From: Alphaproteobacteria bacterium
GTDB lineage: Bacteria > Pseudomonadota > Alphaproteobacteria > RF32 > CAG-239
NCBI GenBank assembly: GCA_017444525.1
Contig: JAFSWL010000034.1
Coordinates: forward strand, 1-35,549
Reading direction: 5' to 3'
Length of the DNA stretch: 35,549 nt
Positions within the stretch are counted from its first letter, which is position 1, and every line of letters starts with the position of its first letter. The notes beneath the pieces were generated by a model that was not told the origin of the DNA, searched no databases, and saw nothing but the letters and a program-made list of their open reading frames with translations. Below are positions 1 through 35,549 of this stretch, one piece after another. Position numbers and translations under genes: made by a program.

Positions 1-117
1 AAACCTGTTTATGAAAGTTTGCTTGAACGTGCCAAACCTAAAATGGTTGCTATTACTGCTGTTATGCGTAAGTTAATCATTTACCTGAATGTTAAATCTA
101 AAACTCTTTGTGCATAA
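1..117 (+). CDS. IS110-family transposase, C-terminal fragment (cut by window edge)
   Basis: An open frame enters from the left edge and ends at TAA 115-117, giving 38 residues. The stretch KPKMVAITAVMRKLIIYLN matches the conserved end of IS110-type transposases (Transposase_20 domain), in which a KPK..A.TA.MRKL..LN pattern closes the protein. IS110 enzymes recombine DNA as DEDD/serine-type transposases guided by a bridge RNA encoded in the element's non-coding end; neither the catalytic part nor that RNA is in view. Only about 32 bases separate this stop from the converging end of der. The insertion sequence therefore lies immediately downstream of the der operon. Whether the full element is intact cannot be judged here. 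Confidence 0.7.
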   Translation, partial: KPVYESLLERAKPKMVAITAVMRKLIIYLNVKSKTLCA

Positions 118-149
118 TTTTTTTTAACTGGATTGATGACTGTTTTATT

Positions 150-1535
150 CTATTTTTTATCCGCATACGGATTATCCGCCTTACGCACGGTAATGCGAAT
201 TGGAATACCGCCCATATTGAAAGTCTGGCGCAAACTGTTGAGCAAATAGCGGAAATACGATTCCGGCAAGCCCTCCGGATTGCTCGAAAAAATATAAAAC
301 GACGGCGGACGGGTTTTGGCTTGTGTGATATATTTCAGCTTGATACGGCGTTTATTTTTACCGAGCGGTGCCGGATTTTGTTCTTGTACATCGGCAAACC
401 ATTTGTTAAGCGGTGCAGTCGGAATCCGCATATTCCAGCGTTCATACACCTTTAGCAGTGCGCGCATCAGCTTATCCAAGCCCTCTTTTTTAAGCGCCGA
501 AATCGTTACCGTCGGCACTCCGGCGGCCTGTGTTAATGACGTTTCCAATTTATAATTCAACTTTTCAAGCGTTTCTTTACGCTTGGCAATATCCCATTTA
601 TTGACGGCAATTACCAACGCTCTACCCTCGTCCAACACATTGCGGGCAATAGTCAAATCCTGCTTATCCAAAACCGCGTCGGCATCCAAAACCAACACCA
701 CCACCTGCGCCATATTGGCCGCATATTTGGTGCTTTCAACCGACATTTTTTCCAAGCTGTTCACAACCTTTGACTGGCGGCGTAAACCAGCGGTATCCAC
801 CAGATTAAACTTATGTCCTTGCCATATCCATTCGGTAGTGATGGCATCGCGTGTCATACCGGCTTCCGGACCGGTCAGCATACGATTTTCGCCCAAAAGC
901 GCATTAACCAGCGTTGACTTTCCCACATTCGGCCGGCCGACAAACGCCACCTGAATCGGGCGATTATCTTTTATCGGTTCAAAATCTTCAGGAATCATCC
1001 CTATTGTTGCAACTTGCGGAGTTTCTGCCGCGGCTTTTTGTTTGGCTTCATCAAGTTGCATCAGCTCCACATAAAGCGAATCAAAGCCGATACCGTGCTC
1101 CGCCGAAAAAATAATCGGATCGCCCAATCCCAATTTATAGGCTTCACCTATTCCGTTTTCCTGCTGTTTACCTTCGCACTTATTAGCCAACAAAATCACC
1201 GGTTTCTGTGTGCGGCGCACCAAATCGGCAAACTGCTCGTCATAAGGTTGCACACCGACTCTGGCATCAAACAAAAACAAGCACACATCGGCATCATTTA
1301 TGGCCATCTGCGTCTGCTGCCACATTCGACTTTCCATATTGTCGGTGGTGGAATATTCGTAACCGGCGGTATCAATTACCTCTAAATCCAAGTCCTTAAA
1401 TTTAGCCGGTGCCATTTTGCGATCACGCGTTACCCCCGGCATATCGTGCACAATTGCCAGCTTTTTTCCGACAAGGCGGTTAAACAACGTTGACTTGCCA
1501 ACATTAGGACGACCGATGATTGCAACTTTGAGCAC
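150..1535 (-). CDS. der: Ribosome biogenesis GTPase Der (EngA)
   Basis: Der is a tandem-GTPase that helps assemble the 50S ribosomal subunit. Both G domains are visible. The first starts at residue 7 with GRPNVGKS, followed by GVTRDR, DTAG and NKCE. The second has VGRPNVGKSTLVNALLG near residue 200, then GMTRDA, DTAG and NKWD. The C-terminal KH-like domain occupies roughly residues 355-461. The length of 461 is normal for the family. The start is GTG at 1533-1535, seven bases after AGGAGA, and gives the usual N terminus MLKVAIIGRPNVGKS. It is the last gene of a minus-strand operon and starts 9 bases after bamB ends. TPR-bamB-der is a common alphaproteobacterial order, also seen as yfgM-bamB-der in gammaproteobacteria. 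Confidence 0.97.
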   Translation of the reverse strand: MLKVAIIGRPNVGKSTLFNRLVGKKLAIVHDMPGVTRDRKMAPAKFKDLDLEVIDTAGYEYSTTDNMESRMWQQTQMAINDADVCLFLFDARVGVQPYDEQFADLVRRTQKPVILLANKCEGKQQENGIGEAYKLGLGDPIIFSAEHGIGFDSLYVELMQLDEAKQKAAAETPQVATIGMIPEDFEPIKDNRPIQVAFVGRPNVGKSTLVNALLGENRMLTGPEAGMTRDAITTEWIWQGHKFNLVDTAGLRRQSKVVNSLEKMSVESTKYAANMAQVVVLVLDADAVLDKQDLTIARNVLDEGRALVIAVNKWDIAKRKETLEKLNYKLETSLTQAAGVPTVTISALKKEGLDKLMRALLKVYERWNMRIPTAPLNKWFADVQEQNPAPLGKNKRRIKLKYITQAKTRPPSFYIFSSNPEGLPESYFRYLLNSLRQTFNMGGIPIRITVRKADNPYADKK

Positions 1536-1544
1536 GTTTTTCTC

Positions 1545-2852
1545 CTATTTATAAGCTACGATTTTAGCGTTTGAGGTCGTAAAGATGACATAACCGCCGG
1601 CCACAATCGGTGCCGCATTCAAATCCTCATCAATATCGATTTTGCCGGTCTGTTTTCCGGTTTGCGGACTATAAACCAAAACATTACCATCGGAAAGAGC
1701 AACCATCAGCTGATTATTTATCAACATCGGAGCATAAACCGTGATTTTGGCGGCCTTTTTACCTAAATCCAATGCCGTTGCCCACAAAACATTGCCGTTT
1801 TCCTTGTTAACCGCAACCAGCTCATTGTCATTGGTTACCACAAACAAAGTATTACCTGATAACAACGGAGTTGCAACACCGCCGATTTTTTTCTGCCACA
1901 ACGGGGTACCGCTGCGCATATCTATAGCCGTAAACACATCTGCGCTTCCCAAAAAGTAAACTATATTCCCTTCAACTATCGGCGAAGCTTTTATGGTGTG
2001 TAAAAAGGTTGAGGAATACGCATAACTGTTTTCCACTAAATCGGTAGACCATAAAGGAGTACCGATGGTAGCTCCAAACGCTTGCGCTTCACCGTTTGAA
2101 AATCCGGTTACAACGATATCATGCGCTTTACTGTATGCGGCAGGTGAGCCTCCCATAAGAGTAGTATTTTCCATAGCGGTATCATAATCCCATATTACAT
2201 CTCCGCTGCCGGCATTTAAGGCAAAGAAATGATTATCAGCACTTTGTACAAACACCTTATTGGCAGCTACAGTAGGCGCAATGCGTAGAGGCATTCCCAA
2301 ATTACGTTCCCAGATTTTTGAACCGTCTTCAATGTTTGTGGCAATAACATAGCCGTAACCGGTAGTAACGTATATTTTGCCATTTTCTATGGCAAGTCCC
2401 ACACCTTTAAGCGCAGTATTGCCGACATTATTGTTATCAACCAATTCAACCTGCCACAAATTCTTGCCGTCAGTCAGTTCAAATGCACTCAAACGTCCTT
2501 CGGCATCAAGCGTATATACAGTACCGTCTTTAACCAAAGGTTTTGCCAATAAGGCTTCACGTTTTGAACTTCCGGTACCGAAATCTGTTTTCCACTGCTT
2601 TTGCAAATCAGAACTTGCGCTGCCGTTCGGCATAATGTGCTGAGCATTGGCTTCTTTTTGCAGCCAATTTCCCGATGACGGCTCAGCAATCTTAATATAT
2701 GATGGACCGTCAGCTACGTCAGGTTTGATTGATGTAGACGTATTTAATACAGAAATACGCGTACCTACCGGAAGCACCTTTTTGGTGCAAGCTCCTAAAA
2801 TCAGTACGGACAACAGACATCCGCAACCCAATAAAACACGACTGTTTAACAT
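1545..2852 (-). CDS. bamB: Outer membrane assembly lipoprotein BamB (PQQ-like beta-propeller)
   Basis: BamB is the propeller lipoprotein of the BAM complex, which inserts beta-barrel proteins into the outer membrane. From ATG 2850-2852 the protein has 435 residues. It opens with a lipoprotein signal ending in LGAC, making Cys22 the lipidated residue. The rest consists of repeated propeller blades with the PQQ-like pattern, for example G.IYVTTGYGYVIATNIEDGSKIW and other A.N...G..LW motifs. A GTG lies two codons upstream at 2858, but it would overlap the AGAGG ribosome site; the ATG has this site at a normal distance, so it is preferred. The gene lies between the TPR-protein gene and der with short gaps, clearly one transcript. 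Confidence 0.92.
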   Translation of the reverse strand: MLNSRVLLGCGCLLSVLILGACTKKVLPVGTRISVLNTSTSIKPDVADGPSYIKIAEPSSGNWLQKEANAQHIMPNGSASSDLQKQWKTDFGTGSSKREALLAKPLVKDGTVYTLDAEGRLSAFELTDGKNLWQVELVDNNNVGNTALKGVGLAIENGKIYVTTGYGYVIATNIEDGSKIWERNLGMPLRIAPTVAANKVFVQSADNHFFALNAGSGDVIWDYDTAMENTTLMGGSPAAYSKAHDIVVTGFSNGEAQAFGATIGTPLWSTDLVENSYAYSSTFLHTIKASPIVEGNIVYFLGSADVFTAIDMRSGTPLWQKKIGGVATPLLSGNTLFVVTNDNELVAVNKENGNVLWATALDLGKKAAKITVYAPMLINNQLMVALSDGNVLVYSPQTGKQTGKIDIDEDLNAAPIVAGGYVIFTTSNAKIVAYK

Positions 2853-2867
2853 TTTCACCTCTAAATA

Positions 2868-3632
2868 TTACATATCACTGATTGAAGACAACATATCTTT
2901 TATGCGATTCACAAAACCTTCCGGTAACTCTTTGTTTTTCAGAATTTTGCTGTAAATTTCTTTTGCATCTTCAATGTTGCCGTTTTTGATTGCGGACATT
3001 GCCAATAAATCCTGAACAGCAGGTGTCCATGAGTTATCTGTTTCCGTCAGCGGCTTTACCAGTGCGGCAAATTCTTCATAGCCGAGAGAATCGACACGAT
3101 ATGAAGCAAGTTTCACCAACGCGACATGCTTTACTTCTTCATTGACATTTTTTTCAGCTGCAAGTTTTTCCAACATTGACAATGCTTCTTCTTGCTTATT
3201 TTCCGATAAAAGCACATTAGCTATTTGCAATTTGGCAAAATCACTGAATATTCCCTGATTATCGGTGGAAATTTTTTGCAAAGCGGCAATTGTTTCTTCT
3301 GAGTTATCCTGCAACTGCACCGCTGCCATATAATTTTCAGTACGATTTTGGTTACGCAAAACTTTCCACTCATGCAGCTTATCAAACGAAACTGCAGCAG
3401 AAACCGCCAACACAACAAACGCTACTATAAATAACCCGTATTTGTCCCATAAAACTTTTAGATTATCGTTTTTAACATCTTCATCAACTTCTTGAATAAA
3501 CGCATCGGTCAATTCAGGATTGACATCGGATAAATCACGCCGACCGCGACGTGGTGCCGCAGGAGTTCCCGACTTTACGGCGGTAACATTTTTTGTATTG
3601 ATTTCGTTTTTGTTTTTAACTGATTTAGCCAT
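2868..3632 (-). CDS. YfgM-like TPR membrane protein (TPR_21 family)
   Basis: This 254-residue protein has a charged cytoplasmic N terminus of about 65 residues, one membrane segment (about residues 66-83, GLFIVAFVVLAVSAAVSF) and a helical periplasmic region suggesting TPR-like repeats. The segment FIQEVDEDVKNDNLKVLWDKYG before the helix is the signature of the YfgM/TPR_21 family; in E. coli YfgM associates with SecYEG and periplasmic chaperones. The 45 residues before that motif, basic and rich in Ser, Asn and Pro, are longer than in typical relatives, which start near the motif. It is the first gene of the bamB-der operon, preceded by AGGGA, so a role in envelope protein export and folding is likely. 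The family assignment rests on motif and gene order. Confidence 0.8.
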   Translation of the reverse strand: MAKSVKNKNEINTKNVTAVKSGTPAAPRRGRRDLSDVNPELTDAFIQEVDEDVKNDNLKVLWDKYGLFIVAFVVLAVSAAVSFDKLHEWKVLRNQNRTENYMAAVQLQDNSEETIAALQKISTDNQGIFSDFAKLQIANVLLSENKQEEALSMLEKLAAEKNVNEEVKHVALVKLASYRVDSLGYEEFAALVKPLTETDNSWTPAVQDLLAMSAIKNGNIEDAKEIYSKILKNKELPEGFVNRIKDMLSSISDM

Positions 3633-3711
3633 TTCTTTTCCCTTTTTAAAATAACTTAATTCAAAATTTTTCTATTCATAACAAAAAAACAAACATAAAG
3701 CAAATCATTTT

Positions 3712-4896
3712 TTATTTTACGATTTCCCTTATCACGCAACCGCGTATCCAACGCAAATCACGCAACGGTATGTTTTTTCCGAAAACTATATTATTATCAT
3801 GTGAAATAATCGACAGATAATAGCGATCCGTTACCGGATTGTGACCGATATCAACAGATTCAATATCTTCTTTTGGTAAAAATTCGGCATCCATACGCAA
3901 AATCGAAAGATTATGTCCCAGAACGACTTCGGAACGAGTAATAATCAACACGTCTTTACTCAAAATACAAACCATAATAAACATCACAAGAGCCATGCAT
4001 ACCAACAAAATCGAAGCAAATCCCCATACTCCGGTAAACGGCAAAATAACTGTGTAGTTTATGACTGAAAATATAGCCAAAGCGGTTAATCCGATTGCCG
4101 CAGCAACCGATAAAATCGAATATACATCGAAGAACAAACGCCTTTCACGTATAATAACTTTATCTTTTTTGCATTTATACTGGAATACTTCCGGCGCATG
4201 TTCTTCTTCACGGAACAATTCTGCCAAATTCCAACGTTTAGACATCTCGCGCAATGTTTTGTTCAATTCGCCATGATACCTTGAAACCAAGCCCCTATCT
4301 GTCATAAACAATGCCGGCATACGCATTTTTTCAGCATAATATTCCCACTTTTTGCGTACGCCGTCGCCACTGGTTGTTATATATAGCGGAACTCGCAATT
4401 TTTTATCTTTATGATATAATTCGATAATATAACGATTTCGATTCATCAAACCGAATTGGTAGTATTCAACCGTTAACAGAACTCCGAGATAATTGTACAA
4501 TTTTTCTGTTAAAACTTCGGGTTTACCCAGCAAAGAATAATGTGTTACTTTAACATTTTCCCCATCAAAATTGATTGTTTTACGGCAACGCATAGCAATA
4601 ACGGAAAGTATGATAACCAATAATCCGAAAAATAAAATAAATGTGTCGAAAGAATAGCGCAGTACAAACAATTGATGCGACGTAAAATCTGTTTCAGTCT
4701 GAAAATTATAGCTCTCATCACTTGTTTTCAAAAAATAGCAAATAATTTCAAAAGCACCTAAAACAAAAAACATAATGCCGCTGAAAAACCCCCACCATGC
4801 TATTTTGCGCGATATTTTATCGGTTTTTGCAGCCGGAAGTTTTTCGATATCCAGCTTAAAATCATGGCTGTAGTGATTAGGTACCTGATAGGTCAT
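3712..4896 (-). CDS. Integral membrane protein with two hairpin-plus-beta-domain halves, function unknown
   Basis: I do not recognise a named family. The 394-residue protein reads as an internal duplication. Each half has two hydrophobic segments (about residues 30-55 and 75-100; then 262-285 and 290-312). Each hairpin is followed by a beta-rich cytoplasmic-type domain, with TINFDGENVKVTHYSLLG in the first half and VLIITRSEVVLGHNLSI in the second. This layout resembles bacterial PH-like membrane proteins, but that is only a guess. The second domain ends in DRYYLSIISHDNNIVFGKNI followed by a Leu-Arg-Trp-Ile-Arg motif. AAGGAG sits just before the ATG. It lies upstream of the TPR-bamB-der operon on the same strand, with about 80 bases between, so cotranscription is possible but not shown. 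Confidence 0.75.
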   Translation of the reverse strand: MTYQVPNHYSHDFKLDIEKLPAAKTDKISRKIAWWGFFSGIMFFVLGAFEIICYFLKTSDESYNFQTETDFTSHQLFVLRYSFDTFILFFGLLVIILSVIAMRCRKTINFDGENVKVTHYSLLGKPEVLTEKLYNYLGVLLTVEYYQFGLMNRNRYIIELYHKDKKLRVPLYITTSGDGVRKKWEYYAEKMRMPALFMTDRGLVSRYHGELNKTLREMSKRWNLAELFREEEHAPEVFQYKCKKDKVIIRERRLFFDVYSILSVAAAIGLTALAIFSVINYTVILPFTGVWGFASILLVCMALVMFIMVCILSKDVLIITRSEVVLGHNLSILRMDAEFLPKEDIESVDIGHNPVTDRYYLSIISHDNNIVFGKNIPLRDLRWIRGCVIREIVK

Positions 4897-5038
4897 TTTA
4901 TTCTCCTTGTATTTATGAACAACCCCATTTTATACCCGTAAAAAAATTTTTTCATCATTTTTTTTAAATAATGTTTGTTTTTATAATATTTAAGTGTACT
5001 ATCGCTTTATGGATGTTAAAAAAACAATGGTGTAATCT

Positions 5039-6703
5039 ATGCTTAGTACAAACATATTTTATTCGGGGTATAATGTTCTGTTCAGCATTATGTCGCTGTT
5101 TATAGGTATAAGTTCAGTATTTTTGATCAGAGGTTCCAAGGATTTTCGCGGGCTTTTTCTGTTTCAATTGGGCGGTCTGCTGATGATTTTGCTCACATAC
5201 CTGACAACACAGGATCATCTGTTGTATAAAATCGGGCTTAATGATAACTTTGTTATTTTTGTGCTGACGTTGTTGTCCGGATTGATTTCAATTTTGTGGA
5301 TAAATTCAGCTACCGAGCTTTATAACCATCGTTTGGCCAACCGTGAAGCATTGACTATTTATACGACTTTGACAGCAACGCTATGTGTTTATTATTCTTT
5401 CATCGGTTATAATTCGGGGCAGACATTTTTGCTGCGTCCGATGTTTTTGCTTATCAGTATTACCATGCTGTTTCTGAGTAGTCTGGTTTGTTTGATAAGG
5501 CGTGTGAATATCGGCCATTTTCTGCTTAGTCTTTCACTGTTTTTACTGTTAGGCAAATTAACGGTATCGACTTTTTTCTACCAATATAACTGGCTGAATT
5601 TGAACATATTTAACTGGATTTGGACTTATATTTTTGCTGTGGCTGTTATATTTATGCGCTTTGATATGTATCGAAGTGATTTAAAACAATCTTGGAATAC
5701 AATCGACAAGCTAAATCTGCAGATCATAAATATGATCGACACCTCGCCGTTTCCGATTGTTATAGTAGACGCAAAAACCTGCAAATTTTTAACCATAAAC
5801 AATAAAGCCGCTTTATTGTTTGGCTTCACTCGCAAAGATGCGATTTATCATTTATTGGAAGAAATTATGGTCGATGAACAGAATCGCTGCAAATTTTTAG
5901 CCAATCTGCAGCAACGCGGCTCTTTGGATGATTATGACGTTATGGTTTGCAATGTATTAAGTGTTACGCCGTTTTGGATGTCTGCTTCCGCGAAATCCAT
6001 GCAACACAACGGTATTGACGCATTTTATATCACTTTTCAGGATATAGCTTTGCGCAAAGAGAGGGAAAATAATTTACAAAATCAAGCCCATAAAGATCCT
6101 TTGACTTTAACATGGAATCGCCTGTATTTTGAAAAATTTGTGCCGGAAAAAATTAAAGAATGTATTCATTACGCTCAAAATTTCAGTCTGCTGTTGGTTG
6201 ATGCCGATAAATTTAAGAAAATTAATGACAAATACGGACATAAAGTCGGAGATTTAGTGCTAATTGAAATTGCCGGACTTTGCCGCAATTCACTGCGCGA
6301 TGATGATATTGTGGCTCGGTTCGGCGGTGAGGAATTTGTGATTTTTCTCAATGACACTGATTTGCGTTCGGCGACCAGAGTAGCTGAGCGTTTGCGCCAA
6401 AATATAGAAAGTGCTGCAATAAAAGATGATGAAGATAATATCATTAAAGTCACAGTCAGTATCGGTGTTGTTTCATCTGAAAAGGCCAACAGTCTGGAGG
6501 TGTTGCTGCGCCAAGTTGATGACGCTATGTATTTAGCAAAACACAACGGACGCAATCAGGTGGCTGTTTATGATGAACAACAGGTAAAATCGTATCAAAG
6601 CAAAAAATCAAAGTCGGCAAAACGTAACATTCATCCGGTGTTTCAGAATGAAGAAAGCGAAGAAATATCGTTGCTTGACAATTACGGCAGTCAACATTTT
6701 TAA
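5039..6703 (+). CDS. Membrane-bound PAS-GGDEF diguanylate cyclase
   Basis: The protein makes the second messenger c-di-GMP from two GTP. The N-terminal 210 residues hold seven hydrophobic segments (about 12-31, 41-56, 70-90, 104-123, 131-152, 159-178, 190-207), a membrane sensor of unassigned type. A PAS-like domain follows (about 228-340, FPIVIVDAKTCKFLTINNKA). The GGDEF domain covers about 347-510. The signature is GGEEF at 429-433, the metal-site segment is LLLVDADKFKKIND with Asp388, and an inhibitory RxxD site (Arg420-Asp423) lies five residues before GGEEF. An active, product-inhibited enzyme is expected. No EAL domain is present. The ATG at 5039 lacks a clear ribosome site. The gene ends 10 bases before the RNA methyltransferase gene, suggesting a common transcript. 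Confidence 0.9.
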   Translation: MLSTNIFYSGYNVLFSIMSLFIGISSVFLIRGSKDFRGLFLFQLGGLLMILLTYLTTQDHLLYKIGLNDNFVIFVLTLLSGLISILWINSATELYNHRLANREALTIYTTLTATLCVYYSFIGYNSGQTFLLRPMFLLISITMLFLSSLVCLIRRVNIGHFLLSLSLFLLLGKLTVSTFFYQYNWLNLNIFNWIWTYIFAVAVIFMRFDMYRSDLKQSWNTIDKLNLQIINMIDTSPFPIVIVDAKTCKFLTINNKAALLFGFTRKDAIYHLLEEIMVDEQNRCKFLANLQQRGSLDDYDVMVCNVLSVTPFWMSASAKSMQHNGIDAFYITFQDIALRKERENNLQNQAHKDPLTLTWNRLYFEKFVPEKIKECIHYAQNFSLLLVDADKFKKINDKYGHKVGDLVLIEIAGLCRNSLRDDDIVARFGGEEFVIFLNDTDLRSATRVAERLRQNIESAAIKDDEDNIIKVTVSIGVVSSEKANSLEVLLRQVDDAMYLAKHNGRNQVAVYDEQQVKSYQSKKSKSAKRNIHPVFQNEESEEISLLDNYGSQHF

Positions 6704-6713
6704 GGAAAAGAAC

Positions 6714-7847
6714 ATGATTTGCAAGTATCAGAATCTATGCGGAGGTTGCCCACTGCGCAACACAGATCAGTCGGCTTATCGTCAGAGCAAACTAGAGCAT
6801 TTTAAAAAAATTGTTTTCCATCTTCATCAAAAGCAAATTGCTTTCGGCGAACATTTTTTTGCGCAAGACGGTCAGCGCCGCCGTGCAGAAATGGCTTTTA
6901 AGTACAAAAAAGGAAGAATTGTTTTAGGATTTAATGCCGAGCAGAGCCATGAATTAATCGATATAGAATCATGTCCGGCACTGCTGTCTGATATCAATAA
7001 AATTCTGCCACAAATACGGACTTTTTTGCTAAATATTTGCATACTGAAAACAACCCGCAAAATCAAAAACAAATATATTACCGACAGCATCTCTCAAGGT
7101 GAAATTCATATCACTTCCGCTGCCAACGGTATTGATATTTTACTGGAAATCAACGAAAAAATTACTCTGGAACACCGTATGGAAATATGCGATTTTGTTA
7201 ACAGTAACCCGCAGATTATACGAATTTCCGTCGGTCCTAAAAACACCAAGCCGGAGACGATTATAGAAAAAATCAAGCCGCATATAAACATTGCCGGACG
7301 ACAAGTGTTTATTCCGTCCGGAACATTTTTACAGGCCTCCGTTGCCGGTGAAAAAGCCCTGATTGCAGCCGTATTGAAATATATCGGCAGCACCACCGGC
7401 AATATTGCCGATTTATTCTGCGGCATCGGCACTTTTTCGTATCCGTTGGCACAGAATATTAAAAATAAAATAACAGCAATTGATTCTTCTGAAGAACTGC
7501 TTGACGGTTTTCAAAAAACCATAAACTTTCTGACCATTCCTAACATTAAAATAGAAAAAAAGAACTTATTTAAATATCCGTTAAATGCAGATGAATTGAA
7601 GAAATTTGCGGCAATTGTTTTTGATCCTCCGCGTGCCGGAGCAGCAGCACAGGTTCTGCAAATTGCAGCTACACCGGATGAGGATAAACCGCTCAAAATT
7701 GTTGCAGTTTCATGTAATCCGCATACATTCATCAACGATGCCAATTGCCTATTGGACAGCGGATACAAATTAACCGAGATAACCATGGTGGATCAATTTG
7801 TTTATTCAATGCATTTTGAATTGGTTGCCATGTTTGAAAAAGCTTAA
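6714..7847 (+). CDS. 23S rRNA/tRNA (uracil-C5)-methyltransferase, RlmC/RlmD/TrmA family
   Basis: The enzyme should methylate C5 of a uridine in RNA using S-adenosylmethionine. From the ATG at 6714 (AAGGAAA just upstream) it has 377 residues. Cys3, Cys9 and Cys12 (C-x5-C-x2-C) with Cys87 fit the iron-sulfur cluster ligands of RlmC/RlmD. The SAM-binding motif is ADLFCGIGTF (232-241). The substrate loop is FDPPRAGA (303-310). The catalytic nucleophile is Cys334 in VSCNP, and the general base is probably Glu369 near the end. There is no N-terminal TRAM domain, so it is RlmC-sized. An in-frame ATG at 6648 would overlap the preceding gene by 56 bases and lacks a ribosome site. Target uridine is not determined. 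It lies between the cyclase and tkt in one tight run. Confidence 0.88.
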   Translation: MICKYQNLCGGCPLRNTDQSAYRQSKLEHFKKIVFHLHQKQIAFGEHFFAQDGQRRRAEMAFKYKKGRIVLGFNAEQSHELIDIESCPALLSDINKILPQIRTFLLNICILKTTRKIKNKYITDSISQGEIHITSAANGIDILLEINEKITLEHRMEICDFVNSNPQIIRISVGPKNTKPETIIEKIKPHINIAGRQVFIPSGTFLQASVAGEKALIAAVLKYIGSTTGNIADLFCGIGTFSYPLAQNIKNKITAIDSSEELLDGFQKTINFLTIPNIKIEKKNLFKYPLNADELKKFAAIVFDPPRAGAAAQVLQIAATPDEDKPLKIVAVSCNPHTFINDANCLLDSGYKLTEITMVDQFVYSMHFELVAMFEKA

Positions 7848-7862
7848 TTTAAGGAGAATAAA

Positions 7863-9827
7863 ATGAGTCTAACAAATAACAAACTGCAACAAATGGCTAC
7901 TGCATTGCGTATTCTTAGCGCCGAAGCCATCAATAAGGCCAATTCCGGACATCCCGGGATGCCTCTCGGAATGGCTGACGTGGCAACGGTTTTGTTCGCC
8001 AAATATCTGCACGTCAACCCATCGGCTCCGCAGTGGTTTAACCGAGACCGCTTTGTGCTTTCAGCCGGACACGGCTCTATGCTCTTATACTCGCTGTTTT
8101 ATTTTTTAGGCTATCCGGATGTTACTATTGAAGATATTAAGAACTTCCGTCAGCTTGGTTCTAACACCGCCGGACACCCTGAATACGGCCATTTAAGCGG
8201 AATTGATATGACCACCGGTCCGCTCGGACAAGGAATTTCTTCGGCAGTGGGTATGGCTTTAGCCGAGCGTGTGCTTAACGCACGTTTCGGTAATGACTTA
8301 TGCAACCACTATACTTATGTGATATGCGGCGACGGCTGCCTGATGGAAGGCATTTCCGAAGAAGCGATTTCTTTGGCCGGATTATGGAAACTCAATAAGT
8401 TGATTGTATTCTGGGATAACAATAACATAACTATTGACGGCACCGTAGATAAATCCAACGGCACTGACCAAATTGCCCGCTTCAAAGCTGTAGGTTGGAA
8501 CACCATCAGTATTGACGGACACGATTATGATGCCATTTCCGCAGCCATTGAAGAGGCTCAGCGCGCAAACAAACCGACGCTTATTGCCTGCAAAACCGTT
8601 ATCGGATATGGTGCTCCGACTAAGTGCGGCACCCCTAAAGTGCATGGTTCTCCGCTTGGTGAAGAAGAACTGGCAGCCATGAAACAGCGTTTCGGCTGGA
8701 CAGCAGAACCGTTTGAAATGCCGGCGGAAGTTATAGCCGCATGGCGCGCTGCCGGTCAAAAATCGGCCGCTTTGTATGACATATGGAAAAAATCCGCAGT
8801 CCAAAACTCCGACTTTGAAGATTACATCAATAATGTTCTACCCCAAAATTGGGATAAGGCTCTGAACAAGCTAAAACTAAAAGCTATTGAAGATAAAATT
8901 AAGTCAGCTACCCGCAAGGCTTCGCAAATGTGTTTGGAAAATATTGTGAAATACATTCCGCAGATTATCGGCGGTTCGGCTGATTTGGCGGCGTCGAATC
9001 TGACCTTTGTCGAAGGAATGAAGACTATTACCTCCGCCGATTATGACGGCAATAATATTATGTACGGAATCCGCGAACACGCCATGGGGGCAATTATGAA
9101 CGGACTGGCTTTGCACGGTGGAGTTATCCCTTATGGTGGTACATTTTTTGTTTTCTCTGATTATATGCGTCCGTCTATGCGTTTGGCGGCGCTTATGAGA
9201 TTGCGGGTGATATATGTTCTGACACACGATTCCATCGGTGTCGGTGAAGACGGACCGACACATCAGCCGATTGAACATCTGGCAGCCTATCGGGCTATGC
9301 CGAATATCAACGTATTCCGCCCATGTGATGTGGTAGAAACTGCCGAAGCTTGGCAGCTAGCGCTGGAGAGCACGCGTACTCCAAGTATTCTGGCGCTTTC
9401 GCGACAAAGTGTTCCTACCGTGCGTCATTCAAGTGGAGACAATCTGACTGCTAAAGGTGCGTACGTTATTTCGCCGAGCATCCATAAACCTGTCGCCACG
9501 GTTATTGCCACCGGCACAGAAGTCGCATTGGCTATTGAAGCGCAAAAGCTGTTGGCAAATGAGCATATCGGTATAAATGTCGTATCTATGCCGTGCCAAG
9601 AATTGTTTGACGCACAACCGACTGAGTATAAAGAGGCGGTGCTGGGCGACTTGCCGCGAATCGCCGTCGAGGCCGGAAGTTCTTACGGTTGGGAACGCTA
9701 TGTCGGATATGACGGCACAATTATCGGCATTGACAGTTTCGGTGCTTCCGGCAAAGGGGATGAAGTTTATAAACACTTCGGAATCACGGCGGAAAATATT
9801 GTTGCGAGTGTGAAAAAATATTTATAA
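7863..9827 (+). CDS. tkt: Transketolase
   Basis: Transketolase moves two-carbon ketol units between sugar phosphates in the non-oxidative pentose phosphate pathway, using thiamine diphosphate and a divalent metal. The 654 residues match the family length. Visible signatures are SGHPGMPLGMA, GHGSMLLYSL and GPLGQG. The thiamine-binding GDGCLMEG motif is followed by the WDNNNITIDG segment. GIREHAMG carries the catalytic Glu, and GEDGPTHQPIEHL comes from the pyrimidine domain. The start has AAGGAG six bases upstream and lies 15 bases after the methyltransferase gene, so it is the last gene of the run. A Rho-independent terminator follows. Nothing is missing. Confidence 0.97.
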   Translation: MSLTNNKLQQMATALRILSAEAINKANSGHPGMPLGMADVATVLFAKYLHVNPSAPQWFNRDRFVLSAGHGSMLLYSLFYFLGYPDVTIEDIKNFRQLGSNTAGHPEYGHLSGIDMTTGPLGQGISSAVGMALAERVLNARFGNDLCNHYTYVICGDGCLMEGISEEAISLAGLWKLNKLIVFWDNNNITIDGTVDKSNGTDQIARFKAVGWNTISIDGHDYDAISAAIEEAQRANKPTLIACKTVIGYGAPTKCGTPKVHGSPLGEEELAAMKQRFGWTAEPFEMPAEVIAAWRAAGQKSAALYDIWKKSAVQNSDFEDYINNVLPQNWDKALNKLKLKAIEDKIKSATRKASQMCLENIVKYIPQIIGGSADLAASNLTFVEGMKTITSADYDGNNIMYGIREHAMGAIMNGLALHGGVIPYGGTFFVFSDYMRPSMRLAALMRLRVIYVLTHDSIGVGEDGPTHQPIEHLAAYRAMPNINVFRPCDVVETAEAWQLALESTRTPSILALSRQSVPTVRHSSGDNLTAKGAYVISPSIHKPVATVIATGTEVALAIEAQKLLANEHIGINVVSMPCQELFDAQPTEYKEAVLGDLPRIAVEAGSSYGWERYVGYDGTIIGIDSFGASGKGDEVYKHFGITAENIVASVKKYL

Positions 9828-9844
9828 CAGCCTGAAATATTGCT

Positions 9845-9881
9845 AAAAACGGCGAAAATTCACATTTTTGCCGTTTTTTTT
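9845..9881 (+). terminator. Rho-independent terminator of the tkt transcript
   Basis: AAAAACGGC with a bulged G pairs with GCCGTTTTT around a short loop (CACAT), followed by a run of eight T. Confidence 0.8.
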
Positions 9882-9891
9882 ACAAAAATGC

Positions 9892-9920
9892 TTGACAAAA
9901 TATAAATAAAATGTTAAAAG
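9892..9920 (+). promoter_or_regulatory. Sigma-70-type promoter of the 123-residue orphan gene
   Basis: A perfect -35 box TTGACA (9892-9897) is followed after 17 bases by TAAAAG, with an extended TGT directly before it. It lies between the tkt terminator and the ATG at 9972, so the next gene is an independent unit with a leader of about 45 bases. Confidence 0.6.
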
Positions 9921-9971
9921 ATATGTTGCAATCAGAATTAGTTATATAGAATTATCAAAAAATTTCATATT

Positions 9972-10343
9972 ATGGAAAAGAAAATCATTACCGGTACAAT
10001 AGTTACATTAGTAACTTATCCGGAGAGTCTCTCGGTGATTGATATTCCCCATCATGGAGAATATAATAATCCGAGAATCGTGAAACTTACCCCGTGCATT
10101 AAACACGGTAGTAAGTATTTTGACCTCCGCACCAAGCGTGAGGTGTTTCGTACTGAGTCCTCGGTTGAGTGGCTTAATCTCTCTGGCACAGTTTTCCGTT
10201 ATCCTGACGGACATAATGTGTTAGTCTCGAAGAAGCTGGACGGCTCCGGCTACTTTGTAGCAGAAGAAATCGCCGAACATGGCATCACCAGCAATATGAT
10301 GCCGCGACGCATTTTCGACCGATCGAAGGAAAAAAGCGCATAA
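9972..10343 (+). CDS. Small orphan protein, function unknown
   Basis: This 123-residue soluble protein is not recognised. It has no signal peptide, membrane segment or known catalytic motif. It begins MEKKIITGTIVTLVTYPESL and reads as alternating beta strands, with a basic tail (RRIFDRSKEKSA). It has its own promoter upstream and a clean terminator downstream, so it is a single-gene transcript, which supports it being real. There is no obvious ribosome site before the ATG; the upstream bases are A/T only. Codon use is richer in C-ending codons (CTC, TCC, ATC) than in the neighbours. Its position between tkt and a converging large orphan gene marks an accessory seam. Confidence 0.65.
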   Translation: MEKKIITGTIVTLVTYPESLSVIDIPHHGEYNNPRIVKLTPCIKHGSKYFDLRTKREVFRTESSVEWLNLSGTVFRYPDGHNVLVSKKLDGSGYFVAEEIAEHGITSNMMPRRIFDRSKEKSA

Positions 10344-10347
10344 ATTT

Positions 10348-10387
10348 ACACCCGATGACCTAACCGTTATCGGGTGTTATCTTTTTT
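10348..10387 (+). terminator. Rho-independent terminator of the small orphan gene
   Basis: A perfect 9-bp stem, ACACCCGAT with ATCGGGTGT, is followed by TATCTTTTTT. It starts four bases after the stop codon of the 123-residue gene. Confidence 0.85.
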
Positions 10388-10412
10388 AAAACTCACGTTA
10401 TTATAAAAAGTA

Positions 10413-10447
10413 AACCCCGCCGCATTATTGCAACGGGGTTATTGTTT
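10413..10447. terminator. Second hairpin between converging genes, probably terminates the 1315-residue gene
   Basis: The stem is AACCCCG with CGGGGTT. T-rich tracts lie on both sides, GTTTTTT on the plus strand and TTTACTTTTTAT on the minus strand, so it can stop transcription from either direction. It lies 17 bases beyond the stop of the large minus-strand gene. Confidence 0.65.
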
Positions 10448-10463
10448 TTTGGTGCAGAATCTA

Positions 10464-13400
10464 TTATTCTCTACCGCTGTCATTCATGCGCGCATGACTG
10501 ACGTGGGTAGTTTTGCCGCCGCCGTCACGAGATTGCTTATTGGCATCAGGGCGCTTCAGATAATCCTTGGCATGGTCAATAAAGTTTTGGAATGTCCACC
10601 CGCTCGGCTCGCCAACCTTGCTTTCGTGGAAATTCTGCCGTGCTGCCGCCGTCACCGGATGTGTGACCGGATTTTTCATAAATGCAATGCGAACTTTGTT
10701 GGTATCCGGAATTTGGTTGTTTTCGCTCAAGATATTCTTGTGCGCTTTCTGCGCCTCTGCACTACCCAGATACGCTGACAAATTATCGCAAACACCTTGT
10801 TTATAATTTTCACGACGTTCCGTTAAAAATTCTTCCAGTGACTTACCTTTACCGGTTTCGGCATACTCAGCCAACACGCGCTTTTCGTAATCTTTATACT
10901 GTTTATTTTCATCCGGATCGGCGGCAACTTTTTTATCTTTCTTGCCGTCAAACTCAAACTTAGAGCGCGGGTCTTCACCATAAATAATTTGATATTCATC
11001 CATAATCAAATCTTTGGTAATATCAACCTTCTCCGGCTTTGTTTTCTGCACCGGCGAAGTTTTATCTACCGGCGGTTCTTTGATTACCGGCGGAGTTTTA
11101 TCCGTAGGTGGAGTCTGTACCGGCGGTTTTGGCTTAAAGACGCTGACAATTCTGTCGGCTACAGAGCCAATCCGTTTTTTCATTCCGCTGAAGGCGCCTT
11201 TTACCGGTTCCCAATAACCAAGACCAAATAATTTTTCACCGCCGTGATTGATTACCTCACCTACTTTGCCCGCAACCATTGTAAAGTGTTTACCTATATC
11301 GTATCCGGCATCGGCATTTTCATTGAATGACTGAACAGGATGAGCTTCCGGACCTGTGCCAAACAAAGTAATTTTTCCGGCATCATTGACATTATCATCA
11401 ATCTGCATACCGATAACATTGTCAATTTTTGTAAGCATACTTGCCAAACCATCAGGGTTTGAGGATTTGCCTGTAGAAACAACCTCTTTTAAGGCATCAA
11501 TATAGTTCATATCCGAACCGTCCGGCATTTGCATCGATAAATACTCACCTACGGTTGTACCCGCCGGAACATGCAATACATTAACAGCATAGTCAGTATT
11601 AATCGGAGTGTCCGGTTTCGGAGCCAAATAAGCCAACTGTTCAAATTTATAGCTCAATACATCCGTATTAGGGATGTATTCAGGATTTTGCGGATTATTG
11701 GCAATATCGGTATAAAATTGTCTGTCATCACCGATTGCCTGTGTAATGGCAGAACGCAGATTAGTTACTGCATCTGAAGAAACCACATTCGGATCAGATG
11801 GATCTTGTAAATCAGGAGCAACGTGAAAACGATTCAAAAATTCGCTGAAACGAGGGTCATCTAAGCGATTTGTGGCATGCTGATGTTCAATATTGCTGTA
11901 ATTATGCGAATCCGGACCTTGTTCTACGTGTCCCGGAGTATCAGGACCTTTTTCTTGCCAAGCCGGTGTAACTCCTATCATTGAGCCAATGTAGCTCCCC
12001 AATCCTCCGCCCACAGCAATAGCGGATACTTTTTTCAGTGACTGCAACAGTGCTTTACGTTTGGTAAGACCATGTTGGCGAGCTTCTTTATAGGTTCCGT
12101 ATCCGGCAACAGCCAAGCATCCGGCACCTAATGCTGCAGCTACCGGAACATTTCCCGTTATCAAACAAGCACCGGCGGCAAATCCGAGTGTTGATGCAAT
12201 ATTGGTTGTCGCATACGGTTGTTTGGTAAAAAATTCGCGTAATTTCGGCTTTTGATTATTTGCCTTAGCTTCCTTTTTATAATTTTTCCAATTCATATAC
12301 ATACCGACACCGGCCATTGTCATACTGGTAACCGCTGTTACCACAGGCAACGCTTTTGTTACCGCGACGGCCGGAGCAAGAGCCGTCAATCCTAAAGCGC
12401 TTGCAGCGTGTACACATCCGAGCGTGGCACCATAAGTTAGTAACTTCTGTGCCAAACTGGCACCTGCCGTCCATGCCGCGGTTTTAAACCAATTGACGCT
12501 GTATTCTCCTGTTTCATCAAAGCGTGTTCCTTTACGAGCATCATATTTTTCAATCGGGGCATACATTCTTTTCAACAATGCGTCTTTCGGATTATCAATG
12601 TGGGCTTCACTTGCCAAGCGCCCGATAATACCCATCGTATCATTGACTGAAAGCTGAGTTGCGGCATTAAATCCCCGAATTGACATATGCAACGGTCTCT
12701 CAGGGTCTGCCATACGAGCTTTGAACTCATTTAAATATTTTTCATCCGTAAATCTATCCGGTTCAATCAGTGCATTATGAACGTTTTCTTCCGCAGTTGC
12801 CCAAGCAAACGCTTGAGTTTTTAATCTATCCTGAAATGCAGCCTGTAAATTTTCATCTGATATTGATTTAACATCAGCCGACATATTCTCGATAATGGTA
12901 TTATTGCGGGCAAAATCAATCATTGTTTGCAATTGGCTGTTTGGCTTTACGGACATACCTTGCTGCCATATCAATGCTTCCTGATTTGTCTGCGGGTTAA
13001 TAAATTGCGGAACAACCTGCCCTTTTTCATCGTAGAAACGGATATTACTTAAGAATCTGTTTGTCTCATCATCTAAACCTATATTTTCAAAGCGTTTGGT
13101 TAATTCTTGATGATTTTTACGCACCTGATCAATATTATCTTTGGTTATGTCGGCAATTCCGCGATCTCTGTCGTAGTCAGTAATATCCATTTCTAATTTT
13201 TTATCGACGGCATCAATTTTTGCTTGTTGCTGTTCATTTACATCAGGACGACGTGTCGCTATCATTTCTTTATAGCCGCCATAAACATCGGCTATATTGA
13301 CGTTATCATCAAAATTATACTGATCTCTTACAATATTTCTGATACCGGTATAATATTCATCTGTGAGTTCATCCATACGCTTACCGGTGATATTACGGCG

Positions 13401-14411
13401 AGTTGTAAATTCATTTTTTACATTTTCATCTTTGGCTTTGGCTATTTCTTCGCCGTAGTAGTTATATACCTGTGTCAAAATTGTCGGCGGTACAACTTTC
13501 ATCATCTGTTCATTATTGGCTGCTCTGACAATTTGATCGGCAAACAATGCATTAAATTCACGACTTTCTTTATCCGACAAAGATGCAATAGCATTCTGCG
13601 CCGCGGTATATACTTTACTTTGATCTTGTAATTCCTCTGCCGAAAGCTGCGGATTGATCTTATTCATTGAAAGCAGAATATCGTATTTTAACCTATCGAA
13701 TTTGGCTTCATTTTTATCGGAATTATCTTCAAATTCACGTGCATCTTGCACAACAAACTCGTTTTGTTTGTGGTTGTCATTATCATTACCACCGTGATTG
13801 TTATCATTATCCGTCAAGGTGTCAACACTTTGTTTATTTTCATTTTCCGGCTGTTGTTGCGGTATCACCCCCACAGTAAGCGTTTCCTCTTTTTCTTTTT
13901 GTTCGGCCGCCGGAGATATCACGCCCACGTTAAGCGTATTTTCCGCATTCTCTACATTGTCATATTCTCCGGCAAGCCATGCCACATAATCAAGATCTGC
14001 TTTGTTATTATAATTTTCCGTTTCTTGCTGTTCACGAATGTTTGTCAGACTTCTTTTTAGCAAATCATTTGTAATTTGTTCAAGAGAAACACCTTTTTCT
14101 TTGGCATCATAATTCTTTACGGAAATATAAATCTGCTGAGCTGGAGTAAGCTGGTCAAAGCTGCGTATTGTAGTGAGTTCTGCGTCATTCAATGCTTCAA
14201 TATCTTCCTTATTGTTAGCCTGTCTGATTTCTTCCAAAAACTCCTTATCTGCATCGCTTAAATCATTAGAATGACTTTTGAAAGACATTAACAGCGCGGT
14301 TTGCTCATAGTCAGCAATTTGCGACAAATTTGTAATTCCGAATTCTTTTTGAATAAAGTCTAAAAATTCTGCATTATCCTTAACATCGGAAAAATTATTG
14401 TAAATAGCCAT
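10464..14411 (-). CDS. Giant orphan protein (1315 residues) with central hydrophobic domain and Pro-rich linker
   Basis: I do not recognise this protein. Residues 1-150 are helical and acidic. Residues 155-235 are a low-complexity linker rich in Asn, Asp and Gln, with the near-repeat TLNVGVISP / TLTVGVIPQ. Residues 240-640 form a long helical region. Residues 643-815 hold four or so Ala/Gly-rich hydrophobic segments (about 650-685, 688-706, 738-772, 795-813) with basic loops. A large C-terminal region of mixed structure follows. Residues 1093-1130 are a Lys/Pro repeat linker (PPVQTPPTDKTPPVIKEPP), ending in a mainly helical basic tail. There is no N-terminal signal peptide. The gene stands alone, with a strong promoter, AGGAGA before the ATG and its own terminator. 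Size, linkers and buried hydrophobic hairpins would suit a secreted effector or a cell-surface or compartment-membrane protein; this is inference. Confidence 0.8.
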   Translation of the reverse strand: MAIYNNFSDVKDNAEFLDFIQKEFGITNLSQIADYEQTALLMSFKSHSNDLSDADKEFLEEIRQANNKEDIEALNDAELTTIRSFDQLTPAQQIYISVKNYDAKEKGVSLEQITNDLLKRSLTNIREQQETENYNNKADLDYVAWLAGEYDNVENAENTLNVGVISPAAEQKEKEETLTVGVIPQQQPENENKQSVDTLTDNDNNHGGNDNDNHKQNEFVVQDAREFEDNSDKNEAKFDRLKYDILLSMNKINPQLSAEELQDQSKVYTAAQNAIASLSDKESREFNALFADQIVRAANNEQMMKVVPPTILTQVYNYYGEEIAKAKDENVKNEFTTRRNITGKRMDELTDEYYTGIRNIVRDQYNFDDNVNIADVYGGYKEMIATRRPDVNEQQQAKIDAVDKKLEMDITDYDRDRGIADITKDNIDQVRKNHQELTKRFENIGLDDETNRFLSNIRFYDEKGQVVPQFINPQTNQEALIWQQGMSVKPNSQLQTMIDFARNNTIIENMSADVKSISDENLQAAFQDRLKTQAFAWATAEENVHNALIEPDRFTDEKYLNEFKARMADPERPLHMSIRGFNAATQLSVNDTMGIIGRLASEAHIDNPKDALLKRMYAPIEKYDARKGTRFDETGEYSVNWFKTAAWTAGASLAQKLLTYGATLGCVHAASALGLTALAPAVAVTKALPVVTAVTSMTMAGVGMYMNWKNYKKEAKANNQKPKLREFFTKQPYATTNIASTLGFAAGACLITGNVPVAAALGAGCLAVAGYGTYKEARQHGLTKRKALLQSLKKVSAIAVGGGLGSYIGSMIGVTPAWQEKGPDTPGHVEQGPDSHNYSNIEHQHATNRLDDPRFSEFLNRFHVAPDLQDPSDPNVVSSDAVTNLRSAITQAIGDDRQFYTDIANNPQNPEYIPNTDVLSYKFEQLAYLAPKPDTPINTDYAVNVLHVPAGTTVGEYLSMQMPDGSDMNYIDALKEVVSTGKSSNPDGLASMLTKIDNVIGMQIDDNVNDAGKITLFGTGPEAHPVQSFNENADAGYDIGKHFTMVAGKVGEVINHGGEKLFGLGYWEPVKGAFSGMKKRIGSVADRIVSVFKPKPPVQTPPTDKTPPVIKEPPVDKTSPVQKTKPEKVDITKDLIMDEYQIIYGEDPRSKFEFDGKKDKKVAADPDENKQYKDYEKRVLAEYAETGKGKSLEEFLTERRENYKQGVCDNLSAYLGSAEAQKAHKNILSENNQIPDTNKVRIAFMKNPVTHPVTAAARQNFHESKVGEPSGWTFQNFIDHAKDYLKRPDANKQSRDGGGKTTHVSHARMNDSGRE

Positions 14412-14445
14412 AGTCGTTCTCCTGAATATATAAATCTATACGTTC

Positions 14446-14473
14446 AGTTTAGCATATTCTTGTGTTTTGTCAA
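14446..14473 (-). promoter_or_regulatory. Promoter of the 1315-residue gene
   Basis: On the minus strand TTGACA (complement of 14468-14473) is followed after 16 bases by TAAACT (complement of 14446-14451), with TGC forming an extended -10. The leader to the ATG is about 30 bases and contains AGGAGA. Confidence 0.6.
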
Positions 14474-14511
14474 ATATTTTCGCAAAATTTTATGTTAAAT
14501 TTTTGTTACAC

Positions 14512-14538
14512 AAAAAAACGGCGGATTTAATTCCGCCG
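14512..14538 (-). terminator. Rho-independent terminator of the peroxiredoxin gene
   Basis: Read on the minus strand, CGGCGGAA pairs with the TCCGCCG arm, followed by seven T. It lies just past the peroxiredoxin stop codon. Confidence 0.8.
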
Positions 14539-14554
14539 CTAATGTAAAATTTGG

Positions 14555-15247
14555 TTAAATTGTCAGATTATTCGTTGCCGTTTGCGAACGCATCAAGCAT
14601 CCCAATCCGCGGCATATTGCTTCGTCCAGCGCCAACAATTTATCGACAATTCGCAAAGTTTCATCAACGCTGCGCTCCATTTCTTTATCATATACTGCCT
14701 GATAGCGAATGGTATAGTTGCGGTCAATCAAAAAAGTGGCCCGCTGCGCCATACCGTCGGCGCGCAAAACTCCATAGCCGCGACTGATTTGCTTGTTGAT
14801 ATCCGATACCAAAGGGAAACCCACCTGCCCGATGCCGCCGTCGGCAAGCGACATTTTGCGCCAAGCCGCGTGCGCCGCCACAGAATCTACGCTAACCGCC
14901 ACTAATTTAACCCCACGATTGGCAAATGTTTCGTAAGCCTGATTAAAACTGCTGATTTCAAGCGGGCATACCGCCGAAAAATCCGCCAGATAAAACACGA
15001 GCAACGCATAACTGTTGTTGATATAATCAAAAAAGTTAAAGCTTTCGCCGATTGTGTTATCGGCAAAAACTGCCGGAGCGCTGAAATTAAGGGCTTGACT
15101 GCCTACCCCGACCGGTGTACCGGTTTCGGTTATGAGATTTTCCGCCACATAGCTGCGCCCCATATTACCGGGGGAAGTACAACCGCAGTTGTCGTCATCG
15201 GAACAATCGCAACGGCTGGCATAATCATATTTCCATACTTTCGACAT
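14555..15247 (-). CDS. AhpC/TSA-family peroxiredoxin with Cys-rich N-terminal extension
   Basis: The enzyme should reduce hydrogen peroxide or organic peroxides through a cysteine thiol. The thioredoxin fold covers about residues 44-205. The peroxidatic Cys94 lies in FSAVCPLE, matching the FTFVCPTE motif of AhpC. HAAWRK and GMAQRATFLID match the HKAW and GLADRATF segments of AhpC. The residues before the Cys read LADF instead of the usual PxDF/PADF, a small deviation. The usual C-terminal GEVCP motif is absent; Cys212 and Cys217 (ICRGLGC) are the candidate resolving cysteines. The first 25 residues contain Cys13, Cys15, Cys21 and Cys23 among acidic residues, an extension not typical of AhpC and possibly a metal site. 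AAAAGGAGG precedes the ATG. It appears monocistronic. Confidence 0.85.
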   Translation of the reverse strand: MSKVWKYDYASRCDCSDDDNCGCTSPGNMGRSYVAENLITETGTPVGVGSQALNFSAPAVFADNTIGESFNFFDYINNSYALLVFYLADFSAVCPLEISSFNQAYETFANRGVKLVAVSVDSVAAHAAWRKMSLADGGIGQVGFPLVSDINKQISRGYGVLRADGMAQRATFLIDRNYTIRYQAVYDKEMERSVDETLRIVDKLLALDEAICRGLGCLMRSQTATNNLTI

Positions 15248-15268
15248 ATTATCCTCCTTTTCAGAAAG

Positions 15269-15296
15269 AAAATATGCGCTAAATACGGAGTTTCAA
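15269..15296 (-). promoter_or_regulatory. Possible promoter of the peroxiredoxin gene
   Basis: On the minus strand TTGAAA and TATTTT are separated by 16 bases. This is a moderate match, correctly placed about 20 bases before the ribosome site. Confidence 0.4.
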
Positions 15297-15308
15297 TAAA
15301 TAAAAAAG

Positions 15309-15466
15309 GCACGGACTTACTAAAAATCCGTATAATGCGGTAAATAAGCAGCAGGATTCCGACGATAAGGAACAAAAAAATTGCACTCAAACCGCGGATA
15401 ATGAGTCTGATAGAAAAAGGCTTTTTCCCGTAGTGTACAAAGCAGTACATAAGGGAAAAAGCCTTT
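15309..15466. repeat. Dispersed repeat copy downstream of dnaK
   Basis: This stretch shares two modules with the region upstream of dnaK. One is CTAAAAATCCGTATAATGCG continuing into GTAAATA (about 15317-15344), against CTAAAAATCCGGATAATGCG continuing the same way at about 17549. The other is a TGTAC...GTACAT inner palindrome (15434-15450) enclosed in a longer stem. The modules keep the same order and orientation in both places. Weak open frames here translate to hydrophobic peptide shared with the other copy, as expected for a repeat rather than for two genes. Confidence 0.65.
15416..15466 (-). terminator. Long hairpin 3' of dnaK
   Basis: A perfect 14-bp inverted repeat AAAGGCTTTTTCCC / GGGAAAAAGCCTTT encloses a second stem TGTAC / GTACA. 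It lies 24 bases past the dnaK stop and on the minus strand is followed by TTCTATC, only a weak T tract. It can act as a terminator or a transcript-end stabiliser for dnaK, and it is also part of the repeat family. Confidence 0.6.
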
Positions 15467-15490
15467 GATTAGCAGACCATTAGGCGCGGT

Positions 15491-17401
15491 TTACTTTACT
15501 TCTTCAAAGTCGGCATCAACCACACCCTCATCTTTGTTGTCGGATGAAGAGGCTCCGGCATCAGCACCCTGCTGGGTACCTGTTGCACCTTGGGCTTGTT
15601 GCGATTTATACATCGCTTCGCCAAGTTTCATTGAAGCTTGCATCAATGCATCTGTTTTAGACTTCAATTCTTCCGGATTTTCTTTTTCCATAGCAGCTTT
15701 GGTCTCTTCCACAGCTTTGGTAATGGCATCTTTATCCGCTGAAGAAATTTTATCACCATATTCTTTGAGGTTCTTTTCAACTTCATGAATCAAACCTTCC
15801 GCGTGGTTTTTGGCTTCTACCAATTCCTTGCGCTGTTTATCGGCTTCAGCATTGGCTTCGGCATCTTTAACCATCTTATTGATTTCGTCGTCGCTTAAAC
15901 CGCCGGAAGCCTGAATGCGAATAGCTTGTTCTTTGTTGGTGGCCTTATCTTTGGCCGAAACGTTCACAATACCGTTGGCATCAATATCAAAGGTAACTTC
16001 AATTTGCGGCATACCGCGAGGTGCCGGCGGAATACCAACCAAATCAAACTGACCAAGCAATTTGTTATGCGCGGCAATTTCACGTTCGCCTTGGAACACG
16101 CGAATGGTAACCGCAGTTTGCCCGTCTTCGGCCGTTGAAAATACTTGGCTCTTTCTGGTCGGAATAGTGGTGTTGCGGTCAATCAAACGAGTGAACACAC
16201 CGCCCAGAGTTTCAATACCGAGTGACAGTGGGGTAACATCCAAAAGCAATACGTCTTTAACGTCGCCCATCAACACGCCGCCCGGAATTGCAGCACCGAC
16301 AGCCACAACTTCATCAGGGTTAACGCCTTTGTGCGGCTCTTTACCGAATATTTCCTTAACTTTTTCCTGAACTTTCGGCATACGAGTCATACCGCCGACC
16401 AAAATAACTTCACTGATATCGCTGGCCTTCAAACCGGCATCAGCCAAAGCCTTTTTGCAAGGTTCTGCGGTTTTCTCAATCAAATCTTCAACCAAAGATT
16501 CCAATTTAGCACGCGTCAACTTAACATTTAAGTGTTTAGCTCCAGTACTATCTGCGGTAATAAACGGCAAATTGACTTCGGTCTGCGTGGTAGAAGAAAG
16601 CTCGATTTTAGCTTTTTCCGCCGCTTCTTTCAAACGCTGCAAAGCCAATCTGTCTGAGCGCAAATCAATTCCTTGTTCCTTTTTGAACTCATCTGCCAAA
16701 TAGTTAACGATGCGCTGGTCGAAATCTTCACCGCCGAGGAAGGTATCTCCGTTGGTAGCCTTAACTTCAAACACTCCGTCGCCGATTTCCAAAATAGAAA
16801 CATCGAATGTACCGCCGCCCAAGTCATATACCACAATGGTACCGGATGTCTTTTTATCCATACCGTATGCCAGCGCAGCCGCTGTCGGCTCGTTGATAAT
16901 ACGCAAAACTTCCAAACCGGCAATCTTACCGGCATCTTTTGTTGCCTGACGCTGTGAATCATTAAAATATGCCGGCACCGTAATTACGGCTTTATCGATG
17001 GTTTCGCCTAAATAACTCTCGGCGTATTCCTTGATTTTTTGCAATACAAAAGCCGAAATCTGCGACGGTGCGTATTTTTGACCTTTAGCTTCTACCCATG
17101 CATCGCCGTTGTCGCCGGAAATAATTTTGAAAGGCGAATGTTCTTTAAACTTGCTGACTTCTGCCGAATCATAACGGCGGCCGATTAAACGCTTAATGGC
17201 AAACAGGGTGTTTTCCGGATTGGTTACCGCCTGACGTTTTGCCGGATATCCCACCAAACGCTCTGTGTCGGTAAATGCCACCATCGAAGGGGTGGTTCTT
17301 GCACCCTCGGAATTTTCCAAAACTTTGGCATCTTTGCCATCCATAACGGCAAAACAAGAGTTGGTTGTACCCAAATCTATACCGATAACTTTATTACTCA
17401 T
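15491..17401 (-). CDS. dnaK: Molecular chaperone DnaK (Hsp70)
   Basis: DnaK is the ATP-dependent Hsp70 chaperone. The 636 residues open with the ATPase signature [17 protein letters not shown]. The other Hsp70 signatures follow: [16 protein letters not shown] near residue 190, and [14 protein letters not shown] near residue 335. The linker and start of the substrate domain read [19 protein letters not shown]. The C terminus ends in DADFEEVK, the usual DnaK tail. AAGGAGG precedes the ATG by about 10 bases. Unusually there is no grpE or dnaJ beside it; both flanks are repeat DNA. The promoter upstream looks like a heat-shock type. Confidence 0.98.
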
Positions 17402-17438
17402 TTTAATAAATCCTCCTTTTTTTTATTTCTAGAGAGGT

Positions 17439-17467
17439 ATATAGGGAGTGAATTTTTGCGATGCAAG
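17439..17467 (-). promoter_or_regulatory. Heat-shock (RpoH-like) promoter of dnaK
   Basis: On the minus strand CTTG (complement of 17464-17467) is followed after 17 bases by CCCTATAT (complement of 17439-17446). A CTTG -35 core and a C-rich -10 resembling CCCCAT are the hallmarks of sigma-32 promoters. The leader to the dnaK ATG is about 30 bases and holds AAGGAGG. Confidence 0.5.
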
Positions 17468-17599
17468 TGCAACAACGATTTTTTTATATTTTTTTGTATT
17501 TTAAGAGGGCTGTGTACCCAATTGATACACAAAAAAATCGGAACAGACTTGCTAAAAATCCGGATAATGCGGTAAATACTCAGTAAGCGGGTTGGAGCG

Positions 17600-17781
17600 G
17601 TGTACACAAAAAGTACATAAGCCATTATGCACGGCACCTGTAAAAATCCGGAGAATGCGGTAAATACGAAGGGGTTTTTCAACGACGTGTACACAAAAAG
17701 TACACAAGCCATTATGCACGGCACCTGTAAAAATCCGGAGAATGCGGTAAATACGAAGGGGTTTTTCAACGACGTGTACAC
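17600..17781. repeat. 87-bp tandem repeat, two copies plus start of a third
   Basis: GTGTACACAAAAAGTACA recurs at 17600, 17687 and 17774, an exact 87-base period. The two complete units differ at one position (GTACAT against GTACAC). Each unit contains AAAAATCCGGAGAATGCGG, a diverged copy of the boundary module, and GAAGGGGTTTTTCAACGAC. Confidence 0.9.
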
Positions 17782-17807
17782 AAAAAGTACACGAGGAGAA
17801 AAACCCC
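17758..17807. repeat. Nested hairpin closing the tandem repeat
   Basis: The outer stem GGGGTTTTTC / GAAAAACCCC encloses GTGTAC / GTACAC around an A-rich loop. This is the same two-stem design as the hairpin 3' of dnaK, but the outer stem has a different sequence, so the shape is kept while the bases change. Confidence 0.7.
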
Positions 17808-17832
17808 AAGTAGTTACCCATTATCCGGATTT

Positions 17833-18468
17833 TTAATTCTGGATGAGGTAGATTTCCACACGCCTATTCTGTGCTCTGCCGGCTTCTGTGTCATTGGATG
17901 CTATCGGCTGTTTGGAACCGGCTCCTGCCGCATATAAACGTGCACCGGCAACACCGCGCATGGCTAAATAGTTTGCAACCGTGCGCGCCCGACGCTCGGA
18001 CAGCGGATTGTTAATTTTATCATTACCTGTGCTATCGGTGTGACCGATAATTTGCAGTTTAGTCTTGTCATATTCCTTTGCCACTTGCGCTACCGAATCC
18101 AACACCGCGTTGGCAGAAGTTTTCATTACATCGTTATTGGTATCAAAAGTAATGCTGTTCGGCATAATCAGACGAATGCTGTCTCCGTCACGCGCCACCT
18201 GAACACCGGTTCCGGCAAGTTTTTGACGCAGTTTGCTTTCCTGAACATCCATATAACCGCCGGTAGCGGCACCGGCAGCACCACCTATTCCTGCCCCGAT
18301 AAGCGCACCTTTTTCACCGCCGACAAGCGCACCTACACCGGCACCAACCGCCGCACCTATTCCGGTTCCCCACGCGGTTTTTGCTACTTTACTCTCACCG
18401 GTATAAGCATCGGTGGCGCAGCCGTTCAATAAACCCAAAGCCACTAAGCATAACATAAATTTTTTCAT
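17833..18468 (-). CDS. OmpA-family lipoprotein with glycine-zipper domain (YiaD-like)
   Basis: The protein anchors the outer membrane to peptidoglycan. The 211 residues start with a lipoprotein signal ending in LLNGC, so Cys17 is lipidated. A glycine-zipper segment covers about 34-71 (GAAVGAGVGALVGG and similar). The OmpA C-terminal domain covers about 95-211; Asp145 in GHTDSTG and Arg160 in NPLSERRARTV are the expected diaminopimelate-binding pair. AAGGAG precedes the ATG and the gene starts 11 bases after valS ends, so it is probably cotranscribed with valS. Its stop codon is formed at the border of the downstream repeat element. Confidence 0.9.
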   Translation of the reverse strand: MKKFMLCLVALGLLNGCATDAYTGESKVAKTAWGTGIGAAVGAGVGALVGGEKGALIGAGIGGAAGAATGGYMDVQESKLRQKLAGTGVQVARDGDSIRLIMPNSITFDTNNDVMKTSANAVLDSVAQVAKEYDKTKLQIIGHTDSTGNDKINNPLSERRARTVANYLAMRGVAGARLYAAGAGSKQPIASNDTEAGRAQNRRVEIYLIQN

Positions 18469-18479
18469 TTATTTTCTCC

Positions 18480-21116
18480 TTAAAAATTAGCGATACGTGC
18501 CAGAGCTTCTTCAACTTTGGCCTTGTTTTCCATAGCTTCGGCTTGGCGGCGTTTTTCTTCTGCCACCACTTTGGCCGGTGCTTTGGCTACAAATTCCTGA
18601 TTGCCGAGTTTGCGCGCATAACCGTCCAAATTTTTGTTCAGAGTGTCAAGTTCTTTATTGAGGCGCTCGCGCTCCGCTGCAAAATCTACCACACCTTTAA
18701 GCGGAATCAGAATCGTCGCATCGCGGCAGACAGTTTGCACCATATCTTTGCTGATTTCCATATCACCGAGCGCAGCTACCTTTTCCAAACGTGCCAAATT
18801 GCAAATCAGCGTATTCTGAGCTGCCAAAGTTGCCAAATCTTTATCCGCTGCTTTAATATAAGCCGTCAGCTTGGAACCGGCCGGAAGATTCATGGCCGAG
18901 CGCAAAGAGCGCACTGCGGAAATAAAGTCAACCGACCAGTCGATTTCATATTTATCGGCATCTTTAATTGTTTCGTTTTGCGGCCATTCAGCTTTAATCA
19001 ATTCAATATCACGCGTGGTCAGGTTATTCCACAATTCGGTTGTAACAAACGGCATAAACGGATGCAGAATCACTAAAATTCTATCCAAAGTCCACGCGGC
19101 AACCGCACGGGTTTCTTTAATTTCATCGGCCTCTTCGCCATAGAAAATCGGCTTAGTCAATTCAATATACCAATCGCAGAAGGTTCCCCAAACAAATTGA
19201 TAAACCGCGTTTGCCGCATCTGAGAAACGGTAATTATTCAAATTTTCGGTGACATCTTTAGTTGCCTCCTTAGCCTTAGCAATAATCCACTTATTGATGG
19301 CAAGATTGGCACTGGTAATGTCAAAATCTTTAACCGAATAGCACTGATTCATTTCACAGAAACGAGCGGCATTCCACAGCTTGGTGGCAAAGTTGCGATA
19401 ACCTTGAATACGAGAATCCGAAAGATTAATATCGCGTCCCTGTGTCTCTGATGAAGCCATAAAGAAGCGCAGAGCATCGGCACCGTATTTTTCAATAGTT
19501 TCCATTGGGTCAACCGTGTTGCCTTTGGATTTGCTCATTTTACGTCCCTGCTCATCACGCACTAGACCGTGAATATAGCATTTTTTGAACGGAACGCGCT
19601 TCATCATATACATACTCATCATCATCATTCTGGCAACCCAGAAGAAAATAATGTCAAAGCCGGTTACCAAAACCGAAGTCGGATAAAACGTTTTCAGATA
19701 TTCGGTAGCTTCCGGCCAACCCAATGTTGAAAATGCCCACAATCCGGAAGAAAACCAAGTATCCAGTACATCGGTTTCGCGGCGCAATTCAACGTGCTTG
19801 CCGTAATGTTTATCAGCTGCGGACTGAGCTTCTTCTTCATTTTCTTCGCAGAAAATCGTTTCATCCGGACCGTACCAAATCGGCATCTGGTGTCCCCACC
19901 ACAATTGGCGAGAAATGCACCACGGCTGAATATTGTTCATCCACTCAAAATAAGTTTTTTCATAAACTGCCGGCACAAATTCCATTTCTTTGTCGTGAAC
20001 GGCGCGGCGCGCTTCCACCGCCAATTTTGGCGCGTCCACAAACCATTGGTCGGTCATATACGGCTCAATTACCACACCGCTGCGGTCGCCATACGGAATC
20101 ACCATCGGATGGTCTTCGATTTTTTCCATCAGTCCGAGTTTTTCGAGCTCTTCAATGGTCTTAACACGCGCTTCCTGTGTGCTCATGCCTGCAAACGGAG
20201 TGTTTTCGTTCAATGTAGCATCCGGATTTAAGATGTTTATCATCGGCAGATTGTGGCGCTTACCAACCTCAAAGTCGTTAAAATCGTGCGCCGGTGTGAT
20301 TTTTACTGCACCGGTACCTTTTTCCGGATCGGCATGGTCGTCGGCAATAATCGGAATAACGCGATTGGCAATCGGTAAAATACAGTTTTTACCGATAAGA
20401 TGCTTCAACTTTTCATTATCTTTGGAAACCGCAACCGCCGTATCGCCGAACATAGTCTCCGGACGCGTGGTCGCAATATGAATAAACTCGTTCGGATTAT
20501 CCTCCAGCGGATATTTGTAATAATACATTTTACCCACCGTTTCTTTTTGCACCACTTCCAAATCGGAAACAGCAGTCTCAAGTGCCGGATCCCAGTTAAC
20601 CAACTTTTTGGCCTTATAAATCAGTCCGTCTTTATAGAGAGATACAAAGATTTTGCGAACGGCGCGGGAAAGCCCCTCATCCATGGTGAAACGCTCGCGG
20701 CTCCAATCACACGAAGCCCCCAAACGACGGAGCTGTTTACAAATGGTGCCACCGGATTTTTTCTTCCACTCCCAAACGGTTTCGATAAATTTTTCACGTC
20801 CCAAATCGTGACGGGTTAAACCTTCTTTAGCCAAGTTGCGTTCAACCACCATCTGGGTGGCAATACCAGCATGGTCGGTCCCCGGTTGCCATAAAACTTT
20901 TTTACCGAGCATACGATTATAGCGGATCAGAATATCCTGCAACGTATTATCAAGCGCGTGCCCCATATGCAGAACACCTGTAACATTCGGCGGCGGAATA
21001 ACAATGGAAAATGCCTCTTTGTCCGAACGCATATCAGGTTGAAAAGCCCCCGATTTTTCCCATTTTTCATAAATTTTTTCTTCGAATTCCTTCGGATTAT
21101 AGTTTTTCTCTAACAT
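18480..21116 (-). CDS. valS: Valyl-tRNA synthetase
   Basis: This class I synthetase charges tRNA-Val. The ATP-binding HIGH motif appears as HMGH (about residues 50-53) in PPPNVTGVLHMGHALDNT, and KMSKS at about 526-530. The editing domain lies between about 190 and 345, followed by WCISRQLWWGHQMP. An anticodon-binding domain and a C-terminal coiled coil rich in Glu, Lys and Ala complete the usual 878-residue length. Two starts are possible. ATG 21114-21116 has GGAAAG about four bases upstream and gives MLEKNYNPKEFE. An ATG four codons earlier (21128) has no ribosome site. The gene follows the PopZ-like gene by 63 bases, an arrangement common in Alphaproteobacteria. Confidence 0.97.
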   Translation of the reverse strand: MLEKNYNPKEFEEKIYEKWEKSGAFQPDMRSDKEAFSIVIPPPNVTGVLHMGHALDNTLQDILIRYNRMLGKKVLWQPGTDHAGIATQMVVERNLAKEGLTRHDLGREKFIETVWEWKKKSGGTICKQLRRLGASCDWSRERFTMDEGLSRAVRKIFVSLYKDGLIYKAKKLVNWDPALETAVSDLEVVQKETVGKMYYYKYPLEDNPNEFIHIATTRPETMFGDTAVAVSKDNEKLKHLIGKNCILPIANRVIPIIADDHADPEKGTGAVKITPAHDFNDFEVGKRHNLPMINILNPDATLNENTPFAGMSTQEARVKTIEELEKLGLMEKIEDHPMVIPYGDRSGVVIEPYMTDQWFVDAPKLAVEARRAVHDKEMEFVPAVYEKTYFEWMNNIQPWCISRQLWWGHQMPIWYGPDETIFCEENEEEAQSAADKHYGKHVELRRETDVLDTWFSSGLWAFSTLGWPEATEYLKTFYPTSVLVTGFDIIFFWVARMMMMSMYMMKRVPFKKCYIHGLVRDEQGRKMSKSKGNTVDPMETIEKYGADALRFFMASSETQGRDINLSDSRIQGYRNFATKLWNAARFCEMNQCYSVKDFDITSANLAINKWIIAKAKEATKDVTENLNNYRFSDAANAVYQFVWGTFCDWYIELTKPIFYGEEADEIKETRAVAAWTLDRILVILHPFMPFVTTELWNNLTTRDIELIKAEWPQNETIKDADKYEIDWSVDFISAVRSLRSAMNLPAGSKLTAYIKAADKDLATLAAQNTLICNLARLEKVAALGDMEISKDMVQTVCRDATILIPLKGVVDFAAERERLNKELDTLNKNLDGYARKLGNQEFVAKAPAKVVAEEKRRQAEAMENKAKVEEALARIANF

Positions 21117-21179
21117 TTTTCTTTCCATAAATTAAAATTGTCGCACGTAAATTCAAGCAAAAGGGAGGAAGAAACCTTT

Positions 21180-21476
21180 TCAGGCTTTGTTTTCTTCCTT
21201 TACGCGCACTCGACCAACCTCAGAGCGGCAGGTACCGAAATATTGACGATATTTTTTCATCATCTTTTTAGCAACGTCATCAAAACTCCAAACACCAAGC
21301 TTGTATGGTATATCCTCACGTTTTACCAACATCTTTTTGGATAAAACAAACACATCATCCTCCGGACGTTTACCGCGATAAAACGATTGAAAATAGGTTT
21401 TTCTTTCGTTGTTTACAATGGCTGCCCGAATGTTTTTTAAGATATCATCAATCGACTCTTCTTGCGTGTTATCCAT
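21180..21476 (-). CDS. Short PopZ-like protein (DUF2497 type)
   Basis: This 98-residue protein begins MDNTQEESIDDILKNIRAAI, which matches the N-terminal helix of PopZ/DUF2497 proteins (consensus near EPSMEEILASIRRII). PopZ forms a polar microdomain that recruits the chromosome partition complex and cell-cycle proteins. Its gene normally sits just upstream of valS in Alphaproteobacteria, exactly as here, and tolC is two genes away. The match ends soon after residue 25. The rest (VFVLSKKMLVKREDIPYKLG and a basic tail) lacks the long Pro/acid-rich middle, and the C-terminal oligomerisation helices are short or altered. It may be a minimal or degenerate PopZ. AAGG lies about 10 bases before the ATG. 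The call rests on N-terminal motif plus synteny. Confidence 0.6.
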   Translation of the reverse strand: MDNTQEESIDDILKNIRAAIVNNERKTYFQSFYRGKRPEDDVFVLSKKMLVKREDIPYKLGVWSFDDVAKKMMKKYRQYFGTCRSEVGRVRVKEENKA

Positions 21477-21607
21477 AAAATCATACCTTCGCTTAAAATA
21501 TCAACTGGTACGGAGTATAACAAAACTTATTTTATTAAGCAACAATTTTTATCGCTTTTTTCGCAATTAAGCCTGCGCCGGAAATGTATGTTTTTTGACA
21601 AAATAAC

Positions 21608-21635
21608 TTGACTTATTTTATGAATATGATAGAAT
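21608..21635 (+). promoter_or_regulatory. Promoter of the lysozyme-like/TPR gene
   Basis: TTGACT (21608-21613) and TAGAAT (21630-21635) are 16 bases apart, with TGA forming an extended -10. A second TTGACAAAA lies about 10 bases further upstream. The leader to the ATG is about 30 bases. Confidence 0.6.
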
Positions 21636-21669
21636 TAGCGTATATTTACAATAAACGGGAATATTAAGC

Positions 21670-23376
21670 ATGAATAACAACGAAAAAAAACAAAAAATCG
21701 AACAAATTAAAAAGAGTATCAAAACCGGCAGCAAAATTGCCGGTAAAATCGGTAAAAAAATTTTGAAAACAACCGGTAAGGCCGCCAAGGAAACATATCA
21801 AAAATACAAAAAACTTGATAAAGCGGCTAAAAGAGATTTACACAGCGGTTTACTTGTAGCCGGAGGCGTTATCGGACTTTCCGGCTTGTTATATACCAGT
21901 AAATATATGCCTAACAATCAGCAAGAAGCATTGGTTCAAAGCCATAATCCCAACGTTGATTCGATTATGGCGGCACTGACCAAAACCTATAAAATCACCG
22001 ACAAAGAAAGTTTTATGGAACTCTATAGAGCATCCCTACCGTTAATACAAGCTTCAATGATTCCAACGGAGATATTTATTTCACGCGGCTACAACGATGG
22101 TACCGATAACTCTGCAAATTCAGCAGGTATCGGTATGTTTGAGTTTCCTGCGGACGGCAATCCGAGCACACCTGAATGGATTTCTACAAAAGAATACTTA
22201 CAAAAACATCCTGACACAATCGTTGATTTCGGCAAGGCATTAGCTCTTGTGGACTGGTATTTCAGTATTAGAGAAGAAAACGGTATACAAGGGCAAAGAT
22301 TAGAGGCAATGTATCAACGTCTCAAAGGTGCCGAAATTAACCCGCACCAATTTACGGCTTGTGCAACGTGCACATTCAACGGCCCGAAAAGAGGGTATAA
22401 ATTTTGCGATTTTGTTCGCGAAAACTACAGCAACCCCGTAAAATGCGCTTATTATCTGACAACCTTAGAACCTAGCAGAAAAGATTGCCGAGACGGTATT
22501 CTGGTGCGCCACACTTCCGAAGCCTGCATGTTTATGTATCCGGAATACGCTATTGCCGTATACTCATTTAAGCAAAAGGAAGGTATAAACAGTAAAGGTG
22601 TGAAATATTATATAACATCAGTCAATCAAACAACTCCGGAACAATGCAGACAGGTTCGAGCTGATTTAGAAAAAAACAGCACTAAAAAATTAGCCCAGCA
22701 CCGCGACCACATCATAAAATATGTCTGCAAAGGCGGTCAATCCATTATTGAATTGGCAAATACTATTAAAGACGAGAAGACAAAAGCTGATTTCTTGCGC
22801 TACTATACGGGAGAAAACACTGCTACATTTGAAAACACCCGTGCCGAAATAACTTATGATGCCGCACTTAAAGAATATAATGCCGGCAACTATGAAAAAG
22901 CGTTGGAAGGCTTCCAAAAACTGCGGGCAGGCGGCTATGACGGTGCAGACTTGCGCAACGATATTGCAATTACACATTACAATCTCGGACACTATAAAGA
23001 ATGTATTGAAGAATGCCGTGCCGTCTTGCAAACAGGCGAAAAACAAGAATACGCAAAGGCTACATATAATGCCGGAAAAGCTTATGAGGCAATGGGCGAA
23101 TATGAAAACGCATATAAAAATTATGAGCGTTCGGCAATTATGGGGGAAAAATGTCACGCCAACGACACCATAATAAAAATATACAAAAAAGCCATTCAGC
23201 GCACGGATAGTATTATCAAAAGTCTGCAGCCTCAGAAAAAAAATACGGTACAGAAAGCTCAGAAGAATGTTATCAGCAAAACATCTCCCAAAGCTCACGA
23301 AGCGGGCAAACCGATAACACAAGCAAAAAGTAATTCAAACATACAGAAATCGCGCGAATCAAAACGTGAGCGGTAA
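21670..23376 (+). CDS. Membrane-anchored lysozyme-like (GH24-type) protein with C-terminal TPRs
   Basis: Residues 1-58 are very Lys-rich, and a membrane segment follows at about 60-77. The basic N terminus predicts that the remainder faces the periplasm. Residues 95-300 resemble phage-type lysozymes (GH24). Glu134 is followed after nine positions by Asp143, with Tyr141 two before it, the spacing of Glu11-Tyr18-Asp20 in T4 lysozyme. Ser151 in SAGIG lies where T4 has Thr26 in TIGIG. QFTACATCTFN (227-237) resembles the QFDALVSFAFN motif, and GILVRHTSEA (276-285) the GLxxRRxxE motif. Residues 395-500 are TPR-like repeats, and the tail is basic and disordered. Many cysteines lie in the enzyme domain. 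This is a motif-level call. The gene has its own promoter and splits tolC from popZ-valS. It could cut peptidoglycan or only bind it. Confidence 0.7.
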   Translation: MNNNEKKQKIEQIKKSIKTGSKIAGKIGKKILKTTGKAAKETYQKYKKLDKAAKRDLHSGLLVAGGVIGLSGLLYTSKYMPNNQQEALVQSHNPNVDSIMAALTKTYKITDKESFMELYRASLPLIQASMIPTEIFISRGYNDGTDNSANSAGIGMFEFPADGNPSTPEWISTKEYLQKHPDTIVDFGKALALVDWYFSIREENGIQGQRLEAMYQRLKGAEINPHQFTACATCTFNGPKRGYKFCDFVRENYSNPVKCAYYLTTLEPSRKDCRDGILVRHTSEACMFMYPEYAIAVYSFKQKEGINSKGVKYYITSVNQTTPEQCRQVRADLEKNSTKKLAQHRDHIIKYVCKGGQSIIELANTIKDEKTKADFLRYYTGENTATFENTRAEITYDAALKEYNAGNYEKALEGFQKLRAGGYDGADLRNDIAITHYNLGHYKECIEECRAVLQTGEKQEYAKATYNAGKAYEAMGEYENAYKNYERSAIMGEKCHANDTIIKIYKKAIQRTDSIIKSLQPQKKNTVQKAQKNVISKTSPKAHEAGKPITQAKSNSNIQKSRESKRER

Positions 23377-23431
23377 ATTATATTTGTATCCGTGAGTTTT
23401 AACCGCTTAATATCCGCCGTTAAAAGACAAA

Positions 23432-23467
23432 AAAAATCCGCAGAGATTAAATTCTCCGCGGATTTTT
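23432..23467. terminator. Bidirectional terminator between converging genes
   Basis: AAAAATCCGCAGAG pairs with CTCCGCGGATTTTT, 14 bp with one mismatch. A and T runs at the ends allow termination of both the plus-strand TPR gene and minus-strand tolC. Confidence 0.85.
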
Positions 23468-23480
23468 ATTTGAATGTTTT

Positions 23481-24842
23481 TTATTCGTCTTCAATCGACA
23501 AGCTCAGCCATTTGCCGCGAGTTTTGTAATAGTTGGCATCTGCATCATAATAATCGACATTCAAGCTGAGTTTCTTTGCCGTCAGTTTACCCATTGACTG
23601 CATAAGCTGCAAACCGGCAACATAGTAGTCGTGGCGAGCCTTAACTTCATTTACTTGCGATTGTAACAAAGTCTGATATGCATTCAACACATCCAAAACC
23701 GTACGGTTGCCGAGCGCCTCCTCTTTTTGCGTACCTTCCAAAGCGATAGCCGAAGCCTTTACCTGTTCGCCGATAGATGCAATATTCGACTTACTGGTCT
23801 GCATCAGCGCCCAGTTTGCCGTAACACCCGAAACCACCGCACGTTCTGCCTCTTGCAATCTTTCCCGTGCCTCCCAACGCTGATATTTGCTCTTGCGAAT
23901 ATTGGCTCTGGTAGCACCTCCGGTATACAGCGGTATAGTCATATTAACCGTGTATTCCGTACTGTGCGTAGACGGGTCGCGTCCGGTATGGGTAGAATTT
24001 TCACTGCGTCCCGAAGCTGCAGTAAAACTGACTTCCGGCAACAATGCTCCTTCTTGGCTCTTTACATTATATTTTGCCGCTTTCATCGCGCGTTTTGCCG
24101 CATTCAGCGTATAATTATTCTGTATGGCATATTTCATGGCTTCTTTTTCCGTAGCAGGGAAGCGCTCACTTAAATTATCCGGAAACTTAACATCTTCCGG
24201 CAAATGTCCGACAATACGGTGATAGTAGTCACGAGAAACAGCCAAATTGCCTTCCGCCGACACCACATCCGACTGCGCCTGCGCATAGCTGGCTCGTGAT
24301 TGAGCCACGTCGGTGCGTGTTACTTCGCCTACATTATAGCGCGCCATAGTTTCATCAAGTTGCTTTTTCAACAGGTTTTCATTGTTTTTCTGCAACCGCA
24401 CAATTGCTTCATCGCGCACCACATCCAAATAAGCAGTTGAAGCACCAAGCAATATTTCCTGCTCTACCGCATACAATGTATCTATACCAGATTTTGCCCG
24501 TTGATCCGCAGCTTTTACACCGTGGTAGGTTTGGCCGCCGCTGAATAAAGATTGCTTGATTGCACCGTTGTAACCTTTGGTGTAGCCGTCAACAGTCGGA
24601 TTACCGGTGGTGTGTCTGTGTGTATCAGAATAGCTTGCTCCGGCAGTAAGGGTCGGACGAAAGCCGGAGCGCGCCAAAGCTGCATCTTCGTTAGCGGCAC
24701 CACTGGTAGCACGCTGACCGTGTAACGTCGGATTTGTATTATATGCCGCCGACATAGCCTCAAAAATTGTCTCGGCATCGGCGGAAAAACTTATCAACAC
24801 GCAGACTGCTGTCGTTGTCAAAATCTTACTTATGTAGTTCAT
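23481..24842 (-). CDS. tolC: TolC-family outer membrane efflux/secretion channel
   Basis: TolC forms the trimeric outer-membrane duct of type I secretion and drug efflux systems. From ATG 24842 the protein has 453 residues and begins with a signal peptide (MNYISKILTTTAVCVLISFS, cleaved after ADA). Two OEP repeats follow. Typical segments are the ETIFEAMSAAYNTNPTLHGQRA opening, AYLDVVRDEAIVRLQKNNENLL, the RYNVGEVTRTDVAQSRA turn, and in the second half EEALGNRTVLDVLNAYQTLL. An ATG five codons upstream (24857) is possible, but GGAA lies too close to it. GCGAGA before the chosen ATG is only a weak site, so the start is uncertain. In many Alphaproteobacteria tolC directly precedes popZ-valS; here an extra gene intervenes. 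Confidence 0.9.
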   Translation of the reverse strand: MNYISKILTTTAVCVLISFSADAETIFEAMSAAYNTNPTLHGQRATSGAANEDAALARSGFRPTLTAGASYSDTHRHTTGNPTVDGYTKGYNGAIKQSLFSGGQTYHGVKAADQRAKSGIDTLYAVEQEILLGASTAYLDVVRDEAIVRLQKNNENLLKKQLDETMARYNVGEVTRTDVAQSRASYAQAQSDVVSAEGNLAVSRDYYHRIVGHLPEDVKFPDNLSERFPATEKEAMKYAIQNNYTLNAAKRAMKAAKYNVKSQEGALLPEVSFTAASGRSENSTHTGRDPSTHSTEYTVNMTIPLYTGGATRANIRKSKYQRWEARERLQEAERAVVSGVTANWALMQTSKSNIASIGEQVKASAIALEGTQKEEALGNRTVLDVLNAYQTLLQSQVNEVKARHDYYVAGLQLMQSMGKLTAKKLSLNVDYYDADANYYKTRGKWLSLSIEDE

Positions 24843-24980
24843 TGTATTATCTCGCATTTCCTTTCTTTGCTCTAGCTTATAGAGTAGATTTTAAAAAAAA
24901 TAAATGATAAGTTTAAAGTTATCTTCAATTTATAAATAAAAGTGCTATATTGTTAAATAATTTTCAATCAATTTTACATA

Positions 24981-24992
24981 TATACCGGTATA
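24981..24992. promoter_or_regulatory. Palindrome upstream of glgP, possible operator
   Basis: TATACCGGTATA is a perfect 12-bp palindrome 34 bases before the glgP start. A partial second half-site (ATCGGTAT) follows at 24994-25001. It could bind a dimeric regulator or form a short hairpin; no specific regulator is implied. Confidence 0.3.
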
Positions 24993-25014
24993 AATCGGTA
25001 TGTTAAAATATTAT

Positions 25015-25020
25015 GGGAGA
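25015..25020 (+). promoter_or_regulatory. Ribosome binding site fixing the GTG start of glgP
   Basis: GGGAGA lies six bases before GTG 25027. It would be inside the gene if the ATG at 25000 were used, and that ATG has no ribosome site. Confidence 0.75.
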
Positions 25021-25026
25021 TACGCT

Positions 25027-27486
25027 GTGAATAAAGAAAAATACATAAATGTGTTGGATGCGGCCAGACTGAAACTTTCCATCGAACACTATATTAAATA
25101 TTTTATCGGCAAACGTGCCTGCGAAATTACCAAAGAAGAGGCATTTAACGTGGTTGCTTTGGCTGTACGCGAATTTGCCATGGATAAAATGTACGAAACA
25201 ATCGCGCGCTACAATCGTGTCGGTTCAAAACGTATTTATTATCTCTCCATAGAATATCTGATCGGACGTTCGCTCGAAAATAATCTATATAATCTGGGTT
25301 TATATGATATATTGAAAAGTATCAAAATCGACGGTTGGCCGGATCTATCATTGCAAGAAATTTTTGATGCGGAATATGATCCTGCACTCGGTAACGGAGG
25401 TTTGGGACGCTTGGCTGCCGGATATCTTGACTCGATGGCTTCGCTCGGTATTCCGGGGTTTGGTTACGGCATCAACTATCAATTCGGATTATTTAAGCAA
25501 AAATTTGAAAACGGTTATCAGATAGAGCAAGCGGACAGCTGGTTGGAAGAAAATTCCCCTTGGCAATTTGCCAGATATGATCGCACTGTTACCATTCCTA
25601 TCGGCGGACACGTAGAAATGTATACAAAACCTGATGGTAAAATCGGTTATATTTGGACCGACACTCACCGTCTCTACGGTGTACCTTACGACTTTCCAAT
25701 TGTCGGATATGCCGGAAAATCGGTCAATTATTTACGCCTGTTTTCAGCCAAAACCGATGAAGAACTGGACTTAAGCATTTTTAACAGCGGCGGCTATATT
25801 GAAGCGGTACGTGATAAAATTCGCACTGAAACGATTTCTAAAGTGCTTTATCCGTCAGATAACGTTGTTTCCGGAAAAGAATTGCGTCTGACGCAGCAAT
25901 ACTTCTTTGTTTCTTGTGCAATTCAGGATATTATTCGTCGCTTTTTGGAAAAGAGCAACGACTTCAGTAAGCTACCTGACTATGTTTGCATTCAGCTTAA
26001 CGACACGCATCCGGCGCTGGCTATTGTCGAAATGATGCGTCAATTGCTTGATGTATATAACCAAGAATGGGACGAATCGTGGGATATTGTTACCAAAGTT
26101 TTTGCTTATACCAACCACACATTGTTGCCGGAGGCATTGGAAAAATGGCCAAGCAATATTATAGGGCATTATTTACCGCGGCACTTGCAGATTATTTACG
26201 AAATCAACCGTCGCTTTATGGAATTTGCGCGTTCACGCTTTGGAGATGATGTGTATAAATTAGGTAAAGTCGCGATTGTAGACGGTGAAGGCGATAATCA
26301 GGTCATTCGCATGGCAAACTTATCAATTGTCGGTTCTTTTTCGGTAAACGGAGTGGCTAAGTTACACACAGAACTGGTTAAGCATTCTCTGGTGCCGGAA
26401 TTTTATGAATTATGGCCGGAAAAGTTTCATAACATTACTAACGGAATTACACCGCGGCGCTGGTTATTGCATGCCAATAATAGTTTGGCAATGTTAATTT
26501 GTGATAAAATAGGCATAGACTGGATTACGGATCTTGATTTGCTGCGCTCACTTGAAAAATACAGCAATGACAAATCTTTGATAAAAAAGTTTCGTGAAAT
26601 TAAGCTGGCAAATAAGCAGCGTTTGGTGCAAAACGCATACAAAGCAACCCGCATTATGATTAATCCGGAAAGTATGTGTATTGTACATGCTAAACGGATT
26701 CATGAATATAAGCGTCAATTAATGACTGTTTTGCAGATTATCGGTGATTATTTAGCAATAATCAATGATCATGTACGCCCTATCACGCCGAAAACTTATA
26801 TATTTGCCGGCAAGGCGGCTCCTTCATACAGCTTAGCCAAGTTGATTATAAAATTAATCAATAACGTAGCAGAAGTAATCAATAATGATAAGCGTGTGGA
26901 CGACTTGCTTAAAGTTGTGTTTATTCCTGATTACAAAGTATCTGTTGCCGAATATCTTATTCCGGCCGCAGATTTAAGCTGTCAGGTTTCAACTGCGGGG
27001 TTTGAAGCATCGGGCACAAGCAATATGAAATTTGCTTTAAACGGAGCTCTGACCATTGGAACATACGACGGAGCAAATATAGAAATTCGCGAGGCTGTAG
27101 GAGCGGATAACTTCTATTTATTCGGTCTGACCGAAGATGAAATCCGCAAACGCCGTATAAACTATAATCCGCGTGAGATTTATGAAAAATCCGAATACAT
27201 CAAGCGTATTTTGAATGCAGTCAATTCCGCGATGTTTGCAGATGCTAACTATCCGCAGCAGTTTACGCCGATTTTTGACTTACTCTTAAACAGCGATTAC
27301 TACTTTATTTTAGCCGACTTGGAGGACTTTAATAAAACGATTCATCAGGCGGAAAAAGACTACATTAACAAAGATTTATGGACTAAAAAAGCCATTATGA
27401 ACGTAGCGCGTATCGGTTATTTTTCGAGTGATCGCTCAGTAATGGAATATGCTAAAAAAATCTGGAACATTAAACCGGTAGAATAA
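25027..27486 (+). CDS. glgP: Glycogen/alpha-glucan phosphorylase
   Basis: The enzyme releases glucose-1-phosphate from glycogen-type alpha-1,4-glucans using phosphate and pyridoxal phosphate. From GTG 25027 it has 819 residues, a normal bacterial length. Family signatures are YYLSIEYLIGRSLENNL, DPALGNGGLGRLAAGYLDSM and HPALAIVEMMR. The site VHAKRIHEYKRQ follows, and the cofactor-binding EASGTSNMKFALNGA has Lys668 as the Schiff-base residue. A start at ATG 25000 adds nine residues without a ribosome site. No other glycogen gene (glgA, glgB, glgC) is beside it, so it stands alone, followed by a strong palindrome. tolC diverges upstream. Confidence 0.96.
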   Translation: MNKEKYINVLDAARLKLSIEHYIKYFIGKRACEITKEEAFNVVALAVREFAMDKMYETIARYNRVGSKRIYYLSIEYLIGRSLENNLYNLGLYDILKSIKIDGWPDLSLQEIFDAEYDPALGNGGLGRLAAGYLDSMASLGIPGFGYGINYQFGLFKQKFENGYQIEQADSWLEENSPWQFARYDRTVTIPIGGHVEMYTKPDGKIGYIWTDTHRLYGVPYDFPIVGYAGKSVNYLRLFSAKTDEELDLSIFNSGGYIEAVRDKIRTETISKVLYPSDNVVSGKELRLTQQYFFVSCAIQDIIRRFLEKSNDFSKLPDYVCIQLNDTHPALAIVEMMRQLLDVYNQEWDESWDIVTKVFAYTNHTLLPEALEKWPSNIIGHYLPRHLQIIYEINRRFMEFARSRFGDDVYKLGKVAIVDGEGDNQVIRMANLSIVGSFSVNGVAKLHTELVKHSLVPEFYELWPEKFHNITNGITPRRWLLHANNSLAMLICDKIGIDWITDLDLLRSLEKYSNDKSLIKKFREIKLANKQRLVQNAYKATRIMINPESMCIVHAKRIHEYKRQLMTVLQIIGDYLAIINDHVRPITPKTYIFAGKAAPSYSLAKLIIKLINNVAEVINNDKRVDDLLKVVFIPDYKVSVAEYLIPAADLSCQVSTAGFEASGTSNMKFALNGALTIGTYDGANIEIREAVGADNFYLFGLTEDEIRKRRINYNPREIYEKSEYIKRILNAVNSAMFADANYPQQFTPIFDLLLNSDYYFILADLEDFNKTIHQAEKDYINKDLWTKKAIMNVARIGYFSSDRSVMEYAKKIWNIKPVE

Positions 27487-27518
27487 TGTCCGGACTTTCC
27501 TTCAATATCGCATACCGC

Positions 27519-27540
27519 AACCGCCGAAATTTCGGCGGTT
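27519..27540 (+). terminator. Perfect palindrome 3' of glgP
   Basis: AACCGCCGAAA is followed directly by its reverse complement, an 11-bp stem 33 bases past the stop. The T tract after it is poor (ATTTGATG), so it may stop transcription weakly or protect the transcript end. The remaining bases to 27728 are A/T-rich; I see a TGGTAACC / GTTACC inverted pair there and no gene. Confidence 0.5.
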
Positions 27541-27728
27541 ATTTGATGAACTAAAGCCGATTTAAAAAAATATGGTAACCAAATGAATACTGAGCCTGTT
27601 TTTCAGCTAAAAAATATTGTGCTTGTAATCAAAGTTTTTTTCTGTTACCAATTTAATATGCATGTGTTTCATAAAAGCAGCAAAATCTGGGCAAAAACTT
27701 TCAAGGCTCTGCATTTAGGAGATAAAAA

Positions 27729-28703
27729 ATGATAAACTTAAAAAAATTAGTTATAGTTATTCCATGCTATAATGAAATGGAAATTTTACCCCAAACCATT
27801 CAAATAATGAGCAACTTAGTAAATGGTTTGATTGTTGAAAACAAGATTAGCCCATCCAGTAAAATATGCTTTATTAATGACGGTTCAGCAGATAAAACAT
27901 GGGAAATAATTTCTGATACGGTTTTAAAAAACTCCCTATTCTCCGGAATAAGCCTTTCCCGCAACTTTGGGCACCAAAACGCTCTGCTCGCAGGTATGTA
28001 TGAGAATGATGCCGATATTTATGTTACCATTGATGCGGATTTACAAGATGATCCTAAATGTATTACCGAAATGCTAACGTATATTGAAAAAGGATGTGAT
28101 ATTGTTTACGGTGTCAGAAGTTCCCGAGAAACTGATACATTCTTCAAGAAAACTTCCGCACAAATGTATTATAATTTGTTAAAATATTTAGGTGTGAACG
28201 TTGTATATAATTCCGCAGATTATCGTATGATGACAAGGCGTGCGGTTGATATCTTAAAACAATTTCCGGAAAAAAATCTGTTTTTAAGAGCGATTATCCC
28301 ATTAATCGGTTTTAAGCATGCAAAAGTTTACTATGAACGAACTGCCAGAACAGCTGGTACAACAAAATATCCCTTAAAGAAAATGATTGCGTTGGCTTGG
28401 AACGGGGTGTCGAGTTTTTCCATTGTACCTTTGCGCCTCGTAACTATTTTAGGATTATTGCTGTGCTTCCTCGGTTTCGTTCTGATTTGTATGGTTATAT
28501 ATGATTGGGCATCAAACGGAACAGTTGCTGGGTGGGCTTCAACAATTACAATTATGACCATCTTCAGCGGAGTTCAGCTTTTTTCATTGGGAATGATAGG
28601 GGAATATTTAGCTAAAGTCTTTTTAGAGGTTAAAAACAGACCGCAGTATATTATAGATAAAAAAATCGGAACAAATAGCGACAATACATTGATTATAAAA
28701 TAA
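27729..28703 (+). CDS. GT2 polyprenyl-phosphate glycosyltransferase (GtrB/DPM1-like)
   Basis: The enzyme should load a sugar, often glucose, from a nucleotide donor onto a membrane polyprenyl phosphate. The GT-A fold starts with VIVIPCYNE (8-16), followed by FINDGSADKTWE, SLSRNFGHQNALLAGM, the metal-binding IDADLQDDP (101-109) and the acceptor-site segment NSADYRMMTRRAVD. Two membrane helices (about 236-258 and 268-293) follow, as in GtrB of serotype-converting phages. The length of 324 is typical. AGGAGA lies six bases before the ATG. Base composition is clearly lower in GC than in the housekeeping genes around it. The next gene looks like the partner glycosyltransferase. No GtrA-type flippase is present in the window. 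Confidence 0.88.
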   Translation: MINLKKLVIVIPCYNEMEILPQTIQIMSNLVNGLIVENKISPSSKICFINDGSADKTWEIISDTVLKNSLFSGISLSRNFGHQNALLAGMYENDADIYVTIDADLQDDPKCITEMLTYIEKGCDIVYGVRSSRETDTFFKKTSAQMYYNLLKYLGVNVVYNSADYRMMTRRAVDILKQFPEKNLFLRAIIPLIGFKHAKVYYERTARTAGTTKYPLKKMIALAWNGVSSFSIVPLRLVTILGLLLCFLGFVLICMVIYDWASNGTVAGWASTITIMTIFSGVQLFSLGMIGEYLAKVFLEVKNRPQYIIDKKIGTNSDNTLIIK

Positions 28704-28717
28704 TAAAAATGCGTATG

Positions 28718-28747
28718 TTGACAATCTTTGATTTTATATGATATACC
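28718..28747 (+). promoter_or_regulatory. Possible promoter before the GtrII-like gene
   Basis: TTGACA (28718-28723) and TATACC (28742-28747) are 18 bases apart in the short gap between the two sugar-transfer genes. The -10 is imperfect. Confidence 0.35.
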
Positions 28748-28760
28748 GTTGCAAAATTAC

Positions 28761-28765
28761 GGAGG
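28761..28765 (+). promoter_or_regulatory. Ribosome binding site fixing the start of the GtrII-like gene
   Basis: GGAGG lies five bases before ATG 28771. An upstream in-frame ATG (28738) would place this site inside the gene and has none of its own. Confidence 0.75.
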
Positions 28766-28770
28766 TTATT

Positions 28771-30657
28771 ATGAATCTGATATCAAAATTAAAATCTTTT
28801 ACAGAATTTGATTTATCTGCTTATTTGATTAAGACATATAAAAATATACCGACTATTTACAAAAAAACTTTTTGGACAGTGTTTATTGTTCTGAATATTG
28901 TATTTGCTTTCCATACAATTAATTTCTTTTGGAGTAATCACGAATGGCCATTGATGAAAGGACATATTTCTCCGACTAATTTTTGGTGGGAAGCACGATT
29001 TACGGAAACGTTATTATATTTTTTGATGGACTTCAAAATTTTACCGGTTTTGACGAACCTGTTCTCCTTTTTCGGGCTGAGTTTATCTGTGGTGCTGCTG
29101 GCTATATACTGGAATATTCCGAAGAAGCAATCAAATTATATTTGTTTTGGCTTAATAACTGCCTTAATGCCTTATAATTTAGTCTGGCTGTATCATGTGG
29201 CGCAATCATCATATTTTTGGGGTACCGCCTGTATTGTTTTATCGCTGATGCTATTTGAAAAGAAGCAGAACAAGCATGTAATACTATGGAGTATTCCGGT
29301 AATTTTGCTTTTATTCTTTGTTCTCGGCTTAAATGCTTCTTTCATTAACACCATTTTGATTTGTATTATAGGCAGATATTTTTTCAAATTTATCAACGGA
29401 GAAAAAATAACCTCTCTTTGTAAAGAACTTTCAATATTGTTTGCAGATATAGTCGGCGCAGTTTGTTTATTGAAGCTGGCTATTATATCTGCGGATAGAT
29501 ATGGAATTTTGAATTCTGATTTTTATAACGTGCAGCACATTTCCATTACGGAAATACCGGCAAAATTATTGACGATTATTCCCTATATGTATCAGCAATT
29601 TACTATAACTTATCCGTTTATTGACACAATTCTACTGGGATTTTTACTGATAGTATCAGGGTGGGCATTGAGCTTAGCACTTTGGAAATCAGTTAAAAGC
29701 AGAGGAATTATACTCGGAATAATCGGATTTGTCGGATTGGTTTTCGGACTTTTACTAGCCAGCCAGCTGACTACTCTTGTTTCTACGGGAACCGACATTC
29801 AATTTTGGCTCAGAGTATCCGGCTACTTCGGACACTATTATATTTTTTCGCTGATGTTAGCCATGCTTTATTGTTTCTGCAAAAAGGGTATTTGGCGCAA
29901 TCTGCTGTTTGTGGGGACTGTTGTCTTGATTATGTTTAATATACAGCGCGATATGTATGCAATGCGCGTTTGGAAACAGGGACGTGATGCGGAAGATAAA
30001 ATTATGGATCGGATTATGGCTCGTATTGAGCAAGTTGACGGTTTCAATTATAATCAGCGTTACGGTATAGCTTTGCTTGGTGATATATCAATGCGGCCAA
30101 GGTACTACGATACACCTATGAATAACAATGATGTTTCCGTATTGGGGTGGTCATGGCGTGCACCATGGGAAACCCGAAACTATTTTAATTTCTATGCTCC
30201 TTCCGATTTTGTTGCGGTAAATTACAACAATTATTGGAATCTTGAGTTTATAGATCGCTTGCTGCCGGTAATTTCTGTCGACACAATGAAATTCATACAA
30301 AGCAAGGCTAAAGCGTGGCCGGATATAAATTCAGTTTTTATTCGTGATAATATTATATTTGTGATACTGGATCCGAAATTGCTTTTTGAGTTCAAGCAAG
30401 GAATAGCGCAATATCTTCGGCAAAATCCGATACTTGATAATCCGCAAAAACTAAATCTATATCATCCGAGATGGGAAAATAAACTTGACTATGTTGAATT
30501 TATAACCGAAGATCGAGTCATACAAAATACCATGAATACAGCAGCAACGGTAGAATCGATTACGGATGATAGTATTACATTGATTTGGGACTGCTGCGGA
30601 AAAGAAACATTCGTGAAAAATGCAGATGGTGTTTATGAATTTTTACCGCAAAAATGA
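28771..30657 (+). CDS. Polytopic membrane glycosyltransferase, GtrII-like
   Basis: The 628-residue protein has about ten hydrophobic segments in the first 400 residues and a soluble C-terminal third facing the periplasm. The first outer loop after the first helix reads FFWSNHEWPLMKGHISPTNF then WWEARFTETLLYFL. This resembles the start of GtrII/GT-C type enzymes, where an acidic loop and a following (G/E)R-F motif precede the second helix. Such enzymes transfer the polyprenyl-linked sugar made by a GtrB-type protein onto lipopolysaccharide or other surface glycans, which fits the gene just upstream. The family call is by topology and motif only. GC is low, as in the previous gene. A strong terminator begins right after the stop codon. 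Confidence 0.7.
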   Translation: MNLISKLKSFTEFDLSAYLIKTYKNIPTIYKKTFWTVFIVLNIVFAFHTINFFWSNHEWPLMKGHISPTNFWWEARFTETLLYFLMDFKILPVLTNLFSFFGLSLSVVLLAIYWNIPKKQSNYICFGLITALMPYNLVWLYHVAQSSYFWGTACIVLSLMLFEKKQNKHVILWSIPVILLLFFVLGLNASFINTILICIIGRYFFKFINGEKITSLCKELSILFADIVGAVCLLKLAIISADRYGILNSDFYNVQHISITEIPAKLLTIIPYMYQQFTITYPFIDTILLGFLLIVSGWALSLALWKSVKSRGIILGIIGFVGLVFGLLLASQLTTLVSTGTDIQFWLRVSGYFGHYYIFSLMLAMLYCFCKKGIWRNLLFVGTVVLIMFNIQRDMYAMRVWKQGRDAEDKIMDRIMARIEQVDGFNYNQRYGIALLGDISMRPRYYDTPMNNNDVSVLGWSWRAPWETRNYFNFYAPSDFVAVNYNNYWNLEFIDRLLPVISVDTMKFIQSKAKAWPDINSVFIRDNIIFVILDPKLLFEFKQGIAQYLRQNPILDNPQKLNLYHPRWENKLDYVEFITEDRVIQNTMNTAATVESITDDSITLIWDCCGKETFVKNADGVYEFLPQK

Positions 30658-30700
30658 AAAAGGTCAATATTAAGCTGATTAGGCTTAGTATTGACCTTTT
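30658..30700. terminator. Strong bidirectional terminator
   Basis: AAAAGGTCAATATTAAGC pairs with GCTTAGTATTGACCTTTT, 18 bp with one G-U pair, around a 7-base loop. It lies directly behind the GtrII-like gene and the converging small minus-strand gene. Confidence 0.85.
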
Positions 30701-30709
30701 GTAGTGTGT

Positions 30710-30991
30710 CTAGCACTTCGGGCTGCCGATGCGGCAACGTGTACTCGTCCCGAAGCCGGCATTCTCAAGGCGAGAGATGCGGTTGGCGTGGCGGAGGCAG
30801 TTAATCTCCGGCATGGTGTAACCCTGCTTCAACATTTCCTCCGCTTCCTCCTGCATACGCTTGTTTTCGATTGCGTTATGCAGAGCTTTCCGCTCCTGTG
30901 CCTGCTGAAGCGCCTTAATTCTACCCTCTACTTTGTTCTCAGGAACCTGAATACCGGCAACCCACACTAACTTGACTTGATTCTTGTTCAT
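30710..30991 (-). CDS. Small orphan protein with helical core, function unknown
   Basis: This 93-residue protein is not recognised. Residues about 18-55 form an amphipathic helix or short coiled coil rich in Glu, Gln, Ala and Arg (KALQQAQERKALHNAIENKR). A Cys-containing tail follows (Cys65 and two near the end). There is no signal or membrane segment. The minus-strand reading is preferred over the opposite open frame because a near-consensus promoter lies upstream and the shared terminator downstream on this strand. No ribosome site is visible before the ATG. The region is clearly more GC-rich than the low-GC sugar-transfer genes beside it, suggesting a separate origin. Confidence 0.6.
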   Translation of the reverse strand: MNKNQVKLVWVAGIQVPENKVEGRIKALQQAQERKALHNAIENKRMQEEAEEMLKQGYTMPEINCLRHANRISRLENAGFGTSTRCRIGSPKC

Positions 30992-31022
30992 AATCTAAAA
31001 AAATAATTGGTTTCTGTCTATA

Positions 31023-31051
31023 TAATTAACACAATTAAAATCTTTTGTCAA
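31023..31051 (-). promoter_or_regulatory. Promoter of the 93-residue orphan gene
   Basis: On the minus strand TTGACA (complement of 31046-31051) is followed after 17 bases by TAATTA, with TGT before it. The layout TTGACAAAA, 11 bases, then TGT matches base for base in spacing the promoter at 9892. Confidence 0.5.
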
Positions 31052-31071
31052 TATATTTTTTCAAAAAAATG

Positions 31072-31099
31072 TTGTTTTTATATCCCGTTTTGTTAATAT
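31072..31099 (+). promoter_or_regulatory. Possible promoter of lpxI-lpxB-comEC
   Basis: TTGTTT (31072-31077) and TAATAT (31094-31099) are 16 bases apart, with TGT as an extended -10. The leader to the lpxI ATG is about 27 bases. Confidence 0.4.
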
Positions 31100-31132
31100 C
31101 TGAATAAATACAATAAAATAAGTGGCTAAACT

Positions 31133-31975
31133 ATGGAAACAAAACAAAAAAAATTGGGGATTATTGCCGGCGGCGGGGTGTTGCCGCAAGTGTTGATTGA
31201 CTATTGCCGACAAACCAAACGCGAATATTTTGTGCTTGCTATCGAAAACAATGCCGATAAAAACCTTTTCACCGATGACATTCCGCATAAATGGATACGA
31301 ATCGGTCAGGCCGGAACCGGTTTTAAGCTGATGCACGAGCAAAATCTGGAAGAAATCGTTATGATTGGCACCATCCATCGCCCGAGTCCGGCAGATTTGG
31401 TGCCGGATTTGCGTACTGCGGCGTTTTTTGCACGAATCGGCTTTAAGGCTCTGGGCGACGACGGAATCCTTCGCGCGTTGGTCAAAGAAATCGAATCGGA
31501 AAATATGCGAGTGGTCGGTATTCACGAAGTGCTGCCGGATTTATTGGTAAAAACCGGATGTCTGACTAAGACTAAACCGGATAAACAGGCACTTGCAGAT
31601 ATATCTCGCGGTGTTGAAGTCGGGCTTGAACTCGGGCGCTTGGACGTGGGGCAATCGGTGATTGTGCAGCAGGGTTTGGTGCTGGGGGTAGAAGGTATCG
31701 AAGGTACGGATAAATTGATCGAGCGCTGCGGCACATACTTGCGCAAAGGTGTCGGCGGCGTGCTGATTAAATTGCGCAAACCTCAACAGGATATGCGCAT
31801 TGATTTACCGACTATCGGCACAAAAACTATCGAGAATCTGCACCAATCCGGTATGCGCGGACTGGCGATTCACGCCGGAAACGCGTTGATTGTCAATGAG
31901 CCTGAGGTGCTGAAGCTGGCGGATAAATACAAGATGTTTGTTATAGGTATTGAGCCGACGGAGGTAAAAAAATGA
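31133..31975 (+). CDS. lpxI: UDP-2,3-diacylglucosamine pyrophosphatase LpxI
   Basis: LpxI hydrolyses UDP-2,3-diacylglucosamine to lipid X and UMP in lipid A synthesis, replacing LpxH in most Alphaproteobacteria. The 280 residues begin with the family motif LGIIAGGGVLPQ (8-19). GTIHRPSPADLVPDLRTAAF, GDDGILRALVKEIE, VVGIHEVLPDLL and GIEGTDKLIERC follow. The C-terminal KLRKPQQDMRIDLPTIG contains Asp224, probably equivalent to the essential Asp of Caulobacter LpxI. No ribosome site is obvious. It overlaps lpxB by four bases (ATGA), so the two lipid A enzymes are translationally coupled. The usual lpxD-fabZ-lpxA genes are not upstream here. Confidence 0.93.
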   Translation: METKQKKLGIIAGGGVLPQVLIDYCRQTKREYFVLAIENNADKNLFTDDIPHKWIRIGQAGTGFKLMHEQNLEEIVMIGTIHRPSPADLVPDLRTAAFFARIGFKALGDDGILRALVKEIESENMRVVGIHEVLPDLLVKTGCLTKTKPDKQALADISRGVEVGLELGRLDVGQSVIVQQGLVLGVEGIEGTDKLIERCGTYLRKGVGGVLIKLRKPQQDMRIDLPTIGTKTIENLHQSGMRGLAIHAGNALIVNEPEVLKLADKYKMFVIGIEPTEVKK

Positions 31976-33126
31976 AATACTATTTAATAGCCGGAGAGCC
32001 GTCGGGAGATGCACTCGGTGCGCGTTTGATGGAAGCTATCCGCCGTCAGGATAAAGAGGCTGTATTTGCCGGTGTCGGCGGCGACAGTATGCAAAATCAG
32101 GGTTTGACGTCACTTTTTAATATCTCCGAACTGGCGGTTATGGGTTTAGCCGAAGTTATTCCGAGCATTCCGCGAATATTAAAGCGTATTGACCAAACCA
32201 TTGCCGAGATTGTTCGGCAAAAACCCGACGTTGTCATCACTATTGACAGTTGGAGTTTCTGCGCGCGTATTCACAAACGTCTGCACAAGCTCAAATCAGG
32301 TATTCTGCAAGTACATTATGTGGCGCCGCAAGTCTGGGCTTGGAAGAAAAAACGCGCCCGCACCATGTATAAATATATAGATTTACTCTTAACCCTGTTT
32401 CCGCATGAGCCGAAATATTTTACACCGTATAATCTGGACACGGTTTTTGTCGGACATCCGGTGATTGAAAACGCCATAAGTCCAAACGAAAAATTTGCTG
32501 ATTTCAAAAAAAATCACAATATTCCGGAAAGCAACCGAGTGTTGCTGGTGTTGCCGGGGTCACGCCATAATGAGGTGGAGCGTCTGCTGCCGGATTTTTT
32601 ACAAGTTGTGGAAAAGCTGCACGCCAAATATCTTGATTTTTCGTTTGTGTTGCCAACGGTTTCAACGGTAGCCGAGCGCGTTAAAAAAATGGTACAGGAA
32701 TCCGAACTGCCGATTTTAGTTGTAGAAGGTGAAAAAGAACGCCGTGCCGCGTTTCAAAATGCCGATGTGGCAATCGCCGCTTCCGGTACGGTGGCGCTTG
32801 AACTGGCAATTTTGAATGTTCCGCACATTATTGCTTATAAAGTTCCGAAACTGACTGAATGGGTGGCTAAACGGGTGTTGCATATTCAGTTTGTTAATCT
32901 TACCAATATTCTGCTCGGTTACGAAGTTGTTCCTGAATTGCTGCAAACAGACTGCAATCCGGAAAATATTTTGCAGTATGTAGAGCAATTTTTAAGTCAG
33001 AACGCATTATATAAGCGACAAATAGAAAATTTTGAAAAGTTGCGACGATTGCTCGGTATGGGCGAACAAACTCCGAGTGATAATGCCGCCGAAGAAATCA
33101 TGCAGAGGCTGAAGCATGGCAAATGA
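31972..33126 (+). CDS. lpxB: Lipid-A-disaccharide synthase LpxB
   Basis: LpxB (glycosyltransferase family 19) joins lipid X to UDP-2,3-diacylglucosamine to form the lipid A disaccharide at the inner membrane. The 384 residues open with YLIAGEPSGDALGARLM, the family signature. GVGGDSM, ELAVMGLAEVIP, VHYVAPQVWAWKKKRA, FVGHPVIE and VLLVLPGSRHNEVERLLP follow, and the donor-binding ASGTVALELAIL lies near residue 270. GGAGG sits seven bases before the ATG. It takes its substrate directly from the product of lpxI and overlaps both lpxI and comEC by four bases. Confidence 0.96.
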   Translation: MKYYLIAGEPSGDALGARLMEAIRRQDKEAVFAGVGGDSMQNQGLTSLFNISELAVMGLAEVIPSIPRILKRIDQTIAEIVRQKPDVVITIDSWSFCARIHKRLHKLKSGILQVHYVAPQVWAWKKKRARTMYKYIDLLLTLFPHEPKYFTPYNLDTVFVGHPVIENAISPNEKFADFKKNHNIPESNRVLLVLPGSRHNEVERLLPDFLQVVEKLHAKYLDFSFVLPTVSTVAERVKKMVQESELPILVVEGEKERRAAFQNADVAIAASGTVALELAILNVPHIIAYKVPKLTEWVAKRVLHIQFVNLTNILLGYEVVPELLQTDCNPENILQYVEQFLSQNALYKRQIENFEKLRRLLGMGEQTPSDNAAEEIMQRLKHGK

Positions 33127-35126
33127 AAATAACGTGGCGCAAAATCAAAACATATATTAATGAAAATTTTGCCGCCGAACAAGAGCAGCTTACGGCTTGG
33201 GTGCCGTTTTGCTTTGCCGCCGGTATCGCGCTTTATTTTGCCCTGCCGACAGAGCCGAATATATGGTTTTCTCTCGGTATATTTGAATTATGGCTGTTGC
33301 TGTTTTATTTACTGCGACGAAAGAATTTACATCTGTTGTTTTTAAGCGGATTAGTATTCTGTCTCGGATTTATGAATATTCAGGCACATACACTGTATCA
33401 AAGCAGAAGAATCGAAAATATTTCCGAAAAATCGGTTACTTATCTGCGTGGACAAATCAAAAACATCAGCCGCTCGGAAAAAGGCAAAATCCGGCTACTC
33501 TTATATAACACCGCTGATTTTGACAGGCAACTTAAAGGGGATTTTCGCATTACAATTATGCCTGCGCCGCAAAATATACAAATCGGACAATGTGTCGAAA
33601 TGATTGCCACGATTTTTCCACGTGAACCACTGCCGATTTTAGGCGGATATCAGCTTGACCGCAAATATTTTTACGAAAATTTGAGTGCCATCGGCTATTC
33701 AAACAGTGAAACTTTTATAATCGACTGTCCGCAAAACACAACACACAACAAATTCATTACTGCGCTCAATACATTACGGCAGCAAATTACGCAGTATATC
33801 AGTACAATTTTAACTCCGGTTCAATGTGGAATTGCTGATGCGATTTTAATCGGTGAAAGGACTAACATTTCCAAACAAATCCTCAACAATTTCCGTGATT
33901 CCGGTCTAGCTCATTTTTTATCGGTATCAGGTTTGCATTTGGGAGCAATTGCCGGTTTGGTGTTTTTTATGGTTCGTTTTTTATTGGCGCTGTTTCCGGC
34001 GATTGCATTGCGCTTTGATATTAAGAAAATCGCCGCGATTGTTGCCGTTTTGTTCAGCGCATTTTATCTTTTGATTTCCGGTATGGCGATACCGGCACAG
34101 CGTGCGTTTATTATGACTACGGTGGTGCTTATCGGAGTTGTTTTCAATCGGCAGGCAATCTCGCTACGAATGGTGAGTTTTGCCGCATTGATGATATTGA
34201 TTATTTCGCCGCAAGCTCTCATTTCAATCGGATTTCAAATGTCATTTGCCGCGGTTTATGCTCTGGTATCGTTTTATGAAAGCTACAAGCGGAGACCGTA
34301 TCAAAAACGCGGAATTTTCAGCACAATATGGCTTTATTTGAGCGGCGTGGTGATTTGTGATTTTGTGGCGAGTCTGGCCACTGCGCCGTTTGCACTGTAT
34401 CATTTTCACCGTTTGGCATTATATACCAGTTTGGGCAATTTACTTGCCGGTCCGCTCATCGGATTATATTTATTGCCGGTAATGCTGATGTGTTTGACGG
34501 CACTACCGCTGCATCTGGCGTTTTATCCATTGAAATTACTTGGGGTTGGATTGAATTTATTGAATCAAATTACCGATTGGGTAGCACATTTACCGCACAG
34601 CGTATGGCAAACCGACGCGTTGCCGTTTTGGGGCTTTATGCTGATTGTACTCGGCGGCTTTTGGCTATGTGTTTGGAAAAGAAATTGGCGTTGGTGGGGT
34701 TTAGTGCCGATAATTATCGGAATTGTTCCGTTGTTTATGGCGCAGCCTCAACCTGATATGGTATTTTCGCCGTATGCTGCCGATATTGCGGTACGCGACA
34801 ATGCCAATGATTTGATATTGTTACCACGGCAGAATGACTCGTGGATAAAGAGTCTGTGGCAAGAGAATCTGCAACTTAAGCCTCTTTCTCGTCGTGAGCA
34901 AAACAATTTTATTGTTGACGACTTGCAATGCACGGATGAACATTGTATTTATAAAGACGCGGTAACTTTTGATGCCGGCGGCAACATTACGCTAAACGGA
35001 GAGCCGATTGATAACACCGCCGGCGGCTACATTTATCTTGGTAAAAATCCGCATTGGCAGCCGCTGTGGAACAACAAAAAACATCGAGCATGGAATAAGA
35101 GCAAAGATAAACAAAGTGCTGAATAA
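33123..35126 (+). CDS. comEC: ComEC/Rec2 DNA-uptake channel protein
   Basis: ComEC carries single-stranded DNA across the inner membrane during natural transformation. The 667 residues hold an N-terminal membrane hairpin, a periplasmic DUF4131/OB-like domain (about 90-205) and the Competence domain (about 220-510). The latter opens with LIGERTNISKQILNNFRDSG followed by LAHFLSVSGLHLG (262-274), a family hallmark, and has many helices. The last 110 residues are soluble. They lack the HxHxDH motif of the metallo-beta-lactamase domain found in Bacillus-type ComEC, so only a short degenerate C-terminal domain is present. The ATG overlaps the lpxB stop (ATGA) and has no ribosome site of its own, so expression depends on lpxB translation. 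Confidence 0.93.
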   Translation: MKITWRKIKTYINENFAAEQEQLTAWVPFCFAAGIALYFALPTEPNIWFSLGIFELWLLLFYLLRRKNLHLLFLSGLVFCLGFMNIQAHTLYQSRRIENISEKSVTYLRGQIKNISRSEKGKIRLLLYNTADFDRQLKGDFRITIMPAPQNIQIGQCVEMIATIFPREPLPILGGYQLDRKYFYENLSAIGYSNSETFIIDCPQNTTHNKFITALNTLRQQITQYISTILTPVQCGIADAILIGERTNISKQILNNFRDSGLAHFLSVSGLHLGAIAGLVFFMVRFLLALFPAIALRFDIKKIAAIVAVLFSAFYLLISGMAIPAQRAFIMTTVVLIGVVFNRQAISLRMVSFAALMILIISPQALISIGFQMSFAAVYALVSFYESYKRRPYQKRGIFSTIWLYLSGVVICDFVASLATAPFALYHFHRLALYTSLGNLLAGPLIGLYLLPVMLMCLTALPLHLAFYPLKLLGVGLNLLNQITDWVAHLPHSVWQTDALPFWGFMLIVLGGFWLCVWKRNWRWWGLVPIIIGIVPLFMAQPQPDMVFSPYAADIAVRDNANDLILLPRQNDSWIKSLWQENLQLKPLSRREQNNFIVDDLQCTDEHCIYKDAVTFDAGGNITLNGEPIDNTAGGYIYLGKNPHWQPLWNNKKHRAWNKSKDKQSAE

Positions 35127-35151
35127 TTCTGCACAGCTGTAATAATAACGC

Positions 35152-35180
35152 TTGCATTGCTATTTTTTATAACATAATAT
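35152..35180 (+). promoter_or_regulatory. Possible tRNA-Gly promoter inside an inverted repeat
   Basis: TTGCAT (35152-35157) and TAATAT (35175-35180) are 17 bases apart, ending 11 bases before the tRNA. Both boxes lie in an inverted repeat GCTTGCAT / ATGCAAGC (35150-35157, 35179-35186). The -35 match is weak. Confidence 0.4.
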
Positions 35181-35191
35181 GCAAGCATTGT

Positions 35192-35265
35192 GCGGGCGTA
35201 ATTCAATGGTAGAATAGAAGCTTCCCAAGCTTATAACGGGGGTTCGATTCCCCTCGCCCGCTCCA
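35192..35265 (+). tRNA. tRNA-Gly (anticodon CCC)
   Basis: The 74-base gene folds as a full cloverleaf. The acceptor stem GCGGGCG / CGCCCGC is perfect. The D-arm is ATTC / GAAT around AATGGTA. The anticodon stem-loop is GAAGC TTCCCAA GCTTA, with CCC in the anticodon position. The T-arm GGGGG TTCGATT CCCCT has one G-T pair, followed by T and an encoded CCA. The sequence is close to E. coli glyU (tRNA-Gly-CCC). The outermost anticodon-stem pair (G27-A43) is a mismatch. It decodes GGG. Confidence 0.93.
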
Positions 35266-35321
35266 ATAAAAAGCTCTCCTTTAGGGAGAGTTTTTTTGTT
35301 GGGCAGAGGGGAAGCGAACCC
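35240..35321. repeat. Large inverted repeat: tRNA T-arm/acceptor and its inverted copy around the terminator
   Basis: GGGTTCGATTCCCCTCGCCC in the tRNA 3' half (35240-35259) pairs with GGGCAGAGGGGAAGCGAACC plus one C at 35301-35321. This gives 19 base pairs with one mismatch and one bulged base, with the terminator hairpin at the centre. The right arm is in effect an inverted, slightly diverged copy of the tRNA 3' end. Confidence 0.8.
35274..35297 (+). terminator. tRNA-Gly terminator
   Basis: CTCTCC pairs with GGAGAG around TTTAG, followed by seven T. It starts nine bases after the tRNA. Confidence 0.85.
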
Positions 35322-35493
35322 TGAGAGGGCATCAAGCCAAAAACAACCTCAAAATGTTGTTTTTGGTGCTGATGGAGCAGTTTTCTTAATGAGCAATGGA
35401 AGCGAAAACAACCGTAGCGAATTTAGAAAAAAAGCACACGAATTTATCGGCGTAAACGCCGTAAATTTTCCCCTCGCCCGCTCCAATAAAAAG

Positions 35494-35517
35494 CTCTCCT
35501 TTAGGGAGAGTTTTTTT
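35494..35517 (+). terminator. Second copy of the tRNA terminator
   Basis: This is identical in sequence to the terminator at 35274, carried in the second copy of the direct repeat. Confidence 0.75.
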
Positions 35518-35549
35518 GTTGGGCAGAGGGGAAGCGAACCCTGAGAGGG

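Follow-up and report, generated by a model that had tools for sequence, protein, structure and literature searches.

A probable family of short, gene-free integrative elements in tRNA-gene loops of an alphaproteobacterial lineage

The repeat behind tRNA-Gly(CCC)

The window, that is, the whole stretch of 35,549 nucleotides that was analysed, is an entire contig (G000:C13) of a 1.58 Mb genome, that of an uncultured alphaproteobacterium from gut or rumen, which comprises 50 contigs and is 86% complete. At its right end lies the host gene of the structure described here, tRNA-Gly(CCC), on the plus strand at positions 35192–35265 (ARAGORN). The last 18 nt of this gene begin an 82-nt direct repeat: positions 35248–35329 and 35468–35549, both on the plus strand, are 100% identical and are spaced by 220 bp.

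The first copy of the repeat can be divided into four parts: the tRNA 3' 18 nt, a terminator-type hairpin with a T-run (35268–35296, plus strand), an imperfect copy, in inverted orientation, of the T-arm and the acceptor 3' strand of the tRNA (35298–35321, minus strand) and a small hairpin (CCCTGAGAGGG, 35319–35329, plus strand), which is the turning point from the inverted arm to a direct T-stem piece. Between the two copies lie three further plus-strand hairpins: core hairpin 2 (AAAACAAC..GTTGTTTT) at about 35330–35374, core hairpin 3 (GTTTTC..GAAAA), which contains the covarying stem discussed below, at about 35380–35431, and hairpin 4, which is variable and marks the core's right end, at about 35441–35467. 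These are followed by a direct copy of the tRNA-Gly 3' 18 nt, which starts in the T-loop (35468–35485, plus strand) and opens the second copy of the repeat, where terminator and inverted arm occur again until the contig stops inside it. The sequence-only reading had described this order from tRNA to direct copy, and the layout is confirmed. Its direct copy of the last 18 bases with the same terminator, 220 bp on, is also present and is part of a longer, 82-nt exact repeat, while the two hairpins it had placed between the copies are in fact three.

When folded as single-stranded DNA, positions 35266–35549 reach −64.9 kcal/mol, compared with −34.5 (sd 3.9) in 200 shuffles (z −7.8). One plus-strand frame is stop-free over 92 codons across the unit; it was rejected as a gene as other copies do not keep that frame, as far as the counts of core frames show. 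Structures of ~350 nt which are 95% and 93% identical to that of the window are present in the relatives G024 and G001, where they are internal to contigs, and at two relatives' loci (L039, L040) the second copy continues into other DNA.

Distribution, insertion boundaries, arms and cores

A search of 57 genomes, the window's own included, found that close relatives have the build seen in the window downstream of the same tRNA, and that other tRNAs are followed by pieces of it. At the loci inspected, the tRNAs with a full unit downstream are Gly-CCC, Thr-CGT, Phe-GAA, Asp-GTC and Val-TAC, and tRNA-Glu-CTC of the window's genome is followed by an inverted arm and a core with no clear direct copy. 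The unit is thus not found once only, and the earlier idea of a tRNA-derived mobile repeat gains support from its presence behind other tRNA genes with arms that follow the local tRNA. The unit is about 160–340 bp long, as measured within limits of 100–420 bp and with two short units containing N runs set aside, and has no recognisable gene.

A covariance model, R1, was built from 13 cores, and among these is the family A core of the window itself (35326–35444, plus strand), which R1 matches with 109.8 bits. With the window's genome counted throughout, R1 has matches in every one of the 27 genus genomes, at 1 to 31 copies each. Of 100 genomes sampled in the order, 83 have a match, and none of the 15 genera sampled is without one. 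Across the class, under a stricter limit, 4 of 190 sampled genomes had a match; three of these, the window's own included, belong to its family. Judged by these model searches, the core family is nearly restricted to one bacterial order. One genus of the window's family, g3, is nearly core-free, with a weak R1 match in 1 of 12 genomes. Named genomes scanned with an exact pattern yielded 31 stretches, the titles of which all read uncultured Alphaproteobacteria, proteobacterium or Rhodospirillaceae; the habitats named in these titles are rumen (15), reticulum (3) and horse faeces (1).

One exact pattern had no match in viral contigs, and plasmids likewise gave no matches. Matches were found in two records labelled Bacteriophage sp., MT835910.1 (L358) and MT838567.1 (L359), which hold three weak R1 matches. 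The larger of these carries ORFs that, by eye, we take to be RarA-, MiaA- and Ddl-like, and it reads like an alphaproteobacterial chromosome. Phage carriage is not claimed. Rfam gave no match to the core at gathering score in window positions 33000–35549 and 20 loci, and no description of such tRNA-end units was found in the open-access literature, papers on tycheposons included.

A second folding core, B, has a sequence which by eye is different and occupies the same place in the T-loop (L053, L055, L104, L152, L284, L285, L298, L321 and others); the filter for the core B sequence set admitted some A units too.

The boundaries of the units lie in tRNA loops. Counts of downstream boundaries and of stems are restricted to tRNAs that encode CCA and whose flanks are not short. 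Of 64 downstream copies of tRNA 3' ends from 23 tRNA species, at least two of which (Val-GAC, L135 and L286) are neighbouring full tRNA-Val genes, 54 start at nt 56–60 in the T-loop when the match is extended leftwards. Most units with core A have CAAGA at their end, after which nt 56 or 57 comes next; most units with core B end ahead of nt 58. Upstream copies of tRNA 5' ends number 17, and 11 of them, all at tRNA-Ala, terminate exactly at D-loop nt 20. An upstream copy of tRNA-Ser-TGA (L147) terminates at nt 36 near the anticodon and is possibly a case in which a third tRNA loop was used.

Empty and filled forms of the same site are available for both loops. For the T-loop, tRNA-Arg-ACG is bare with its native terminator in G001 (L277) and is followed by an extra 247 bp in the window's genome (L098). 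These 247 bp comprise a new terminator, an inverted arm, core A and the displaced native 3' end, past which the flank is almost base-for-base equal to the empty site. For the D-loop, tRNA-Ala-GGC is bare in G001 (L273) and filled in G024 (L143), where nt 1–20 occur twice, separated by a core and a new leader. On comparison of the loci, these pairs show insertion in the T-loop (Arg-ACG) or the D-loop (Ala-GGC), with the tRNA rebuilt and its old end displaced. G001 and G024 were also compared at 30 tRNA species, with Met-CAT, Val-GAC and loci with <200 nt downstream of the tRNA set aside: both genomes have a filled site at 10 species, only one of the two at 7, and neither at 13. The sequence-only reading had set the structure apart from a plain att duplication; the pairs indicate that the direct copy is exactly an att-type product, and what remains of the distinction is the inverted arm and the folding core, which are extra.

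Two loci of the 5' kind have features of their own. At tRNA-Ala-CGC of G001 (L103) the displaced 5' piece begins GGGGTTG and the present 5' end GGGGGTA, as if isoacceptors had swapped tRNA halves on insertion. Ahead of tRNA-Arg-ACG in G024 (L306) there is a core-less direct duplication of the leader and tRNA nt 1–16, which may be a precursor of the 5' form or a scar left by it.

The position of the cores relative to tRNAs was taken from a scan of 99 sources, chosen from among the matches listed, which gave at least 130 core matches, the 13 model sequences included. Among the matches listed, 82 of 130 cores could be assigned to a tRNA by distance: 69 downstream, of which 39 start 55–90 nt past the tRNA end, and 13 upstream, at tRNA-Ala and Arg-CCG, 24–72 nt ahead of the tRNA. 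The other 48 matches listed have no assignable tRNA in the stretch fetched; some lie at cut contig ends, some beside tRNA ends which ARAGORN missed and some in loops of tRNA-free intergenic palindromes. Core A occupies such intergenic loops (e.g. CGTCATACCTCGCA..TGCGTCAAGGTATC) at least in L106, L153, L157, L164, L165 and L172, and core-free copies of a palindrome of this kind were seen behind other tRNAs (L279, L319).

The arms of the units follow the tRNA beside which they stand. For 92 tRNA genes from three genomes, a few of whose copies are neighbouring tRNA genes and whose G000 loci were mostly chosen for holding an element, the direct copy of the tRNA's own 3' end scores above the 99th percentile of other-tRNA pairings at 36 genes, the inverted copy at 26 and an upstream copy of the 5' end at 8; an inverted 5' copy exceeds it at none of the 92. 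Because the G000 loci were mostly fetched for holding the element, we also quote the two other genomes, in which, for tRNAs with at least 200 nt behind them, an own direct or inverted copy is above the 99th percentile at 17 of 39 (G001) and 17 of 35 (G024). The expectation of the sequence-only reading, that the arm should track the upstream tRNA, is borne out by units that bear a core: when each inverted arm is compared with 37–40 tRNAs, the host's own comes first at 22 of the 39 loci and among the best three at 32, the window's own tRNA being second. Tracking is poor at some loci, for example Arg-ACG with ranks 19, 14 and 5.

The cores follow the tRNA less closely than the arms do. The nearest relative of a core stands at another tRNA in 51 of 79 cases among the matches listed, with examples that are 92–94% identical, and at the same tRNA in 28 of 79, where about 4 would be expected by chance. 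Cores are thus passed from one tRNA to another while the arms match locally; they also remain with a tRNA, and so do not move freely. Since similar cores at different tRNAs could not have brought all of these arms with them, one simple integration fails to explain the arm matching.

The inverted arm has a profile of its own, which was taken from the 77 of 150 loci with a score of at least 28, a selection that favours matching arms. It is identical to the tRNA at nt 54–56 in all 77 loci, the match is high at nt 47–48, at nt 73–76 and in the terminator flank, and it is lowest at nt 57–58 (0.55, 0.64), which face the insertion point, and at nt 66–72 (0.50–0.68). Folded recombination sites are palindromes with fixed weak points. 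The weak points of the arm may reflect a likeness to such sites; avoidance of a perfect, unstable palindrome would also produce them.

Pairing, candidate movers and competing explanations

The long stem of the core covaries, with double changes in 10 of 14 predicted pairs across 13 sequences and a similar result in 128 unique sequences. A functional plus-strand RNA would predict G.U pairs far in excess of A.C pairs, which is what the tRNA stems of the same loci show as a control (96 G.U and 6 A.C). The long core stem has 31 G.U and 22 A.C pairs, a count that omits column pair 57–174, which alone holds 108 G.U, and the second core stem has 11 G.U and 31 A.C. The difference between the long stem and the tRNA stems gives a Fisher p of 1.3e-7, in which the related sequences are not independent. 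The predicted excess is absent in the core, which is thus unlike RNA, and the pairing of the core stems seems, from these substitution patterns, to act in DNA. The stem of the inverted arm leans mildly to G.U in the same 77 selected loci (86 of 1009 sites, compared with 38 of 838 for A.C, p 0.0007), and this stem may have a role in RNA.

A protein product of the core was rejected, as no reading frame is conserved across cores. Counted over cores of at least 108 nt, 17, 13 and 22 of 121 cores have the respective plus-strand frame free of stops, compared with 12–13 in shuffles, and a frame anchored on the motif GGCGAAG is open in 36 of 115. The minus-strand frames are open in 55, 40 and 33 of 121 cores, which is taken as an effect of composition.

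Candidate movers were counted. Of the 27 genus genomes, most of which are incomplete drafts, all have the core and only 10 a Y1 transposase; IS110 occurs in only 4 of 27, and no reverse transcriptase was found in the window's genome at its 86% completeness. Tyrosine recombinase genes (PF00589) number 2 to 8 per genome in nine genomes and are uneven beyond two. Y1, IS110 and tyrosine recombinases were each rejected as a universal mover, their distribution not fitting that of the core.

The unit is probably one copy of a family of gene-free integrative elements of about 160–340 bp that enter tRNA-gene loops. The element would enter mostly through the T-loop and sometimes through the D-loop. In the T-loop form it would supply the 3' part of the tRNA, a terminator, an inverted arm as pairing partner of this 3' part and the folding core, which would leave the tRNA whole again and the old 3' end shifted downstream; on the reading given, the host tRNA-Gly(CCC) from the T-loop onward would be the copy delivered by the insert. 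In the D-loop form it would supply core, leader and tRNA 5' part. The sites of insertion, the regeneration of the gene and the displacement of its end are documented by the locus comparisons, as are tandem arrays, arms matched to the tRNA, a covarying core and similar cores at different tRNAs. Because a rebuilt gene with a displaced end is what is found at tRNA-gene islands, we take whole units to move by site-specific recombination. We infer that this would occur in trans, and that the recombination site would be the imperfect palindrome in a folded state, either as single-stranded DNA or as a cruciform. Two results speak against a simple version of recombination in trans: the cores are shared among different tRNAs, and none of the recombinase families counted is distributed like the core. 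A more ambitious form of the proposal, which we offer tentatively and hold to be doubtful, is a gene-free cassette system in which a trans-acting recombinase reads the shape of the T-arm, which all tRNA genes share, and swaps folded single-stranded cassettes. Here, the site would be the folded copy of the tRNA end, the tRNA genes would provide dozens of entry points per genome, and arrays of interchangeable cores would accumulate.

The mixture of local arms and shared cores can also be read as two separate processes. Replication could switch templates at the hairpins of tRNA and terminator and thereby produce local direct-inverted-direct triplications, the cores being separate miniature elements that seek hairpin loops, so that there would be no site-specific integration of whole units. 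The direct-inverted-direct order of the 3' units is that of such a triplication, both terminators of a unit are alike in several arrays, and the 5' duplication in L306 lacks a core. Loop-seeking cores would fit the similar cores that are enclosed by arms of different tRNAs, core A in the loops of other palindromes and also L189, a locus of another genus, where core A, by eye, is enclosed in the inverted arm and oriented in keeping with it. The terminators at Arg-ACG, Phe-GAA and Thr-GGT, however, differ between the rebuilt tRNA and the displaced end, and the new end is therefore not the product of simple local copying. Boundaries are moreover narrow and differ between cores A and B, and the core-less 3' units noticed, outside any systematic search, were one short unit (71 nt, L048) and one remnant (L044). 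This combination does better than integration on the local matching of the arms and worse on the foreign terminators, and we consider it unlikely.

The remaining alternatives carry little weight. The sequence-only reading had raised a structure controlling tRNA maturation, with the downstream copy paired to the 3' half of the tRNA. As a cis-acting RNA, such a structure could form through that pairing or through pairing with the inverted arm. The strand of the cores (that of the tRNA for 85 of the 87 with a tRNA within 600 nt, among the matches listed), the stable fold and the G.U lean of the inverted-arm stem would suit it. It is nevertheless improbable, as a terminator separates the tRNA from the core, the unit can stand 5' of the tRNA and is missing from related genomes at 7 of 30 compared tRNA species, the core fits no Rfam family and its stems do not show the excess of G.U found in tRNA stems, on which the control of maturation finds no support. 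Ordinary integrase-coding islands that have decayed to their att ends would leave duplicated and displaced tRNA ends, which are typical island traces, and there are tyrosine recombinase genes. The units, however, are alike in size, have the same covarying core, stand in tandem and occur at many tRNAs in every genome of the genus, which is unlike decay and makes this origin very improbable. Finally, the contig of the window stops inside the repeat, as might be expected of an assembly artefact or a chance tandem duplication. The artefact is rejected because complete units are internal to the contigs of relatives, and a single chance duplication because R1 cores occur in so many genomes of genus and order, so that the likelihood of either is negligible.

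Comparison with known systems

Known residents of tRNA genes are, as a rule, islands with their own integrase. If the proposed explanation is true, the units would rank with the smallest integrative elements and amount to a general, shape-based entry into many tRNA genes from both ends. The pairs of empty and filled sites make the insertion reaction directly testable. In addition, contigs in this lineage often end in such arrays, and partial copies can pass for tRNA genes.

Among the 3919 islands given in the Islander paper, 3760 have 3' fragments and 159 have 5' fragments; they split the target tRNA gene, restore it with element sequence and displace the old end, and tandem arrays occur (PMC4383910). 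As described there, the filters include a test for an integrase gene, and the paper's table of sites has anticodon-loop, T-loop and T/acceptor-junction classes and no D-loop class (PMC4383910). A review on archaeal tyrosine recombinases points out a likeness between the anticodon loop with its stem and the canonical integrase site, and by extrapolation places the cleavage by two enzymes at the border of the anticodon, D or T loops (PMC8371274). The units are like tRNA-gene islands in their loop insertion, in the restoration of the gene by the element, in the displacement of the native end, in the excess of 3' over 5' forms and in their tandem arrays. Unlike these islands, units of about 160–340 bp are too short for an integrase gene and have no conserved reading frame, and they have a folding core, an inverted arm matched to the tRNA and many tRNA species occupied per genome.

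REPs are short, dispersed, gene-free palindromic DNAs of 20–40 bp, which are associated with RAYT transposases (PMC3733652). The units share with them that they are short, dispersed, palindromic and gene-free, and differ in that they are larger and target tRNA genes, and in that a Y1 transposase is present in only 10 of 27 genomes and the core in 27 of 27.

Integrons also hold arrays of small units, in which attC is an imperfect palindrome with fixed unpaired positions and the crossover is at the core box GTTRRRY. The units resemble integron cassettes, and this is a resemblance only, in being small and arrayed and in having an imperfect palindrome with dips at nt 57–58 and 66–72. Unlike the integron crossover rule, 54 of 64 junctions, as judged by their position, are at T-loop nt 56–60 of whichever tRNA is the host; the site sequence of the unit follows the host tRNA, and the unit is without a conserved gene. 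MITEs are gene-free, dispersed, present in multiple copies and presumably moved in trans, and have constant terminal inverted repeats. The units are like MITEs in the first four respects and unlike them in that their inverted arms vary, following the host tRNA. The tycheposons of Prochlorococcus are targeted to tRNAs and some are without a recombinase of their own, and they are of kilobase size and carry genes; the units have the same target and likewise have no recombinase gene, whereas they are a few hundred bp in length and gene-free. Overall, the unit works like tRNA-gene islands, yet without an integrase gene, and it departs from MITEs and from REP/RAYT in the features tested, and from the integron crossover rule.
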